Shown: positions 1 through 64,000, counted from the first letter of the stretch. The stretch is DNA of 64,000 nucleotides from Acidimicrobiaceae bacterium (GCA_003151475.1 PLXQ01000034.1:121537-185536); one strand, 5' to 3'. Notes: a model not told the origin generated them from the letters alone. Made by a program: numbers and translations.

Positions 1-489
1 ATCGCCAAGGCCTACGTGACCCGGGTGGGGGCGGGCCCCTTCCCCACCGAATGCCTGGACGAGGTGGGCGAGCTGATGGTCGAACGGGGCCACGAGTTCG
101 GGACCAACACCGGGCGGCGTCGTCGCTGCGGCTGGTTCGACGCCGTGATGATGCGCCAGGCGGTGCGCGTGAACTCGCTGTCCGAGGTGGCGCTCACGAA
201 GCTCGACGTGCTCGATACCTTCGACACGGTGAAGGTCTGCGTGGCCTACGAATCCGACGGCGAGCGCTTCATCCACCCGCCGTATCACCAGTCGACCTTC
301 CACCAGGTGGTCCCCGTTTACGAGGAGCTGCCCGGTTGGCGGGAGGATCTCTCGGGGGCCACCGAGCTGGCCGACCTGCCCACGGCGGCCCGGCAGTACG
401 TCTCGTTCCTGGCCGCCCAGATCGGGGTGCCGATCAAGTTGGTGGGCGTGGGACCGGGCCGCGAACAGTTCGTCCGCTTCGCCGCATGA
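1..489 (+). CDS. purA: Adenylosuccinate synthase, C-terminal part (start outside window)
   Basis: This is the last 162 residues of the enzyme that joins IMP and aspartate with GTP hydrolysis, the first AMP-specific step of purine synthesis. The reading frame is open from the first base. The segment starts at the family's conserved stretch around [13 protein letters not shown] and contains [21 protein letters not shown] and the terminal GVGPGR motif, all typical of PurA. The frame ends at a TGA 55 bases before purD, so it probably heads the purine operon seen here. The N-terminal GTP-binding loop is not in the window. Confidence 0.95.
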
Positions 490-544
490 CGGCCCCCGGA
501 GCCTGCCGCGCCGCGCCGGCCACCAGCGCCGTGCAGGTCGCCCC

Positions 545-1852
545 ATGAGAGTCTGCGTCGTCGGATCCGGTGGACGCGAGCACGCGCTGGCACTGGCGCT
601 GGCCCGGACGGCCGAGGTGGTGGTGACGCCGGGGAACCCGGGGATGCGAGGGACGCCGGTGGGCGGCTACCCCATCAGCAGCAGCGAGATCCCCCCCGAG
701 AAGGTGGCGGCCGATCTGTGGGTGATCGGGCCCGAGCAGCCCCTGGTCGACGGGCTGGCCGACCAGCTGCGGGCCGAGGGGAAGCTGGTCTTCGGGCCCG
801 GGGCCGACGGGGCCCGGCTGGAGGGCTCCAAGGCCTTCATGAAGGAGATGCTCGACGAGGCCCGGGTGGCGACGGCCCGCTACGGGGCCTTCGACGAGGT
901 CCGGGCCGCCCACGACTTCCTCCGGCAGCTGCCCGGTCCCTGGGTGGTGAAGACCGACGGGCTGGCCTCGGGCAAGGGGGTCCTCGTGACCGACGACATC
1001 GCCCAGGCCGAGGCCGACATCATCGCCAAGCTCTCGGGCGACGCCTTCGGTGACGCCGGCCGCCGCGTGGTGGTGGAAGAAGGTTTGGTGGGGGCCGAGT
1101 GCTCGCTGCTCGTGCTCTGTGATGGCACTCGCATCGCCGCACTACCGGTGGCTCAGGACTACAAGCGGCTGGAGGACGACGACGAGGGGCCGAACACGGG
1201 CGGGATGGGGGCCTGGTCGGCCGACGGCCTGCTCGACGACGCGCTCGTCGACAAGATCCTGGACGAAGCCGTCGAGCCTCTGGTCGCCGCGCTGCGGCGG
1301 CGGGGGATCAACTACCGGGGCGTGCTCTACGCCGGGCTGATCCTGACGGCCGACGGGCCCAAGGTGCTCGAGTACAACGTCCGCTTCGGCGACCCCGAGA
1401 CCCAGGTGGTGCTGCCCCGGGTGAACGAGGACGTCACCGGCCTGCTGGCCGAGGCGGCCGCCGGTCACCTGCGGTCCGATCCCCATCCGACGACCGAGGC
1501 CGGGGTCTGCGTGGTGATGGCCTCGGCCGGTTACCCCACCGACCCCCGTCACGGCGACCCCATCGAGGGACTCGACGCCGCCGGGGTGTTGGCCGGTGTG
1601 ACGGTGCTCCACGCCGGGACGGGCCTCGACGACCAGGGCCGGCTGGTGACGGCCGGCGGCCGGGTGCTCGGGGTCTGCGGGACCGGCGCCGGTGTGGCCG
1701 AGGCCCGGGCCCGCGCCTACGCCGGGGTCGAGGTGATCGGCTGGGATGGCGTGCAGTACCGGAGCGACATCGCCGCCGGCGCCGGCCCGGCCGCCGGCGC
1801 CTCGGTCGGGGCCGGGGCGCTGTCGCGCGGAGCGGGAGACCCGAGACCGTGA
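545..1852 (+). CDS. purD: Phosphoribosylamine-glycine ligase (GAR synthetase)
   Basis: PurD ligates glycine to phosphoribosylamine with ATP, step 2 of de novo purine synthesis. The 435-residue length fits the monofunctional family. The start MRVCVVGSGGREHAL is the classic N-terminal dinucleotide-like motif. An ATP-grasp domain follows, with VVKTDGLASGKGV near residues 137-149, the NTGGMGAWS segment and LEYNVRFGDPETQ near residues 274-286, which supplies metal ligands. The last 25 residues are a low-complexity Ala/Gly tail. The stop overlaps the purB start in GTGA, suggesting translational coupling. Confidence 0.97.
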   Translation: MRVCVVGSGGREHALALALARTAEVVVTPGNPGMRGTPVGGYPISSSEIPPEKVAADLWVIGPEQPLVDGLADQLRAEGKLVFGPGADGARLEGSKAFMKEMLDEARVATARYGAFDEVRAAHDFLRQLPGPWVVKTDGLASGKGVLVTDDIAQAEADIIAKLSGDAFGDAGRRVVVEEGLVGAECSLLVLCDGTRIAALPVAQDYKRLEDDDEGPNTGGMGAWSADGLLDDALVDKILDEAVEPLVAALRRRGINYRGVLYAGLILTADGPKVLEYNVRFGDPETQVVLPRVNEDVTGLLAEAAAGHLRSDPHPTTEAGVCVVMASAGYPTDPRHGDPIEGLDAAGVLAGVTVLHAGTGLDDQGRLVTAGGRVLGVCGTGAGVAEARARAYAGVEVIGWDGVQYRSDIAAGAGPAAGASVGAGALSRGAGDPRP

Positions 1853-3159
1853 TCCCCCGCTACTCACTGCCCGAGATGGCCGCTCTCTTCACCGATGTGG
1901 CCCGCTTCGAGAAGTGGCTCGAGGTGGAGCTGCTGGCCGTCGAAGGCCGTGCCGCCGTGGGCGAGATAAGGGCGGCGGCGGCGGAGACGGTGCGCGGACG
2001 GGCCCCCAAGGTGACGACCGATCTCGTCGACGCCATCTCCGAACGCGAGAGGGTGACCGACCACGACGTGGCCGCTTTCGTCGACGTGGTCCAGGCCGCC
2101 ATCGGTCAACCCGACGGCTCACTGATCCACCACGGGCTCACCTCGTCCGACGTGGTCGACACCGCCCTCTGCGCCATCCTGACCCAGGCCGCCGATCTGC
2201 TGATCGACGCCTCCGACGCGCTGGTGGCGGTGCTGAAAGCGCGGGCCCTCGAATTCATGGACACGCCCATGGCAGGCCGGACCCACGGGATGCACGCCGA
2301 GCCGACGACCTTCGGGGCCAAGCTCAGCCTCTGGTGCCTGCAGGCCGACCGCGACCGGCAGAGACTGCGCCAGGCCCGGCAGAAGGTGGCGGTGGGGAAG
2401 CTGTCGGGGGCGGTGGGGACCTACTCGAACATCGACCCCGAGGTGGAAGCCTTCGTCTGCCGGGCCCTCGGGCTCACCCCGGTGCCGGCCACCCAGGTGA
2501 TCGCCCGGGACCGGCACGCCGAGCTGCTCTGGGCCTGCGCCTCGGTAGGCGCCAGCATCGAGATGATGGGCACCGAGATCCGGCATCTGGCCCGGACCGA
2601 GGTGGGTGAGGTCGAAGAAGCCTTCGGGTCCGGCCAGAAGGGCAGCTCGGCCATGCCCCACAAGCGCAACCCCATCCTCTCCGAACGCCTGAGCGGTCTG
2701 GCCCGGGTGCTCCGCGGCTATCTGGGGGCGGGACTCGAGGACGTGGCGTTGTGGCACGAACGTGACATCAGCCACTCCTCGGTGGAGCGCGTCATCCTCC
2801 CCGACGCTTGTCTTGTCACCTATTACGTCCTGCGCAAGGCCACCGGGCTGATCGAGAACCTCGTCGTCCATCGCGAGCGGATGATGGCCAACGTGGTGGA
2901 GGGTTCGTTCGGCCTGGTCTTCAGCCAACCCGTTCTGCTCGCGCTGGTGGCGTCGGGCATGAGCCGCGACTCGGCGTATCGTGTCGTCCAACGTGACGCG
3001 CGTCGGTCGTGGGAGGAGAGGCGGCCTTTCCGGTCGGTCTTGGAAGATGACCCCGAGGTGACCGTCGACGCGTCGGTGTTGGACGAGGCGTTCTCCGTCA
3101 GCCGTTCGTTGCGCCATGTCGGTCGGTTCGCCGAGGCGCTCAAGGAGGTGGAGCCGTGA
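1849..3159 (+). CDS. purB: Adenylosuccinate lyase
   Basis: PurB splits SAICAR to AICAR and adenylosuccinate to AMP, releasing fumarate in both cases. The 436-residue protein has the fumarase/aspartase-superfamily signature [10 protein letters not shown] near residues 266-275, the TSSDVVDTA stretch near residues 100-108 and the [11 protein letters not shown] segment containing the catalytic His region. The GTG start overlaps the purD stop by 4 bases, and its own stop overlaps the purC GTG. Its placement beside purC, whose product it consumes, is functionally coherent. Confidence 0.97.
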
Positions 3160-4055
3160 GTCTGGAGCTCGTCCATGCCGGCAAGGTCCGTGAGCTCTAC
3201 GACGCCGGAGACGACCTCTTGCTGATGGTGGCCTCGGACCGGATCTCGGCCTTCGACGTGATCCTGGCCGAGCCCATCCCCGACAAGGGCCGGGTCCTCA
3301 CGGCCATGACCATCCACTGGCTTGGTCTCCTGGCCGACGTGGCCCCGAGCCACCTGGTCTCGGTCGACCCCGCCGATCTCCCCACCGGTGCCGCCCTCCT
3401 CGGTGGTGACGCCGGCCTCGACGGGGTAGCGGGCCGGGCCATGCTGGTGCGCAAGGCCGAGATGCTCCCGCTCGAGTGCATCGTCCGGGGCTATCTGGTC
3501 GGCTCGGGCTGGGCCGAGTACGAGAAGTCGGGCACCCTGCACGGCGCGCCGCTGCCTTCGGGGCTGCAACAAGCGCAGCGGTTGCCCGAGCCGCTCTTCA
3601 CCCCCTCGACCAAGGCCACCGAGGGCCATGACGAGAACATCTCCTTCGACGAGGCCGTCGATCTGGTGGGCAAGGAACTGGCCAGCCAAGCGCGCGACAT
3701 CTCCGTCGAGGCCTACCGTCGTGCCGCCGCCGCGGCGGAACGCAACGGCATCATCGTGGCCGACACCAAGTTCGAGCTCGGTGTCATCGACGGCAAGCTC
3801 TCGCTCTGCGACGAGGTCCTCACCCCCGACTCCTCGCGCTTCTGGCCGGCCGACGAATGGAAGCCGGGCACCAATCCCCCTTCGTTCGACAAGCAGCCCG
3901 TCCGCGACTGGCTGGCCGGCACCGGCTGGGACAAGAAGCCGCCGCCACCCCCACTTCCGCCAGAGGTGGTCACCGCCACCAGCGAGCGCTACGTCACCGC
4001 ATACGAGCGGATCTCGGGGAAATCCCTTTCCGACTGGTACGGTGCAAAAAGGTGA
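3156..4055 (+). CDS. purC: SAICAR synthetase
   Basis: PurC condenses CAIR with aspartate using ATP. The 299-residue protein is the longer form common in actinobacteria. Visible motifs are HAGKVRELYDAGDD at the N-terminus (nucleotide-binding loop), SDRISAFD, ECIVRGYLVGSGW and LVDKT-like DTKFELG with the following CDEVLTPDSSRFWP signature. A Pro-rich linker, PPPPPLPPE, sits near residues 267-275. The GTG start overlaps the purB stop (GTGA). The stop lies 31 bases before the chosen purS start. Confidence 0.97.
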   Translation: MSLELVHAGKVRELYDAGDDLLLMVASDRISAFDVILAEPIPDKGRVLTAMTIHWLGLLADVAPSHLVSVDPADLPTGAALLGGDAGLDGVAGRAMLVRKAEMLPLECIVRGYLVGSGWAEYEKSGTLHGAPLPSGLQQAQRLPEPLFTPSTKATEGHDENISFDEAVDLVGKELASQARDISVEAYRRAAAAAERNGIIVADTKFELGVIDGKLSLCDEVLTPDSSRFWPADEWKPGTNPPSFDKQPVRDWLAGTGWDKKPPPPPLPPEVVTATSERYVTAYERISGKSLSDWYGAKR

Positions 4056-4086
4056 GCTGCGCAGTGAGATCAACGAGATCAACGCC

Positions 4087-4350
4087 GTGAAATTCGAGGT
4101 CCGCGTCGAGGTCCGGCTCCGTCCCGGTATCGCCGATCCCGAGGGGGCCACCATCGAACGGGCCCTCCCCGCTCTCGGTTTCGGAGGTGTCGAGGGGGTC
4201 CGGGTGGGTAAGGCCATCCGCTTCACGGTGGAAGCCCCCGACGAGAAGACGGCGCGCCAAGAGGCCACCGAGATGAGCCTCCGGCTGCTCGCCAATCCCG
4301 TCATCGAGGACTCCGACGTGGAGGTCAGCGCTGTCGTGGGAGCCCTGTGA
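4087..4350 (+). CDS. purS: FGAM synthase small subunit PurS
   Basis: PurS is the small structural subunit that assembles PurL and PurQ into the formylglycinamidine ribonucleotide synthase complex in organisms with split subunits. The 87-residue frame starts MKFEVRVEVRLRPGIADPEG, matching the PurS N-terminal beta strand and the LRPGxxDPEG turn, and continues with GVEGVRVGKAIRF. I chose the GTG at 4087 because homology begins there. An in-frame GTG at 4042 would add 15 unrelated residues and overlap purC. The gene is followed by a tandem-repeat spacer and then purQ. Confidence 0.92.
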   Translation: MKFEVRVEVRLRPGIADPEGATIERALPALGFGGVEGVRVGKAIRFTVEAPDEKTARQEATEMSLRLLANPVIEDSDVEVSAVVGAL

Positions 4351-4362
4351 GGGCCGGCGACC

Positions 4363-4418
4363 GTGAGGGCCGCCCAGTGAGGGCCGCCCAGTGAGGATGG
4401 CGCTGTGAGGATGGCGCT
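4363..4418 (+). repeat. Four 14-bp GTGAG units between purS and purQ
   Basis: Two identical 14-bp units (4363-4376, 4377-4390) are followed by two identical units of a second sequence (4391-4404, 4405-4418). Every unit begins GTGAG, and the purQ start codon is the next GTGAG at 4419. The end of purS (4348) also reads GTGAG. The arrangement looks like serial slippage duplication of a coupled stop/start junction. Confidence 0.9.
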
Positions 4419-5132
4419 GTGAGCACCAGGATCGGCGTGGTCGTCTTCCCCGGCACCAACTGCGAGCACGATGTCGTGCGCGGCCTGGGCACGGTGGCGG
4501 GCGAGTCCGGCGTCGAGGTCGAGCTCGTCTGGCACGGCGAGACGTCGGTCACCGGTTTCGACGCGTTGGTATTGCCCGGCGGCTTCGCCCACGGCGACTA
4601 TCTCCGGCCCGGAGCACTCGCCCGCTTCTCCCCCGTCATGGAGGCGGTGACCCGTTTCGCCTCCGACGGCGGCCCTGTCATCGGCATCTGCAACGGCTTC
4701 CAGGTCCTGACCGAAGCCGGTCTCTTACCCGGGGCGCTGCAGAAGAACAGCGGCCTCCGTTTTCTGTGCACCACGGTGCCCGTGGTGGTGACGACCGACC
4801 GCACCGCGTTGACGGGCGCCGTCGACGTCGGCTCCGTTCTCCGGCTCCCCGTCAACCACTTCGAGGGCAACTACATCTGCGACGCCGCCACCCTGGAGCG
4901 CCTGCGCGACGAGGACCGGATCGTCCTGCGTTACGCCGAGAACCCGAACGGCTCCATCGACGACATCGCCGGCATCTGCAACGCCGAAGGAAACGTCGTC
5001 GGTCTGATGCCGCACCCCGAGCGCGCCTGCGACGCCCTCACCGGTGCCATGGACGGCGCGCCGCTTCTGCAGGGACTGCTGGCGGCCTCCCACGCCCGGG
5101 CTGCGCTCCGCTCGGCGTTGGCGCCCGCCTGA
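4419..5132 (+). CDS. purQ: FGAM synthase glutaminase subunit PurQ
   Basis: PurQ hydrolyses glutamine and channels ammonia to PurL. The 237-residue protein is a class I glutamine amidotransferase. The nucleophile is the Cys in GICNGFQVLTEAGLLPG near residue 90, and the His-Glu pair lies in LMPHPERACDAL near the C-terminus. IGVVVFPGTNCEHDV at the N-terminus is typical. The GTG start at 4419 is the last of a series of tandem GTGAG units, so earlier in-array GTG codons could also initiate. It partners purS upstream and purL downstream. Confidence 0.97.
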   Translation: MSTRIGVVVFPGTNCEHDVVRGLGTVAGESGVEVELVWHGETSVTGFDALVLPGGFAHGDYLRPGALARFSPVMEAVTRFASDGGPVIGICNGFQVLTEAGLLPGALQKNSGLRFLCTTVPVVVTTDRTALTGAVDVGSVLRLPVNHFEGNYICDAATLERLRDEDRIVLRYAENPNGSIDDIAGICNAEGNVVGLMPHPERACDALTGAMDGAPLLQGLLAASHARAALRSALAPA

Positions 5133-5147
5133 TTCAGCTCTTCGGCC

Positions 5148-5183
5148 GAGTCGGGCCGCCCGGTTGAGTCGGGCCGCCCGGTC
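5148..5183 (+). repeat. Two 18-bp tandem units between purQ and the next gene
   Basis: An 18-bp unit beginning GAGTCGGGCCGCCCGG occurs at 5148-5165 and again at 5166-5183 with one change at its last base. It ends just before the stop codon of the reverse-strand gene at 5187. No gene is visible in it. Confidence 0.85.
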
Positions 5184-5186
5184 GGG

Positions 5187-5618
5187 TCAGGCTCTTGTGC
5201 TCTTGCCGCGGCCGATGCCGGCACGCTCGAGGACGTCGGCCTCCACCCCGGCGGCCCGCCAGGCGGTGTAGCCGATGGACTTCCGGTCCCCGTAGGACTT
5301 GGCCACCTTCAGGAACTTGGACTCGAGCTCCGCCATGTCGTCGCCGCCGTCGGCGCGCGCCAACTCGGCTTCCAGATCGGTCTTCTCCTGCAGCAGGTGC
5401 AGCCGGGTCAGCGCGTCGGCTCCCGACAGCTTGTCGTTCACCACGCCGAGCCGGCGGCTGATCGACTCGCTCGTCCGCCGCCGCCCGGGCCGGGGCTTCT
5501 GCTCCTCGATGGCTTCGAGGTAGAGCCGGACGGCCCGTCCCTCCTCGCGGCCGCGGGCGAGTGCTTCTTTGTGTTCGGCCGTCATCGGCCGCTTGGACTG
5601 CTCTTCGGGGGGTGCCAT
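5187..5618 (-). CDS. Small charged protein of unknown function
   Basis: I do not recognise a function. The predicted protein has 143 residues and starts MAPPEEQSKRPMTAEHK. The first third is rich in Lys, Arg and Glu, followed by a helical, possibly coiled-coil middle (LHLLQEKTDLEAELARADGG), and it ends with KSYGDRKSIGYTAWRAAGVEADVLERAGI. A C-terminal segment of this kind (GDRK.I.Y.AWR..GV...VL..AGI) recurs in small conserved actinobacterial proteins, from memory. A longer frame reaching 5750 is rejected because it would overlap purL and adds a Ser-Ala repeat. It is divergent from purL. Confidence 0.7.
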   Translation of the reverse strand: MAPPEEQSKRPMTAEHKEALARGREEGRAVRLYLEAIEEQKPRPGRRRTSESISRRLGVVNDKLSGADALTRLHLLQEKTDLEAELARADGGDDMAELESKFLKVAKSYGDRKSIGYTAWRAAGVEADVLERAGIGRGKSTRA

Positions 5619-5682
5619 GGGGCCATCATGCCGGTCGTCCGCCGCACCTGCAATGGAGCGGAAGCCGGTACGGTGACGACAG

Positions 5683-7995
<2,313 letters not shown>

Positions 7996-8047
7996 TCAGC
8001 GGTCGCGGTCGGCGGGGCTCACCGGCGGCGGCGGGAGCAGCCCGGGT

Positions 8048-8947
8048 TCAGCGGCAGCGGGCGGCCAGCTCCTCCAGAGCCGAGTCGGGGACGTCCAGGT
8101 CCCCCATGCCCGTTCCCACCTGGAGGTCGGGCTTGAAGCTGCCGTGGTAGTCGGAGCCTCCGGTGGCCACCACTGCGCAACGGGCCGCCATCCGTTTGAG
8201 GGCCCGGCGCTGGTCGGTGGTGTAGCGGCCGTAGACGGCCTCGATCCCCCCGAGCCCCGTCTCGGCCAGCTCCCTGACCAACCTCTCGAGCGCCGACGGG
8301 TCGAGACCGAGGGTCAGGGGGTGGGCCAGGACGGCCACCCCGCCCGACGCCCGGGCCAGCCGGGCCACGTCGGCCGGGGAGAGCCGGGACTTGGGTACAT
8401 AGGCGGCCCGGCCGTCGGCCAGGAAGCGGTCGAAGGCGTCGTCGATATCCTCGGCTGCCCCGGCCCGGACGAGGGCCCGGGCGAAGTGGGGCCGGCCGAG
8501 GCCTGCCTCGCCCCCCGCCTCGGACACCATGGCCTCGTAGTCGATGGGCACCCCGAGCTCGTCGAGCCGGGCCCGGAGCCCGATGTTGCGCTCGGCCCGG
8601 TCCTGGCGGAGCTTCACCAGCTCGTCCTGTAGGGGCCCCTCGCCGGGTTCGATGAAGTAGGCGAGAACGTGGACCGAGCCGCTGATGGCAGGCTGACCCG
8701 CCGGCGGTGGCGGCTTCCGGCACGAGACCTCGCAGCCCGGCACCAGGGTCACTCCCGCCTGTTGCGCCGCGGCGCGGGCCTCGGCCAGGCCGTCGAGGCT
8801 GTCGTGGTCGGTGAGGGCGACCGCCGAGCAGCCGGCCCCGGCTGCCATCTCGACAATCGACCGGGGTGGATCGGACCCGTCCGACACGGTCGAATGGGTA
8901 TGGAGGTCGATCACAACGGCGACCCTATCGGCAGGCTGGTCGGCCAC
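8048..8947 (-). CDS. PHP-domain phosphoesterase (RNase AM/TrpH-like)
   Basis: The protein belongs to the polymerase-and-histidinol-phosphatase metal hydrolase fold. DLHTHSTVSDG near residues 14-24 and TDHDSLDGL near residues 46-54 give the metal-binding His and Asp residues, and further His occur in VLAHPLTLG and GGSDYHG near the C-terminus. Its 299 residues fit the YciV/TrpH branch, whose characterised member trims nucleotides or RNA 5' ends; the substrate here is inferred only. A GTG at 8914 would give the usual compact N-terminus (VIDLHTHS) and is a credible alternative start. It is convergent with purL and divergent from purF. Confidence 0.88.
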   Translation of the reverse strand: MADQPADRVAVVIDLHTHSTVSDGSDPPRSIVEMAAGAGCSAVALTDHDSLDGLAEARAAAQQAGVTLVPGCEVSCRKPPPPAGQPAISGSVHVLAYFIEPGEGPLQDELVKLRQDRAERNIGLRARLDELGVPIDYEAMVSEAGGEAGLGRPHFARALVRAGAAEDIDDAFDRFLADGRAAYVPKSRLSPADVARLARASGGVAVLAHPLTLGLDPSALERLVRELAETGLGGIEAVYGRYTTDQRRALKRMAARCAVVATGGSDYHGSFKPDLQVGTGMGDLDVPDSALEELAARCR

Positions 8948-9105
8948 CCCCGGCGGTCGAGTCGCCGTCCACCGGCCGATCAGGCCGCCCGCCGGCCGCC
9001 GGTTAGACGGCGGCGAGGCGGGGGGGCGGTAGGCTCGAGGGAGGTGGCGGAGCGCGATGCTGTTTCGGCAGACGACGCGATGAGGGCGGTGCAGGTGAAG
9101 GCCGA

Positions 9106-10563
9106 GTGAAAGAAGCCTGTGGCGTCTTCGGCGTCTACGCCCCCGGTAAGGGGGTGGCGCAGCTCACCTTCGACGGCATCTACGCCCTGCAGCACCGGGG
9201 CCAGGAATCAGCCGGGATGGCCGTCAGCGACGGCGAGGCCATCACCGTGGTGAAGGACATGGGCCTCGTCACCACCGTCTTCGACGAGCGGACCATCGCC
9301 TGCCTGCCCGGGGATCTGGCCATGGGCCATACCCGTTACTCCACCACCGGCGCCTCGGAATGGCGCAACGCCCAACCCGTCTACCGCTCCGTGGGCGGAT
9401 CGGGTTTCGCCCTGGGCCACAACGGCAACCTGACCAACACGGACGAGCTGGCCGAGAAGGCCGGCATGTTCCCCGGAGTGGTGGCCTCCGACAGCGACTT
9501 CGTGGCCGAGCTCCTGGCGGCGGAGTTCCCGGCCTCGGTCGACGGCGAGTCGGCACCCGAGGGAGCGCTCGAGTCGGCGTTGAAGACGGTTCTGCCGCTT
9601 CTCGAAGGGGCCTTCTCCTTTGTCGTGCTCGACGCCAGCCACGTGATGGGTGTGCGCGACGCCCACGGTTTCCGGCCCCTGTGTCTCGGGCGGCTCGGTC
9701 CGGCCGACCAGCCCGAGGGCTGGGTGCTGGCCTCCGAGACACCGGCGCTCGACATCGTGGGGGCCACCTTCGTCCGAGAGATCGAACCCGGCGAACTGGT
9801 CATCATCGACGACAGCGGGGTGCGTTCGGAGCAGGCCATCGCCACCGACCTCACCGATCCCCACCTCTGCATCTTCGAGTTCGTCTACTTCGCCCGGCCC
9901 GACAGCCACCTCTACGGCAAGGAGATCCACGCCGCCCGCCGTCGGATGGGCGAGCGCCTCGCCGCCCAGGCCCCGGTCGAGGCCGACCTCGTGATGGGTG
10001 TCCCCGAGTCGGGCGTGCCCGCCGCCGAGGGTTTCGCCACCGCCACCGGCATCCCCCACGGCCAGGCCCTGGTGAAGAACCGCTACATCGGCCGGACCTT
10101 CATCACCCCCGGCCAAGGGGCGCGGGAGGACAGCGTCCGGCGCAAGCTCAACCCGCTGCGCGAGAACATCGACGGCAAGAGAATCGTGGTGGTGGACGAC
10201 ACCATCGTCCGGGGCACGACGCAGAGGGCCGTGGCCAAGATGCTCCGCGAGGCGGGCGCGCGCGAAGTGCACCTGCGGATCTCGTGCCCCCCTGTCACCT
10301 GGCCCTGCTTCTACGGCATCGACATCCCCCGCCGCGACGAGCTGATCGCCGCCGACAGCACCATTTCCGAGTTGGAGGAGTACCTCGGCGTCGACTCCCT
10401 CGCCTATCTCTCGCTCGAGAATCTGATCGCCGCCATCGACGCCCCCGGCGCCGGATTCTGCTCGGCTTGTCTGACGGGGAGCTACCCGGCCCCGGTGCCC
10501 GTCGCGCTGAGCGCCACCGTCTCCACCTCCACGCCGCGCCACGCCGCCCCGGCCCCCGCCTGA
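9106..10563 (+). CDS. purF: Amidophosphoribosyltransferase
   Basis: PurF makes phosphoribosylamine from PRPP and glutamine, the committed purine step. After four residues comes the Cys of CGVFGVY, the N-terminal nucleophile exposed by propeptide removal. The PRPP loop is VVVDDTIVRGTT near residues 361-372. Conserved Cys in LCIFEFVYF, PVTWPCFYG and GFCSACLTG match the four-cysteine iron-sulfur type of the Bacillus branch. The GTG at 9106 is the only usable start in frame, so the propeptide (MKEA) is very short. The 485-residue length and the position before purM fit. Confidence 0.96.
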   Translation: MKEACGVFGVYAPGKGVAQLTFDGIYALQHRGQESAGMAVSDGEAITVVKDMGLVTTVFDERTIACLPGDLAMGHTRYSTTGASEWRNAQPVYRSVGGSGFALGHNGNLTNTDELAEKAGMFPGVVASDSDFVAELLAAEFPASVDGESAPEGALESALKTVLPLLEGAFSFVVLDASHVMGVRDAHGFRPLCLGRLGPADQPEGWVLASETPALDIVGATFVREIEPGELVIIDDSGVRSEQAIATDLTDPHLCIFEFVYFARPDSHLYGKEIHAARRRMGERLAAQAPVEADLVMGVPESGVPAAEGFATATGIPHGQALVKNRYIGRTFITPGQGAREDSVRRKLNPLRENIDGKRIVVVDDTIVRGTTQRAVAKMLREAGAREVHLRISCPPVTWPCFYGIDIPRRDELIAADSTISELEEYLGVDSLAYLSLENLIAAIDAPGAGFCSACLTGSYPAPVPVALSATVSTSTPRHAAPAPA

Positions 10564-10564
10564 C

Positions 10565-11632
10565 GTGACGGCCACCGGCGCCGACCGGAAAGAACCCGCC
10601 ACCTACGCGTCGGCCGGGGTCGACATCGCCGCCGGTGAGCGCGCCGTGGAGCGGATCAAGGATCTGGTGGCCTCGACGGCGCGGCCCGAAGTCCTCGGCA
10701 GCATCGGCGGCTTCGGCGGCTGCTTCGCCTTCGAGCCCGACCGCTACCGCAGTCCCGTCCTCGTCTCCTCCACCGACGGCGTGGGGACCAAGGTCTTCGT
10801 GGCCCGCGAGACCGGCCGCTTCGACAGCGTCGGCATCGACCTGGTGGCCATGTGCGTCGACGATCTCGTCTGCACCGGGGCCGAGCCGCTGTTCCTGCTC
10901 GACTACGTGGTCAGCGGCAAGCTCGTCCCCGACCAGATGGAAGCCCTCGTCTCGGGCGTGGCCGACGGTTGCCGGCAGGCGGGCTGTGCCCTTCTCGGCG
11001 GGGAGATGGCCGAGCACCCCGGAGCCATGGGCCCCGGTGAATTCGACCTGGCCGGTTTCGCCGTCGGGGTGGTCGAACGCGACGCCATGCTCGGCGCCGA
11101 CCGGGTGGCCGCCGGTGACGCTCTCGTGGGACTGGCCTCGCCGGGCCTGCGGTCGAACGGTTACACCCTGGCCCGGCACGTCCTGCTCGAGCGGGCCGGT
11201 CGGAGCCTCGATGACCCGGCCTGGCCGGGGGCCGACCACAGCCTGGCCGACGAGCTCCTCCGGCCGTCGGTCGTCTACGCCCGCTGCGTCCTGGCCGCTC
11301 TGGCCGCGGGGGCCGTCCATGCCGCTGCCCACATCACCGGCGGGGGGATCACCGGCAACCTGCCCCGCGCTCTGCCGGCGGACTGCGACGCCGTCGTAGA
11401 GCGGAGCAGCTGGCGGACGCCGGAGATCTTCACCGAGATCCAGCGTCTGGGCGACGTCGACGACGACGAGATGGCCCGGGTCTTCAACCTCGGCATCGGC
11501 ATGGTCCTCGTCGTCGCCCCCGACACCGCCGAAGGTGTCTTGGCCGCTCTCGCCGCCGCCGGCCAAAAGGCATCGGTCATCGGCCGGATCGCCGCCGGCA
11601 CCGGCCGCGTCCAGATGAGCGGGTCCGCATGA
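10565..11632 (+). CDS. purM: Phosphoribosylformylglycinamidine cyclo-ligase (AIR synthetase)
   Basis: PurM closes the imidazole ring of AIR using ATP. The 355-residue protein begins near TYASAGVDIAAGERAVERIK and contains SSTDGVGTKVFVARETGR, CVDDLVCTGAEPLFLLDY and LLGGEMAEHPG, all conserved in PurM, and ends with the GGGITGNLPRALP and NLGIGMVLVV segments. The GTG start at 10565 follows the purF stop by one base, so the two are probably translated in a coupled way. It completes the FGAR-to-AIR part of the pathway with purL, purQ and purS. Confidence 0.97.
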   Translation: MTATGADRKEPATYASAGVDIAAGERAVERIKDLVASTARPEVLGSIGGFGGCFAFEPDRYRSPVLVSSTDGVGTKVFVARETGRFDSVGIDLVAMCVDDLVCTGAEPLFLLDYVVSGKLVPDQMEALVSGVADGCRQAGCALLGGEMAEHPGAMGPGEFDLAGFAVGVVERDAMLGADRVAAGDALVGLASPGLRSNGYTLARHVLLERAGRSLDDPAWPGADHSLADELLRPSVVYARCVLAALAAGAVHAAAHITGGGITGNLPRALPADCDAVVERSSWRTPEIFTEIQRLGDVDDDEMARVFNLGIGMVLVVAPDTAEGVLAALAAAGQKASVIGRIAAGTGRVQMSGSA

Positions 11633-11672
11633 CCCCTGTGCCGATCGACCGCCTCCAGATGAGAACGCGCCC

Positions 11673-12263
11673 ATGAGTGCCCTCACCGACTCCGACGGTC
11701 CCGGCGGCGCCGCCGGCGGGCTCGAAGCCCTGCGGGCCCATGTGCTCGCCCATTCGGTGCGGACCGGTGACTTCGTGCTGAAATCCGGCCGGCAGTCGAC
11801 CTGGTTCATCGACTCCAAGCAGACCGTCTGCCGGCCCGGGGGGACGCTGCTCGTGGCCGAGGCCATGCTGGCGGAGATCCCCGACGAGGCCAGCGCCATC
11901 GGGGGCCTCACCATGGGGGCCGACCCCGTCGCCTTCATCACCGCCGGGGTGGCGGCCGACCGGGGCCGTGAGCTGAAGGCCTTCAGCGTTCGGAAAGAAG
12001 CCAAGGGCCACGGCGGCGGGGGCCGGATCGCGGGAGCTCTCGACCCGGGGGACCTGGTGGTCGTCACCGAGGACACCGTCACCCGGGGGACATCGCTGCT
12101 GGAGGCCGTCAGGGCTGTCCGGGAGGCGGGGGCGGAGGTGATCCTGGCCCTGGCCGTGGTCGACCGGGGAGGTGCGGCCGAGGCGCTGCTGGGCTCCCAC
12201 GACGTCTCTTTTCGGGCCCTTCTGGGCGCACCCGACCTGGGCTTCGAGTTCGACGAGCCCTGA
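11673..12263 (+). CDS. pyrE: Orotate phosphoribosyltransferase
   Basis: PyrE attaches ribose phosphate from PRPP to orotate in pyrimidine synthesis. The 196-residue protein shows FVLKSGRQSTWFIDSKQ near the N-terminus, the GLTMGADPVA segment, the flexible-loop RKEAKGHG and the PRPP motif VVVTEDTVTRGTS near residues 130-142. The loop lysine and the RKEAKGHG pattern favour OPRT over a general phosphoribosyltransferase. A 40-base gap after purM and the same strand suggest co-transcription with the purine genes. Confidence 0.9.
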   Translation: MSALTDSDGPGGAAGGLEALRAHVLAHSVRTGDFVLKSGRQSTWFIDSKQTVCRPGGTLLVAEAMLAEIPDEASAIGGLTMGADPVAFITAGVAADRGRELKAFSVRKEAKGHGGGGRIAGALDPGDLVVVTEDTVTRGTSLLEAVRAVREAGAEVILALAVVDRGGAAEALLGSHDVSFRALLGAPDLGFEFDEP

Positions 12264-12364
12264 CCGCTGCGTACCGGCCGTCACAACCTCCCGGTAGCGT
12301 GGTCCGCAAGACGACGTCTCATCCGTCCCTGAGCCGGGAACGACTGCGTGGGGGGAACTCCGCC

Positions 12365-13654
12365 ATGGCCGATCTGACCACCACAGCACAGCGCGCCGAC
12401 CTACTGGCGACCCGCTACGGCCACGTCCGCGAGACGACCGAGGTCCTGGCCACCCCCCTCACCCCCGAGGACCAGACGGTCCAGTCCATGCCCGACGTGA
12501 GCCCCACCAAGTGGCACCGGGCCCATACCTCCTGGTTCTTCGAGACCTTTCTCTTAGAACCCCAGCTGGCCGGCTACCGCTCCTTTCACCCGGCCTTCGC
12601 CTACCTCTTCAACTCCTATTACGAAGGCGTGGGTGCCCGTTACCCGCGGCCGCGCCGGGGCGTGGTCTCGCGGCCCGGTGTGACGGAGGTGGCGAAATAC
12701 CGGGACCACGTCGATGAGGCCATGGGGGCCCTGTTGACGGGGGGGTTGGCCGGTGGGCTCACCACCGAGGTGGCCGATCTGGTCGAACTGGGCCTCCACC
12801 ACGAGCAGCAGCATCAGGAGCTTCTGCTCATGGACATCAAGCACGTCCTCTCCTGCAATCCCATGCAACCGGCCTACGCCACGGTCACCGTGGCCGAACC
12901 GTCGGTGGAGGCCCCGCTGCACTTCATCGAGCACGAAGGCGGACTGGTCGAGACCGGCCACGAGGGCCCGGGAGAGCCAGGTGCCGGCTTCGCCTTCGAC
13001 AACGAATCACCGCGCCACGCCGTCCATCTCGAGCCCTTCGCCCTGGCCGGCCGGGCCGTCACCTGCGGGGAGTGGATGGCCTTCATGGCCGACGGCGGCT
13101 ACGAGCGGCCCGATCTCTGGCTCTCCGACGGCTGGGCCACCTCCCAGGCCGACGGCTGGGAGTCCCCCCTCTACTGGTTCCGGGTGGTCGACGACTGGTG
13201 GCTCTTCACCCTGGGCGGCCCCCAGCTGGTCGACCCGGCCGAGCCCGTCTGCCACGTCAGTTACTACGAGGCCGACGCCTTCGCCCGCTGGTCCGGAGCC
13301 CGGCTGCCGACCGAGGCCGAGTGGGAGGCGGTGGCCGCCCGCCGCCCCGCAGACCTGCGCATGGCCAAGTTCCTCGACACGTCGGTCCTTCACCCCCGGC
13401 CCGCCGGCACCACCGAGTCCCTGTACGGCGATGTCTGGCAGTGGACGTCGAGTGCCTACAGCCCCTACCCCGGTTTCCAGCCCGCCCCGGGGGCGGTGGG
13501 CGAGTACAACGGCAAGTTCATGGTCAACCAGTACGTGCTGCGGGGGGGCTGCTGCGTGACCTCGGCCGACCACATCCGGGCCACCTACCGGAACTTCTTC
13601 CCCCCCTCGGCGCGCTGGGCCTTCTCCGGGCTCCGCCTGGCGCGCGACCTCTGA
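12365..13654 (+). CDS. egtB: Ergothioneine biosynthesis sulfoxide synthase EgtB
   Basis: EgtB is the iron enzyme that joins a thiol donor to trimethylhistidine with O2, giving a sulfoxide on the way to ergothioneine. Residues 1-160 form a DinB-like helical domain with SPTKWHRAHTSWFFE near residues 43-57 and HHEQQHQE near residues 145-152, which supply the iron-binding His. Residues from about 210 onward form the formylglycine-generating-enzyme-like sulfatase-modifying fold (RLPTEAEWE, RGGCCVTSADHIRATYRNFF). I chose the ATG at 12365, preceded by a strong GGGGGGAA site; an in-frame upstream GTG at 12299 is unlikely. egtD follows; egtA and egtC are not in the window, so the thiol substrate is undetermined. 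Confidence 0.93.
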   Translation: MADLTTTAQRADLLATRYGHVRETTEVLATPLTPEDQTVQSMPDVSPTKWHRAHTSWFFETFLLEPQLAGYRSFHPAFAYLFNSYYEGVGARYPRPRRGVVSRPGVTEVAKYRDHVDEAMGALLTGGLAGGLTTEVADLVELGLHHEQQHQELLLMDIKHVLSCNPMQPAYATVTVAEPSVEAPLHFIEHEGGLVETGHEGPGEPGAGFAFDNESPRHAVHLEPFALAGRAVTCGEWMAFMADGGYERPDLWLSDGWATSQADGWESPLYWFRVVDDWWLFTLGGPQLVDPAEPVCHVSYYEADAFARWSGARLPTEAEWEAVAARRPADLRMAKFLDTSVLHPRPAGTTESLYGDVWQWTSSAYSPYPGFQPAPGAVGEYNGKFMVNQYVLRGGCCVTSADHIRATYRNFFPPSARWAFSGLRLARDL

Positions 13655-13719
13655 CGCCGGACCGCCGACGTCCGGCTCAGTCGACGAGAATCCCGAGCCC
13701 GTAAGAAACTGAGTCCCGA

Positions 13720-13764
13720 CACTTCCGACTGCTACTCCGACTGCCTTGTACTCCGACTGCCTGG
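13720..13764 (+). repeat. Tandem 16-bp units between egtB and egtD
   Basis: Two nearly identical 16-bp units with core ACTCCGACTGCCT (13733-13748, 13749-13764) are preceded by a degenerate copy from 13720. They occupy most of the 123-base egtB-egtD gap, about 13 bases before the egtD start. Nothing else is recognisable in the gap. Confidence 0.85.
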
Positions 13765-13777
13765 AGCCGAGTTCGCC

Positions 13778-14761
13778 ATGACGGGCACCGCCACCCCCAC
13801 GATCGATGTCCACCTGACCGCCGACGACCTGCGGGCCGCGCTCGAGAACGATGTCCGGGTGGGGCTCACGGCCGAGGCCAAGTGGCTGCCCCCCGTCTGG
13901 TTCTACGACGACCGGGGGAGCGCGCTGTTCGACGAGATCACCCGCTTGGAGGAGTACTACCCGACGCGCGCCGAGCGTGCGCTTCTCGAGGCCCATGCCG
14001 CCGAGATCGCCGCCCGCTCAGGCGCGGACACCCTGGTCGAGTTGGGCTCGGGGACTTCGGACAAGTCGCGGGTGCTGCTCGACGCTTTCCTGGCCGCCGG
14101 CAGCCTGCGCCGTTACGTCCCACTCGACGTCTCCGACGGCACCTTATGGACGGCGGCCAACGAGCTCGTCCGGGAGTACCCGGGCCTGGAAGTCCACGCC
14201 GTGGTGGGGGACTTCGACCGCCATATCGGTCTCATCCCCTCCGAGGGCCGCCGGATGGTGGCCTTCTTGGGAAGCACCATCGGCAACTTCTACCCCGAGC
14301 ATCGCCGGCGCTTTCTCTTCGACCTCGACTGCACCATGGCCCACGGCGACAGCTTCTTACTCGGCACCGACCTGATCAAAGACGAGAAGAAACTGATCGC
14401 CGCCTACGACGACGCCGCCGGGGTGACGGCCGAGTTCAACCGCAACGTCCTGCATGTCCTCAACCGCGAGCTGCACGCCGACTTCCGGCCCGAGCGCTTC
14501 CAACATGTGGCGCTCTGGAACGAAGAGGAGCACCGGATCGAGATGCGCCTGCGCTCGCTCGAGGATCAGCGTGTCCCCATCGCCGATCTCGATCTCGAGG
14601 TGAGTTTCCCGGTCGGTGAGGATCTGCTCACCGAGATCAGCACCAAGTTCACCCGCGAGGGCGTCGAGGCCGAGCTCTTCGAAGCCGGATTCATTGTCGA
14701 CGCCATGTGGGAGGCGCCCGAGGGCGAGTTCCTGCTTACTCTCGCCACTCCTTACTGCTGA
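13778..14761 (+). CDS. egtD: L-histidine N(alpha)-methyltransferase EgtD
   Basis: EgtD trimethylates histidine with S-adenosylmethionine to hercynine, the first committed ergothioneine step. The 327-residue protein starts with a targeting-like helix followed by LPPVWFYDDRGSALFDEITRLEEYYPTR in two parts typical of this family. It then shows the SAM-binding loop VELGSGTSDKSRVLL near residues 88-102 and the FLGSTIGNFYP motif near residues 165-175. The C-terminal RSLEDQRVPIADLDLEVSF region contributes to histidine binding in the family. It pairs with egtB upstream and is convergent with the next gene. Confidence 0.94.
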   Translation: MTGTATPTIDVHLTADDLRAALENDVRVGLTAEAKWLPPVWFYDDRGSALFDEITRLEEYYPTRAERALLEAHAAEIAARSGADTLVELGSGTSDKSRVLLDAFLAAGSLRRYVPLDVSDGTLWTAANELVREYPGLEVHAVVGDFDRHIGLIPSEGRRMVAFLGSTIGNFYPEHRRRFLFDLDCTMAHGDSFLLGTDLIKDEKKLIAAYDDAAGVTAEFNRNVLHVLNRELHADFRPERFQHVALWNEEEHRIEMRLRSLEDQRVPIADLDLEVSFPVGEDLLTEISTKFTREGVEAELFEAGFIVDAMWEAPEGEFLLTLATPYC

Positions 14762-14770
14762 CTCCGGGCG

Positions 14771-16150
14771 TCAGATGCGGCGCCAGGCCTCGGAGAGGAC
14801 GTCGCGCAGGACCTCGACGATGAAGTCGATCTCGGGCTGGCCGCAGATGAGCGGGGGCGAGAGCTGCACGACGGGATCGCCGCGGTCGTCGGCCCGGCAG
14901 ATCAGCCCCGCCTCGAACAGCGCGCCCGACATGTAGCCGCGCAGTAGGGCCTCGCCCGCCTCGTCGTCGAAGGACTCGCGCGTCACCTTGTCCCGCACGA
15001 GCTCGATGGCGTAGAAGAATCCGTCGCCGCGCACGTCTCCCACGATGGGAAGGTCCTCGAGGGTCTCGAGACCGGCCCGGAAGGCACCTTCGGTCGACCG
15101 CACGTGGCCGAGGATGTCGTCACCCTCGAAGACGTCGAGGTTGGCCATGGCCACGGCGCAGCTCACCGGATGGCCCGCGAAGGTGAAGCCGTGGGAGAAG
15201 CTCTTCTCCGCGTGCAGGAAGGGCTCGGCCAGCCGGTCGCTGGCGATCATCGCCCCGAGCGGCGCGTAGCCAGAGGTCAGACCCTTGGCCACGGTGATGA
15301 TGTCGGGCTGGTAGTCGTAGCGGATGGCCCCGAACCACTCGCCCAACCGGCCGAAGGCGCAGATCACCTCGTCGGAAACGAGAAGGACCCCGTGCCGGTC
15401 GCAGATCTCCCGTACCCGCTGGAAGTAACCGGGCGGCGGCGCCAGACAGCCGCCGGCGTTCTGCATGGGCTCCAAGAAAACGGCCGCCACCGTGTCGGGA
15501 CCCTCGCGCTCGATGGCCCGGTCGATCTCATCGGCCGCCCAGCGTCCGAAGGCGACGAGGTCGTCGCCGTGTTCGGGGGCCCGGTAGAAGTTGGTGTTCG
15601 GCACCTTGACCGAGCCGGGCACGAGCGGTTCGAACGGCGTCTTCAGCGACGGCACCCCGGTGATGGCGAGCGCTCCCATGGTCGTGCCGTGGTAGGAGAC
15701 GTCCCGGCTGATCACCTTCGTCCGCGACGGCTGTCCGATCACCCGGAAGTACTGCCGGGCCAACTTCCACGCCGACTCGACGGCCTCGGAACCACCGGTG
15801 GTGAAGAACACCCGGTTCAGATCTCCCGGGGCGAGCGAGGCGATCCGTTCGGCCAGCTCGATGGCCCGGGGATGGGCGTAGGTCCACAGCGGGAAGTAGG
15901 CCAGCTCGCTCGCCTGCTTCGACGCCGCTTCGGCCAGCTCGGTCCGTCCGTGTCCGATCTGGCTGGTGAAGAGACCGGCCAGACCGTCCAAGTAGCGCTT
16001 GCCGTGCTGGTCCCAGACGTAGGCCCCTTCGCCCCGCACCATCACGGGCACCTCGTGAACAGAGTCGAAGCTCCCCATCCGGGTGAAGTGCATCCACAGG
16101 TGCCGCTGGGCCCGTTCGCTCAGGGAGCTGTCTTCGTCCACTGGTATCAC
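14771..16150 (-). CDS. Class III PLP-dependent aminotransferase
   Basis: The 459-residue protein is an omega-amino-acid or polyamine type transaminase. It shows the PLP-phosphate region TTGGSEAVESAWKLARQYF, the Asp of LVSDEVICAFGRLG that contacts the pyridine nitrogen, and the Schiff-base Lys in ITVAKGLTSGYAPLGA. The start GTG at 16150 overlaps the stop of the upstream oxidoreductase in GTGA, so the two form an operon. A longer frame reaching 16627 is only antisense to the neighbouring gene. The close link to a flavin disulfide oxidoreductase does not fix the substrate; putrescine, beta-alanine/pyruvate or GABA are possible. Confidence 0.9.
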   Translation of the reverse strand: MIPVDEDSSLSERAQRHLWMHFTRMGSFDSVHEVPVMVRGEGAYVWDQHGKRYLDGLAGLFTSQIGHGRTELAEAASKQASELAYFPLWTYAHPRAIELAERIASLAPGDLNRVFFTTGGSEAVESAWKLARQYFRVIGQPSRTKVISRDVSYHGTTMGALAITGVPSLKTPFEPLVPGSVKVPNTNFYRAPEHGDDLVAFGRWAADEIDRAIEREGPDTVAAVFLEPMQNAGGCLAPPPGYFQRVREICDRHGVLLVSDEVICAFGRLGEWFGAIRYDYQPDIITVAKGLTSGYAPLGAMIASDRLAEPFLHAEKSFSHGFTFAGHPVSCAVAMANLDVFEGDDILGHVRSTEGAFRAGLETLEDLPIVGDVRGDGFFYAIELVRDKVTRESFDDEAGEALLRGYMSGALFEAGLICRADDRGDPVVQLSPPLICGQPEIDFIVEVLRDVLSEAWRRI

Positions 16151-17517
16151 TCCGTCAGGTCGGCCAGTGCATCCAGCATGCCGCGGTGGAAGGTGGGATA
16201 GGCGTAGATCATGTGACGGAGCTGCTCGGTGGGGACCTCGGCGTGCACGGCCAGGGTGAGGAGCCCGAGCACCTCGCCCCCCATGGGCCCGGCCGAGGTG
16301 GCGCCGACGAGGACACCACGGCCGGCGTCCTCGACCAGCTTGATGAAGCCGTCGTTGCCCACCTTGTGGATCCAGCCCCGGGTCGACGTCGCCGCCTGGC
16401 CGATTCCCGTCCGCACCGTGAGCCCGGCCCGGCGCGCCGCCTCCTCGCTCAGACCGACCGAACCCACCTCGGGATCGGTGAAGGTGACCCGGGGCACGGC
16501 CCGGTAGTCGGCCGCGGTGACGGCCTGTCCGAGGATCTGCCGGACCACGATGTCGGCCTGGTACATCGACATGTGGGTGAAGGCGCCCTTGCCGGTGATG
16601 TCGCCGATGGCCCACACCCCGTCGCACACCCGGAGACGGTCATCGGTCCGAAGGGCCCGTTCCTTCTCGTCGATCCCGATGGAACTGGCGCCGATGGCGG
16701 CCAGATCGACATGCCGGCCGGTGGCCACGAGCAGCCTCTCGCCGGTCACGTGCTCTCCCGTGTCCGTCATTACCTCGAAGCGTCCCGCGTCGTGGCGGAC
16801 GGCGGTGACATGGGCGGAGGTGTACACGGCGATGTCCTCGCGGGCGAAGATGTCGCCGATCAGCCGTCCGGCCTCGGGCTCTTCGGGGGGAAGCAGCCGC
16901 TCGGCTCCTTCGACGACCGACACCGAGGCGCCGAAGCGGGCGAAGACCTGGCCCAGCTCGGCCCCGATGGCCCCGCCGCCGAGCACCACCAGGGAACCGG
17001 GCACCTCTTCGGTCTCGATCGCCTCGCGGTTGGTCCAGTAGGGGGTCCCCGCCAACCCGTCGATGGGGGGGATGAAGGCTTTCGTCCCCGTGTTCACGAC
17101 GATGGCTGTGCGGGTCTCGAAGACCCGGTCGCCCACCACGACGCGCTTGCGCCCGTCGAGCCGTCCGTAGCCGCGGACGAAGCGGCCACCCCTTCCCTCG
17201 AAGCGATCGACGGCGGCCTTGTCGTCCCAGTTGTCGGTGGCCTCGTCTCGTATCCGCTTGGCCACCGGCGCCCAGTCGGCGGTGATCATGGAGCTTCCGG
17301 CCATGCCCGGGATACGCCGCCCCTCGGCCAGCAGGTTGGCGGCCCTGATCATCATCTTCGAGGGCACACATCCCCAGTAGGGGCATTCGCCGCCCACCAG
17401 GTTCCCGTCGACCCCGACGACCTCGAGTCCGGCTTCGGCCAGCCGTCCGGCGGCGTCCTCACCGCCGGGCCCCATCCCGAGCACGACAACATCGACAGTT
17501 TCGACGGTTTCGGTCAC
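16147..17517 (-). CDS. FAD-dependent pyridine nucleotide-disulfide oxidoreductase
   Basis: The 456-residue protein has the domain order of dihydrolipoamide dehydrogenase and mercuric reductase. It shows an FAD loop (VVVLGMGPGGEDAA, residues 9-22), the redox disulfide ECPYWGCVPSKMM near residues 44-56, an NAD(P) loop (VVLGGGAIGAELGQVFARFG), the second FAD motif WAIGDITGKGAF and a C-terminal dimer domain. The C-terminal site reads YAYPTFHRGMLD, so the His of the usual HPT...E dyad is replaced by Tyr; lipoamide as substrate is therefore doubtful. It is first in an operon with the aminotransferase and starts with GTG directly after a tandem repeat array. Confidence 0.88.
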   Translation of the reverse strand: MTETVETVDVVVLGMGPGGEDAAGRLAEAGLEVVGVDGNLVGGECPYWGCVPSKMMIRAANLLAEGRRIPGMAGSSMITADWAPVAKRIRDEATDNWDDKAAVDRFEGRGGRFVRGYGRLDGRKRVVVGDRVFETRTAIVVNTGTKAFIPPIDGLAGTPYWTNREAIETEEVPGSLVVLGGGAIGAELGQVFARFGASVSVVEGAERLLPPEEPEAGRLIGDIFAREDIAVYTSAHVTAVRHDAGRFEVMTDTGEHVTGERLLVATGRHVDLAAIGASSIGIDEKERALRTDDRLRVCDGVWAIGDITGKGAFTHMSMYQADIVVRQILGQAVTAADYRAVPRVTFTDPEVGSVGLSEEAARRAGLTVRTGIGQAATSTRGWIHKVGNDGFIKLVEDAGRGVLVGATSAGPMGGEVLGLLTLAVHAEVPTEQLRHMIYAYPTFHRGMLDALADLTE

Positions 17518-17520
17518 GGC

Positions 17521-17607
17521 GTGGCTCCGGCCTGGGTGGCTCCGACCTGGGTGGCTCCGGCGTGGGTGGCTCCGGCGTGGGTGGCTCCGGCGTGGGCGGC
17601 TCCGGCG
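17521..17607 (-). repeat. 15-bp tandem array directly upstream of the oxidoreductase start
   Basis: Five 15-bp units of GTGGCTCCGGCSTGG type (17521-17595), the middle three identical and the others with single changes, plus a partial sixth to 17607. They lie 3 bases upstream of the GTG start of the reverse-strand oxidoreductase, so the repeats occupy its ribosome-binding and leader region. Confidence 0.92.
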
Positions 17608-17790
17608 TTCATGGCTTCAGCCTGCCACCGGATCGGATCTCCTCGGGCGACCCGGAGATCGACGAGACCTGGGCGGTCGTCTGCCGCCTGCCGTTTCGCC
17701 AACGGGCCGTTCTGACTCTGCGGTTCTACGAAGACCTGTCCGAAGCCGACATCGGACCTCGAACAGTCAGGCGCCCGGCGGGGCCGAGGC
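17608..17790 (+). pseudogene. Relic of an ECF sigma factor region 4
   Basis: A + strand frame here reads SGDPEIDETWAVVCRLPF followed by RQRAVLTLRFYEDLSEADIG. This is the recognisable first half of sigma region 4.2 of SigE/SigM-type ECF factors, in which LP.RQRAVL.LRYYEDLSE.EIA leads into a helix-turn-helix. The second helix and everything before region 4 are missing, the upstream part is the tandem repeat, and the frame after DIG is unrelated. It is a decayed remnant rather than a working sigma factor. It fills the otherwise empty 405-base gap before the copper oxidase gene. Confidence 0.6.
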
Positions 17791-17922
17791 CGGAGCTGGC
17801 TTCGTGGATCCGACCACCCAAGCGGCCAACAGCGCTCGACTATTCCTTGCTCCGAACGTAGACTTTGTCGTCTGGCTCCTCTAAGAGCGGGCACGGGCCA
17901 ACAGTCTGAAGAGAGTCCATCC

Positions 17923-20031
17923 GTGAGTCCAGGTCGGCACTCGTCGCACGGCACCCGATCGGCGGTGCTGGTCGCCGGCGCTGCTGTCTCGCTTGTCGGT
18001 CTCCTGCTTGCGGTGCAACCGAGCTCAGCGAACCCCGGTTCGGCGAGCTCGGACACGACGACCCCCGCGGGCGGGTCCGCCAACGTGATCGCCACGGCGG
18101 CGGCGTACGTCCCCGATGCCGTCGCCTTGGAGCGCGAGGGATGGACGGCAACCGCCAGCGACCAATCGGCGGGGCATGGCGCCGACGCCGTGCTCGACGA
18201 CAGCGCCTCGAGCTACTGGGACGCCCCGTCCCCGTCGCCACCGACGGCCCTGCCGCCGTCGATCACCATCGATATGCGCGCGCCCCAGGTCGTGTCGGGC
18301 GTCATCTACGAACCACGACAAGATGCCTCGCCGGCGGGCGCCATAGGCCGGTTCGGGGTCAGCGTCAGTGGTGACGGCGTCCATTTCGATCCGGTTGCGT
18401 CGGGGACGTGGGCCGACACAACGGCCATCAAAGAGGTGGGCATCGATCCCGTGAAGACCCGTTTTGTGAGGCTGACGGCGCTGTCCGACGCCGATGGATC
18501 CGATTCCGACGTGGCCGCGGCCGAGATCTACCTGTTGGGCACCCCCCACGTGGCACCTCGGCCGGCGGCGACACCGGTCAAGGCGGGCGTCGCCAGCACC
18601 GATCCGGCCGTGGTGGGCGAGTGGGGACCCACGATCGGCTTCCCCATCGTCCCCGTGGCGGCGGCCCTGCTGCCCAACAACGAGCTGCTGACGTGGTCCG
18701 CCGACCAGGACCTGGTGAACGGATCGGACGACACCACGACGCAGACCGCCATTCTGAATCTCACCACCGGGGTGGTCAGCCAAGTGACGGTCAGCAACAC
18801 CGACCACAACATGTTCTGTCCCGGCGTGGCCATCTTGTCCAACGGCGACATCATGGTCACGGGCGGCGACAACGACAACAAGACCAGCATTTACGACCCG
18901 GGGACGAATTCATGGAGCGCGGGGCCGCCGATGAACATCGGGCGCGGCTATCAGGGCATGACCTTGCTGTCGAACGGAGACGTCTTCACCCTCGGCGGGT
19001 CATGGTCGGGGGCGCTCGGGGGCAAGCTGGGCGAGGTGTGGTCGGCCGCCGGGGGGTGGCAGGAGCTGACCAACGTCCCGGCCACGCCGATGTACACGGC
19101 TGATCCCCAGGGGGTGTACCGGGCCGACAACCACGGATGGTTCATCGCCACCTCCGGTGCCATGGTCCTCCAGGCGGGCCCGTCGAAGCAGATGAACTGG
19201 ATCACCACGAGCGGACAGGGAAGCATCACCCCGGCCGGATTGCGGGGCACCAGTGACGACGCCATGAACGGAAACGCCGTCTATTACGACGTCGACAAGA
19301 TCATCACCATGGGCGGCGCCCCCGCTTATCAGGACTCGAACGCCACCAACAAGGCGTACAAGATTGACATCAAGAAGGGAAAGGTCAAGGTCACCCAGGT
19401 CGGTTCGATGCAGAATGCCCGCGCTTTCGCCAACAGCGTGGTCCTGCCCAACGGCCAGGTCCTCACCGTGGGCGGCCAGACGTACGCCGTGCCCTACAGC
19501 GACGACAACTCGGTGCTGACCCCGGAACTGTGGAACCCGCGCACCGGCCGGTTCTCCGTCATGGCGCCGGAGGCGGAGCCTCGCAACTATCACTCGGTGG
19601 CCGTCCTTCTGCCCGACGGCCGGGTCTTCTCCGGAGGCGGAGGGTTGTGCGGGCCCTGCGCCACCAACCATCCTGACGGGCAGATCTTCACCCCTCCCTA
19701 CCTACTCAATCCCGACGGCACCCTCCGCCCCCGCCCGACCATCTCCTCTGCTCCGACCTCGGCCACCACGGGTCAAACGATCACCGTCACCACGGGGGGT
19801 CCGATCTCGCACTTCTCCATGGTCCGCTACGGAGAATCGACGCACTCGGTGGACAACGATCAGCGGCGCATCCCGCTCCCGATCGTGTCGCACAGTGGTG
19901 ACAGCTACCATCTGGCCATCCCCTCTGATCCCGGGATCGCCCTGCCCGGGCCATACATGTTGTTCGCTCTCAACTCCAAGGGCACGCCCAGTGTGTCGAC
20001 GACAATCTCGATTGCAAGCAGCGCCGGCTAG
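17923..20031 (+). CDS. Secreted galactose-oxidase-like copper radical oxidase
   Basis: The 702-residue protein begins with a signal peptide (hydrophobic core AVLVAGAAVSLVGLLLAV, then Ala/Ser-rich cleavage region). A discoidin/F5-8C-like domain follows at residues 65-210, then a Kelch-type beta propeller and a C-terminal DUF1929 immunoglobulin-like domain. All galactose oxidase copper ligands are visible: Cys299 in HNMFCPG and Tyr343 in GRGYQG (the thioether pair), Tyr556-His557 in NYHSVAV, and His641 in ESTHSVDN. It should oxidise an alcohol or aldehyde outside the cell with O2, making H2O2; the substrate is unknown. The start is GTG. It stands alone, flanked by the sigma relic and a tRNA island. 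Confidence 0.9.
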   Translation: MSPGRHSSHGTRSAVLVAGAAVSLVGLLLAVQPSSANPGSASSDTTTPAGGSANVIATAAAYVPDAVALEREGWTATASDQSAGHGADAVLDDSASSYWDAPSPSPPTALPPSITIDMRAPQVVSGVIYEPRQDASPAGAIGRFGVSVSGDGVHFDPVASGTWADTTAIKEVGIDPVKTRFVRLTALSDADGSDSDVAAAEIYLLGTPHVAPRPAATPVKAGVASTDPAVVGEWGPTIGFPIVPVAAALLPNNELLTWSADQDLVNGSDDTTTQTAILNLTTGVVSQVTVSNTDHNMFCPGVAILSNGDIMVTGGDNDNKTSIYDPGTNSWSAGPPMNIGRGYQGMTLLSNGDVFTLGGSWSGALGGKLGEVWSAAGGWQELTNVPATPMYTADPQGVYRADNHGWFIATSGAMVLQAGPSKQMNWITTSGQGSITPAGLRGTSDDAMNGNAVYYDVDKIITMGGAPAYQDSNATNKAYKIDIKKGKVKVTQVGSMQNARAFANSVVLPNGQVLTVGGQTYAVPYSDDNSVLTPELWNPRTGRFSVMAPEAEPRNYHSVAVLLPDGRVFSGGGGLCGPCATNHPDGQIFTPPYLLNPDGTLRPRPTISSAPTSATTGQTITVTTGGPISHFSMVRYGESTHSVDNDQRRIPLPIVSHSGDSYHLAIPSDPGIALPGPYMLFALNSKGTPSVSTTISIASSAG

Positions 20032-20075
20032 CGGCCAGGCGCCGATCAAGGACCCTTGGACCCCTGACTCTTGAG

Positions 20076-20109
20076 CATTTCGGTGGCCGGGACCGGCGTC
20101 GATCCAGTG
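20076..20109. repeat. Left direct repeat, copy of the tRNA-Phe 3' end (putative att site)
   Basis: 34 bases match 21876-21909 with two mismatches, in the same orientation and exactly 1800 bases apart. The right copy covers the T arm, 3' acceptor strand and discriminator of tRNA-Phe plus 8 bases downstream. The left copy has no D or anticodon arm, so it is not a tRNA gene. Confidence 0.85.
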
Positions 20110-20389
20110 GGGTTAGGCAGGTGCGCCTCGGCTGTTGCGATGACCCAGGGCAGCCAAAGCGATCTGGGCAAAATCCAGTCGAAGGCCTAATTTTGGGAGT
20201 CACACTTATCACCCTGCTGACCGAGGATGTTCGTCGGTAGGCATGGTGGAGCACGAATAAGCGCTAGCAAACCAGAGGTTGGTTTAGACGCGGCCTGCAG
20301 CGTCTCGTCGGAATGCCGGTCGGGGAAAACACAACTCGGAACATTGACGTCGGAGATCAATGTCTCCGTCTGAGATCCGATCCGCATCA

Positions 20390-21664
20390 TCAAGGCGCGA
20401 CATACACCCGCTCTTCATTCATCAGCCGTTCTAGTCGTTCACTCAAACCCCTCGTCCTTTCCCAGATCTCGTAGTCAGGTTCTGAGCCGAATGCATCCGT
20501 GATGAGACCAATGTTCATCCGAATCGTCGGCGCATTGGCCAGCTCTCGCCAAAGATCGGTCAGTCCTGCTACCCAATTCCGGGCCGCAGAATCGGCGCAT
20601 CGTTCAATAAACTCGTCAAATACCTCGCCCGCGGCACCCACTGGGGTGGGGTGACTGGCGATGTTCCGCGCCCGTCGTCCCCAATGCAGCAATCGGCTCT
20701 TCCGGGGTATCTCGTGCTGGAGTGTCGCTGCCCAACTTTGTTTCAGCTTCGCATCTTGACGAAGCAATTCTCCCGGCGTTGAGGCTGACTGAAGAGCGGA
20801 CTGATACTGGGACATCCACAATCGGTATCCGGAGTGCTTCTCACGGAGGTGCAGCAACTCTTCGCCGAGCCTCTCTGGATCGCCTTCGATTCGCCGCAGC
20901 AAGGCTCCCGTCATTTCCGGAATCTCAATGCGGCTCCAGGCTGGTATTGCTATCAGATCAGCCAGATTAAGTTTGTCCTTCATCGTGTCAAACAGTTTGC
21001 GAGCTTCGCGCCGTTTGGCTGACCAATGGCTGAGTAGAAATGGACGAAATAACAGTCCGGTGTAAATCTCGAAGCCGAGCTCCTCGACGATTTTCGATGC
21101 ACCCCGGAGATGGCGACTGGTACTGGCGAGGTTCGTAATGTCCTCTTCGGTATAGCCGGCCTTCTCTGCGGTATCCAGTAGCTCTTCGGTACCGGGAGGA
21201 GCCGGCGAGAGAAGATCCGGGCCTAGTAGCAGTTCGTCCATTTCAATGACGTGCAAGAGACCAATTCGTTCGTCAAACCGAACGAATTCCTCGAGGAGAT
21301 GAGCAGCGCCAGAACCATTATCGGCGCCAACAGCCCGACCCCAGACAAGATCCGCCAAGATCTCGTCATCCCAGCGACCGCGGTCCATGAGTTCAGTCTG
21401 GATCCTGTCGATACCCGCAGGAATCAGTATTTCCTCAGCGACGAGCGGAGCAATCAAGGCGTTGTCGAGATCTTCAGTACTCGGCCACGGAACGAAGAGC
21501 TCGTTATGGAGTACTGCAGCTTCGACAAGAGAATTGAGTGCATGGTAATCCGCTGGGCTGGCTTGGTGATCAGGCCGTAGAAGCCGTGATGCGTCTAGAA
21601 GAACATCAACAGTGACAATCGCCGAGTTGCTCGTGTCCAGCGGATCTTCGGCCACAGTCGTCAT
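20390..21664 (-). CDS. Protein of unknown function carried on the tRNA-Phe islet
   Basis: I do not recognise this 424-residue protein. It starts MTTVAEDPLD; an upstream in-frame start (21769) would add 35 residues of basic low-complexity sequence. The N-terminal part (VDVLLDASRLLRPD, then LNSLVEAAVLHNELFVPWP) resembles a domain that senses or sequesters something rather than a known enzyme. The rest is predicted mostly alpha-helical and rich in charged residues, with no signal peptide, membrane segment or nucleotide-binding loop. Codon use is much less GC-biased than in the neighbours. As sole cargo of a tRNA islet it could be a defence or addiction gene, but that is only inference from context. 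Confidence 0.75.
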   Translation of the reverse strand: MTTVAEDPLDTSNSAIVTVDVLLDASRLLRPDHQASPADYHALNSLVEAAVLHNELFVPWPSTEDLDNALIAPLVAEEILIPAGIDRIQTELMDRGRWDDEILADLVWGRAVGADNGSGAAHLLEEFVRFDERIGLLHVIEMDELLLGPDLLSPAPPGTEELLDTAEKAGYTEEDITNLASTSRHLRGASKIVEELGFEIYTGLLFRPFLLSHWSAKRREARKLFDTMKDKLNLADLIAIPAWSRIEIPEMTGALLRRIEGDPERLGEELLHLREKHSGYRLWMSQYQSALQSASTPGELLRQDAKLKQSWAATLQHEIPRKSRLLHWGRRARNIASHPTPVGAAGEVFDEFIERCADSAARNWVAGLTDLWRELANAPTIRMNIGLITDAFGSEPDYEIWERTRGLSERLERLMNEERVYVAP

Positions 21665-21875
21665 AGTAAGACGCCTGGGAGCTAGGCACGCTGGTCGGTT
21701 CGGAGGCGCCCATCGATCAGGTCTGAGGGTTTGAGTCTCACAGCGTCGCTTCGGATGAACCGAGGTCACTACCGAGTGGCCGCGCTACTTTTAGTCGTCC
21801 TGAACGAGCTGCAGTGGGTCATGAGATCCTTGGATAAAAAGCCCTGACTGCAGGCCGAAGACTTCTGACCGTGAC

Positions 21876-21909
21876 CATTTCGGTGGTCGGGACCGGCGTC
21901 GATCCGGTG
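21876..21909. repeat. Right direct repeat within tRNA-Phe (putative att site)
   Basis: This is the partner of 20076-20109. Positions 21884-21909 are the 3' end of the tRNA-Phe gene, and the remaining bases lie just downstream of it. The tRNA keeps its full sequence, as expected if the incoming element restored the gene end. Confidence 0.85.
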
Positions 21910-21956
21910 ACCTCACGCTTTTCAGGCGCGCGCTCTACCAACTGAGCTACCCGACC
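21884..21956 (-). tRNA. tRNA-Phe (GAA)
   Basis: Read on the - strand the acceptor GGTCGGG pairs with CCCGACC. The D arm is GCTC/GAGC, the anticodon arm CGCGC/GCGTG closes a CTGAAAA loop with anticodon GAA, and the T arm is ACCGG/CCGGT. The discriminator is A and CCA is not encoded. It is last of three reverse-strand tRNAs (Glu, Asp, Phe), and its 3' end is the presumed integration site of the adjacent islet. Confidence 0.95.
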
Positions 21957-21987
21957 GAAATCTCTCGACCCCGAACAGCGGGTCTTG

Positions 21988-22062
21988 CGGTCCTGACGGG
22001 ATTTGAACCCGCGACCTCCGGCTTGACAGGCCGGCGTGCACTCCAAGCTGCACCACAGGACC
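21988..22062 (-). tRNA. tRNA-Asp (GTC)
   Basis: On the - strand, acceptor GGTCCTG pairs with CAGGACC, the anticodon stem CCGGC/GCCGG closes loop CTGTCAA with anticodon GTC, and the T arm is GCGGG/CCCGT. The discriminator is G and there is no encoded CCA. It lies 31 bases upstream of tRNA-Phe, probably in one transcript. Confidence 0.95.
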
Positions 22063-22090
22063 CCGGTTAGCTTTCGCCCCCCATCGGGTG

Positions 22091-22163
22091 CACCCCCAAC
22101 GGGATTCGAACCCGTGTTACCGCCTTGAAAGGGCGGCGTCCTCGGCCGCTAGACGATGGGGGC
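22091..22163 (-). tRNA. tRNA-Glu (TTC)
   Basis: On the - strand, acceptor GCCCCCA pairs with TGGGGGT (with the G1-U72 wobble usual for this tRNA). The anticodon stem CCGCC/GGCGG closes CTTTCAA with anticodon TTC, and the T arm is ACGGG/CCCGT. The discriminator is G and CCA is not encoded. It is first of the Glu-Asp-Phe tRNA cluster. Confidence 0.95.
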
Positions 22164-22235
22164 TAGGACCAATCAGGGCGTCCGCAGGTTATCAGGTCCA
22201 CTCGTTGCCCCAGCCTGGGCCGTCGACCCTCGGGA

Positions 22236-23609
22236 TCAGGGTCCGGACAGCTCCCACGACACCCCATCGGGCCTGTCGTGGATCTCGACGGCCAGGGCCA
22301 GCAGCCGATCACGCACGGCATCGGCATCGGCGTAGCGCCCTGCGGCCCGGGCCTCGGCCCGCAGCGACAGTGCCAGATCCACGAATGGACCGACGACGCT
22401 GGCCGGATCTTGAGTACCTGCTTCGGCTACCTGACCCAGCTCGGACACCATGGCCCGCAGGGCGGCGCGTCCGCGGTCCATCTCGTCGGATTGCTGGGTG
22501 TCGGCCCGCCACGACCACATCTCCTCTTCCAGCGCCAGGATGGCGCCCACCATGGCCGGAGCGTCCCCGCCCTCCCGACCGGCCCGAAACGTCGCTTCGT
22601 GGGCACGGATGGCCACGAGCAGAGGGGACCCACGTCCGACCGGCGCTGGTCCGCCCACTGCGGGGCCGCTGGCGGCAGGTCCGCCCCCTGGAGAACCTGT
22701 TGCGGCGCCATCCGTCGGCGGCTGTCCCGTACCGTCGGAAACCCCGGCGGCGGCGGAACCGCCCGCCCCGGCCGTCGAATGGGCGAGGTCGTCGGCCATC
22801 TCGGCCAGCTGATCGATGCGCAGGGTCGCTCCCGTCTCGATCCGGGCCGAGTGGCCCCGGGCCCGGACGGTGACCCCGCCGTTGCCGGCCACGACGGCCG
22901 TCCCGGCATCGAGATCGAGGCAGAGCGCGGTGTGCTCGTCGACCCCCAGCACGAAGACCCCCTCGGGCAGCTCCTCTTCGAGCCCGGCCAGACGCTGCTC
23001 GCCCAGATAGGAGAACCGGGTGTCGTGGGTCCCGCCCTCGGCGTTGTCGTAGTGGGGGATCAGCGCCACGTGCAGCCCGAGGGCACCGAGAAGATCGAGC
23101 CCCTCCACCCAGCGGGCGTCCTCGCCCACCTTGTAGACCTCGTAGACGGGGACCGAGACAACCCCGAGTGTCAGCGCCGCGGCCGAGGCGAAGGTGACGG
23201 CTCCGCCGAGGGCCAACTTCTCGGCCAGCACGGCGGGCACCAGCGTCCCCCGCCACTGCCGGAGCGCGTAGGTGGGGCTGCCCGGTCCCGAGAAGATGAA
23301 TGGCGCGGCGGCGATCCGGGCGATCACGGCGTCGCCCCCCGGAGGCTCCAGGTCGGCGGCCGAGCGGATGCCGGCCACATCCAAGGTGGCCCCCACGCTG
23401 TCGCGGAAGTAGTCGACGGCCCGCGCCGCGATGTCGGGGGCGTTCGTCTGGAAGCCGAAGGGCGTGTCGAGCAATACCCCGTGCACCGGCCCCGGACCGA
23501 GCCGCTCGACCACGGCCCGGTGCACCTTGATCATCGTCGGCGCCGTCTCCCCCGAGCCCATGATCGTCAGCAGCCGGGGCAGCCCGCCGGCGGCAGAAGA
23601 CGCCGTCAC
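22236..23609 (-). CDS. S51/cyanophycinase-like protein with a CysS-type C-terminal segment
   Basis: Residues 10-260 of the 457 resemble the class I glutamine-amidotransferase-like fold of peptidase S51 and cyanophycinase. They show LLTIMGSGETAPTM, FIFSGPGSPTYALR and AVTFASAAALTLG, where the Ser of the last motif sits at the nucleophile position. A Gly/Pro/Ala-rich linker follows (about residues 280-335). The C-terminal 100 residues end YADADAVRDRLLALAVEIHDRPDGVSWEL, read here as two pieces, which closely resembles the end of cysteinyl-tRNA synthetase. No catalytic activity can be assigned. The GTG start overlaps the DUF2017 stop (GTGA), so it is last in the ctaA-clpS operon. Confidence 0.8.
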   Translation of the reverse strand: MTASSAAGGLPRLLTIMGSGETAPTMIKVHRAVVERLGPGPVHGVLLDTPFGFQTNAPDIAARAVDYFRDSVGATLDVAGIRSAADLEPPGGDAVIARIAAAPFIFSGPGSPTYALRQWRGTLVPAVLAEKLALGGAVTFASAAALTLGVVSVPVYEVYKVGEDARWVEGLDLLGALGLHVALIPHYDNAEGGTHDTRFSYLGEQRLAGLEEELPEGVFVLGVDEHTALCLDLDAGTAVVAGNGGVTVRARGHSARIETGATLRIDQLAEMADDLAHSTAGAGGSAAAGVSDGTGQPPTDGAATGSPGGGPAASGPAVGGPAPVGRGSPLLVAIRAHEATFRAGREGGDAPAMVGAILALEEEMWSWRADTQQSDEMDRGRAALRAMVSELGQVAEAGTQDPASVVGPFVDLALSLRAEARAAGRYADADAVRDRLLALAVEIHDRPDGVSWELSGP

Positions 23610-24121
23610 GCCATCCCCTCGCCGGGAAGGGTCCCCTCGCCGCCAAGAGTCCCCTCATCGGGAAGAGCCGCCGCCAGCGCGCCGACGATCTCCTCCTGGA
23701 GCATGGAGAGGTAGTGGTAGATGGTGAACTGGTCGATCCGGGGATCATCCACGTCGACGTCGAGGGCGCCTTCGGAGACGTCGAGCTGGGTGCCGAGCAC
23801 CAGCCGGAGCACCTCCACGGCGTCGAGCCACTGATGGATCTCGCTCTCGTCGATGCTGGCCGCCGCCGCCGTGCTGGCCAGGGTGTCGAGGGCCCGCTGA
23901 TGCTGCTGCAACAACTGCCCACCCATCATCTCCCGGTAGTCGGCCTCGGCCCGGGCATCGTCGGTGTAGGCGACGGGGAAGACCCGAGCCGTCGAGGCGT
24001 CCTCCTGCTCGAGCAGCTCCAGAACCTGGCCGGGCAGCATGGCCAGCAGCTGCTGCTCGGGCCCCTCGAGGCCCACCTTGAAGCGTCCCTGACGGTCACG
24101 GCGGAAACGGCCCCGGGCCAC
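23606..24121 (-). CDS. DUF2017 family protein
   Basis: The 171-residue protein matches the DUF2017 family that commonly follows clpS in actinobacteria, from memory. Features are the N-terminal RFRRDRQGRFKVGLEGPEQQLL, FPVAYTDDARAEADYREMM in the middle and a C-terminal helix DQFTIYHYLSMLQEEIV. The start GTG at 24121 shares its first base with the clpS TAG stop. The C-terminus is a Gly/Glu/Pro tail encoded by three 18-bp tandem units. The function is unknown; a role in ClpS-linked proteolysis is inferred from position only. Confidence 0.85.
   Translation of the reverse strand: MARGRFRRDRQGRFKVGLEGPEQQLLAMLPGQVLELLEQEDASTARVFPVAYTDDARAEADYREMMGGQLLQQHQRALDTLASTAAAASIDESEIHQWLDAVEVLRLVLGTQLDVSEGALDVDVDDPRIDQFTIYHYLSMLQEEIVGALAAALPDEGTLGGEGTLPGEGMA
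23615..23668 (-). repeat. Three 18-bp tandem units at the DUF2017 3' end
   Basis: Units at 23615-23632, 23633-23650 and 23651-23668 share the frame CCCCTCRYCGSSAAGRGY and encode an imperfect repeat of E-G-T-L-P/G in the protein tail. They lie directly before the coupled start of the S51-like gene. Confidence 0.8.
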
Positions 24122-24411
24122 TACGAGGTCTGTTCCATGGTGGCCCAGAGCCCGTGCTCGTGCAGCCGGAAGACGTCGAGCTCGGCCCGCTCGCGCGGTC
24201 CCGAGGAAACCACGGCCCGGCCCTTGTGGTGCACGTCGAGCATCAGCCGCGACGCCTTCTCCTTCGAGTAGCCGAAGAGCTTCTGAAAGACATAGGTCAC
24301 ATACGACATCAGGTTGATCGGGTCGTTCCAGACGATCACCAGCCACGGTCGGTCGGGCCGGACATCGGTCTCCCCCGTGGGCTTCTCGACCTCGACCGGT
24401 TGGGAGGTCAA
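24121..24411 (-). CDS. clpS: ATP-dependent Clp protease adaptor ClpS
   Basis: ClpS delivers N-degron substrates to ClpAP or ClpCP. The 96-residue protein has [20 protein letters not shown] near residues 25-44 (the Asn-Asp pair binds the N-terminal residue), [20 protein letters not shown] and the C-terminal [21 protein letters not shown] flexible N-terminal extension of about 22 residues precedes the fold. The only credible start is TTG at 24411, overlapping the ctaA stop as TTGA; no ATG or GTG occurs before the fold in this frame. Confidence 0.92.
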
Positions 24412-25412
24412 CGACCGGGCCCCGACGGCACGAATCCGGACGCGCCCACCTCCGCCGGAGCGCTGGCGCCCCCGACATCGCCGACATTCCCGACAACGCC
24501 CCCGACGGCCGGTGCGAGCGCCGGTTCGGCTGTCCCGAGTACCGGGTGATGGGAAAGGCCGTCGTAGAACCAGAGCATGGCCGTCCAGACAACGGTCACC
24601 CCGAAGACGTGGACCCCGACGAGCAGAGGGGGAAGGTGCGAGAAGTACTGGGTGTAGCCGATGACCCCCTGGGCCACCATGGCCACGAGCAGCAGCCGAC
24701 CGCGCTCGGTCACCTTGGCCGGGGCCTTTCTGTGCTCGAGCAGATAGAGAAGGGCCAGCGTCATGGCCGCCAGGACGAGGACGATCTCGGCGTGGGTCCG
24801 GGCCATGTCGGTCAGGGGCACCGGGATCCGCTTGGCCCCCTTGCCCCCGGCGTGGGGCCCGGCCCCGGTGGTGGCTGTCCCGGCCGCGATGGCGAGAAGA
24901 AGGACGCCGATCATGAACCGGCCGAGCCGGCGGATGCCGGTGCCGACCATGGTCACGCCCGCCCCCGGTGCCCGGCCCGCCCGCAGGGCGAGGACGACGG
25001 CCACGGTCAGAAGTCCGATACCGACCATGAAATGGGTCATGACCACGTAGGGGTTGAGCTTCGAATAGACGACCACCCCGCCGAGGACCGCCTCGGCCAG
25101 GATGCCGGCGATCAGGCCGGCCGAGAGCCAGGAGAGGTCGCGCCGGCGGGGCCGCTGGGCGAGAGCCAGCACCAAGACGGCGGCGGCCACGATGCACAGG
25201 GCCACCACCACCAGCCGGTTCGAGAATTCGATGGCCGGGTGGAGCGACAGCGGCGGGGTGAGGTGGTGCTGCGAGCAGTTGGGCCAGTCGGGACAGCCGA
25301 GGCCCGAGTCCGACAGCCGGACGGCCGCCCCCGAGACGATGTTCAGGACCACCAGGCCGAGGGCGACCTGGCTGGCGCGCAGAAAAGCCCGGGGTCCGAC
25401 GTGGGGAAGCAC
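24408..25412 (-). CDS. ctaA: Heme A synthase (COX15/CtaA)
   Basis: CtaA oxidises the methyl group of heme O to give heme A for cytochrome aa3 oxidase. The 334-residue membrane protein has about eight hydrophobic helices and the expected His residues in [26 protein letters not shown] and VGVHVFGV. The Cys pair of GCPDWPNC in the first outer loop is characteristic of one CtaA subgroup. The last 45 residues are a Gly/Ala/Val-rich tail with no membrane character. It is divergent from ctaB, which makes its heme O substrate, with 66 bases between them. Confidence 0.93.
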
Positions 25413-25478
25413 CGCCCGAATCGTACCGGTGGAAATGGAAATGACTTTGTCCGGCCCCGGCCCGTAGGCTCGGCGGCG

Positions 25479-26381
25479 ATGGTCTCGCTATCTGCCCCGC
25501 TGCCGGTTGTCGGAACGGGGAAGATCCGCTCCTACGTGGCGCTGACCAAGCCGCGGATCATCGAGCTGCTGCTCGTCACCACCCTGCCCACCATGTTCGT
25601 GGCCCGGCGCGGGGTGCCCCCGGTCTGGCTGATGGTGGCCACCGTGCTCGGCGGGGCCCTGGCCGCGGGTGGGGCCAACGCCATCAACATGGTGGTGGAC
25701 CGCGACATCGACAAGCTGATGCACCGGACCCGGAACCGGCCCCTCGTCACCGGGGCGATGACCCCGCGCGCGGCGCTGATCTTCGCCCTCAGCCTCGAGG
25801 TGATCGCCTTCGTCGAGCTCTGGCGATGGGTAAACCTGCTCTCGGCCGTCCTCGCCGTCTCCGCCACCGCTTTCTACGTCTTCGTCTACACCCTCTGGCT
25901 CAAGCGGATCTCGTCGCAGAACATCGTGATCGGCGGCGCCGCCGGTGCCGTGCCCGTCCTCGTCGGTTGGGCGGCGGTGACGAACAGCCTGGGCTGGGCG
26001 CCGATCGTGCTCTTCGGGGTCATCTTCATCTGGACCCCGCCGCATTTCTGGGCCCTGGCCATCAAGTACCGCGACGATTACGAAGCGGCCGGGGTGCCGA
26101 TGATGCCGGTGGTGGCCACCTTGAAGCGGACGGCGGGCCAGATCATCATCTACACGGTGCTGCTGGTCGCCATCTCCGTCGCATTCGCGGCCGTCGGCCA
26201 CATGGGCCTGCTCTACCTGGTCTCGGCGCTCGTGCTCGGCGCCGCCTTCCTCTTCTTCGCCGTCCGGCTCCGACAGCAGGCCACACCGAAGGCGGCCATG
26301 AAGCTCTTCAGTTACTCGATCACGTACCTGACGCTTCTCTTCGCCGCCATGGCCGGCGATGTCCTCGTCCGTTTCCACTGA
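25479..26381 (+). CDS. ctaB: Protoheme IX farnesyltransferase (heme O synthase)
   Basis: CtaB is a UbiA-family prenyltransferase that adds farnesyl to heme B, giving heme O. The 300-residue integral membrane protein has [17 protein letters not shown] at the N-terminus, the first Asp-rich motif [20 protein letters not shown] near residues 70-89 and the second near [17 protein letters not shown] chose the ATG at 25479, where homology starts; the upstream open frame is antisense to ctaA. Its end overlaps the thioredoxin gene by 23 bases. Confidence 0.95.
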
Positions 26382-26928
26382 TCCGCCGGTCGCCCCGGCC
26401 CGCCGGCCCGGACGGCGACGGTCGGTCTCGCTGGCCATCGGTCTGTTGCTGGCCGGCGGCCTCTGGCTGGTCCTGACCTCCTTCACCGCCGCGCCCCAGC
26501 AAAAAGCGCATCCGTTTTCCTTGCCCCGCCTGGGCGCGGGGCCTCGGGTGAGGGTGCCTCTCGTCGGTGAGGGTGCCCATGACCCGGTGGTGGTGACCTT
26601 CTTCGCCTCCTGGTGCGGGCCCTGTCACACCGAGCTCCCCACCGTGGCCAAGGTGGCGCGCCAGGCCCAGGCGGCGGGGGACAAGGTCCGCTTCATCGGT
26701 GTCGACGACAACGACGCGGCGGCGAGCGGCCTGGCCTTCGCCCGCAAGAGCGGCGTCGAGTTCCCCGTGGGCCGGGACTCGTTTTCTCAGGTGGCGCCCA
26801 CCTTCGAGGTCCCCGGCAACCCGGCCACCGTCTTCATCGACGGCCACGGCAACGTCACGAAGACCGTGCTCGGCTCCATCAAGCAGTCCACCTTGCTGGC
26901 CGAGATCGCCAAGATCGACCGGACCTGA
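26359..26928 (+). CDS. Membrane-anchored TlpA/ResA-like thioredoxin
   Basis: This 189-residue thiol-disulfide oxidoreductase has a short basic cytoplasmic tail, a membrane segment near residues 23-43 (VSLAIGLLLAGGLWLVLTSF) and an extracytoplasmic thioredoxin domain. The active site WCGPC lies near residues 84-88 and a cis-Pro follows in VPGNPATVFIDG. It overlaps ctaB by 23 bases, so it is probably a cytochrome-oxidase biogenesis reductase, for example keeping copper or heme sites reduced. That link is inferred from context. Confidence 0.9.
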   Translation: MSSSVSTDPPVAPARRPGRRRSVSLAIGLLLAGGLWLVLTSFTAAPQQKAHPFSLPRLGAGPRVRVPLVGEGAHDPVVVTFFASWCGPCHTELPTVAKVARQAQAAGDKVRFIGVDDNDAAASGLAFARKSGVEFPVGRDSFSQVAPTFEVPGNPATVFIDGHGNVTKTVLGSIKQSTLLAEIAKIDRT

Positions 26929-26930
26929 TC

Positions 26931-26980
26931 GATCAGGCCCCATCGATCAGGCCCCATCGATCAGGCCCCATCGATCAGGC
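26931..26980 (+). repeat. 3.5 copies of a 14-bp unit between convergent genes
   Basis: The unit GATCAGGCCCCATC is perfectly repeated at 26931-26944, 26945-26958 and 26959-26972, with a partial copy to 26980. It fills the 46-base gap between the thioredoxin gene and the convergent SLOG gene, and its last copy contains the latter's stop codon. Confidence 0.92.
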
Positions 26981-27529
26981 GTAGCCGGGGCGCTTCGCCA
27001 ATCGCGCCGCCAGGTGGCTGGCGCCGCGCTCGAGAGCCATGGCCGCCGCTTCATCGGCGTCACTGGCCGCTTCCACGGCGTCGACGGCTCTGCCGGCCCG
27101 GCCGAGCTCCCAGCTGTCGAGCCCGATGACCGGCGTCCCCGCCTTCAGCGCCAGGGCGATCTCGCTCAAGGTGCCGAACTCCCCGCCCACGGCCAGCACG
27201 GCGTCGGCCGTGGCCACCACCGACACGTTTCTCGCCTCACCGATGCCGGTGGCGATGGCCACGTCCACAAAGTCATTGGCCTCGGAACGATCGTTCCCGG
27301 GCAGTATGCCGACGGTCGTCCCGCCCGCCTCCTTGGCCCCGCGGCAGGCCGCCTCCATCACCCCGCCGAGGCCACCGCAGACGACCACGGCGCCCGCCTC
27401 GGCCAGCCGCCGGCCGATCCGGACGGCGTCGGCGTACTGCGCCTCGGGTGCGCGCGCCGCTCCGATCACGGCTATGTGCAGCCGGTCGCGGCCTGTTCCT
27501 TCCATCACCGGATCACTCCCATCGGCCAC
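26975..27529 (-). CDS. SLOG/TIGR00725-type Rossmann-fold protein
   Basis: The 184-residue protein is a LOG/DprA-like nucleotide-binding fold. IAVIGAARAPEAQYADA at the N-terminus is followed by CGGLGGVMEAACRGAKEAGG and GILPGNDRSEAN, with AVGGEFGTLSEIALAL near residue 120. The GG-GGVMEA and PGG-like GGEFGTLSE pattern resembles lysine-decarboxylase-like LOG proteins. In characterised relatives this fold releases cytokinin bases or binds NAD derivatives; the role here is unknown. GTG at 27529 follows the ABC permease stop by one base, so it ends that operon. ATG at 27505 is an alternative start. Confidence 0.82.
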   Translation of the reverse strand: MADGSDPVMEGTGRDRLHIAVIGAARAPEAQYADAVRIGRRLAEAGAVVVCGGLGGVMEAACRGAKEAGGTTVGILPGNDRSEANDFVDVAIATGIGEARNVSVVATADAVLAVGGEFGTLSEIALALKAGTPVIGLDSWELGRAGRAVDAVEAASDADEAAAMALERGASHLAARLAKRPGYA

Positions 27530-27530
27530 G

Positions 27531-28262
27531 TCACTCCCATTTGAAGGTGGCGATGGCCGCCGCCGGGGCGAGCACGGCCCAGAGCACGAGGGCCAGCCAC
27601 GCCCAACCGGGTACTGCGTGACCGAGTCCGAGCGCGTCGTGCAGCGCCTGGGACAGCGCGGCGGCGGGAAAGACCTTCGCCACCTCCTCCAGCCAGCGCG
27701 GCAGCTTGGCCAGCGGCGAGACCATCCCGGATACGAGCAGCAGCAGCAGCCACAGGCCGTTGGCGGCGGCCAGGTTCACCTCGGCCCGCAGCACCCCGGC
27801 GAGCAACAGACCGAGCCCGCCGAAGCCGGCCGTGGCGAGCAGCACCACGGCCACCGCCACCCCCGCCCCGCCGGCCGTCGGATGCCAGCCGAGAGCCAGT
27901 GACACGGGAACGAGCACGATCACCTGCAGGACTTCGACCACCACGACGGCGGCGATCTTGGCCCCGAGCAGCGAGGGCCGGCCGAGCGGGGTGGAACCCA
28001 GTCGCTTCAGCACCCCGTAGCCCCGCTCGAAGCCGGTGGCGATGCTCAGGTTCACGAGAGAGGTCCCCATCACGGCCAAGGCCAGGATCCCCGGGGCGAG
28101 GAAGCTAATCGAGTCGCTCACCGCGCTCGGCACCAGATGGATCTTGGACAGAAAGACCAGCAGGATCACGGGGATAGCCACGGTCAGCAGCAGCGATTCA
28201 CCGCGCCGCAACGTCATCCCCACCTCGGCCCCGGTCTGGGCCAGCAGCCGTTGCAGCCTCAC
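27531..28262 (-). CDS. ABC-2 type transporter permease
   Basis: The 243-residue membrane protein has six hydrophobic segments, including SLLLTVAIPVILLVFLSKI near the N-terminus and LWLLLLLVSGMVSPLAKLP, where the P-rich turn after the fifth helix is typical of ABC-2 permeases. FERGYGVLKRLGSTPLGR is the usual cytoplasmic coupling segment. The GTG start at 28262 overlaps the ATPase stop (GTGA). It forms an exporter with the ATPase; the substrate is unknown. Confidence 0.9.
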   Translation of the reverse strand: MRLQRLLAQTGAEVGMTLRRGESLLLTVAIPVILLVFLSKIHLVPSAVSDSISFLAPGILALAVMGTSLVNLSIATGFERGYGVLKRLGSTPLGRPSLLGAKIAAVVVVEVLQVIVLVPVSLALGWHPTAGGAGVAVAVVLLATAGFGGLGLLLAGVLRAEVNLAAANGLWLLLLLVSGMVSPLAKLPRWLEEVAKVFPAAALSQALHDALGLGHAVPGWAWLALVLWAVLAPAAAIATFKWE

Positions 28263-29176
28263 GGCTTCTCCGCCCTCATCGCTTCCAGGTAGGCGTCCTC
28301 CAGCGATCCCGAACCGGTCCGCAGGTCGGCCAGCGGCAGCTTCTGCGCGTCGAGCCAGGCGGCCACGGCGGCGACCCGGCCCGCACTGCTCTCGCCCTTC
28401 ACGGTGTACTGCCCGGGCCGTTCCTCGGTCACGTCGCCCGGGGCGGCACCGACGGCGATGGCCAGGGCGGCGACGTCGACTCCGGCGGGGGCGCCGAAGC
28501 GGATGGCCGGTCCCGGACCGGCGGCGGCCAGCTCCGCCACCGTCCCCCGGGCCACGGCCCGGCCCCCGGCCAAGATGACCACCTCGTCGGCCAGCCGCTC
28601 GGCCTCGGGTAGCTCGTGGGTGGTCAGCACCACGCAGACCCCCCGAGCTTTCAGCGCGCCGATCACCTCGCGGATGGCCAGCCGTCCCTCGGGGTCGACC
28701 CCGGCGGTGGGCTCGTCCAGGAAGACCACCTCGGGCCGGCCCACCAGCGCCAGCGCCAGTGAAAGCCGCTGCTGTTCGCCCCCCGACAATCTCCGCCACG
28801 GGGTGCTCGCCACGGCGCCGAGCCCGACCAACTCGAGCAAGGCGTCGGGATCCTCGGGATCGGAGTAGTAACGGGCGAAGAGCCGCAGCGCCCGGCGCGC
28901 CCCCATCACCGGGTAGACGCCGCCGCGCTGGAGCATCACCCCCATCCGGGCCACGAGGGCCCGGTGCTCGGCGGTGGGATCGAGCCCGAGCACCCGCACC
29001 GTTCCCGAGGCCGGTCGCCGGTAGCCCTCCAAGGTCTCGACCGTCGAGGTCTTGCCGGCGCCGTTCGGACCGAGCAAGGCCAGGACCTGTCCGTGCTCGG
29101 CTTGCAGGCTCAGCCCGTCGACGGCCGTCCGCGTGCCGTAGCGCACGACGAGATCGTGGCAAGAGATAGCGGGCAC
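28259..29176 (-). CDS. ABC transporter ATP-binding protein
   Basis: The 305-residue ATPase starts MPAISCHDLVVRYGTRTAVD. It has the Walker A loop LLGPNGAGKTST near residues 35-46, the signature RLSGGEQQRLSLAL, Walker B VVFLDEPTAGVDPEG and the switch His in LTTHELPEAERL. The C-terminal 85 residues are the extra domain found in drug and lipid exporters of the DrrA type. The GTG at 29176 was chosen as the start; the much longer open frame upstream is antisense to serS. It is divergent from serS with 27 bases between starts, so promoters overlap. Confidence 0.92.
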   Translation of the reverse strand: MPAISCHDLVVRYGTRTAVDGLSLQAEHGQVLALLGPNGAGKTSTVETLEGYRRPASGTVRVLGLDPTAEHRALVARMGVMLQRGGVYPVMGARRALRLFARYYSDPEDPDALLELVGLGAVASTPWRRLSGGEQQRLSLALALVGRPEVVFLDEPTAGVDPEGRLAIREVIGALKARGVCVVLTTHELPEAERLADEVVILAGGRAVARGTVAELAAAGPGPAIRFGAPAGVDVAALAIAVGAAPGDVTEERPGQYTVKGESSAGRVAAVAAWLDAQKLPLADLRTGSGSLEDAYLEAMRAEKP

Positions 29177-29203
29177 GAACGGCGAGGCTACCGTTGGCGC
29201 ACC

Positions 29204-30493
29204 ATGATCGACATCCGTCTGGCCAGGGAGGATCCGACCGCCGTGAAAGCGGCGCTGGCACGGCGCGCCGTCGACCCGGCCGAGCTCGACAGCCTGCTCG
29301 ATGCCGACGCCCGGGCCAGAAACGCCGTGGGACGGCGCGACGAGCTCCGGGCCCGGGTGAAGGACCTCTCCCGCCAGGTGGCCGAGGCCCGCCGCGCCGG
29401 TGACGACGGCCTCGTCGTCCGCCTCTCCGATGAGAGCCGCCAGCTCGGTGCCGAGGTCACGAAGCTCGGTGCCGAGGCTGACGGCGCCCAGGCCGAAGTC
29501 CGCGATCGCCTGCTCTGGCTGCCCAACCTGCCCGCCGCCGACGCCCCCGACGGCGTCGGTCCCGAGGACAACCGCACCATCCGCCGCTGGCCGGACGTAC
29601 CGCGCTCCTACCCCGAGCACCAGAGGGTCCCGCACTGGGACATCGGTGAAGCCCTCGGCATCTTGGACATGGAGCGCGGCGCCAAGCTCTCGGGATCGAT
29701 GTTCCCGCTCTACCGGGGAACGGGGGCCAAGCTTCTGCGGGCCCTCACCGCCTTCGCCCTCGACCACCACGCCGATGCCTTCGAGGAGATCCGGCCCCCC
29801 ACCCTGGTCCGCACCGACACCATGGTCTCCACCGGCCACCTCCCGAAATTCGCCGACGAGGCCTACCACTTGGAGCGCGACGACCTCTGGGCCATCCCCA
29901 CGGCCGAAGTACCGCTCACCTCGATGTACCGAGACGACATCCTCGACGAGGTCGCCCTGCCGCTCCGGCTCACCGCCGCCACGGCCTGCTTCCGGCGCGA
30001 AGCAGGAGCGGCGGGACGCGACACCCGCGGTCTTCTCCGGGTCCACGAGTTCGACAAGGTGGAGCTCTTCGCCTACGCCACCGCCGACCAGGCCACCGAT
30101 GTCCACGCCGACATGGTCGAGCGGGTGGAGATCCTGCTCCGTGCCCTGGACCTCGAGTACCGGGTCCTCGACCTCTGCACCGGCGACCTCGGCAACTCCT
30201 CGGCCCGGACCTTCGACCTCGAGGTCTACGCGCCGGGTTCGGACATGTGGCTGGAGGTCTCCTCGGTCTCGTGGTTCCGCGAGTACCAGGCCCGCCGGGC
30301 CAACATCCGCTACCGGCCCGCCGCCGGCGGTCCCCCCGTCTTCGTCCACACCCTGAACGGCTCGGCGCTGGCCTGGGCCCGCATCTGGGCGGCGCTCATG
30401 GAGACGGGACGCCAACCCGACGGCTCGGTCGTCCTCCCCGACGCCCTCGCCCCCTATCTCGGGGGCCACACGCTGGTGCCGGCCCGGGGTTGA
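29204..30493 (+). CDS. serS: Seryl-tRNA synthetase
   Basis: SerRS charges tRNA-Ser and tRNA-Sec. The 429-residue protein has an N-terminal coiled-coil arm (residues 25-105, RDELRARVKDLSRQVAEARR and following). The class II core carries motif 2 FRREAGAAGRDTRGLLRVHE and motif 3 in which LEVSSVSWFREYQARRANI replaces the common SSCSNFxDFQARR, and ends GNGSALAWAR-like LNGSALAWARIWAAL. The change to SSVSWFRE is within family variation. The ATG at 29204 gives the standard MIDIRLAREDP start. Confidence 0.97.
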   Translation: MIDIRLAREDPTAVKAALARRAVDPAELDSLLDADARARNAVGRRDELRARVKDLSRQVAEARRAGDDGLVVRLSDESRQLGAEVTKLGAEADGAQAEVRDRLLWLPNLPAADAPDGVGPEDNRTIRRWPDVPRSYPEHQRVPHWDIGEALGILDMERGAKLSGSMFPLYRGTGAKLLRALTAFALDHHADAFEEIRPPTLVRTDTMVSTGHLPKFADEAYHLERDDLWAIPTAEVPLTSMYRDDILDEVALPLRLTAATACFRREAGAAGRDTRGLLRVHEFDKVELFAYATADQATDVHADMVERVEILLRALDLEYRVLDLCTGDLGNSSARTFDLEVYAPGSDMWLEVSSVSWFREYQARRANIRYRPAAGGPPVFVHTLNGSALAWARIWAALMETGRQPDGSVVLPDALAPYLGGHTLVPARG

Positions 30494-30570
30494 TTCGGGG
30501 CGGTGCTGATTCCGGCGGCGCTGATTCCGGCATCGGCGAGTTGACGGCCGGTCGACGGCGGCCGCGCTGA

Positions 30571-31323
30571 TCAGGCCTCGGCGGGGACCTCGAAGCGGTA
30601 GCCCACTCCGCGCACGGTGGTGATGATGGTCGGGGCGGACGGATCGCGTTCCACGTGGGTGCGGAGCCGTTTGATATGGACGTCGAGCGTCTTCGTGTCG
30701 CCGACGTAGTCGGTACCCCAGACGCGGTCGATCAGGGTGTCCCGGGTGAGGACGCGTCCCGGGTTCTCGATGAGCAGGGCCAGGAGCTCGAACTCCTTGC
30801 GCCGGAGGTGGACCTCCTCACCGCGGACGAAGACACGGTGCCGGTCGGAGTCCACCCTGACGTCGCCCACGTCGCGGGCGCCGGCGTCAGCGGCCAGGCT
30901 CACGTCGGTGCCGCCGGGTCCATCGCCGGGACCGGCACGCGGCGCCCGACGGAGCACGGCGTGCATCCGGGCCACCAGCTCCCGCAGCCGGTAGGGCTTG
31001 GTGACGTAGTCGTCGGCTCCCATCTCGAGACCGACCACCGTGTCGATCTCGGTGCCCTTGGCCGTCACCATGATGATGGGCACCGACGAACGCGACCGGA
31101 TGGCCCGGCAGACGTCGATACCCGAGAGCTTGGGCAGCATGATGTCGAGCAGCACCAGGTCGGGCTCCAACCGGTTGAACATCTCGAGGGCCTCGTTGCC
31201 GTCGCGGGCCACCACCACGTCGAAGCCCTCGCGCGACAGTCCGATGGCCAGGGCGTCGACGAAGGACTCCTCGTCCTCGGCCAACAAGACATTCACCCGT
31301 GTTCCGTCAGACGTCTCGGACAC
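30571..31323 (-). CDS. OmpR/PhoB-family response regulator (RegX3-like)
   Basis: The 250-residue regulator has a receiver domain with the phospho-acceptor Asp60 in LVLLDIMLPKLSG, the acidic pair in LLAEDEE and Lys109 in DDYVTKP. A C-terminal winged helix follows (HLRRKEFELLALLIENPG, KTLDVHIKRLR, VRGVGYRFE). A linker of about 25 residues rich in Gly and Asp joins the domains. It follows the histidine kinase gene by 3 bases. The pair resembles SenX3-RegX3, which controls phosphate responses; a phosphate role is inferred from similarity, since no pst or phoU gene is in the window. Confidence 0.9.
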   Translation of the reverse strand: MSETSDGTRVNVLLAEDEESFVDALAIGLSREGFDVVVARDGNEALEMFNRLEPDLVLLDIMLPKLSGIDVCRAIRSRSSVPIIMVTAKGTEIDTVVGLEMGADDYVTKPYRLRELVARMHAVLRRAPRAGPGDGPGGTDVSLAADAGARDVGDVRVDSDRHRVFVRGEEVHLRRKEFELLALLIENPGRVLTRDTLIDRVWGTDYVGDTKTLDVHIKRLRTHVERDPSAPTIITTVRGVGYRFEVPAEA

Positions 31324-31326
31324 GAC

Positions 31327-32613
31327 TCACGCCACTTCGGACTGGGTGGGCAGGATCAACCGGAATGTCGATCCCTCGCCCTCGCGCGATTCGACCTCGA
31401 CACGTCCCTGATGGTTGGCGGCCACGTGCCGGACGATAGACAACCCAAGCCCGGTTCCGCCCGTCGTGCGGCTCCGGCCCTGGTCGACCCGATAGAAGCG
31501 CTCGAAGATCCGGTCGAGATCGCGCGCCGGGATTCCCACCCCGTGGTCCTCCACCTCGAGCTGCACCTCGCCGTCGCCGACCGTGCCGGTGAACGTGACC
31601 AGGTTGCCGTCGTAGGAGAACTTCACGGCGTTCTCGAGAAGGTTGTAGAGAGCCGAGACGAGCTGCCTGCGGTCGCCGAGGACGGCCACCGGAGGCGTGG
31701 GCTCGCTCATCTCGATCTTCACGTCGCGCTGCTCTGCCGCGGCGCGCATCCGCTCGACCGCTTCGGCCATCAGCAGGTTCACGAGCACGGGCTCGCGCGG
31801 CGGCGCTTCTTCGGATTCGATCCGCGACAGGTCGAGCAGGTCGTCGATGATCCGGCTGACCCGGAAGGCTTCGGTGTGGATCCGGCTGGCCAGACGCTGC
31901 GCCACCGCCGCGTCGGTCTCGGCCACCAGGGTCTCGGCCAGAAGTCCCAGCGCGCCCATCGGTGTCTTCAGCTCGTGGCTCACGTTGGCCACGAAGTCGC
32001 GTCGGATCTCCTCCAGCCGCCGCCGTTCGGAGATGTCGTCGATCACGGCGATCACACCGAGGGTCCGCCGGCCGTCGTCGATCAACTGCGTCCGCACGGC
32101 CAGTGTCCGGCGCGGGGGGCCGTAGAGATCGAGGGTCTTGTCCGCCGCCCCCGTCTTCCAGGCGTCGGCCAGGAGCTCGACGACGGCGGTGGCGGCCAGG
32201 GCGTCGCCGTGCCGACCGCCCATCAGACCGATGGCCCGGGCGTTTCGGAAGACGACCTCACCGTTCTCCTCGCACACGATCACCCCTTGGGGCAGCGTGT
32301 CGAGGGCATGGCGCAGCCTGATGGCGTCGGCCGAGGATTCGGCAACCGCCTCGGCGGCGCGGTCGGTGACCTGCTCGAGATGGTGCAGGGCGGGCTCCAC
32401 ACCGGCCGGGTCCTCCTGCGGGGTCTCCACCCCGAGCCGGGTGGCCAGGGCCGATAACCGCTGCTCGAGGGAGCTGCGACCCGATCTCCGGCCCAGAACG
32501 GTGGCCACGATGATCCCCACCAGGGCCAACGCCCCCAGAGCGACGAAGCCCGCGATGGCCAGGCTGTCGGAGACTACTCCGGCCGTACCGACCCCCATCA
32601 CTCGCAAGACCAT
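31327..32613 (-). CDS. Sensor histidine kinase (SenX3-like)
   Basis: The 428-residue kinase has one N-terminal membrane helix (residues 16-40), a PAS-like domain (VIVCEENGEVVFRNARAIGLM), HisKA with the phospho-acceptor His213 in FVANVSHELKTPMGAL, and a catalytic domain with N box LLENAVKFSYDG, G1 VEDHGVGIP and G2 GGTGLGLSIVRH. A single helix and a cytoplasmic PAS domain match the SenX3 layout, in which sensing is probably indirect. I chose the ATG at 32613; upstream sequence is antisense to the next gene. It heads the operon with the regulator. Confidence 0.9.
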   Translation of the reverse strand: MVLRVMGVGTAGVVSDSLAIAGFVALGALALVGIIVATVLGRRSGRSSLEQRLSALATRLGVETPQEDPAGVEPALHHLEQVTDRAAEAVAESSADAIRLRHALDTLPQGVIVCEENGEVVFRNARAIGLMGGRHGDALAATAVVELLADAWKTGAADKTLDLYGPPRRTLAVRTQLIDDGRRTLGVIAVIDDISERRRLEEIRRDFVANVSHELKTPMGALGLLAETLVAETDAAVAQRLASRIHTEAFRVSRIIDDLLDLSRIESEEAPPREPVLVNLLMAEAVERMRAAAEQRDVKIEMSEPTPPVAVLGDRRQLVSALYNLLENAVKFSYDGNLVTFTGTVGDGEVQLEVEDHGVGIPARDLDRIFERFYRVDQGRSRTTGGTGLGLSIVRHVAANHQGRVEVESREGEGSTFRLILPTQSEVA

Positions 32614-32669
32614 CGGCCTCCAGCATGGCAGGCCGGGACCCTGACCTGGTCCGATCGTCCCACTAGACA

Positions 32670-32697
32670 TGAAATATAATGAAACATCTTGAAAAGG
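32670..32697. promoter_or_regulatory. AT-rich divergent regulatory region with TATAAT and three TGAAA repeats
   Basis: Between the kinase start (32613) and the secretion cluster start lies a short AT-rich tract that stands out against the surrounding DNA. It contains a perfect TATAAT (32675-32680) on the + strand and TGAAA at 32670, 32680 and 32690, exactly 10 bases apart, on one face of the helix. No good -35 box is seen 17 bases upstream. It may be a promoter for the secretion genes and a binding site for a regulator such as the adjacent RegX3-like protein; that is inference. Confidence 0.45.
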
Positions 32698-32724
32698 ACT
32701 TAGGGGTTCCGTAGGGTGCGGAGC

Positions 32725-33009
32725 ATGATTCCGGCCGACGTGACCATGACCCCCGACCCGGGGAACCTGCCCGGCGGGGCGCTGCTCCAGCACCTGACCA
32801 ACGGGCTCGGGGGATGGGCCCTCATCGGCGCCCTGGTGGCTCTCCTCATCGGGGCGTCGGCGTGGGCGCTCGGATCGCACTCGCAGAACTACCAGCAGTC
32901 CTTCACCGGTCGGAAGACTGTCCTCGTGGCCGCCCTCGCCGCGCTCCTGATCGGTGCCGCCCCCGCCATCATCAACTTCTTCTTCCACGCCGGACAGGGC
33001 GTCCACTGA
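32725..33009 (+). CDS. Small two-helix membrane subunit of the type IV secretion-like cluster
   Basis: The 94-residue protein has two hydrophobic segments (GWALIGALVALLIGASAWAL and VLVAALAALLIGAAPAIINF) joined by a short polar loop with a basic residue. This layout resembles the VirB2/TrbC-like or DUF6112 small subunits encoded next to TrbL-like proteins in actinobacterial conjugation clusters. I recognise it by position and topology rather than by strong motifs. The ATG at 32725 was preferred; GTG at 32716 is also possible. The stop lies one base before the next gene. Confidence 0.75.
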   Translation: MIPADVTMTPDPGNLPGGALLQHLTNGLGGWALIGALVALLIGASAWALGSHSQNYQQSFTGRKTVLVAALAALLIGAAPAIINFFFHAGQGVH

Positions 33010-33010
33010 C

Positions 33011-34507
33011 ATGCTGTTCCCCGTTCCGTTTCTCCCCGTCCCGATCGGCCCTATCAGCTCGGTGGGATCGGCCGTGACCGGCGCCGCCCAGCACGTCGTG
33101 GGCGGCGTGATCGGTGCCGGGGTCGACGCCGTCTTCTCCGGCGCCGGCCAGTGGGTGGCGTCGGGTGCGGTCTGGTTGCTCGGCCAGGTGGGTCACGCCT
33201 TGTCGGCCACGACCTCCGTCAACCTGACGTCGGGATGGTTCTCGGCCCACGAGTCGGTCATGGTCGCCCTGGCCGCCGCCGTCGTGCTCCCCATGGTCCT
33301 GTGCGCGGCCTTCCAGGCCCTGTACCGACAGAGCGCGTCGATGCTGGCGCGCTCGTTTCTCGTCAACCTCCCGCTGGCACTGCTTTTCACCGGCGTGGCT
33401 GTGGAGCTGGTCCAGATGGCGTTGGCCATCACCGACACGCTGTCGTCCCAGGTCCTCGCCGGCTCCGGCGTGGACACCACGAACGTCCTCGCCCCGGTGT
33501 CGGACTTCCTGGCCGGGTCCGCCGTGATCTCCACCGGTGTACCGGCCTTCGTCGTCTTCATCGGCGGGCTCCTGGTCGCCGTCTCGTGTCTCGTCCTGTG
33601 GCTCGAACTGGTCGTGCGCGCCGCCGCTGTCTCTGTCGCCGTCCTCTTTCTCCCCCTGGCCCTGGCCGCTCTCGTCTGGCCGGCTGTCTCGCACTGGTGC
33701 CGGCGTCTGGCCGACACCCTGGCGGCGCTTATCCTCTCGAAGCTGGTCATCGCCGCCGTCCTCTCCCTGGCCGCCGGCGCGCTGGCCGGCGGTCTCGGCG
33801 TGGGTGCGAGCGGCGGCAACGGCGGCGGCTTCGCCGCTGTCATCACCGGCATCGCCCTCCTCGCCATCGCCACCTTCTCCCCGTTCACCCTCCTCAAGCT
33901 GATCCCGGCCATCGAGGCGGGAGCTACCTCTCATCTCGAGTCGACCCGCCATCGCCTGGCGGCCACGGCCCAGGCCCCTTCGAAACCAGCCAACTGGGCT
34001 CTCGAGTACGCCCGCAGTGTGGGAGCGGAAATGGCGGGCGGTTCCTCCGGTGGCGGTTCCTCCGGTGGCGGAGGTTCGGGTGGCGGAGGTTCGGGTGGCG
34101 GAGGTTCGGGTGGCGGTTCCGGTGCCGCCCGTCTCGCTCTTCAGAGTGCGGTCGGCAGTGCGCCGCCCGTTACGGCCATGGTGTCGGGAGAGGCAACAGC
34201 CGACGCCGGAGTCGGGGGTGGAGTCGGCGGTGGAGTCGGCGGTGCCGCGACCGAGCAAGACAGCGATGACCACGGCTTCGGTGCCACGACGGGTCAAGAC
34301 AACACCGGCGAGTCTGGCGTCCGTGGCATTGCCGATTTCGCCTCTTCGGACCTGGGCTTCCCGGACTCGGGCTCTGGCCCCTCCGATTCCAGTTCCGGCT
34401 CTTCGCGCTCCGGCTCCGGCGGTCCTTCGTCGTCTGGGCCGCGGTCCCCCGCGTCAACCGGCGGAGAAACGCCACCGCCCTCGGGCGGGTGGGGCAGCGG
34501 TGGCTGA
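33011..34507 (+). CDS. TrbL/VirB6-like integral membrane protein
   Basis: The 498-residue protein has a hydrophobic first half with six to seven membrane segments (for example VMVALAAAVVLPMVLCAAF and PAFVVFIGGLLVAVSCLVLW), including LPLALAALVWPAVSHWCRRL, the pattern of TrbL/VirB6 inner-membrane channel subunits. Residues from about 340 on are a low-complexity Gly/Ser/Pro/Asp tail that contains a (GGGGS)3-type stretch encoded by three exact 15-bp units (34064-34108). The last 8 bases overlap the next gene. It is probably a core membrane component of the secretion machine. Confidence 0.8.
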   Translation: MLFPVPFLPVPIGPISSVGSAVTGAAQHVVGGVIGAGVDAVFSGAGQWVASGAVWLLGQVGHALSATTSVNLTSGWFSAHESVMVALAAAVVLPMVLCAAFQALYRQSASMLARSFLVNLPLALLFTGVAVELVQMALAITDTLSSQVLAGSGVDTTNVLAPVSDFLAGSAVISTGVPAFVVFIGGLLVAVSCLVLWLELVVRAAAVSVAVLFLPLALAALVWPAVSHWCRRLADTLAALILSKLVIAAVLSLAAGALAGGLGVGASGGNGGGFAAVITGIALLAIATFSPFTLLKLIPAIEAGATSHLESTRHRLAATAQAPSKPANWALEYARSVGAEMAGGSSGGGSSGGGGSGGGGSGGGGSGGGSGAARLALQSAVGSAPPVTAMVSGEATADAGVGGGVGGGVGGAATEQDSDDHGFGATTGQDNTGESGVRGIADFASSDLGFPDSGSGPSDSSSGSSRSGSGGPSSSGPRSPASTGGETPPPSGGWGSGG

Positions 34508-36005
34508 GAACGAGACGGCGCCCCGTTACCGCTTCGGACCGCTCGAGCGTCGCGGCCTGGTGGCGGGATGGCGTGGCGGACAGATCGCGGCTGTCGCTCT
34601 GGGCCTTGTCGTGGCCGTCGGCATCCTGCGCGCCCGAGCTTCGGCGGCCGGGGTGGCCGGGGCCTTTCTCGCCGTTGCCGCCGGGGTGGTGGCGGCCACG
34701 TGGCCCGTGGCCGGCCGCACGGCAGAGGAGTGGGCACCTGATGCCGCTCGCCATGTCGACACCATCCGGCGCCAGAAAAAGGTAAGCCGGCGCCAACCCT
34801 TCGCCACTCTCCGCTTCCTTCATGTCGATCTCGGGCGGACACAGACGGTGCAGCGGCGTCGCCGAACCGAGGTGGGCCGGGAGCGGCGACCGGGGGATGA
34901 GCCCGGCGCCGGCGTGATCCACGACATCGCGGCCAACACCTTCACGGCCGTTCTCAAAGTGTCCGGTCACGGCTTCGTTCTGCTGGGCGCTTCGGACAAA
35001 GCCCGACGCGTGGGCGGATGGTCCGGTGTTCTCGCATCGCTCGCCCGCGAGGCGACGGCCGTTCACCGGGTGCAGTGGATCGAACGGAGTCTGCCCGACG
35101 ACGGCGCCGAGGTCCGTCGCCATCTGGCGGCGCGCGCCGTGCTCGATCCCGCCAGCACCCCGCATCGTTCCTATGCCGGTCTGGTCGACGGTGAAGTGGC
35201 CGCTGTGCACCGCCACGAGGTGATGCTGGCCGTGACCGTGCATGGCGGTCACGCCAGGCGCGCTGTACGCGTCGCCGGCGGTGGCCAGCACGGCGCCTGC
35301 ACCGTTCTGCTGCGCGAAACGGCGTCGTTGGCCCGCCGACTCGGCGAAGCGGGCCTCGATGTGGCCGGCATCCTCGACCCCGATGCGCTGTCGGTCGCCG
35401 TCCGAGGCGGATTCGCGGCCGACACGGAAACGCCGATCCGCCTCGAGCATGGCGACGTCGGGGCGTCGGAGTCGCTTCCCGCCGGTCCTCCCTGGCCGGG
35501 GCCGATGGGGATGCTCCCGCAATGGGGCTGCGTCCGGACCGACGCCACGTGGCACAGCACCTACTGGATCGCCGAATGGCCGCGTACCGATGTCGCCGCC
35601 GACTTCCTCAGTCCCCTCCTGCTGGCATCCGATGTCCGGCGTTCGATAGCGGTCGTGATGGAGCCGGTGGGCGCCCTGCGCGCCGCGCGCCGGATCGAAC
35701 AGGCCCGCACGGCCGATATCGCCGACGCCGAGCTTCGACGGCGCGGCGGCTTCCTGGCCACGGTCCGGCGCCGACGCGAAGAAGAAGTGCTCGTGCAGCG
35801 TGAGGGGGAACTGGCCGACGGACATGCATCGTTTCGCTTCTCGGGCTACGTCACCGTGAGCGCCACCGATGCCGAGATGCTCGAAACGGCGTGCGGCCGG
35901 ATCGAGCAGGCGTCGGGACAGGCCGGCGTCGAATTGCGTCGCTGCTACGGGGACCAGGCCATGGCCTTCACCTGCACCCTGCCCTTGGGACGCGGGCTCG
36001 CCTGA
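34500..36005 (+). CDS. SCO6880-like membrane protein of the secretion cluster
   Basis: The 501-residue protein starts VAENETAPRYRFGPLERRG, a tyrosine/arginine-rich opening typical of the SCO6880 family, followed by two membrane helices near residues 26-70 (IAAVALGLVVAVGILRA, AGAFLAVAAGVVAATWPVAG). A large soluble domain follows (for example GFVLLGASDKARRVGGWSGV). The family is usually encoded between TrbL-like and VirB4-like genes in actinobacteria and may correspond to a PrgI/VirB3 plus partner unit; the function is not established. The GTG start overlaps the previous stop by 8 bases. The expected next gene, virB4, is displaced by 3.1 kb of cargo. Confidence 0.8.
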   Translation: MAENETAPRYRFGPLERRGLVAGWRGGQIAAVALGLVVAVGILRARASAAGVAGAFLAVAAGVVAATWPVAGRTAEEWAPDAARHVDTIRRQKKVSRRQPFATLRFLHVDLGRTQTVQRRRRTEVGRERRPGDEPGAGVIHDIAANTFTAVLKVSGHGFVLLGASDKARRVGGWSGVLASLAREATAVHRVQWIERSLPDDGAEVRRHLAARAVLDPASTPHRSYAGLVDGEVAAVHRHEVMLAVTVHGGHARRAVRVAGGGQHGACTVLLRETASLARRLGEAGLDVAGILDPDALSVAVRGGFAADTETPIRLEHGDVGASESLPAGPPWPGPMGMLPQWGCVRTDATWHSTYWIAEWPRTDVAADFLSPLLLASDVRRSIAVVMEPVGALRAARRIEQARTADIADAELRRRGGFLATVRRRREEEVLVQREGELADGHASFRFSGYVTVSATDAEMLETACGRIEQASGQAGVELRRCYGDQAMAFTCTLPLGRGLA

Positions 36006-36012
36006 GACGTAC

Positions 36013-36034
36013 CCGCAACGACCTGCCGTTGCGG
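36013..36034 (+). terminator. 8-bp perfect hairpin after the SCO6880-like gene
   Basis: CCGCAACG (36013-36020) and CGTTGCGG (36027-36034) form a perfect 8-bp stem with a 6-base loop, starting 7 bases past the stop codon. No T-run follows, so it could be a weak or factor-dependent terminator, or an end of inserted DNA. Confidence 0.35.
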
Positions 36035-36059
36035 CGAATCGCAGGAGTCTCTTCGGACG

Positions 36060-36455
36060 TCAGACCTCGAGAGGAGGCGCATCTGATCCGTCCCAAACCT
36101 GCCGCTCGTGAGCCGGACGGAGCCACTGCTCCGATTCGAACAAGTGGATCATGGGGGCGTTGTTCGCCGCCGAGTCGCAGGAGATGCGCCACACGCCATG
36201 GGCAAGCAGTGTCCGGGTGGCCTGGCGGAGAAGCGCCCGGCCGAGCCCCCGACCTCGGTGGCCGGGAAGAACGCCCATGTGGAAGATGGTCGCCTCGTCC
36301 CAGGCGTCGCGTCCGCAGTTGTCGTACGTCACGGGGAGAACGAAAGCGGCTGCCTCACCACGAACCCTCAGCAACGTCCACCAACCACCTTCTCGACTGA
36401 AGCCCCAGCTCGGGGCCACTTCCAGGAGGCGACGAGCGGCGTCCGAGGGACCCAA
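36060..36455 (-). CDS. GNAT acetyltransferase, probably 5'-frameshifted
   Basis: The 131-residue frame contains the acetyl-CoA-binding core of GNAT enzymes: ATIFHMGVLPGHRGRGLGRA, with the R/Q-x-x-G-x-G/A signature, then NNAPMIHLFESEQWL. The first helices of the fold are missing. A second reverse-strand frame from 36682 (MLSLLRADWWNSARTGDRST and on to DELDGASWLPAEDDEHL) runs into the same region and looks coding until about 36480. A single frameshift would fuse both into a protein of about 200 residues, so the gene may be broken, with the TTG at 36455 an artefact. It is reverse to the secretion genes and is the first cargo gene. Confidence 0.65.
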   Translation of the reverse strand: MGPSDAARRLLEVAPSWGFSREGGWWTLLRVRGEAAAFVLPVTYDNCGRDAWDEATIFHMGVLPGHRGRGLGRALLRQATRTLLAHGVWRISCDSAANNAPMIHLFESEQWLRPAHERQVWDGSDAPPLEV

Positions 36456-36740
36456 AGCGGCAACAAGGGCAACATCAGAGGCATCGGGTGACGCCGCCAG
36501 TACTCCGGCGACGACTCCGATAGATGCTCGTCATCTTCGGCGGGCAGCCAGGACGCGCCGTCCAGTTCGTCTTCATCGACGAGCACCTGGCCTGGTCCCC
36601 ATTCGAACGGGACTTTCCAGTATGTCGATCGGTCCCCGGTCCGTGCACTATTCCACCAGTCTGCTCTGAGTAGCGACAGCATGACGCTGTCGTTTTTCCG
36701 TCACCCAAGCGTCATGTGAGGACGGTGCCAGGAAATCGAC

Positions 36741-36950
36741 AAGGTGACTGGGTCACATTTCGCCTATGAGTGTCCCCGGCCACCAGGCCACCACCCCGCC
36801 ATCTCGGTGCCGTCTATCCGTTCGCGTCGGAAGCGGGGCTCGGCGGGCGTGGCGTGCTCATCGGGCGCGACCTGCACGGTGGTGCCTTAGTCCACGACCC
36901 TTCGAGCTCTACCGGGCCGGGGTGCTGACCAAGGTGAGTATCAAGTTGGG
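36741..36950 (+). pseudogene. Truncated copy A of the virB4 5' end
   Basis: This segment repeats the leader and first 55 codons of the VirB4-like gene at 39108. AAGGTGAC at 36741 is 25 bases before the ATG at 36766, as in the other copies. Relative to the intact gene it has a one-base insertion near 36798 and a one-base deletion near 36900, so the middle is out of frame, but the end again reads FELYRAGVLT. Homology stops after codon 55, and AAGGTGAGTAT follows, as in copy B. It is decayed, which suggests it is the older of the two truncated copies. The surrounding 36683-37024 holds no other gene. Confidence 0.88.
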
Positions 36951-37024
36951 GTGCCAGGGCGCTGCTGGCATGACGTGTGATGGTCGTGAGCGTTACGACC
37001 ATCAGCCCACAATCCTCGATGCCG

Positions 37025-37297
37025 CTAGACCTCGATCTCCACCTCGTAGACCGCGCTGCTGATCACAGGGGGGCCAACAGCGGGCGTCAGCGCGGTGACC
37101 GCTGATTTGGCATTGTCTTCGGAGTCGAACATGACCACGCACGTGCCGGTTCCAACGCCATCGTTCATCCACGTCCCCTTCTCGAAACCCGGCAGCGCCT
37201 TCGCCTCCGGAATGACAAAGTCGCTCAGGATCGAGTGTCGGTGTTCGATGTCCGAGTTCGGGTCGAGCTTCACTTGGATCAGGACAGCGTGTGTCAT
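37025..37297 (-). CDS. Small dimeric alpha/beta-barrel (ABM-like) protein
   Basis: The 90-residue protein has the beta-alpha-beta pattern of antibiotic-biosynthesis-monooxygenase and related ferredoxin-like barrel proteins: THAVLIQVKLDP, then DFVIPEAKALPGFEKGTWMN with the conserved LPGF turn, then TCVVMFDSEDNAKSAV. Members may be oxygenases or simple binding proteins; no cofactor site can be called. It is a reverse-strand cargo gene between copies A and B of the virB4 5' end. Confidence 0.75.
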   Translation of the reverse strand: MTHAVLIQVKLDPNSDIEHRHSILSDFVIPEAKALPGFEKGTWMNDGVGTGTCVVMFDSEDNAKSAVTALTPAVGPPVISSAVYEVEIEV

Positions 37298-37417
37298 CTC
37301 TGTTTACCTCCGAAAAGACGGATCTGCACCAACGTAGCGTCACCCACCCCACCCATGGCCAAGCCCGAACGCGTAGGTCTGATGTGCTGGTGATAGGTAC
37401 GTGGACAGGAATGCCGC

Positions 37418-37630
37418 AAGGTGACTCGTTCACGCTCGGTCCATGGGCGTTCCCGCACATCAGGCCACTACCCGGCATCTCGGCGCTGCGTATCCGTTTG
37501 CGTCCGAAGCTGGACTCGGCGGGCGTGGTGTCCTCATCGGGCGCGATCTGCTCGGCGGCGCTTTCGTCTACGACCCCTTCGAGCTCTATCGAAGCGGACT
37601 CCTGACGAAGGTGAGTATTCAGCCGGGGCG
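37418..37630 (+). pseudogene. Truncated copy B of the virB4 5' end
   Basis: AAGGTGAC at 37418 and an ATG at 37443 begin a frame whose first 55 residues (MGVPAHQATTRHLGAAYPFA and on to ELYRSGLLT) are identical to the intact VirB4-like protein at 39108. Yet 22 of the 55 codons differ, all synonymously (about 86% base identity). After codon 55 the sequence becomes AAGGTGAGTATT and no longer matches virB4. The frame then runs on only into antisense of the archease gene. It is therefore a severed 5' end, not a working ATPase. No other gene is visible in 37298-37657. Confidence 0.9.
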
Positions 37631-37657
37631 TAAGAGGCTACGACGCCTCCTGCGGGC

Positions 37658-38107
37658 TCATACCTCCAGGACGACCCGACACCGCCAGGTCCCCCCGTGT
37701 TCACCGACCTCGAGGCCGTGCCAGGACACGGCTTTGGGGACCGGCCCGATAAGGGCCACCTCGGCGACGTCGACGACTTCCAGGTCGCCGGCCATCCCAC
37801 CGTCCTCGGCCTCGGCCAGATGGACGTGCACGGGCACCTTCTCGAACACGTCGACCGTGTCGATGACCTCTTCGAGCAGTCCGACGAGGAGGTCGGGAGT
37901 GGGGGCAGACTCCAGGACCATCGGGAGCATCGTCGTCGTGGCGGTGTCACGGAGGTCGGCAAACTCGCTCACCAGGGCGCCGACAGCCTCCGCCATGCAG
38001 GTGATCCGATCCGGTCCCCACGCTTCGATGACGGGGCCCGCCGTCTGGGGCGTGAGCCGGAATCCGCGATCGCCGGGTAGATCATCTGGCTCGTGTCCCG
38101 TTTCCAT
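37658..38107 (-). CDS. Archease-family protein
   Basis: The 149-residue protein shows the archease layout. GFRLTPQTAGPVIEAWG replaces the usual EHTADVGIEAxG start, then ITCMAEAVGALVSEFADL (the helical segment after the first strand), and LLVGLLEEVIDTVDVFEKVP. Archease activates the RtcB RNA ligase in other organisms, but no rtcB lies in the window, so the partner is unknown. The ATG at 38107 overlaps the stop of the HhH-GPD gene (ATGA), so the two are co-translated cargo. Confidence 0.75.
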   Translation of the reverse strand: METGHEPDDLPGDRGFRLTPQTAGPVIEAWGPDRITCMAEAVGALVSEFADLRDTATTTMLPMVLESAPTPDLLVGLLEEVIDTVDVFEKVPVHVHLAEAEDGGMAGDLEVVDVAEVALIGPVPKAVSWHGLEVGEHGGTWRCRVVLEV

Positions 38108-38865
38108 CAGCGGACGCCCGTCCGCGCCGGAGCCGGTGCCCCTGGTGCCAGATGTGCCAAGGCGGAGCACTTCCGTCCACCGGGACAGGTTCCCAGATCG
38201 GAGCGGTGGGCCAGCGCGGTCCGTACGAGAGCGCCTTCGAGGTCGCGTAAATCGACACCGGCTGCCACCGACAGAGATCGCAGGTGGCCCAGCGGGTCAC
38301 GGGCACGTTCGCCGATGAGGCCGAGGTGGTGGGCACAGGTCACCGTCCGGGGGTCGAGTGCGGGCGTCGCCAGGGTCCACACGCCGCGTAGCTCGCGCAG
38401 GAAGATGCCGACGGTGACCGGCCCCCAGCCGGGTAGCTCGTCGAGTGCCTCCTCGAGCTCGGCCGGTGTGCGCGCGTTGTCGGGGATGGCGCACACACGC
38501 CCGCCGTAGTGCTCGCCGAGCACGTCGCACAGCGCGTGCAGCCGGGTGGCCGTCTTGTAGTCGTATCGTGCGTACCCGCCACGGTCGAGCAGGGCCACGA
38601 GGTAGTCCCATCCAAACGCCCTGGCGGTGGCCACCGTCACCCCCGCCTCGTCGAGCACGTGAAAGGTGCGCTCGGCGATGGCGGTGGGAATCCGGGCCCC
38701 GAACAATGTTGCCGCCATGAACCACCGGTCGACTTCGGCTTCACCGGCCTCGACGTCGACGCCCAAGGCCGTCGAGAATCGGCCGCCACCCGCCACGAGG
38801 CGCCGCACCATGTCGGTGCGGGCGCGCCGGGCGGCGAGAACAGGGGCCGTGGCGATCGTGTCCAC
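38107..38865 (-). CDS. HhH-GPD superfamily DNA glycosylase-like protein
   Basis: The 252-residue protein resembles endonuclease III-type base-excision enzymes. RYDYKTATRLHALCDVLGEH leads to a helix-hairpin-helix, LDELPGWGPVTVGIFLRELRG, near residues 156-177. The catalytic region reads LDPRTVTCAHHLGL, and the Cys pair of LGTCPGGRKCSA near the C-terminus is not the full four-Cys iron-sulfur loop. The GTG at 38865 is preceded by GAGG; longer frames upstream are low-complexity. It is a reverse-strand cargo gene coupled to the archease. Substrate base unknown. Confidence 0.78.
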   Translation of the reverse strand: MDTIATAPVLAARRARTDMVRRLVAGGGRFSTALGVDVEAGEAEVDRWFMAATLFGARIPTAIAERTFHVLDEAGVTVATARAFGWDYLVALLDRGGYARYDYKTATRLHALCDVLGEHYGGRVCAIPDNARTPAELEEALDELPGWGPVTVGIFLRELRGVWTLATPALDPRTVTCAHHLGLIGERARDPLGHLRSLSVAAGVDLRDLEGALVRTALAHRSDLGTCPGGRKCSALAHLAPGAPAPARTGVR

Positions 38866-39082
38866 TCCCTCACCATCGCCCCGGCCGGCCCTGCACCGCA
38901 AGAGCCGAAGGTCACCAATTCGACAGGCCCGCAGCCTTCCGTCGAACGCCGCCCGCGGCGCGGCGCCTGAAGAGCCCACGTTGGCGTCCCTCCGTCATTA
39001 GGGACCGCCCGGCCATTGAGTGCGATGGTTGGTCAACCCATCGGCCGTCGGAGCGTGGGAGGACCGTCGCAAGGAGCCCCGC

Positions 39083-39272
39083 AAGGTGACCGGACCATCT
39101 TCCGTTCATGGGCGTCCCCGCACACCAGGCCACCACCCGGCATCTCGGTGCCGCCTACCCCTTCGCGTCCGAAGCCGGGCTCGGTGGGCGCGGCGTCCTC
39201 ATCGGACGTGACCTGCTCGGTGGCGCCTTCGTCTACGACCCCTTCGAGTTGTATCGAAGTGGGCTCCTGACG
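39083..39272 (+). repeat. Intact copy C of the virB4 leader and 5' end
   Basis: This is the third copy of the repeated module and the only one joined to the full gene. AAGGTGAC at 39083 lies 25 bases before the ATG at 39108. Homology with copies A and B runs from about 35 bases upstream of AAGGTGAC to codon 55 (39272), where copies A and B switch to AAGGTGAGTAT and this copy continues AATCCCAACATGG. Confidence 0.92.
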
Positions 39273-40439
39273 AATCCCAACATGGTCGTCTTCGGCCAGA
39301 TCGGTCGGGGCAAGAGCGCCTTTGTGAAGACGTACCTGTGGCGTCAGGCGGTATTCGGCCGCCGGTCTTGGGTGGTGGATCCGAAAGGGGAGTACACGGC
39401 GCTCGCCCAGGCCTGGGGAGTCGAACCCGTGGCCCTGCGGCCCGGGGGTCATGTGCGGCTAAATCCTCTGGACGCACCACCGGCCCGAGCGGGTGCCGAC
39501 GACGACGGGACCCGTCGCAGAGCCGAGCTGTTGGCATCGCTGGCCGCCGGCAGCCTCGGCCGATCGTTGGCCCCGACCGAACGGACCGCCGTCGAGTTGG
39601 CCGTGGCCGACGTGTCCGGTCCCGACGGCAGGGCGGCCGCGGGCGGCGCCGCGCCGGCGCCGACCTTGCCCCAGGTTGTCGACGCCCTTCTCATGCCGAA
39701 AGCGTCCTCGGCGGCCGCCATACGCACCACGGTGGACGCGCTGGCGGCCGACGGCCGTCATGTGGCGCTCGAACTGCGTCGCCTCGTGGCCGGAGACCTC
39801 CAGGGCATGTTCGACGCCGCCACTTCGCCGGGCATCAATTTGAGCGGTCCCCTCGTGGTCCTCGATCTCTCCGCCGTCTACCACTCGGCCGCTCTCGGGG
39901 TGATCATGACGTGCGCCGCCGCCTGGCTGCAGGCGGCCGTCGCCGGGCTCGAACTGACAGCCGGTGTCGTGGTGGTCGTCGACGAGGCCTGGGCCATTCT
40001 GGCCAACGTCGCCGTGGCCCGGTGGCTCCAGTCCAGCTGGAAGCTGTCACGGGCCTGGGGTGTGTCGAACATCGCCGTTCTCCACCGGTTGTCCGATCTC
40101 ACTTCGGCCGGGGCTTCGGGCTCCGAGCAGGTCGGCCTGGCGCAGGGGCTCCTGGCCGACTCTGAGACCCGTGTCGTCTACGCTCAGCCACCCGGTGAGG
40201 TAGAACGCGCCGGAGAGCTCCTGGGCCTGTCATCCACCGAGACCGAGCTCGTCCCCCATCTAAGGCGGGGCGTAGCGCTGTGGAAGGTCGGTGCACGGTC
40301 ATTTCTCGTCCAGCACCGGCTGTCTGACATCGAGGCGGCCTTCGTCGACACCGACGCACGCATGATGGCAACCGGCGTCCCCGGTACGGGCGTCCCCGGT
40401 ACCGGCGATACCGGGCCCGCCCTCACCGGTCCCGGCTGA
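39108..40439 (+). CDS. VirB4/TraC-like secretion ATPase
   Basis: The 443-residue ATPase has Walker A GQIGRGKS at residues 63-70, the WVVDPKGEYTALAQAWG segment conserved in conjugation ATPases, and Walker B VVVVVDEAW near residues 287-295. A C-terminal SNIAVLHRLSDL stretch acts as the arginine/sensor-like region. It should energise assembly or transport at the membrane. It is shorter than full VirB4 and fits the actinobacterial form following SCO6880-like proteins. The first 55 codons are repeated twice upstream. The C-terminus carries two copies of VPGTG encoded by a short tandem repeat. The coupling ATPase follows after 11 bases. Confidence 0.85.
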   Translation: MGVPAHQATTRHLGAAYPFASEAGLGGRGVLIGRDLLGGAFVYDPFELYRSGLLTNPNMVVFGQIGRGKSAFVKTYLWRQAVFGRRSWVVDPKGEYTALAQAWGVEPVALRPGGHVRLNPLDAPPARAGADDDGTRRRAELLASLAAGSLGRSLAPTERTAVELAVADVSGPDGRAAAGGAAPAPTLPQVVDALLMPKASSAAAIRTTVDALAADGRHVALELRRLVAGDLQGMFDAATSPGINLSGPLVVLDLSAVYHSAALGVIMTCAAAWLQAAVAGLELTAGVVVVVDEAWAILANVAVARWLQSSWKLSRAWGVSNIAVLHRLSDLTSAGASGSEQVGLAQGLLADSETRVVYAQPPGEVERAGELLGLSSTETELVPHLRRGVALWKVGARSFLVQHRLSDIEAAFVDTDARMMATGVPGTGVPGTGDTGPALTGPG

Positions 40440-40450
40440 GGTCCGCCGCT

Positions 40451-41962
40451 GTGGGTTCGGTCCTTTTCTTCTTCGCCGTCTCGATCCTGGCCTCGGCCTG
40501 GTTGGCCGCCGGTGCGTCCGCAGCGACCGGTGGGGTCGGTCGGGCGGGGGCGCAACGCACCGGGGCCGGATCCGGCGCCGCCCGCTGGTGGCCCTGGACG
40601 CGCCACGCCGCTGGTCGCGGTGCCGGCCACGAGTCCGCTCGTTGGGCGCGTCGAGGAGACCTCCGGTCTCTGGAAGTGAAGGCACCGGTGGCGGGCCGTC
40701 TCACTCTCGGAGTGGCCGGCAAAAGGCTGATGGCGGCCGATGCCGGGCATTCGCTCCTGGTGGTCGGTCCCACGCAGAGCTACAAGACGACGGGGCTGGC
40801 CGTTCCCGCCCTGCTCGAATGGAAGGGTCCCGTACTGGCCGCCTCGGTCAAAGGCGACCTCGTCCACGACACTGTCGCCTGGAGACGAAGCCAGGGGAAG
40901 GTGTGGATCTACGATCCCTCGGCGTCGACGGACCTCGAGACGGCGCGCTGGTCGCCTTTGGCCGCGGCGGTGACGTGGACCGGAGCGCGGCGCGTGGCCG
41001 ATGGTCTCGTCGAAGCGGGACGGACATCACCGGGTGGGCTCACCGATGGCGACTTCTGGTACGCCACCGCCGCCAAACTGCTCGCCCCTCTCCTGCTGGC
41101 CGCCGCCGCAACGGGGCGCACCATGTCGGATGTGGTGCGCTGGGTGGACGAGCAGGAGACCGACGAGGTGGTGGACGCGCTCGACAGTTCGGGGGAGTGG
41201 CAGGCCCTCCAAGCGCTGCGGGCAACGTGGGGTCGTGACGAACGGCAACGCAGTGCCGTCTACACCACGGCCGAGACCGTGGTCGAGGTCTTCGCCGACC
41301 CGGCCGTGGCGGCGTCGGCCGTGCCCGGGCGCAGCGACGTCGATCCCGTGGCCCTGCTCGAGTCGAGCAACACCTTGTATCTCTGCGCCCCCGCCCACGA
41401 GCAACGCCGGCTCCGACCGCTGTTCTCCGGACTCGTCACCCGGGTCATCGACGCCGCCTACGACAGCGCGGCGCGCCAGGGCCGGGCCCTCGACCCACCG
41501 CTGCTCGTCGTGCTCGACGAAGCGGCCAACGTGGCCCCGCTGGCCGAGCTCGACGTGTTGGCCTCGACGGCCGCCGGCTACGGGATCCAACTCGTCACCG
41601 TCTGGCAGGACCTGGCCCAGCTCACCGCCCGCTACGGGGCCCGGGCGGGCACGGTGGTGAACAATCACCGGGCCAAGCTGTTCCTGTCCGGGATCGCCGA
41701 CCCGGGAACCCTCGAACACGCCAGCACCCTCATCGGCGAGGGTGAGCACCCGGTGTCCTCCACCACCGTCGACCGTGGCCGCGCCGCTGGTTCGACCACC
41801 ATGACCGCCGGCTACCGCCGGCTGGCACCGGCCGACGCGCTGCGTCGGATGGCTCCGGGGACCGGGGTGCTCATCTCCGGGCACCTTCCTCCGGCGCGTC
41901 TGCGCCTGCGCCCCTGGTATCGGGACCCCGAGCTGCGCCGCCGGTCGAAGGGGGAGACGTGA
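40451..41962 (+). CDS. VirD4/TraG-like coupling ATPase
   Basis: The 503-residue protein begins with a membrane segment (VLFFFAVSILASAWLAAGAS), followed by a soluble P-loop domain. Walker A is GPTQSYKT at residues 106-113, then VKGDLVHDTVAWRRSQG and IYDPSAST typical of TraG/VirD4, and Walker B LLVVLDEA near residues 351-358. YGIQLVTVWQDLAQL matches the family's conserved arm. It would deliver substrates to the channel. One small point is the single N-terminal helix rather than two. It is the last recognisable gene of the secretion cluster. Confidence 0.87.
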   Translation: MGSVLFFFAVSILASAWLAAGASAATGGVGRAGAQRTGAGSGAARWWPWTRHAAGRGAGHESARWARRGDLRSLEVKAPVAGRLTLGVAGKRLMAADAGHSLLVVGPTQSYKTTGLAVPALLEWKGPVLAASVKGDLVHDTVAWRRSQGKVWIYDPSASTDLETARWSPLAAAVTWTGARRVADGLVEAGRTSPGGLTDGDFWYATAAKLLAPLLLAAAATGRTMSDVVRWVDEQETDEVVDALDSSGEWQALQALRATWGRDERQRSAVYTTAETVVEVFADPAVAASAVPGRSDVDPVALLESSNTLYLCAPAHEQRRLRPLFSGLVTRVIDAAYDSAARQGRALDPPLLVVLDEAANVAPLAELDVLASTAAGYGIQLVTVWQDLAQLTARYGARAGTVVNNHRAKLFLSGIADPGTLEHASTLIGEGEHPVSSTTVDRGRAAGSTTMTAGYRRLAPADALRRMAPGTGVLISGHLPPARLRLRPWYRDPELRRRSKGET

Positions 41963-41966
41963 GCCG

Positions 41967-43269
41967 CTACCGGCGCCCCAGAGTCTCGGCCACCTCGTGC
42001 AGCCGGCCCCGAAAGTCGGGATGGGCGATATCGGCCAGTGCCCGCGCCCGTTCGCGCACGGTGAGGCCATACAGGTCGGCGGCGCCGAATTCGGTCACCA
42101 CCACGCCGGTGTGGTGGCGCGGCGTCGAGACCACCGCCCCCTCGGGGGGAAAGGGCACGATGCGCGAGCGCACGGCGCCGCCCACCGTGGCCGTGGCGTT
42201 CAGGCAGATCAGAGAGTGGGCGTCGGGATGGAGCTCGGCTCCGGCCACGAAATCCTCGTGGCCGCCGACACCGGAGATCTGCTTGCCGTCGATGCTGTCG
42301 GCCACCACCTGTCCGTACAGATCGAGGCACAGCGCCCCGTTGATCGACACCAGCTTGTGGTTCTGTCCGATGACGGTGGGGTCGTTGACGATGTCGACGG
42401 GAACGAAGGCCACCCCGGCGTTGGCATCGAGCCAGTGGTAGAGATCAGCCGTTCCGAGGGCAAAGGTGGTGACCGACACGCCGTCGAAGACGCCCTTGGC
42501 GTCATTCGTCACCTTGCCCGCCTGGTGCAGATGCATGAGGCCGGTGGTGAACATCTCCGAGTGCACGCCGTACCCGCCACCCGGTCCCTGCGCCAACGCC
42601 GCGGCCACGATGTTGGGCACGGCACCCATGCCGTCTGCAAGGTGCTGCCGTCGGTGACGAAGGCCAGGGCGTGACCGGCGACGGCGATGTCGGCCTCCGA
42701 CGGTGCGGGGTCTTCGAGGACGTAGGGATCGCCGTCCGCCTCGACCAGCACATCGATCAACTCGACGGGAAGAGTGTTGTCGAACTGCGGGGCCAGGCTG
42801 TGGGTGCGGGGCAGGTGCGGGTTCACCTCGACCAGCAGGACCCGGTCGGGGTGAGTCCCGGCCCTGCTCAGCTCGTCTCTCGTCGCTCCCAGGTGCAACG
42901 ACAGGTTGACCCTGCCGTCGGCGTCGGGCGGTGCTGCCTGGGCCGTCATGATCCGGGGGGCGAAGGGGGCGAGGATGGGGGCGAACTGGCGGAAGCTTCC
43001 CCGGGAACGAGCTCGATGTTGTGGCCCTCGGCCAACAAGATGCGTTCGGCCGGCCCGAAGAACCCCGAACGGTACGAGACGCCGGGCTTGGTGAGCACGG
43101 TGTAATAGCCGAGCAGCAGCGCGCCGCCGAGCACCAGGTCCTCCCAGTCGTCGCGTCCGCCCAGAGCCGTCAAGAAGGCGTCGGGATTTCCCGGGCCGAG
43201 CCCGAAGCCGATGGTGTCACGGGGACGGACGAGGGCGGCGGCCTCCTCCGGCGTTCAAGTCCCCGTCAT
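41967..43269 (-). pseudogene. Acetyl-CoA hydrolase/transferase (4-hydroxybutyrate CoA-transferase type), broken
   Basis: Three frames on the - strand join into one CoA-transferase. TPEEAAALVRPRDTIGFGLG (5' part) leads to ILLAEGHNIELVPG; SFRQFAPILAPFAPRI to FVTDGSTLQT (middle, 42949-42635); and MGAVPNIVAAALAQGPGGGY to the end (42629-41967, with FTTGLMHLHQAGKVTND and GVGGHEDFVAGAE, family hallmarks). Lesions are an in-frame TGA at 43257-43255 four codons after the ATG at 43269, a one-base loss near 42995 and another near 42632. The three defects make an intact product unlikely; sequencing errors could explain the two deletions but not easily all three. It is convergent with the coupling ATPase. 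Confidence 0.82.
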
Positions 43270-43302
43270 CGAGCGAGAGTCTGCCCGTCGCGCCCCGCTC
43301 CT

Positions 43303-43400
43303 GGCGATGTCACCGCCGTCGTGGCGACCTCACCGCCGTCACCGCCGTCACCGCCGTCTCGGCGACCTCACCGCCGTCTCGGCGGCGTCACCGCCGTCAG
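43303..43400 (+). repeat. 20-bp GGCGACCTCACCGCCGTC-type tandem array
   Basis: Four imperfect 20-bp units of GGCGACCTCACCGCCGTC type, one of them expanded internally by extra ACCGCCGTC blocks, fill the gap upstream of the CoA-transferase relic and downstream of nothing else recognisable. It ends about 30 bases before the palindromic operator. Confidence 0.8.
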
Positions 43401-43430
43401 CCGTCCGGGTTCCGTCGGCGCTTTCCTTAT

Positions 43431-43464
43431 GGTAACGAACATGTTACCGTAACGATTCAGTTAC
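43431..43464 (+). promoter_or_regulatory. Two tandem palindromic operators (GTAAC-N6-GTTAC)
   Basis: GTAAC at 43432 pairs with GTTAC at 43443, and GTAAC at 43449 with GTTAC at 43460; the two palindromes are 17 bases apart. The first extends to GGTAAC...GTTACC. They end 2 bases before the AAGGAGG ribosome-binding site (43466-43472) of the ABM-like gene. The layout is typical of a TetR- or MarR-type repressor binding cooperatively. The tract is AT-richer than its surroundings. The regulator is not identifiable; the ArsR-type gene at 44271 is one candidate. Confidence 0.75.
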
Positions 43465-43477
43465 TAAGGAGGTCGTC

Positions 43478-43807
43478 GTGAGCGTGGTCGTAGTGCGGTA
43501 TCAGACGAAGGCAGACCGGGCCGATGAGAACCAGGCGCTGATCGAGAAGGTGTTCGGGGAGCTCAATGCCGACGGTCCCGACGGGTTGCGGTACGCCAGC
43601 TTCCGGTTGGCCGACGGGGTGAGCTTCGTGCACGTGGCGTCGGTCGAGACCGCCGACGGAACGAATCCGCTAAACGCGTCGCCGGCCTTCGCCGAGTTCC
43701 AACGCGAGATCAGCGACCGCGTGGAGGACGGGCCGGTGGCGTCGGGGGCCACCGTCGTCGGCTCGTACCGATTCTGGCCCGGTGAGCCCGGGACCCCGGC
43801 CCACTGA
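43478..43807 (+). CDS. ABM-like small protein behind the double operator
   Basis: The 109-residue protein looks like a dimeric alpha/beta-barrel monooxygenase or binding protein: VVVVRYQTKADRADENQALI, then GLRYASFRLADGVSFVHVAS, then FQREISDRVEDGPVASG. It starts with GTG at 43478, five bases after a strong AAGGAGG, the best ribosome-binding site seen in this region. Expression is probably repressed through the palindromes overlapping its promoter. No cofactor site is visible. Confidence 0.8.
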   Translation: MSVVVVRYQTKADRADENQALIEKVFGELNADGPDGLRYASFRLADGVSFVHVASVETADGTNPLNASPAFAEFQREISDRVEDGPVASGATVVGSYRFWPGEPGTPAH

Positions 43808-43847
43808 TGCCGGCGTTTTCTCTACCCTCGACACCGGGAGGATGCTC

Positions 43848-44264
43848 GTGACCGCTGAAGACGGGGGTCACGCGCACCCGTGGGTGCTCGAGACGCCGAG
43901 TGGGGGCTCTGAGTTCACGGCCTACCGTGATGAGACTCTCGATCCACCGTCACTGGTGGTACAGGTGGGCAAGACGCAACTGCGCTACCAACTCCGTTGC
44001 ATCGACGATCTGCACGCCATGCTCGCGACGCGCCGTGACTGGGTTCTGCTGGGCAACGCCGACGAGCAGAAGCCGGCAGCCGTTGGAACGGTGGAGGCCT
44101 GGGGCCGGGCGCCGGACAATCCGGTGGGCGGTTGGTACGGGATCAAAATGGGCCTGCGGGGGCGATTCGCCAACTACGTGCCCCCCGTTCTGGAGAAGCT
44201 CGGACTGGCCGAGGTCGAGCACAACGCCCGGAACAACCGCATGCGTGCCGTTTCGCCGGACTGA
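43848..44264 (+). CDS. Conserved small protein of unknown function
   Basis: I do not recognise this 138-residue protein. It has alternating short strands and helices (HPWVLETPSGGSEFTAYRD, RYQLRCIDDLHAMLATRRDW, WYGIKMGLRGRFANYVPP) and no membrane segment. GTG at 43848 lies 6 bases after GGGAGG and is the best start; ATG at 43842 would abut the ribosome site. It follows the operator-controlled gene by 40 bases and precedes the ArsR-type regulator by 6, so all may be one operon. Confidence 0.7.
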   Translation: MTAEDGGHAHPWVLETPSGGSEFTAYRDETLDPPSLVVQVGKTQLRYQLRCIDDLHAMLATRRDWVLLGNADEQKPAAVGTVEAWGRAPDNPVGGWYGIKMGLRGRFANYVPPVLEKLGLAEVEHNARNNRMRAVSPD

Positions 44265-44270
44265 CACCAC

Positions 44271-44654
44271 ATGACCGCCAGCGCCCCGGTCGGCGATCCC
44301 TTTGAAGCCCTCGGCGATCCGAACCGACGGGCGATCGTCGAGTTGCTCGGCTCCGGCGGCCGCTCCGTCGGTGAGCTGGCCGACGCCCTGCCCATCAGCC
44401 GGCCGGCCGTGTCGCGTCATCTGCGGCTGTTGAAGGAGGCGGGTCTGGTCGTGGAGGAGGCACAGGGAACGCGGCGCCTCTACAGCCTGCACGGGCAAGG
44501 CGTCGAGGCTGTGGAGGCCTACCTCGTCCAGGTCTGGGGAGATGTGGCCACCAGATTCCGGTTGATGGCAGAGAACACAGCCGAGGTGGCCCCGGGCAGC
44601 CCAGGAGCGAAGAAACCGACGCGGCCGCCCGGGAAAGGTAAGCGGAGTAGATGA
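44271..44654 (+). CDS. ArsR-family transcriptional regulator
   Basis: The 127-residue protein has a winged helix in residues 8-95: ALGDPNRRAIVELLGSGG, VGELADALPISRPAVSRHLR as the helix-turn-helix, and LVVEEAQGTRRLYSLHG as the wing. No metal-binding Cys or His cluster is seen, so it belongs to the metal-independent branch often paired with SRPBCC genes. The C-terminus is a Pro/Lys-rich tail. The ATGA overlap with the next gene confirms that pairing. Confidence 0.9.
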   Translation: MTASAPVGDPFEALGDPNRRAIVELLGSGGRSVGELADALPISRPAVSRHLRLLKEAGLVVEEAQGTRRLYSLHGQGVEAVEAYLVQVWGDVATRFRLMAENTAEVAPGSPGAKKPTRPPGKGKRSR

Positions 44655-45091
44655 TGGCGCCGCTGCGGTTGAGCTTCGAGATCCGGTCGTCGCCGCAACA
44701 CGCGTTCGATGTGTGGACCACCCGCTTGTCGAGCTGGTGGCCGAAGGGCCATTCGGCCTCGGGGAATCCCGATACCACGGTCGTATTCGAACCGCGCCTC
44801 GGCGGGCGCATCTTCGAACGGACTCCGGACGGCGCCGAGGTCGACTGGGGGGAGATCACCCTGTGGGAGCCACCGCACCGGCTGGGCTACCTCTGGCACA
44901 TCGCGCGCCACCGCCGCGACGCCACCGATGTGGAGCTGCGTTTCGTGGATCTTGGTGACGGCACCACCCGGCTCGATGTTGTGCACAGTGGCTGGGAGCG
45001 CCTCGGGTCCGAAGGTCCCGTGTGGCGGGAGGCCAACAGGGGCGGATGGGAGGCACTCATCCCAAGCTTCATCGGAGCGGCCGAAGGGTGA
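44651..45091 (+). CDS. SRPBCC/AHSA1-domain protein
   Basis: The 146-residue protein has the helix-grip fold: LSFEIRSSPQHAFDVWTTRL, GGRIFERTPDGAEVDWGEIT, LWEPPHRLGYLW and TTRLDVVHSGWERLG with the conserved W-x-G late motif. Proteins of this type bind hydrophobic ligands or, next to ArsR regulators, are of unknown function. The start overlaps the regulator's stop by 4 bases. It probably acts in the same response as the regulator. Confidence 0.88.
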   Translation: MMAPLRLSFEIRSSPQHAFDVWTTRLSSWWPKGHSASGNPDTTVVFEPRLGGRIFERTPDGAEVDWGEITLWEPPHRLGYLWHIARHRRDATDVELRFVDLGDGTTRLDVVHSGWERLGSEGPVWREANRGGWEALIPSFIGAAEG

Positions 45092-45127
45092 CGGCGGCCA
45101 ACCCACCCTCGGTCTACCTTTGAAGAT

Positions 45128-45685
45128 GTGGCCGAATCCGGGCTCCACACCGAGCAGCTGACCCTTCGCCCCTGGCGGGAGGGGGACAAAGTGCCGTTCG
45201 CGGCGATGAACGCCGATCCGGTCGTGATGGAGTTCTTCCCCTCCGTCCTCACCCGGGCCGACAGCGATGGTCTGGTCGACCGGTTCGAGCAGGAACGGGT
45301 CGCACGCGGTTTCTGTCCCTGGGCCGTCGAGCTCCGTGAGTCCGGCACGTTCATCGGATTCATCGGGCTCCACGGGGCACCGGACTCCGTGCCGTTCGCA
45401 CCGGCAATCGAGGTGGGGTGGCGTCTGGCCCGGCCCTTCTGGGGCCGAGGATTTGCCACCGAGGGCGCCCAGGGCGCCCTGCGCTTCGGTTTCTATGCCC
45501 TCGGCCTCGACGAGATCGTCTCGTTCACGTCGGTGGTGAACCTGCGCTCCCGGCGGGTGATGGAGCGGCTGGGGATGGCCCGTCGTCCCGAGGACGACTT
45601 CGAGCACCCTTTTGTGACCGAGGGTCACGTGCTGCGGCCCCACGTCCTGTACCGGCTGTCGGCCGCCGACTGGCGTCTCCGGTAG
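45128..45685 (+). CDS. RimJ/RimL-type GNAT acetyltransferase
   Basis: The 185-residue protein has the RimJ/RimL pattern: TEQLTLRPWREGDKVPFAAM at the N-terminus, the acetyl-CoA motif EVGWRLARPFWGRGFATEGA near residues 97-116, then SFTSVVNLRSRRVMERLGM. The substrate may be a protein N-terminus or a small amine. It starts with GTG and stands between the SRPBCC gene and the NERD gene on the same strand. Confidence 0.9.
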   Translation: MAESGLHTEQLTLRPWREGDKVPFAAMNADPVVMEFFPSVLTRADSDGLVDRFEQERVARGFCPWAVELRESGTFIGFIGLHGAPDSVPFAPAIEVGWRLARPFWGRGFATEGAQGALRFGFYALGLDEIVSFTSVVNLRSRRVMERLGMARRPEDDFEHPFVTEGHVLRPHVLYRLSAADWRLR

Positions 45686-45706
45686 CAAAAGGCGCTTACC
45701 GAGTCG

Positions 45707-46426
45707 ATGAGCGCGCCATCGCCCCCGCCGCCGCCCGGCTCGTCAGGGGCGGGCTCCTTCGATCCGAGTGAGCTCGATCCGAGTAATGGGGCGCCCGGGT
45801 GGCGCGACCTTTCGTTGAACCGGCCCGGGGACGCCGTCCGGGCCAAGGCGCTCGAAGCCAAGCAGGTGGCACCGGTGAGGGCGCTCATCGCCCGGGCCCT
45901 CGGTATCAGAACCGAGCAGCGGGCATGGAAGGTCGGGGCCGACGGCGAGATGGAGGTGGGCCGGCAGTTACGGAAGCTGGGCCCCGGTTGGCACGTCATC
46001 CACGCCGTGCCCGTCGGCACGAGAGAGAGCGACATCGACCATGTCGTAATCGGCCCGGCCGGAGTGTTCACACTCAACACGAAGAATCATGGTCGGAGCA
46101 GTGTCTGGGTGGCGGAGAACACGTTCATGGTGAACGGCAAGAAGACCGAGTACCTGCAGAAGTCCCGATTCGAAGCGGAGCGCGCCGCGAAGCTCCTGTC
46201 CGGCTCGTGCGGATTCGATGTCCTCGTCGAGCCTGTCATCGTCGTCATGGCCGGCGCGCTCAAGATCAAGGTGCCCCCGCTGGGCGTTCACGTGGTCGGC
46301 GGCCGACGCATTGCCCGGTGGCTGTCGAAGCGGCACGCCGTGCTCGCACCGCATATCGTGGACGAGATCTTCGGACAAGCCCGCCGCGACACGACGTGGG
46401 CACCCAGATCCCGGCCGGCCGGCTGA
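45707..46426 (+). CDS. NERD-domain protein
   Basis: The 239-residue protein carries a nuclease-related domain from about residue 80: GEMEVGRQLRKLGPGWHVIH, then ESDIDHVVIGPAGVFTLNTK. The E...D...G.F.xxxK spacing matches restriction-type nuclease cores. The rest, with HVVGGRRIARWLSKR, is typical of stand-alone NERD proteins. The N-terminus is a Pro/Ser-rich disordered stretch. Its in vivo target is unknown; a role in defence or DNA processing is possible. Confidence 0.85.
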   Translation: MSAPSPPPPPGSSGAGSFDPSELDPSNGAPGWRDLSLNRPGDAVRAKALEAKQVAPVRALIARALGIRTEQRAWKVGADGEMEVGRQLRKLGPGWHVIHAVPVGTRESDIDHVVIGPAGVFTLNTKNHGRSSVWVAENTFMVNGKKTEYLQKSRFEAERAAKLLSGSCGFDVLVEPVIVVMAGALKIKVPPLGVHVVGGRRIARWLSKRHAVLAPHIVDEIFGQARRDTTWAPRSRPAG

Positions 46427-46491
46427 TGGTCGGCCTTTCGGGCTCTTCTCACGCCCTGCCCAATCTCTCGACCGGTGCTGTACTTCGGGGC

Positions 46492-47340
46492 ATGACCACC
46501 ATGAGCAGAGCTCCCCACACCCCCGCCCGACGCCTGCGAGACGCGCTCGAACCGCTCGCCGCCCAGGGCTTTACGTCCGCCCGCCAGCCTCTCGAGGCCC
46601 TCGGTCTGAGTTTCATCCCCGGCTACGTGTGGAGCCGAGCCGCCGCTCTCGGCGAACCGTCGGCGGCCGTGGTGGTCTCGTGCTTCGGGGTCTTCGAGCC
46701 GACGTTCCTGGCCGAGGCGTACCTGGCCGGGAAGGCGACGGCGTCGCGCCAGGAGGTGCTCGCCGCCCGCACGGCCGGCGCCACGCAGCAGCTGGAGGAC
46801 GTCCTGGGCGACGACGGCGACATCGGAGAGCTGGGCGACCTCTTATTCTCGGCCCTGGAGGGCATCTCGGGCACGGCCCGGCCGCTATTCAGCGGGTTAC
46901 GCGAAACGCCTTTGCCTGAGACGCCGCACGGTCGGCTGTGGCGGACCGCCGATCTCGTGCGCGAGCACCGCGGCGACGGGCATCTGGGCGCCTGCATCGC
47001 CGCCGGTCTCGAACCGGTCGAGATGAACGTCCTGACCGAACTCTGGGTGGGGTATCCCCTGCGTGGCTACACGCCCACCCGCGGGCACTCGCCCGAGGCG
47101 ATCGACGCGGCGATCGGCGGTCTCCGGCGGCGGGGCTGGCTGGAAGGCGACGAGCTCTCCGACGCGGGGGCGGCGGTGCGCGACGCCATCGAAGTGGCCA
47201 CCGACGTGGCGCAGCACGAGCTGATGACCGCCCTGGGCGAACGCCTCGAGTGGGCCGTGACCACGGCATCGACCCTGTCGGCCCGGATCGTCGAGGCCGG
47301 CGCCTTCACGGGCGACGAACGGAAGCGGGCGGCCGGGTAG
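46492..47340 (+). CDS. SCO6745-family protein (copy 1)
   Basis: The 282-residue helical protein matches the actinobacterial SCO6745 family: YVWSRAAALGEPSAAVVVSC, then TADLVREHRGDGHLGACIAAGLEP with the conserved LREHRGDGH motif, and GLRRRGWLEGDELSDAGAAV, a winged-helix-like end. The function is not established. The ATG at 46492 was chosen by family start. A paralogue lies at 59323. A few copies per genome are usual in this group. Confidence 0.78.
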   Translation: MTTMSRAPHTPARRLRDALEPLAAQGFTSARQPLEALGLSFIPGYVWSRAAALGEPSAAVVVSCFGVFEPTFLAEAYLAGKATASRQEVLAARTAGATQQLEDVLGDDGDIGELGDLLFSALEGISGTARPLFSGLRETPLPETPHGRLWRTADLVREHRGDGHLGACIAAGLEPVEMNVLTELWVGYPLRGYTPTRGHSPEAIDAAIGGLRRRGWLEGDELSDAGAAVRDAIEVATDVAQHELMTALGERLEWAVTTASTLSARIVEAGAFTGDERKRAAG

Positions 47341-47527
47341 CTCAGGTCCTCGGCCTCGATCGTGAGTCGGTGCGACATGACACCCCTGGCGCTCGACGGG
47401 ACTTGGGCGGCCGCATGGCGACGGAAGCTCCTTAGCGGTCGTCAAGTAGCATCAGTCACGTGGCACGTCCGGGCGAGATGCTGCGTGACGGCGTGGGCGA
47501 ACTGCTCGGTCCGAAAACACCGGCCCC

Positions 47528-47602
47528 GTGACCCAATGGCCCCGTGACCGACGGCCCGTGACCGATGGCCCCGTGACCGATGGCCCCGTGACCGATGGCG
47601 CC
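47528..47602 (+). repeat. GTGAC tandem units at the P450 5' end
   Basis: GTGAC begins units at 47528, 47544, 47558, 47573 and 47588. The last three are in frame and encode repeated VTDG. It parallels the GTGAG units at purQ: a start codon multiplied inside a 14-16 bp repeat. Which GTG initiates is unclear. Confidence 0.9.
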
Positions 47603-48940
47603 CAGCGGGGCAACGGGGAAGCCCGGGAGGCGGAGCTGGCCACGCTCGTGGCCGAGCACAACGCATCTCTCACCGAGGTGGCACGCGCCGCGCGCGACCG
47701 GGCCGAAGCCGCCGGCACGCTCGTCTGGGATCCCTTCGACCCCGCCTGGGCCCGGGACCCCTACCCCGTCTACGCCGCTCTCCGGGAGACAAACCCTGTG
47801 CATCGGAGCCCGTTCGGGTTCTGGGTCTTCACCCGGCACGCCGACTGCCTGGCCATGTTGCGCGACAAACGGGCGAGCAGCGACGGCCGGAACATCGACG
47901 CCACCGATTTTCCGGCCATGCGCGACCGCGAATTCATCGAAGGAACCGGCGCCGGCGAGATGTTGGCCGAGATGGCGCCCTTCATCTTCCGTGATCCCCC
48001 CGACCACACGCGGCTGCGGGGGCTGGTGCAGAAGGCGTTCACCCCCCGGGTGGTCGAAGGTTTGCGGCCGCGGGTCGAGGAGATCTGCAACGAACTGATG
48101 GACAGCGCCCTCGAGCGCGGGGAGTGCGATCTCGTCGGTGACTTCGCCTATCCGCTGCCGGTGCAGGTCATCGTGGAGATGCTCGGTGTGCCGGCCGAGG
48201 ACCACGAGCAGTTCCGGGTATGGTCCAACGCCCTCGCCCGGGGCCTCGACCCCGACTTCTTGCTGCCTCCCGAAGCGGTGCAAGAGCGTCTGGCCGGCAT
48301 CTTGTCGTTCGTCCAGTACTTCGCCTCTCTCATCGAGCAGCGCCGGGCGCATCCCGGCGACGACCTGCTGAGCCGGCTCATCCAGGCCGAAGAGCAGGGA
48401 GACGTCCTGACCCAGGGTGAGCTTCTCTCGACGTGCATCTTGTTGCTGGTCGCCGGGCACGAGACGAGTGTGAATCTCATCGCCGGCGGGGCTCTGGCGC
48501 TGATGGAGCACCCGGAGCAGCTGGCGCGCTTTCGTGACGATGCCGGCGTGCGGCGCAGCGGGATCGAGGAGATGCTGCGCTACGTAGGTCCTGTGCAGCT
48601 CACCGGGAGGGTGGCGCTGGAGCCCATCGAGGTGGGCGGTGTCGTCGTCGGACCGGGAGAGTTCTCCATGCTGCTGATCGGGTCGGCCAACCGCGACCCC
48701 GAGGCATTCAGCGATCCCGACACCTTCGACGTCGGCCGGGCCGACAATAACCACCTCGGTCTCGGCTTCGGGATCCACCATTGCCTGGGCGCCGCCCTGG
48801 CCCGGCTGGAGGCGCAGGTGGCACTGGCCACTCTGGTGCAGAGAGCCCGGGTTCTGGAGCCGGCCACAGACGAGCTCTCTTACAAAGAGAACATCGTTCT
48901 GCGCGGCCTCTCCGCCTTGCCCGTCCAGCTCGCGGGCTGA
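47528..48940 (+). CDS. Cytochrome P450
   Basis: This soluble bacterial P450 of up to 470 residues has the I-helix motif LLVAGHETS, the ExxR of GIEEMLRY, and the heme loop HLGLGFGIHHCLGAALAR with the thiolate Cys at residue 419 counted from 47528. RDPPDHTRLRGLVQKAFTPR is the typical CYP helix C segment. The substrate is unknown; a steroid, fatty acid or xenobiotic is usual. No ferredoxin gene is adjacent. The start is uncertain because of the repeated GTGAC units; GTG at 47588 may be the real one. Confidence 0.93.
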   Translation: MTQWPRDRRPVTDGPVTDGPVTDGAQRGNGEAREAELATLVAEHNASLTEVARAARDRAEAAGTLVWDPFDPAWARDPYPVYAALRETNPVHRSPFGFWVFTRHADCLAMLRDKRASSDGRNIDATDFPAMRDREFIEGTGAGEMLAEMAPFIFRDPPDHTRLRGLVQKAFTPRVVEGLRPRVEEICNELMDSALERGECDLVGDFAYPLPVQVIVEMLGVPAEDHEQFRVWSNALARGLDPDFLLPPEAVQERLAGILSFVQYFASLIEQRRAHPGDDLLSRLIQAEEQGDVLTQGELLSTCILLLVAGHETSVNLIAGGALALMEHPEQLARFRDDAGVRRSGIEEMLRYVGPVQLTGRVALEPIEVGGVVVGPGEFSMLLIGSANRDPEAFSDPDTFDVGRADNNHLGLGFGIHHCLGAALARLEAQVALATLVQRARVLEPATDELSYKENIVLRGLSALPVQLAG

Positions 48941-49025
48941 TTCTCAGTCCGGCCTAAATGCCGCTCACCGTCGGGCTGACCCGCTTCGGGCTGACCCGCC
49001 GCCGGGCTAGAACTGGGTGGCGCGC

Positions 49026-50444
49026 TCAGTGAGGAGAGCCGGGGGCGACGAGCGGCCAGGGACGCTCCCGCTCGGCCACCAGGGCCAGGTCGAGCAGCAG
49101 CTGCTCCTCATGGTGGCGTCCGATGATCTGCATGCCCACCGGTAGGCCGTCGACGGTGCCGACGGGGATGGAGACGGCCGGGTTGCCGGCGAGGTTGGCC
49201 GGCATGGTGAGGGCACCGTTGTTGCCGAGAGCGCGTTCGAATCCGAACTCGGCGATGAGGTCGCGCTCGCCGACGGTCGTGGCCATGGGGCCGGCCGCGT
49301 TGAAGGCGACGTCGGGGTTGGTGGCGGCGAAGATGAAGTCCACCTGGTTGAAGGCGTCCGCCATGGATTCGTTGAACGCCACGCGGAACATCTCGTTGGC
49401 TCCCGCCATCTTCAGGTCGAAGCGGCTGAAAGCGATGTTGACGGCGAACTGGATCTCGGGGGTGAAGAGCTCCTCGCAGTCCGGGTAGCGGTCACCGAGA
49501 TCGCCGATCAAGGTGACGAGGTTACCCATGGCCCATTCGAAGCCGGCCTCGGGCAGTTTCATGACCAGGTCGACGCGGGAGAGTCCCACGTCGGCCATGA
49601 GCGCCTCGGCGCCGGCCGTCACGCGGTCGACCACCTCGGGACGGACGATGGCGTCGCCGATGTCGATGACGATGGCGGCGCGCTTGGCTCGGAGGTCGTC
49701 CACGTGGGTGCCGAGGTCGCGTTCCCAGCCCGAGACGCGGGGCAGGCTCAGGGTGTCGCCGGCGTCGAAGCCGTTGCAGACGTCGAACCAGCGAGCCGTG
49801 TCACGGACGGACCGGCTGATGCAACCCAAGACGACGGTGAGCGGCGTGTGGTGGGTGCGCGGGCCCCGCGGGATGCGGCCGAAGGTCGATTTCAGTCCGA
49901 AGGTGCCGGTGAAGCCGGCCGGAATGCGGATGGAGCCGCCACCGTCACCGGCGGTGCCGAGAGTGAGGAGTCCGCCCGAGACGGCGGCCGCCGTTCCTCC
50001 CGAGGAACCACCGGGGGTGCGCTCGGGATTCCAGGGGTTACGGGTCGAGCCGTGGAGCCGGGTGTGGGTGTAGTTGACGCCACCGAATTCGCTCGCCGTG
50101 GTCTGCGCCGTGAGCACGGCACCGGCAGCGGTCAGCCGGTTGACCACGGTCGAACTGCGCGTCGCTTTGCGGTCGGCGAAGACGAGGGAGGCCTCGGTGT
50201 CGGGCCATCCGTGGACGATGTCGAGCTCCTTCACACCGACGGGGAGTCCTCCGAAAGGCAGAGAGGTGTCAGCGCTGGCCGCGGCGGCGCGGGCTTCTTC
50301 GGCGGCGACATGACTGAAGGCATTGAGCTCGGACCGCTCGATGGCGGAGAGTGAGAGTTCGAGTGCCTCGGGAGGCGATATCTCGCCCTTGCGGAAGGCG
50401 TCGACGAGCGAGCATGCGTCGCCCTGCCACGGCTGGTCGGTCAT
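49026..50444 (-). CDS. Amidase-signature family amidase
   Basis: The 472-residue hydrolase has the Ser-cisSer-Lys site of the amidase signature family: the Lys in GGLPVGVKELD, cis-Ser in RTPGGSSGGTAAAV, and the nucleophile in TAGDGGGSIRIPAGFTG. A C-terminal NLAGNPAVSIPVG segment supports this. It hydrolyses an amide of unknown origin; GatA is excluded because the neighbours are not gatC or gatB. It is divergent from the ROK kinase. Confidence 0.92.
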   Translation of the reverse strand: MTDQPWQGDACSLVDAFRKGEISPPEALELSLSAIERSELNAFSHVAAEEARAAAASADTSLPFGGLPVGVKELDIVHGWPDTEASLVFADRKATRSSTVVNRLTAAGAVLTAQTTASEFGGVNYTHTRLHGSTRNPWNPERTPGGSSGGTAAAVSGGLLTLGTAGDGGGSIRIPAGFTGTFGLKSTFGRIPRGPRTHHTPLTVVLGCISRSVRDTARWFDVCNGFDAGDTLSLPRVSGWERDLGTHVDDLRAKRAAIVIDIGDAIVRPEVVDRVTAGAEALMADVGLSRVDLVMKLPEAGFEWAMGNLVTLIGDLGDRYPDCEELFTPEIQFAVNIAFSRFDLKMAGANEMFRVAFNESMADAFNQVDFIFAATNPDVAFNAAGPMATTVGERDLIAEFGFERALGNNGALTMPANLAGNPAVSIPVGTVDGLPVGMQIIGRHHEEQLLLDLALVAERERPWPLVAPGSPH

Positions 50445-50582
50445 GAGCGAAGGCTACGCCATCGGGTCCGGGATCGACGAGGGGACAATTCTCGAATGAA
50501 ACCGCTCTCGAATGAGGCACATTCGCATGCGTTCGGATGACGCTGCCTTGACTGTCGTCGGGGTCCGCGGAAGCGTGGGGGA

Positions 50583-51425
50583 ATGTCAGAGGACCCGAAA
50601 GGCATTACCGCCCCTGTCGCTCCCCCCGCTGCGGTGACGGCGGCGCCCGCCCCGGCCGAGGGTCCGGGCACTCCGGTGGGGCCCCTGACCTTGGCCATCG
50701 ATATCGGCGGGACGGGATTGAAGGCGTCGGTGCTCGACGCCAACGGTGCCATGGTGGCCGATCGGGTCATCGTGAAGACGATATATCCGTTGCCCCCGAC
50801 GAAGATGGTCGACGACCTGGTCGCTCTGGTGGCGCCTCTGCCTGCCGCCGCCCGGGTATCGGCCGGTTTCCCGGGGATGGTGCGCAAGGGCCGGGTGCTC
50901 TCGGCACCGCACTTTGTGACCGAGGCGGGGCCGGGGACGAAGGTGGACGACGACCTGGTGAAGCAGTGGGACCAGTTCGATCTGGCCGGTGTTCTGCGCA
51001 AGCGTCTGGGCAAGCCCACCCGGGTGGCCAATGACGCTGACCTGCAGGGCGCTGCCGTCGTGAGCGGCAAGGGTCTCGAGTTGGTGATCACCCTCGGCAC
51101 CGGGGTGGGGACCGCCTTGTTCTACGACGGGCGCCTTATGCCGCACCTCGAGTTCGCCCATCACCAGTTCCGCAAGGGAGAGACGTACAACGAGCAACTC
51201 GGTGACGCGGCGCGTAAGGAGATCGGCAACGGACGGTGGAATAAGCGGGTGCGTCGGGCCGTCGACGCGTTGCGGGCGCTGAGCTTCTTCGATCACTGCT
51301 ACATCGGCGGGGGCAACTCCAAGCACCTGGCCGGAGATCTGGCCGACGACGTCTCCATCGTGGACAATACCGCCGGGATCCTGGGCGGGATCAAGCTGTG
51401 GGGGAGCCGGCAGCTGTCTCTGTAG
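50583..51425 (+). CDS. ppgK: ROK-family kinase, polyphosphate glucokinase type
   Basis: The 280-residue protein starts with a Pro/Ala-rich stretch of about 35 residues before LAIDIGGTGLKASVLDANG, the ATP/polyphosphate loop (residues 38-56). RVANDADLQGAAVVSGKG near residue 145 carries the catalytic Asp, and VITLGTGVGTALFYDGR completes the site. In actinobacteria this type (PpgK) phosphorylates glucose with polyphosphate or ATP; the exact donor is inferred from resemblance. The C-terminus (FFDHCYIGGGNSKHLAGD) fits. Confidence 0.85.
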   Translation: MSEDPKGITAPVAPPAAVTAAPAPAEGPGTPVGPLTLAIDIGGTGLKASVLDANGAMVADRVIVKTIYPLPPTKMVDDLVALVAPLPAAARVSAGFPGMVRKGRVLSAPHFVTEAGPGTKVDDDLVKQWDQFDLAGVLRKRLGKPTRVANDADLQGAAVVSGKGLELVITLGTGVGTALFYDGRLMPHLEFAHHQFRKGETYNEQLGDAARKEIGNGRWNKRVRRAVDALRALSFFDHCYIGGGNSKHLAGDLADDVSIVDNTAGILGGIKLWGSRQLSL

Positions 51426-51470
51426 CAGTCGTCTCTGTCGTGCAGGGTTTCTGTCACTACGCTGCCGGAT

Positions 51471-51752
51471 ATGGAGGAGATGCCCGGCGGGGCGGCGGGA
51501 TCCGAGGAGCGCTCGGTCCGGCGGCGGCCGGCCCCCGCCCGGGTGGTGGCCGCTGCTGTCATCGTGGGCGCCATCGTCATCCTCGTCTTCCAGAACTCGC
51601 AGAAAGTGACCCTTCGTTTCTGGTTCATCACCGGTCACGTCCGACTCATCTGGGTCATCGTGGTGAGCGCCGTGGTCGGTGGCGCCTTCGGGCTGCTGCT
51701 GAGCGGTCGCGGGCGACGGCGCCGGCGCCGGCGACGTGCCGGGTCCGACTGA
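51471..51752 (+). CDS. LapA-domain (DUF1049) small membrane protein
   Basis: The 93-residue protein has two hydrophobic helices (VVAAAVIVGAIVILVFQNSQ and LIWVIVVSAVVGGAFGLLLS) joined by KVTLRFWFITGHVR, the LapA pattern of inner-membrane scaffold proteins. The C-terminus is a run of Arg residues. It may support membrane organisation; the function is not established. It is on the same strand as the kinase and the oxidoreductase. Confidence 0.85.
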   Translation: MEEMPGGAAGSEERSVRRRPAPARVVAAAVIVGAIVILVFQNSQKVTLRFWFITGHVRLIWVIVVSAVVGGAFGLLLSGRGRRRRRRRRAGSD

Positions 51753-51772
51753 CGCCACTACCCTGCGGCCCC

Positions 51773-52723
51773 ATGCGGGCCGTGACGATCGTCGATAGGA
51801 AGCTCGAGTGGGCCAGTCACCCCGATCCTCGACCCGGGGACAACGAGATCGTCGTCGCCGTGCGGGCCGCCGGTCTGAACGCCGCCGATCTGATGCAACG
51901 GGCCGGTTTCTATCCCGCTCCGCCCGGGGTGCCGGCCGATATCCCCGGACTCGAGTTGGCCGGAGAGGTGGTGGCCGTCGGGGCCAAGACATCGCGTTTC
52001 GCCCTCGGCGACCAAGTGATGGCCGTCGTGGGCGGTGGGGGCCAAGCGGAGATGGCGGCGATCGACGAGCGATGCGCGATGGCCGTGCCCGACGGTGTCT
52101 CGTGGGAAGAGGCGGGGGGCTTCCCCGAAGCGTTCTCGACGGCCCACGATGCGTTGTTCACGCAGTGCGAGCTGGCCATGGGCGAACGGCTGCTCGTGAC
52201 GGCCGCCGCCGGCGGGGTGGGAACGGCCGGCGTGCAGATCGCCGCCATTGCCGGTGCGACGGTGGTGGCATCGGTGCGGTCGGCCGATCGGCGCCCGGCC
52301 GTGGTCTCGCTGGGGGCCACGGCGGCGGTCGATCCCGAGGAAGCGCTGAGGCTCGGGCCTTTCGACGTGGCATTGGAGCTGGTCGGCGCCTCGAGCATCC
52401 CCGGTGTCCTCGATGTCCTGGCCACCGGTGGACGGATCGTGGTGATCGGTGTCAGTGGTGGAGGGGCACGGGCCGAGCTCGACCTGATGACGCTGATGCA
52501 CCGACGGGCGCGGATCAGCGCGTCGACGTTGCGGGCCCGCCCGCTTCTCGGCAAGGCGTCGGTGGCGACGGCGGTCGAGGCGCATGTGCTGCCCCACTTC
52601 GCCTCGGGACGGATCCGGGTGCCCGTGCACGCCACGTATCCCATGGACCGCGCCGCTGACGCCTACGAGGCCTTCGCCGCCGCCGGCAAGCTCGGGAAGA
52701 TCGTTCTCGTTTGGCCGTCGTAG
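51773..52723 (+). CDS. Zinc-independent quinone oxidoreductase (MDR family)
   Basis: The 316-residue protein is a medium-chain dehydrogenase/reductase of the NADPH:quinone type: AAGLNAADLMQRAGFYPAPP with the typical AGLN.AD start, GLELAGEVVAVG, and the Rossmann loop AAAGGVGTAGVQIAAIAG near residues 142-159. It lacks the zinc-binding Cys cluster and so is not a zinc alcohol dehydrogenase. It reduces quinones or activated alkenes; the substrate is unknown. The ATG at 51773 gives the common N-terminus. Confidence 0.9.
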   Translation: MRAVTIVDRKLEWASHPDPRPGDNEIVVAVRAAGLNAADLMQRAGFYPAPPGVPADIPGLELAGEVVAVGAKTSRFALGDQVMAVVGGGGQAEMAAIDERCAMAVPDGVSWEEAGGFPEAFSTAHDALFTQCELAMGERLLVTAAAGGVGTAGVQIAAIAGATVVASVRSADRRPAVVSLGATAAVDPEEALRLGPFDVALELVGASSIPGVLDVLATGGRIVVIGVSGGGARAELDLMTLMHRRARISASTLRARPLLGKASVATAVEAHVLPHFASGRIRVPVHATYPMDRAADAYEAFAAAGKLGKIVLVWPS

Positions 52724-52751
52724 GCGACGGCGTTCGCTGTCGGACTGCGAA

Positions 52752-53450
52752 CTAGCGGGCGAGCCCGGGGACGGTGGCCGCCAGGCGCCCCGCCAGTGCG
52801 ACCAGGCCGTCGTCTGTCTGCTCCACCACCGAGAAGCCGTCTCTGTGGCGGAGCCAGGCCAGGTTCCGTCGGTGGAGGTCGGACGACGCGTTGTAGCGGT
52901 TGAGGACGACGATGGGGATGAGGGTGGGCCGCCCCGTACGCCACTCGTCGGTGAGGGCAGTGGCGCTGAGACGGACGGCGTTGACGGTGCCGAGGCCGGC
53001 GTCGGCCACGAGGACGATGGCGTCGGGGGCTATGGCCGAGACCATGTCGAGGACGTCACCGTCGTCGGCCTGCGGGGAGCGGACGCCGCCCGCTGTCTCC
53101 ACCAGGCCCACGTCCACGGCCGGTTCGGGCCAGTGCAGCTCATCCATGAATTCGGCGATCGTGGGGCCGCGCAGGCCGAGGGCATCGGCGGCCATGGGTG
53201 GGGCGAGCGGAATGCGATACGAACGCGCCGGATGGCAGACGGTGTCGGGGTCCTCGTCACTGGCGGCGCCCAGGACGTCGGCATCGGTGGGTCCCGATCC
53301 GGGAGCGAAGGACTGGGCCGGCTTGCGGGCCGCCACCGAGACACCGGCCGAGCGCCAGGCCTCGAGCAGGCGGGCCGAGACCCAGGTCTTTCCGACGTCG
53401 GTTCCGGTGCCGGCCACCAGGACGACGACGGCCGGCCTGGTCCCTCTCAC
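52752..53450 (-). CDS. bioD: Dethiobiotin synthase
   Basis: BioD closes the ureido ring of dethiobiotin with CO2 and ATP. The 232-residue protein has the P-loop VAGTGTDVGKTWVSAR near residues 12-27, the substrate Lys in ARKPAQSF and GLVETAGGVRSP near residue 115. The GTG start overlaps the bioF stop (GTGA). It is the last gene of the biotin operon, which runs DUF35, thiolase, enoyl-CoA hydratase, bioA, bioF, bioD. Confidence 0.95.
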   Translation of the reverse strand: MRGTRPAVVVLVAGTGTDVGKTWVSARLLEAWRSAGVSVAARKPAQSFAPGSGPTDADVLGAASDEDPDTVCHPARSYRIPLAPPMAADALGLRGPTIAEFMDELHWPEPAVDVGLVETAGGVRSPQADDGDVLDMVSAIAPDAIVLVADAGLGTVNAVRLSATALTDEWRTGRPTLIPIVVLNRYNASSDLHRRNLAWLRHRDGFSVVEQTDDGLVALAGRLAATVPGLAR

Positions 53451-54622
53451 GGAGCCGGGGACGTGGCGTCGGTGTCGGTCCCGGCGGTCGCCGAAATGGC
53501 GGCCAGCGCCTCGAGGAGCAGCGAGACGTGGTCGTCGGTGTGGGCGGCCGACAGGGTGACGCGCAGGCGGGCGGTGCCCGCCGGCACCGTCGGGGGCCGG
53601 ATGGCGGGCACCCAGACACCGTGGGCGCGCAAGGTGGCCGACGCCGCCACCGCCCGTTCGTCTGATCCGAGGACGATGGGGATGATGGGACTCGGGTGCC
53701 CCGGCGCCACCCGTTCGATATGACCGGCCAGGCGGCGGCGCAGAGCGGCCCCTTCGGGCGTGGACAGAAGGCGCAGCGCGGCCAGGGCGGCGGCGGTGTC
53801 GGGTGGGGTGAGTGCCGTGGTGAAGATGTAGGAGCGGGCGCGGTTCTCGAGCAGTTCGATGAAGGGTCGGGGGCCGGCCACGAAGCCGCCCAGGGCGCCG
53901 AGGGTCTTCGACAGCGTGCCCACCCGCAGGACGTCCAGATCGAGCAGATCAGGGCCGAGGTCGGGTCCGAGGACGGCGTGGGCTTCGTCGAGGACGAGGA
54001 GCGCGCCGTGACGGCGGCAGAGTTCGGCGATCTCGGTGACCGGGGCGACGTCGCCGTCCATGGAGAACACGACGTCGGTGACGACCAGGGCCGGACCGGG
54101 GGACCCGGACAGAAGTGACTCGAGGTGATCGACGTCGCGGTGGCGAAAGACCGCCGTTTCGGCGTGCGAGAGGCGGGCTCCGTCGATGATCGAGGCGTGG
54201 TTGAGTTCGTCGGAACAGATGAGGACACCTCTGTCACCGAAGGCGCCGAGCACGCCCAGGTTGGCGGCGAAGCCGGTGGGAAAGACGGTGGCGCGTTCGG
54301 TGCCTTTCCAGTGCGCCAGGGCCGCTTCCAGTTCTTCGTGGCAGGGTCGGCTCCCGGTGACCAGGCGGCTGGCCCCGGCCCCGGTGCCCCAGAGGTCGAG
54401 GGCCTCGTGGGCGGCGGCAACGACGGCCGGGTGGAGCGACAGTCCCAGGTAGTCGTTGGAGGCAAAGGCCACCACCTTGGTGCCGTCGGCGGTGAGCACA
54501 CCTTCGGGGCCCTGGGCGTCGAAGGTCAGAGGAACGCGCCAGCGGCCCTCGGCGGCCAGGCGCTCGTTTCTGGCCTCGACCAGAGACGACCACGTCGTCG
54601 GCCGCGGTGGCGTGCCGCTCAC
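53447..54622 (-). CDS. bioF: 8-Amino-7-oxononanoate synthase
   Basis: BioF condenses pimeloyl-ACP or pimeloyl-CoA with alanine. The 391-residue PLP enzyme shows FASNDYLGLSLHP, the GTGAGASRLVTGS stretch, the Asp of LVLDEAHAVLG and the Schiff-base Lys in VGTLSKTLGALGG. GTG at 54622 overlaps the bioA stop (GTGA); a longer open frame is antisense to bioA. Its order with bioA and bioD is the usual biotin order. Confidence 0.95.
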   Translation of the reverse strand: MSGTPPRPTTWSSLVEARNERLAAEGRWRVPLTFDAQGPEGVLTADGTKVVAFASNDYLGLSLHPAVVAAAHEALDLWGTGAGASRLVTGSRPCHEELEAALAHWKGTERATVFPTGFAANLGVLGAFGDRGVLICSDELNHASIIDGARLSHAETAVFRHRDVDHLESLLSGSPGPALVVTDVVFSMDGDVAPVTEIAELCRRHGALLVLDEAHAVLGPDLGPDLLDLDVLRVGTLSKTLGALGGFVAGPRPFIELLENRARSYIFTTALTPPDTAAALAALRLLSTPEGAALRRRLAGHIERVAPGHPSPIIPIVLGSDERAVAASATLRAHGVWVPAIRPPTVPAGTARLRVTLSAAHTDDHVSLLLEALAAISATAGTDTDATSPAP

Positions 54623-55968
54623 GGTGCCTCGGGCGGTGCACCGGCGTGTGACTCCTCGGCCACTTCGACGATGGCCTCGGCCAGCGTGGCCGTGATCCGT
54701 TCGATCTCGTCGGCGGTGATGGTGAGCGGCGGCATGACGACGACGACGTCGCCCAGGGGACGCAGCAGAACGCCGCGGCGCACGGCGCCGGCGCAGACGC
54801 GCCGACCCCACTTGAGACCGGCGGCGGGCGGTGCCAGTTCCACTCCCACCATGAGGCCGCGTTGGCGCACGGCTCGGACGGCCGGCAGCGGGGCCACCTC
54901 GCGCGTGAGCAGGCCCTCGAGCTGACCGGCGCGCGCTCCGACGTTGGTGAGGACGTCGCCCCGTTCGATTAGACCGAGGTGTTCGAGGGCGACGGCCGCC
55001 GCCAGCGCGTTCCCGGCGAATGAGTGGCCGTGGTAGAAGGTGCGCGCACCGAGGTCCTCGCCCAGAAAAGCGTCGTAGACGTGGCCGGCGGCCACCGTCG
55101 CCGACATGGGGAGATAGCCCCCCGTGAGTCCCTTGCCCAGACAGAGCAGGTCCGGACGGGTGTCGCTCCACTCGCAGGCGAACAACCGGCCCGTGCGGCC
55201 GAAGCCGGTGGCCACCTCGTCGGCGATGAGTAAGACGCCGGCGCGCCGGCAGGCCTCGGCCAGCCGGGCCACCTCGGCCGGATCGGTGACGAGCATGCCC
55301 GCGGCGCCCTGGACCAGTGGTTCGACGACCGCCGCCGCCAACTCCCCGGCGTGGCTTTCGACGGCGGCCACCGCTTTGTCGGCCCAACCGGGATCGTCGT
55401 AACCGGGGGTGCGGACGACGGAGAAGCGCAAGGGGTCGAAGACGTCGGTGCCGAATCCCCCGTCGCCCAGTGAGAGCCCCCCCACCGTGTCACCGTGGTA
55501 GGCGTTGCCGAGAGCGAGATAGCGGTGGCGGCCACGAACGCCCTTGTTGGTCCAGTACTGGAAGGCGATCTTGAGCGCCTGCTCCACGGCCGAGGCCCCG
55601 TCGGAGGCGAACAGGATGTGGGGGGCATCGACGGGGACCACGGCGGCCAGGGCTTCGGCCAACTCGATGACGACGGTGTTGCCGTTGCCGAGCAGGGTGG
55701 AGTGGGCCACGCGGTCGAGCTGACGGCGAAGCGCATCGTCGAGTTCGGGGACCCGGTGGCCGAGGGTGGTGACCCAGAGCGACGATATGGCGTCGAGATA
55801 ATGCCGGCCGTCGACGTCGATCAGCTCACGGCCTTCAGCATGGTCGACGATGACGGGGGAGTTGTCGGCATAGCTGGACATCTGGGTGAAGCCGTGCCAG
55901 ACGACCGCCGCGTCACGCGACACCCAGTCGTGCGCTTCCCCGCCCTCAGTACCCACCCCGGGAGTCAT
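54619..55968 (-). CDS. bioA: Adenosylmethionine-8-amino-7-oxononanoate aminotransferase
   Basis: BioA transfers the amino group of S-adenosylmethionine to give diaminopelargonate. The 449-residue class III aminotransferase has VWHGFTQMSSYADNSPVIV near the N-terminus, FASDGASAVEQALKIAFQYW, the LLIADEVATGFGRTG segment with the PLP Asp, and the Schiff-base Lys in LCLGKGLTGGYLPM. I chose the ATG at 55968; it lies 4 bases after the enoyl-CoA hydratase stop. The Trp-His-Gly-Phe motif and Tyr are BioA signatures that separate it from other class III enzymes. Confidence 0.94.
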   Translation of the reverse strand: MTPGVGTEGGEAHDWVSRDAAVVWHGFTQMSSYADNSPVIVDHAEGRELIDVDGRHYLDAISSLWVTTLGHRVPELDDALRRQLDRVAHSTLLGNGNTVVIELAEALAAVVPVDAPHILFASDGASAVEQALKIAFQYWTNKGVRGRHRYLALGNAYHGDTVGGLSLGDGGFGTDVFDPLRFSVVRTPGYDDPGWADKAVAAVESHAGELAAAVVEPLVQGAAGMLVTDPAEVARLAEACRRAGVLLIADEVATGFGRTGRLFACEWSDTRPDLLCLGKGLTGGYLPMSATVAAGHVYDAFLGEDLGARTFYHGHSFAGNALAAAVALEHLGLIERGDVLTNVGARAGQLEGLLTREVAPLPAVRAVRQRGLMVGVELAPPAAGLKWGRRVCAGAVRRGVLLRPLGDVVVVMPPLTITADEIERITATLAEAIVEVAEESHAGAPPEAP

Positions 55969-55972
55969 CGCC

Positions 55973-56767
55973 TCAGACCTGGGCGCGGCCCCGGTCGACG
56001 ACGCCACGCCGGCGGCGTTCGATGTCGGCGGGGTCGACGCCACCACGTTGGAAGATCGCCGCGGCACGGGCTTCGACGTCCCAGGCCTCTCCACCGGTGA
56101 CGCGGCTGGCCTCTTCATAGGTGGCGAGGATGGCGCGCACGGCGCGTTGATCGGAGGAGACGATGTCGCGCGCCAGGCGGCGGGCCAGGGGCAGGAGCTC
56201 ATCGTGGGCGACGACGTGGTTGACGAGGCCCCATTCGAGGGCGAGGTGGGCGTCGACGAAGTTTCCGGTGGCCGACATCTCGCGGGCCCGGCGGATGCCG
56301 ATGGCCTCGGGGAGAAGCACGGTCAGGCCCCACAGCGGGTGGACGCCCACGCGGGCGTGGGTGTCGGCGAAGCGGGCGTGTTCCGAGGCCACCAGGAGGT
56401 CACAGTTGAGAGCGAGTTCGAGCCCACCGGTGACGGCCACCCCGTTGATGGCGCCGATGATCGGCTTAGTGGTGGGAAGAGTGGTCCCCCGACCCCGGCG
56501 CGAGACCGCACTCGACTCGGTCTCACCGGCCTGGCGCTTCAAGATGCCGCCGTCTCTCCCGAGCTCCTTCAGATCGAGGCCGGCACAGAAGGCCGGATCG
56601 GCACCGGTGAGGATGAGCACGTCGACGTCGTGGTCGGCGTCGGCCTGAGCGACGAGGTGGCGGAGCCGCTCCACCAGCGCCCCCGACATGGCATTGCGGG
56701 CCTCGGGACGATTGAGGGTGACGGTGGCCACCCGGTCGGCCACCTCGAGGAGAACGACGTCGGGCAC
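55973..56767 (-). CDS. Enoyl-CoA hydratase/isomerase family protein
   Basis: The 264-residue crotonase has TVTLNRPEARNAMSGALVER, AFCAGLDLKELG (oxyanion hole), KPIIGAINGVAVTGGLELAL near residue 103 and RARFADTHARVGVHPLWG. The second catalytic Glu is replaced by His-Pro in this stretch, so hydration is not assured and isomerase or hydrolase activity is possible. It lies between the thiolase (22-base gap) and bioA (4-base gap), so it may make a precursor for biotin or belong to an unrelated beta-oxidation set. Confidence 0.9.
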   Translation of the reverse strand: MPDVVLLEVADRVATVTLNRPEARNAMSGALVERLRHLVAQADADHDVDVLILTGADPAFCAGLDLKELGRDGGILKRQAGETESSAVSRRGRGTTLPTTKPIIGAINGVAVTGGLELALNCDLLVASEHARFADTHARVGVHPLWGLTVLLPEAIGIRRAREMSATGNFVDAHLALEWGLVNHVVAHDELLPLARRLARDIVSSDQRAVRAILATYEEASRVTGGEAWDVEARAAAIFQRGGVDPADIERRRRGVVDRGRAQV

Positions 56768-56789
56768 GGGAGGTGCTCGGGAGCGCCGG

Positions 56790-57992
56790 CTACTTGGTGA
56801 CGACGACGCTGGAGCCGTGGCCGAAGAGGCCCTGGTTGGCCGTCACTCCGACGCGCGCCCCCTCGACCTGGCGCCCGTCGGCCTGGCCCCGGAGCTGCCA
56901 GACGAGCTCGCAGACCTGGGCGATGGCCTGGGCGGGGATGGCTTCACCGAAACAGGAGAGGCCGCCGCTGGGGTTGACGGGGATGCGCCCACCGACGGCC
57001 GTGTCACCGTCACGCAGAAGTCTCTCGGCTTCTCCTTCCTTGCAGAGGCCGATGTCCTCGTACCAGTCGAGCTCGAGCGCCGAGGAGAGGTCGTAGACCT
57101 CGGCCACGTCGACGTCCTCGGGGGAGATGCCCGCCTCTTCGTAGGCGGCATGGGCGATGGACCGCTTGAATCCCGGTCCGATGCCACCGTCGGCGGCGAC
57201 AGCGGAATCGGTGGCGAAGTTGGGCATCTCGATCACGGTCTGGGGAAACCGGGGGGTGACGGTGGAGACGGCCGGGATGGTGACGAAGCCGGAGCCGCCG
57301 GCATGACGACGGGCGAAATCGGTGCTCGTGAGTACGAGGGCCGCCCCCCCGTCCGAGGTGGCACAGATCTCGAGGAGACGCAGAGGGTCGGCCACCATCG
57401 GTGAGGCGAGGACCTCCTCGACGGTGACCTCGGCGCGGTAGCGGGCGTTGGGGTTGGCCAGGCCGTGGCGGGCGTTCTTCACCTTGACGGCGGCGAAGTC
57501 CTGTTCGGTGGCGCCGAAGAGCTCCATGCGCCGCCGGGCGTAGAGGGCGAAGTAGGTGGGATTGGTCGCTCCGAGCAGATGGAAGCGGAGCCAGTCGGGA
57601 TCGTCCTTGCGGTCGCCGCCGACAGGGGTGAAGAACCCCTTGGGTGTCGTATCGGCTCCCACCACCAGGGCCACGTCACAGAGTCCGGCCAGGATCTGGG
57701 CCCGGGCGGCGGCCACAGCCGTCGCCCCCGACGCGCACGCCGCGTACGAGCTCGCCACGCGGGCGCCGGTCCAGCCGAGGGCCTGGGCGAAGGTGGCTCC
57801 GGCCACGAACCCCGGATAGCCGTTGCGGATGGTGTCGGCTCCCGAGACGAACTGGATGTCGCGCCAGGCCAGGCCGGCGTCGGCCAGCGCCGCGCGCGCC
57901 GCCGTCAATCCGTACTCGACGAAGTTGCGGCCCCACTTTCCCCAGGGGTGCATGCCCACACCGAGGACCGCCACCTTCTTGTCATCAGCCAT
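56790..57992 (-). CDS. Thiolase-fold acyltransferase (SCP-x/lipid-transfer type)
   Basis: The 400-residue protein has a thiolase fold: VAVLGVGMHPWGKWGRNFVE, then VASSYAACASGATAVAAARA with the nucleophile Cys near residue 90, and a C-terminal NPSGGLSCFGEAIPAQAIAQ with the second Cys and GSSVVV end. It belongs to the SCP-x-type or lipid-transfer-like group, which often act with a DUF35 partner. The start overlaps the DUF35 gene by 8 bases, supporting a complex. Substrates are unknown. Confidence 0.9.
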   Translation of the reverse strand: MADDKKVAVLGVGMHPWGKWGRNFVEYGLTAARAALADAGLAWRDIQFVSGADTIRNGYPGFVAGATFAQALGWTGARVASSYAACASGATAVAAARAQILAGLCDVALVVGADTTPKGFFTPVGGDRKDDPDWLRFHLLGATNPTYFALYARRRMELFGATEQDFAAVKVKNARHGLANPNARYRAEVTVEEVLASPMVADPLRLLEICATSDGGAALVLTSTDFARRHAGGSGFVTIPAVSTVTPRFPQTVIEMPNFATDSAVAADGGIGPGFKRSIAHAAYEEAGISPEDVDVAEVYDLSSALELDWYEDIGLCKEGEAERLLRDGDTAVGGRIPVNPSGGLSCFGEAIPAQAIAQVCELVWQLRGQADGRQVEGARVGVTANQGLFGHGSSVVVTK

Positions 57993-58449
57993 GTGCGTCT
58001 CCCGTGAGGTCGCCCGACGCCAGCGGGCGCCATTTCCAGACGAGGTATTCGTGGTCGTCGTCCTCGTAGAGGACGTCGGTGACGAGCTCGACCTCGGTGC
58101 CGATCGACAGGTCGTCGACGCCGACCCCGGGAACGACCTGCCCCATGACCACCATCTTCTCGGCCGTGAGCTCGACGGCGGCGATGCAGAACGCGACGTA
58201 GGGCTCAGCCGCCCGGTAGGGCGGCGGAGGCTGGTAGCGGGCATCGGTGTAGGACCAGATCTTGCCCCGCCGGCTGAGGGGGACCTCCTCGAACTCCATG
58301 CCGTCACACTCAGGGTTGCGGCAGAAATAGGTCTCGCGGGGGAAGGCGTAGGTCCCGCAGGTTCGGCAGCGGCTGCCCAGGAGGGTGGGCGATCCTTCTG
58401 TGGTGAACCAGCCGTCGATGGCGGGGATCGCGCTCTTGGTGGGGGCCAT
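57985..58449 (-). CDS. DUF35 zinc-ribbon/OB-fold partner of the thiolase
   Basis: The 154-residue protein has a zinc ribbon near the N-terminus (CRTCGTYAF, then CRNPECDG, four Cys) and an OB-fold domain (GKIWSYTDARYQPPPPYRA, then PYVAFCIAAVEL, then GTEVELVTDVLYED). DUF35 proteins bind thiolases or acyl-CoA and help channel intermediates, as in archaeal HMG-CoA synthesis. The 8-base overlap with the thiolase supports that partnership. It is first in the operon with bioA-F-D. Confidence 0.92.
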   Translation of the reverse strand: MAPTKSAIPAIDGWFTTEGSPTLLGSRCRTCGTYAFPRETYFCRNPECDGMEFEEVPLSRRGKIWSYTDARYQPPPPYRAAEPYVAFCIAAVELTAEKMVVMGQVVPGVGVDDLSIGTEVELVTDVLYEDDDHEYLVWKWRPLASGDLTGDAHG

Positions 58450-58550
58450 CGACCAAGTCTAACGGACCGTCAGATCCCGGCCCCGGGGCGGATCGCGGGT
58501 CGTGAGCGGCGCCGTCCTGGGACCGGTGACCGTGATCGTAAAGTCGCGCC

Positions 58551-59315
58551 ATGCCCTACGAGCTCACGGTGGTCGACTCCTTTACCGACCGTCCTTTCGC
58601 CGGGAACCCGGCGGCGGTGACCGTCGTCGAAAGCTTCCCTGACGACGCAGAGATGCAGTCGATCGCCCGGGAGATGAACCTCTCCGAGACTGCCTTCGCC
58701 GTGTCCCGACCAGACGGGTCCTACGACCTGCGGTGGTTCACCCCCGCCGTCGAGGTCGATCTGTGCGGTCACGCCACGCTCGCCGCCGCTCATGTCCTCG
58801 GGGGAACGGCTCGCTTCGTCACCCGCAGCGGCCTGCTCACGTGCACGACGGGCGAGGAGGACTGGATCGAGATGGATTTCCCGGCCGATCCCCCTGTCGC
58901 CGCCGATCCGCCGGTCGGCCTGGGAATCCCCGGCGTGAAATGGAGTGGGCGCGGTCGCTCCGACATCGTGGTGGAGCTGGCCGATGCCGCCGCCGTCCGG
59001 TCGTTGCGGCCGAACCTGGCGGCCATGGTGATCCCCAGTGTCCGTTGCATCATCGTGACGGCGGAGGCAGACGTGGCCGGTATCGACTGCGTCAGCCGGG
59101 TTTTCGCACCGGCGGTCGGCATACCGGAGGATCCGGTGACAGGCTCCGCCCACTGCACCCTGGCGCCGTTCTGGGCCGAACGGCTCGGCCGGACGAAGTT
59201 GGTGGGCGAACAGGCATCGGCCCGCGGCGGCATCGTCCGGATGCGGCTGGCCGGCGACCGGGTGGTTCTCGGAGGTCAGGCGGTCACGGTTTCGAAGGTG
59301 CACATGATCGTCTGA
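58551..59315 (+). CDS. PhzF-family epimerase/isomerase
   Basis: The 254-residue protein has the diaminopimelate-epimerase-like fold of PhzF: VVDSFTDRPFAGNPAAV at the N-terminus, the catalytic Glu in NLSETAFAV near residue 47, VDLCGHATLAAAHVL and EDPVTGSAHCTLAPFW near residues 193-208. Most members isomerise unknown small molecules; a phenazine pathway is not implied. It is divergent from the DUF35 gene by about 100 bases, with promoters in the gap. Confidence 0.9.
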   Translation: MPYELTVVDSFTDRPFAGNPAAVTVVESFPDDAEMQSIAREMNLSETAFAVSRPDGSYDLRWFTPAVEVDLCGHATLAAAHVLGGTARFVTRSGLLTCTTGEEDWIEMDFPADPPVAADPPVGLGIPGVKWSGRGRSDIVVELADAAAVRSLRPNLAAMVIPSVRCIIVTAEADVAGIDCVSRVFAPAVGIPEDPVTGSAHCTLAPFWAERLGRTKLVGEQASARGGIVRMRLAGDRVVLGGQAVTVSKVHMIV

Positions 59316-59322
59316 TGCGAAC

Positions 59323-60222
59323 ATGGGGACCATGAGCAGTCCGACCACGGCCAGGCGGATGTGGCGGGTCTTCGATCCGATCCACGCCGTGACGTATTTC
59401 GCCCCCGAGTGCGACGAAGAGTTCCGGGCCTGCGGGTTGAAGGGATTCTGGATGGGGTATTTCGCCGGTCGCGGCGCCCCCATGGGCGCGGTGGAGCCGG
59501 CGGTGGTGACAGCGACGTTCTACAACTTCGCCCCCAAGATGGCGGCCCGGGCCCTGCCCGATGCCTGGGGGTTCGCATCTCCGGCCAAGGTTCTCGACGC
59601 ACGGCTGGCCGGTGCCCAGCGGGCACTGGGGCGGATCCTCGGACCCGAGGGGTCATCACCGGAGGTCTCATCGGCAGCGGACATCGCCCGCCGAGCGGCC
59701 GAAGCCGTGACCGTGGTCGGCCGCCCATTGGCGGCGGCCAACGCCGCCTTGGCGTGGCCGAGTGATCCTCTGCTCGTTCTGTGGCAGGCGACGACGATCC
59801 TGCGGGAGCATCGCGGCGACGGCCACGTGGCCGCGCTCGTCGATGCCGGACTCGACGGGTTGCAGTCCCACGTCTCCTTCGTGGGTACCGGCGCCATCTC
59901 CCGGTCGGTACTCCAGCCCGCCCGGGGGTGGAACGACGAGGAGTGGCAGGAGGCCGAGAGGTCCATGGTGGAGCGTGGGTGGTTGGACCCGTCGGATCCC
60001 GAAAAATTGACACCTCTCGGCGCTACGGCCCGGCAGAAGATCGAGGAAACCACCGACCGGTTGGCAGCGGAGCCGTGGGAGCGGATGGGCGAGGAGGCGA
60101 CCGCAGAACTGAGGGCGCTGCTCAAGCCCATGGCGGGCCGCATCGCTGATCTGGGCGTCGTCCCGGTGCCCAACCCCATCGGTTTGCGGACCGAGACCGA
60201 GATGACCCCCGGCCGGGACTGA
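59323..60222 (+). CDS. SCO6745-family protein (copy 2)
   Basis: The 299-residue helical protein is a paralogue of the one at 46492: MWRVFDPIHAVTYFAPECDE, then GFWMGYFAGRGAPMGAVEP, TTILREHRGDGHVAALVDAGLDG and WLDPSDPEKLTPLGATAR with the winged-helix-like end. An internal ATG at 59332 is an equal start. The function is not established. It lies 7 bases after the PhzF gene, suggesting co-transcription. Confidence 0.8.
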   Translation: MGTMSSPTTARRMWRVFDPIHAVTYFAPECDEEFRACGLKGFWMGYFAGRGAPMGAVEPAVVTATFYNFAPKMAARALPDAWGFASPAKVLDARLAGAQRALGRILGPEGSSPEVSSAADIARRAAEAVTVVGRPLAAANAALAWPSDPLLVLWQATTILREHRGDGHVAALVDAGLDGLQSHVSFVGTGAISRSVLQPARGWNDEEWQEAERSMVERGWLDPSDPEKLTPLGATARQKIEETTDRLAAEPWERMGEEATAELRALLKPMAGRIADLGVVPVPNPIGLRTETEMTPGRD

Positions 60223-60313
60223 TCGGATGAGGGCTGGCGGCCGGTGCAGATAGGATCATCGGCTGTCGTCCTGCCGGTCGGCCCCCTGGGACATCCGGCA
60301 CTGACGCCGCCCA

Positions 60314-60387
60314 GCGCTTGTAGCTCAATTGGATAGAGCATCTGACTACGGATCAGAAGGTTGGGGGTTCGAGTCCCTCCAAGCGCG
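60314..60387 (+). tRNA. tRNA-Arg (ACG)
   Basis: The acceptor GCGCTTG pairs with CAAGCGC, the D arm is GCTC/GAGC, and the anticodon stem TCTGA/TCAGA closes loop CTACGGA with anticodon ACG. The T arm is GGGGG/CCCTC with one G-U pair, the discriminator is G, and CCA is not encoded. The Wadjet genes begin 438 bases past its 3' end, so it may be an integration site. Confidence 0.95.
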
Positions 60388-60824
60388 CTGAAAAGTCCAG
60401 GTCAGAGAGCTTTAGGAAAGTAGTTGCGTAAGCAACAGAGCCAACAATTTCCTGCAGCTAACCCATTGCCCGGAGCGAAAGCCCACTTCAGGGGGCATGA
60501 AGGCATTGCAGATCCCCCTGAACAAAAGCCAACAATTAGATTGATCCTCTGCGGGACGGGGCGAAACAGTCGGGGACATGTTTGTCGTCCCTGAAGCTGG
60601 TGGTGTCGTCGGGTTGTCTCGAACGCCCCTCGCGCCGGACGTGACAGTTGACAACAGGCCTGGATATTGGTTCCCCTGGTGGAAGTTGTCGGCGTAGCCA
60701 ACGACCGACGCTGAAGCCGCCAGACTGATGATTGACGTCACACCCACGGCCTACGATTCTCTCGTTGCCAGACGTCCCGTTTTTGGGGACTTCCCGCATC
60801 CGAGGACGGGAGAGCACCGCGCCG
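60388..60824. other. Non-coding stretch between tRNA-Arg and the Wadjet genes
   Basis: I see no convincing gene in these 437 bases; short frames in both directions lack motifs and codon bias. GC is visibly lower than in the genes before it, in line with imported DNA. A possible -35-like TTGACG (60732-60737) and TACGAT (60752-60757) are only 14 bases apart, too close for a standard promoter. GGGAGA at 60809-60814 is the likely jetA ribosome-binding site. No copy of the tRNA-Arg 3' end is seen further on in the window. Confidence 0.5.
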
Positions 60825-62270
60825 ATGAACTACGACGAGATCGTCCTCCTGAGGAACCAACACCCGGCCTGGGCTCTTCTGCGCTCGAATAACGTCGCTC
60901 TGGTGCTCAGCTTCCTCGGCCGGATGTTCGTCGATGGCAACGCCAGTGGCATTCCGGCGACCACGCTTGCCGCCGAGTTGGATGAGGCGCTCTACGCACT
61001 CAACCAGCGCTTCGGTGAGGACGCCTTTCCGAGACCCGCGGCCGCCTATCTTGACGACTGGGCTTCTCCCGACCACGCCTGGCTCCGAAAGTACTATCCG
61101 GCCGGAGCCGACGAAGCACACTTCGACCTGGCCCCCGCAGTCGAGAAGGCGCTTCTGTGGGTGCAAGATCTTCCCAGCCGTGACTTTATCGGGACGGAGT
61201 CACGACTGAACACCGTCTTCGAGCTGCTCCGACAGATGGTGTTCGGCGCCGATGACGACCCCGAGCGCCGACTTGCAGAGCTCCGCCGGCGGCGGGCGGA
61301 GATCGACGAGGAGATCGCCCGCGCTAAGCAAGGAGAACTATCGATGCTGGACGCGGTGAGCCAGCGCGACCGGTATCAGCAGTTTGCCCGCACATCACGG
61401 GAGCTTCTCGCCGACTTCCGCCAGGTAGAGGAGAACTTCCGAGGACTCGACCGGACGCTCCGAGAGCAGATCGCCGGCTGGTCAGGATCGAAGGGCGCTT
61501 TGCTCGACGAGGCACTCGGTAGCCGTACAAATATCGCCGAATCCGATCAGGGCCGCAGCTTCCAGGCTTTCTACGACTTCTTGCTGTCTCATCACAAGCA
61601 GACGGAACTCACTGACCTGCTCGATCGGCTCCAGCACATCCAGGAGCTCGGTGATCAAGACAGGCGACTCCTCCGCATCCATTTCGATTGGATCGATGCC
61701 AGCGAACGTACGCAGGCCACCGTCCGTCTCCTCTCCGAACAACTCCGGCGCTTTCTCGATGATCAGGTGTGGCTGGAGAACCGGCGTGTCTTCGACTTAC
61801 TCCGTTCGATCGAGGCCAAGGCGCTGCGGGTCCGTAGCCGGCCCGACCGGATCGTGGTCATGGAGCTGGACGACTCGGGCGTCTCCATCAACCTACCTAT
61901 GGAGCGTCCCCTCTATCGCCGTTCGCGCCGTCACTCACTCGAGACCGAATCCATGGAGCACGGGAACGACGACTTCGATTCCTCGGCCATGCTGAGCCAG
62001 TTGTATGTCGACCGGGATGCACTGATGAGACGGGTACTCAGCTCGCTCGGAAGAAATGACCAAGTGGGACTCACCGACGTGGTCAGTAGCGACCCCCTAG
62101 AGCAAGGTCTGGCCGAACTAGTCGGGTACCTGTCACTGCAGGAACCCGGCCTTGCTGTTGTGTTCGACGAGGAGCGCCGCGACCAGATCCGGTGGAGTGC
62201 CGGGGAAGTCGAACGTGTGGCCGATCTACCCGCAGTTTCGTTCAGTCGAGACCGTTCGGAGTCGAGATGA
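60825..62270 (+). CDS. jetA: Wadjet subunit JetA (DUF3375)
   Basis: JetA is the kleisin-like subunit of the Wadjet plasmid-defence complex. The 481-residue protein starts MNYDEIVLLRNQHPAWALLR, the DUF3375 opening, has a helical, partly coiled-coil middle (RLAELRRRRAEIDEEIARA) and a C-terminal winged-helix-like part (LTDVVSSDPLEQGLAELVGY). The ATG at 60825 was preferred to an in-frame start at 60732 because homology starts here. It overlaps jetB (ATGA). Its less GC-biased codons than those of the neighbours suggest acquisition. Confidence 0.92.
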   Translation: MNYDEIVLLRNQHPAWALLRSNNVALVLSFLGRMFVDGNASGIPATTLAAELDEALYALNQRFGEDAFPRPAAAYLDDWASPDHAWLRKYYPAGADEAHFDLAPAVEKALLWVQDLPSRDFIGTESRLNTVFELLRQMVFGADDDPERRLAELRRRRAEIDEEIARAKQGELSMLDAVSQRDRYQQFARTSRELLADFRQVEENFRGLDRTLREQIAGWSGSKGALLDEALGSRTNIAESDQGRSFQAFYDFLLSHHKQTELTDLLDRLQHIQELGDQDRRLLRIHFDWIDASERTQATVRLLSEQLRRFLDDQVWLENRRVFDLLRSIEAKALRVRSRPDRIVVMELDDSGVSINLPMERPLYRRSRRHSLETESMEHGNDDFDSSAMLSQLYVDRDALMRRVLSSLGRNDQVGLTDVVSSDPLEQGLAELVGYLSLQEPGLAVVFDEERRDQIRWSAGEVERVADLPAVSFSRDRSESR

Positions 62271-62878
62271 CCGAGAACCTTAGCGGCGCGCTGAACGAAC
62301 CTACAGAACTGTCACAGGTGCTGGTCCACCTGATGAAGGGTCCCCTTTATCGGGACACGCACGAAAAGCTGTGGAGTCTCCTCCTCGGCTTACGGAGCCA
62401 CGTAAGTGACTTTGTGTCGGTCCTCGGACTGAACGTCGTCGTCGATGAAGCCGAGGGGTATGCCTACGTACGCAGTCAGTTCACCGACCGCGACGCACCC
62501 GAGTTTCCACGACTCGTGGCCAGACACACCCTTTCCTTCAAGGTGAGTGTGCTCCTGGCCCTGTTACGCAAGCGCCTGGCGGAGTTCGATGCCAGCAGCT
62601 CCGATGTCCGGCTTGTGCTCAGTCGCGACCAGATCATCGAGATGCTCCGCTTATTCATGCCCGACTCCACAAACGAAGCGCTCCTGGTGGACAGCATCGA
62701 CGCCACCATCAAGAAGGTGTGCGATCTGGGCTTCCTGCACCAGCTCCGAGGCGAGCAGGGAAAGTTCGAGGTCCGTCGGATTCTGAAGGCCTACATCGAC
62801 GGGCAGTGGCTCTCGGAATTCGACGCAAGACTGGACGAGTACCTGGCCGACCTGGATCCGGCGGAGGAGTCTGCGTGA
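62267..62878 (+). CDS. jetB: Wadjet subunit JetB (DUF4194)
   Basis: JetB is the small KITE-like winged-helix subunit that binds JetA. The 203-residue protein has LVHLMKGPLYRDTHEKLWSL at the N-terminus, GLNVVVDEAEGYAYVRSQ (the first winged helix) and SLLALLRKRLAEFDASS-like VSVLLALLRKRLAEFD, typical of DUF4194. The ATG at 62267 overlaps the jetA stop by 4 bases, and its stop overlaps the jetC GTG. Confidence 0.92.
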   Translation: MTENLSGALNEPTELSQVLVHLMKGPLYRDTHEKLWSLLLGLRSHVSDFVSVLGLNVVVDEAEGYAYVRSQFTDRDAPEFPRLVARHTLSFKVSVLLALLRKRLAEFDASSSDVRLVLSRDQIIEMLRLFMPDSTNEALLVDSIDATIKKVCDLGFLHQLRGEQGKFEVRRILKAYIDGQWLSEFDARLDEYLADLDPAEESA

Positions 62879-64000
62879 CGCCTTCGCTGTTCAGTCCAAT
62901 CGAGCTCGAGGATCCACACTCCGACCGTCTTCCCGGGTGCCGCTTGCAACGCCTTGAAGTCTACAACTGGGGAACCTTCGACGGGAAAATCTGGTCATTC
63001 GAGCTCGCAGGTCGCAACGCTCTCCTCACTGGCGACATCGGCTCGGGTAAGTCGACCCTGGTCGATGCTGTCACCACACTGTTATTGCCAGCGAACAGGA
63101 TCTCCTACAACAACGCGGCTGGGGCAGAGATTCGAGAGCGAGATCTACGTTCGTACGTGCAGGGTCATTACAAGTCGGAACGTAACGAGACGACCGGGGC
63201 TTCGCGACCGGTCGGACTGCGCGACGACCGCCAGTTCTCCGTGATCCTCGGTGTTTTCGCCAACGCCGATTTCGCTACGACCGTCACGCTGGCCCAAGTG
63301 TTCCGCACCAGGGATGTCGGCCAGCCCGAGCGGTTCTTCGTTGTCGCCGACACCGAGCTGTCGATCCTTAAGGAGTTCACCGAATTCGGCTCCGAGTTCT
63401 CCGTCCTGAAGCGACGACTACGAGATCTCGGGGGGCGTCTCTACGACACCTTCCCCGAGTATGGGCGGGATTTTCGACGACATCTCGGCATCGAATCTGA
63501 GCAGGCTATGGAGCTCTTCCATCAGACCGTGTCGATGAAGGCGGTTGACAATCTGAACGATTTCGTTCGCAGCCACATGCTCGAACCATTTGACACGAAC
63601 GCCAAGATCTCCGAGCTGATCGAACACTTCGACAACCTCACGCGGGCCCACGACGCAGTGGTGCAAGCCCGCGCCCAGCTGGAACTCCTCGAACCACTGG
63701 TGATCGATATCGACATCTATGACCAGCTTTCGGAGCAACGATCTGCACTCGAGCACCAACAGGAGGCGTTGCCCTTCTACTTCGCCGACAGGATGCGGAA
63801 TGTACTGGAGAACGAGCTCGAAGAGCTGGTCAGCGATATCCACGAGCTGGATGAGTCCCTCGATTCGGTCGAGAGAAACATCAGAACCTTGCGCCAAGCA
63901 GAAAGCCAGTTGAGCGTCCAGATCGCCGGGAGCGGGGGGGATCGGCTTGCGGCCATCGCGGCCGAGATCGGGCGTCACCAGCGCGACAAGCCCATTCGCC
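62875..64000 (+). CDS. jetC: Wadjet SMC-like ATPase JetC, N-terminal part (cut by window end)
   Basis: JetC is the SMC-type motor that extrudes plasmid DNA loops before cleavage by JetD. The frame from GTG at 62875 to the window edge is open for 375 codons. After CRLQRLEVYNWGTFDGKIW comes Walker A GDIGSGKS at residues 53-60, then VDAVTTLLLPANRISYNNAA, both typical of the MukB/JetC branch. Further on, FHQTVSMKAVDNLNDFVRSH and coiled-coil-like sequence follow. The second half, with the signature and Walker B, lies outside, as does jetD with its Toprim nuclease. Confidence 0.92.
   Translation, partial: MTPSLFSPIELEDPHSDRLPGCRLQRLEVYNWGTFDGKIWSFELAGRNALLTGDIGSGKSTLVDAVTTLLLPANRISYNNAAGAEIRERDLRSYVQGHYKSERNETTGASRPVGLRDDRQFSVILGVFANADFATTVTLAQVFRTRDVGQPERFFVVADTELSILKEFTEFGSEFSVLKRRLRDLGGRLYDTFPEYGRDFRRHLGIESEQAMELFHQTVSMKAVDNLNDFVRSHMLEPFDTNAKISELIEHFDNLTRAHDAVVQARAQLELLEPLVIDIDIYDQLSEQRSALEHQQEALPFYFADRMRNVLENELEELVSDIHELDESLDSVERNIRTLRQAESQLSVQIAGSGGDRLAAIAAEIGRHQRDKPIR

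Follow-up and report, generated by a model that had tools for sequence, protein, structure and literature searches.

Recombinase-less tandem units, each bounded by pieces of the target gene and carrying varied cargo, are known from CIME accretion, for example among the relatives of ICESt1 (PMC5704250), and from the recombinase-less ssrA islands of Dehalococcoides (PMC3146451). Their targets are as a rule tRNA or tmRNA genes or other gene 3' ends, and the repeats are short; the newest unit lies beside the intact gene, and at an internal boundary the right arm of a unit meets the left end of its neighbour. Other islands enter near the 5' end of a gene, supply new 5' coding sequence and restore the reading frame, with the old 5' end remaining on the far side; examples are the dusA-specific IMEs and SXT at prfC (PMC8409611), which bear an integrase and mobility genes and for which a new promoter has been shown. 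Finally, integrase-less cargo has been described between long direct repeats of its target, the duplication being read, as far as the description in PMC1643837 goes, as arising at the insertion (Nobusato et al. 2000).

The array reported here lies in a 64-kb stretch of a draft genome of an Acidimicrobiaceae bacterium that was analysed as a whole (the window), and it repeats the 5' end of a VirB4-like gene. It resembles CIMEs and ssrA islands in its recombinase-less tandem units of varied cargo between target-gene pieces, in the position of the newest unit beside the intact gene, and in the make-up of its internal boundary. It differs from them in that the repeat is a gene's 5' end of more than 200 nt and that a cognate integrase-bearing element was not found. 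The array works like a CIME, but we do not file it as one because the relatives searched, which are poorly sampled and include no genome of the same genus, yielded no related element at this site that carries a cognate recombinase. With the dusA and prfC islands the array shares entry near the 5' end of a gene, the old 5' end left on the far side, and a new, diverged 5' end in frame (an ORF of 443 aa is restored, whose start differs from stranded copy B by a dS of 0.78 and encodes the same protein); its leader may, by analogy, be a candidate promoter. However, the units measure only 0.7 and 1.7 kb, form a stack of two and encode neither an integrase nor mobility genes. Insertion with long target duplication, to the extent that it is described in PMC1643837, likewise has integrase-less cargo between long direct target repeats, but the copies here had diverged in separate functional genes before insertion; the substitution pattern of B and C does not fit flanking copies derived from one host sequence. 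The locus is also not a standard integron or tRNA-type island, as the initial annotation had stated: integrase, attC and tRNA boundary are all absent, with no tyrosine recombinase match in the window, repeats that are coding 5' ends and not palindromic attC sites, and the nearest tRNAs at 21882-22163 and 60314. In Rhs and CDI loci an incoming module displaces its predecessor, which persists next to the gene as an orphan, and the displaced variable part is the 3' end (toxin tip); the stranded copies may be likened to such orphans, except that here the 5' end is concerned and the cargo is unrelated to the gene.

A repeat search of the window recovered the leader and first 55 codons of the VirB4-like gene in three copies in direct orientation, with their ATGs at 36766 (A), 37443 (B) and 39108 (C), exactly where the initial annotation had placed them (Table 1). 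Copy C is the start of the intact gene, which NCBIfam VirB4 models match below cut-off and whose Walker A motif comes after the break point. The copies, spaced 677 nt (A-B) and 1665 nt (B-C) apart, show pairwise DNA identities of 77-81% over 220-231 nt and differ by 14-20% in their coding part; upstream of the ATG, homology starts about 53-56 nt ahead of it. A genome-wide search for further copies, which had been proposed, covered the whole 4.55 Mb and returned A, B and C only.

Table 1. Features of the virB4 array and its surroundings (positions in the window; stranded copies end with the last base of codon 55).
Feature	Position	Strand	Evidence and remarks
SCO6880-family gene	34017..36005	+	NCBIfam NF042935, E 1.2e-79; ORF as listed, real start probably further in
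GNAT acetyltransferase gene, apparently frameshifted	36060..36682	-	Layer between SCO6880 and copy A
Leader A	36713..36765	+	Aligns with leaders B and C; absent from relatives' upstream sequences
Stranded copy A, virB4 codons 1-55	36766..36930	+	8 amino-acid changes and 2 frameshifts; decayed
Extension A	36931..36951	+	Homologous to extension B, not to virB4; left end of unit 1
Unit 1, 677 bp	36933..37609	.	Extension, 90-aa reverse gene, leader B, 5' module B
90-aa cargo protein gene	37025..37297	-	No significant family match
Leader B	37390..37442	+	Repeat search and alignment
Stranded copy B, codons 1-55	37443..37607	+	Protein identical to C; 22 synonymous codon differences; recently stranded
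Extension B	37608..37628	+	Left end of unit 2
Unit 2, 1665 bp	37610..39274	.	Extension, reverse archease and HhH-GPD-like genes, leader C, 5' module C
Archease gene	37658..38170	-	Pfam PF01951, E 7.5e-13; overlaps end of HhH-GPD-like gene
HhH-GPD-type base-excision-repair-like gene	38107..38979	-	TIGR03252, E 9.8e-5, below curated cut-off
Leader C	39055..39107	+	Repeat search and alignment
Intact VirB4-like ATPase gene	39108..40439	+	Copy C is codons 1-55 (to 39272); PDB 4ag5 (VirB4-like), E 1.2e-12
Putative shared core, intact site	39267..39274	+	CTGACGAA
Putative shared core, stranded copy B	37602-37609	+	CTGACGAA
Putative shared core, stranded copy A	36925-36932	+	CTGACCAA

The two truncated copies had been said to stop matching at the same codon; they in fact break off at the identical base after codon 55, and beyond it they have in common a 21-nt extension without counterpart in the intact gene. 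The extension starts with AAGGTGAGTAT and continues as ..AG..GGGG. Its likeness between A and B was equalled at only 8 of 200,000 random window positions, and in the genome the pattern occurs free of mismatches just at A and B. All three boundaries contain CTGACSAA (codons 54-56) together with homologous arms; this putative common core is only about 8 bp long, and no inverted repeats were detected around it. The two units agree at both ends and differ in what lies between. The leader is conserved among the three copies, and a search for a sigma-70 consensus in it found none, consensus scans being weak evidence here. No Rfam match pointed to a structured RNA at the locus. A perfect 10-bp inverted repeat (TGATGGTCGT/ACGACCATCA, 36978-37004), lying in the stretch from extension A to the stop codon of the 90-aa gene, is possibly the terminator of that gene.

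The cargo after each truncated copy lies on the reverse strand, in the orientation originally described, and looks like ordinary chromosomal genes. The names proposed for it fared unequally: archease was confirmed by Pfam, the HhH-GPD glycosylase reached only a sub-cutoff match to TIGR03252, and the 90-aa 'ABM-like' protein lacked a significant family match in both Pfam and NCBIfam searches. The units contain no integration or transfer genes, their cargo being one unnamed protein, archease and the HhH-like gene. The archease and HhH pair is also found elsewhere in a member of the same family (G150:C350; 77%/72%). In that genome the archease region was seen on two contigs with near-identical starts, one of them truncated (L155 1-700, L158 1-300), which suggests that the archease gene was duplicated or moved there too. 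The GNAT gene that had been noted upstream of copy A is real (Pfam PF00583, E 1.5e-11 for 36060-36455); its reading frame is apparently broken into two overlapping frames with a split near 36500, which appears to reflect either a broken gene or a sequence error. Since this gene has no virB4 module on its left side, its insertion may be a separate, older event. The description of the array as lacking a visible integrase was correct locally: neither the array nor the rest of the 64-kb window has a tyrosine or serine recombinase match, a strong tyrosine recombinase match coming no closer than about 97 kb on the same contig, and the genome's 18 tyrosine-recombinase and 3 resolvase domain matches all fall outside the window. 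This local absence is compatible with both trans-acting site-specific recombination and homologous recombination.

The host falls in an actinobacterial order with Acidimicrobiales as its named relatives. Relatives have in common the gene order serS, phoB, phoR, T4SS genes, SCO6880, virB4, T4CP, which indicates that the T4SS is a fixed resident chromosomal locus; an ICE, considered as an alternative, was ruled out on the same grounds, as conservation of the serS-phoB-phoR-T4SS order across relatives is not that of a visiting element. We compared 95 distinct loci with a virB4 5' end, the entries of the array's own genome included. The end of SCO6880 lies upstream of virB4 in 82 of them, at a distance of at most 60 nt in 61, of 61-200 nt in 8, and of more than 200 nt in 13, among them the genome with the array. 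The two genes adjoin in nearly all genomes of the same family in which the site is covered, and the leader of A, B and C is absent from those upstream sequences of relatives that were inspected. Both observations lead to the conclusion that the cargo-free site is the ancestral state. Cargo-free genomes thus exist as the initial annotation had anticipated, and the opposite outcome that it had named as fatal, a three-copy array fixed among relatives with no cargo-free version, is contradicted by the 61 of 82 loci with a short gap.

The same annotation had expected variable reverse-strand cargo in the SCO6880-virB4 interval of relatives, and other cargo was indeed found there in a few distant ones, whereas units bounded by the module were not. 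The insert measures 0.9 kb in L050, 1.7 kb in L061 (GNAT), 1.8 kb in L103 (AHSA1-like, ArsR-like and VTT/DedA-like genes), 3.1 kb in L100 (sulfatase, DUF1275) and 3.4 kb in L097, and none of these five loci holds a virB4 5' copy. In about 10 more relatives virB4 lies away from SCO6880 or the contig ends there, likewise with no orphan 5' copy in any. The expected variation in the number of 55-codon modules did not materialize: among the matches listed (156 virB4-bearing genomes of the 397 in the order; 75 contig loci) no other genome has an orphan virB4 5' copy, and no match stops at codon 55 except the two orphans of the array. A complete cognate element or a single-unit allele was found in none of the relatives searched. 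The SCO6880-virB4 junction is therefore a spot where genes get inserted, and so far only this genome shows the module-cargo-module pattern. A, B and C group as a single clade in a phylogeny with 83 relatives (support 0.88; B+C 0.92). This points to donors that are close relatives of the host and unsampled in the collections. No viral or phage carriers of the module were found, and its plasmid matches are full-length homologues of less than 60% identity.

Some further arrangements at these loci deserve mention. In L040, L043, L049, L053, L054, L066, L069, L074 and L104 the virB4-T4CP pair is separated from the part of the operon that holds SCO6880 and is preceded by unrelated genes. In L043, where SCO6880 does not adjoin virB4, a serine recombinase gene (5398-6024; Resolvase E 1.4e-35) is located about 2 kb upstream of virB4. 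In L050 (3150-4026) the interval from SCO6880 to virB4 holds a reverse-strand gene and, after it, a diverged extra copy of the last approximately 30-49 codons of SCO6880, in which amino-acid differences are common; it looks like an old, decayed 3'-end duplicate, a mirror image of the 5' copies in the window.

The history of the three 5' ends is recorded in their substitutions. B and C encode identical proteins of 55 residues, and 22 of their 55 codons differ, all synonymously; the Nei-Gojobori dS is 0.78 (bootstrap 95% 0.44-1.51) and the dN 0.008, the latter representing one nonsynonymous path step inside a synonymous codon pair. For A-B and A-C, dS/dN are 0.93/0.08 and 0.62/0.09. A duplicate dead since the B-C split would be expected to carry about 46 amino-acid changes, and B carries none; A has 8 amino-acid changes and two frameshifts against 45-55 changes expected. 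With a module of only 55 codons the dS intervals are wide, and the contrast between observation and expectation is large at any value within them. Because A and B have so few changes, the divergence took place inside working genes and was followed by stranding: the three 5' ends diverged as starts of working genes and were stranded later. We place the stranding of A roughly 0.07 and that of B less than about 0.025 neutral substitutions per site before present. A is the older fossil and B the recent one, so that the newest lies beside the intact gene. The inference of stranding presupposes that B is not maintained as a short gene; such maintenance is unlikely given the frameshifts of A and the lack of a stop after the module in B. 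The claim that each event supplies a new 5' end and strands the old one is upheld by this pattern, which speaks against duplication, and by cargo-free relatives being the norm. A scheme in which one old insertion with stranded A was inherited by sister lineages and followed by unequal exchange was rejected, as the decay of A would then have to match the age of the B-C split, and A is too little decayed (8 changes versus about 45).

These observations suggest that the locus is a small tandem array that appears to have grown through two or more insertions in succession, all at the same base position in virB4. The core of the initial proposal, stepwise insertion at one site, is supported, and the variable module number among relatives that went with it is not. 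We favour, at a confidence slightly short of even, site-specific accretion of recombinase-less CIME-like elements with an attachment site in the 5' end of virB4 and a recombinase that acts in trans or has been lost. The right end of a unit would consist of leader, module and CTGACSAA, its left end of the 21-nt extension, with its own reverse-strand cargo between them. Such a unit would insert after CTGACSAA (codons 54-56) in the resident virB4; the resident 5' end would be cut off and left abutting the extension, and the imported leader and working codons 1-55 would join the rest of the gene in frame. Repetition at the gene-side site would give A|ext-cargo1-B|ext-cargo2-C-gene, with the oldest fossil farthest off, and the decayed state of A beside an intact B is the order that accretion at this site predicts. 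The recombinase would act from elsewhere in the cell or would since have been lost; an excised circle would carry the junction leader-55 codons-CTGACGAA-GGTGAGTAT, and the donors would be close relatives of the host outside the sampled genomes. In favour of such accretion are the common break point of A and B and the extension common to these two only; successive insertions were independent, to judge from A and B having decayed unequally and from the deep divergence that separated all three copies before stranding. Against it count the lack of a recombinase gene in the window and of a complete cognate element or single-unit allele in the relatives searched, the short core around which no inverted repeats were detected, and a supplied 5' end that, with 165 coding nt plus leader, much exceeds a typical att repeat. 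It also counts against it that a single draft genome, which may be a metagenome bin, is the only source of the array.

The main rival, which we consider less likely, is homology-anchored insertion in which no dedicated recombinase takes part. RecA would have recombined incoming DNA of a related strain in which module|extension-cargo-leader-module was already present. In one form a circle would have entered by a Campbell-type crossover in the module; in the other a linear fragment would have been taken in by HFIR, anchored in downstream virB4 and joined by microhomology at codon 55. The junction of codon 55 with the extension would have formed once and later been copied through homologous exchange. 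No special enzyme is needed and none is in sight, the cargo consists of ordinary genes whose archease and HhH pair exists elsewhere in the family, and the direct repeats B and C would allow unit 2 to be excised and integrated as a circle. HFIR is documented, and natural transformation still occurs, if very inefficiently, with DNA that is as much as about 23% divergent; it drops steeply up to 15% and is marginal beyond (PMC6382021). However, the modules are 14-20% diverged in their coding part and more in the leader, and with only about 220 bp of homology this severely hinders exchange by RecA. Crossovers should moreover bring in the donor's decayed stranded sequence, whereas B shows no change of amino acid through its last codon. 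The version in which stranded A was inherited before the B-C split fails on the decay of A, as above.

It is more doubtful whether the units constitute a small recombinase-free cassette family of their own, in which the virB4 leader and 55 codons would serve as attachment and gene-restoring end and cargo would be stacked in order of time, integron-like without an integrase. A second array built on a protein gene's 5' end was not recognised as such in the 1.28 Mb of the same genome that was searched. That genome does contain a second repeat-cargo array, which is tRNA-anchored: on contig C72 (L205 8949-14685; about 68949-74685 on the contig) tRNA-Leu(tag) is followed by four direct repeats, each approximately 140-260 nt long and sharing about 80-83% identity, which are interspersed with unrelated genes. 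Elsewhere in it, 87%-identical direct repeats (L170 9310-9445 and 10723-10853) enclose an ORF whose product looks, on inspection by eye, like an ArdC-type antirestriction protein; an ssb-like gene lies beside it.

Three other explanations have little to recommend them. Copy B might be a functional short gene, selection keeping a 55-codon N-terminal protein that perhaps regulates VirB4 or competes with it as a partner. This agrees with its 22 synonymous and 0 amino-acid changes and with its intact ATG and AAGGTGA ribosome-binding-like leader, but it is very improbable, as the like-structured copy A is frameshifted, the frame of B has no stop at codon 55 and continues for 236 codons antisense to the archease and HhH genes, no other genome keeps such a copy among the matches listed, and the common extension and cargo are left unexplained. 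There is a very slim chance that the 5' region of virB4 was simply duplicated locally, or that a long target duplication accompanied insertion within one genome, with decay afterwards; local duplication was the other outcome that the initial annotation regarded as fatal. Direct repeats do flank the inserted genes, as in the long-target-duplication case outlined in PMC1643837, but such copies start identical and the dead one should gain changes; the substitution pattern (B 0 versus about 46, A 8 versus 45-55) contradicts it. The idea that the extension is leftover leader, as both start with AAGGTGA, was also rejected: the likeness ends after about 7 nt by eye, and tandem duplication again predicts amino-acid changes in B. 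The least credible explanation is a chimeric assembly in which versions of the locus from different strains were joined in a metagenome bin. Although the genome is a draft of 81 contigs with 3% contamination and the modules look like related-strain alleles, the array sits mid-contig (C80, 265 kb), its copies at about 80% identity are too far apart for easy k-mer bridging, and the extension common to A and B would go unexplained.

As a kind, the array is a variant of known tandem accretion. Its layout is nearer to known CIME-type and 5'-end-targeting accretion than the initial annotation implied. Unusual here are the 5' end of a T4SS ATPase gene as target in a fixed chromosomal locus, the long supplied 5' end and the small units, as well as the absence of any known full element. 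The array provides a clear, roughly dated record of repeated insertion at the same position in the 5' end of a protein gene, by which diverged working starts were imported. The contrast between synonymous and nonsynonymous changes tells stranded 5' ends from ordinary duplicates, and as a test it could bring to light accretion sites that lack a recombinase and lie outside tRNA genes. Should the units turn out to be mobile, they would count as very small cassettes on a conserved secretion locus.
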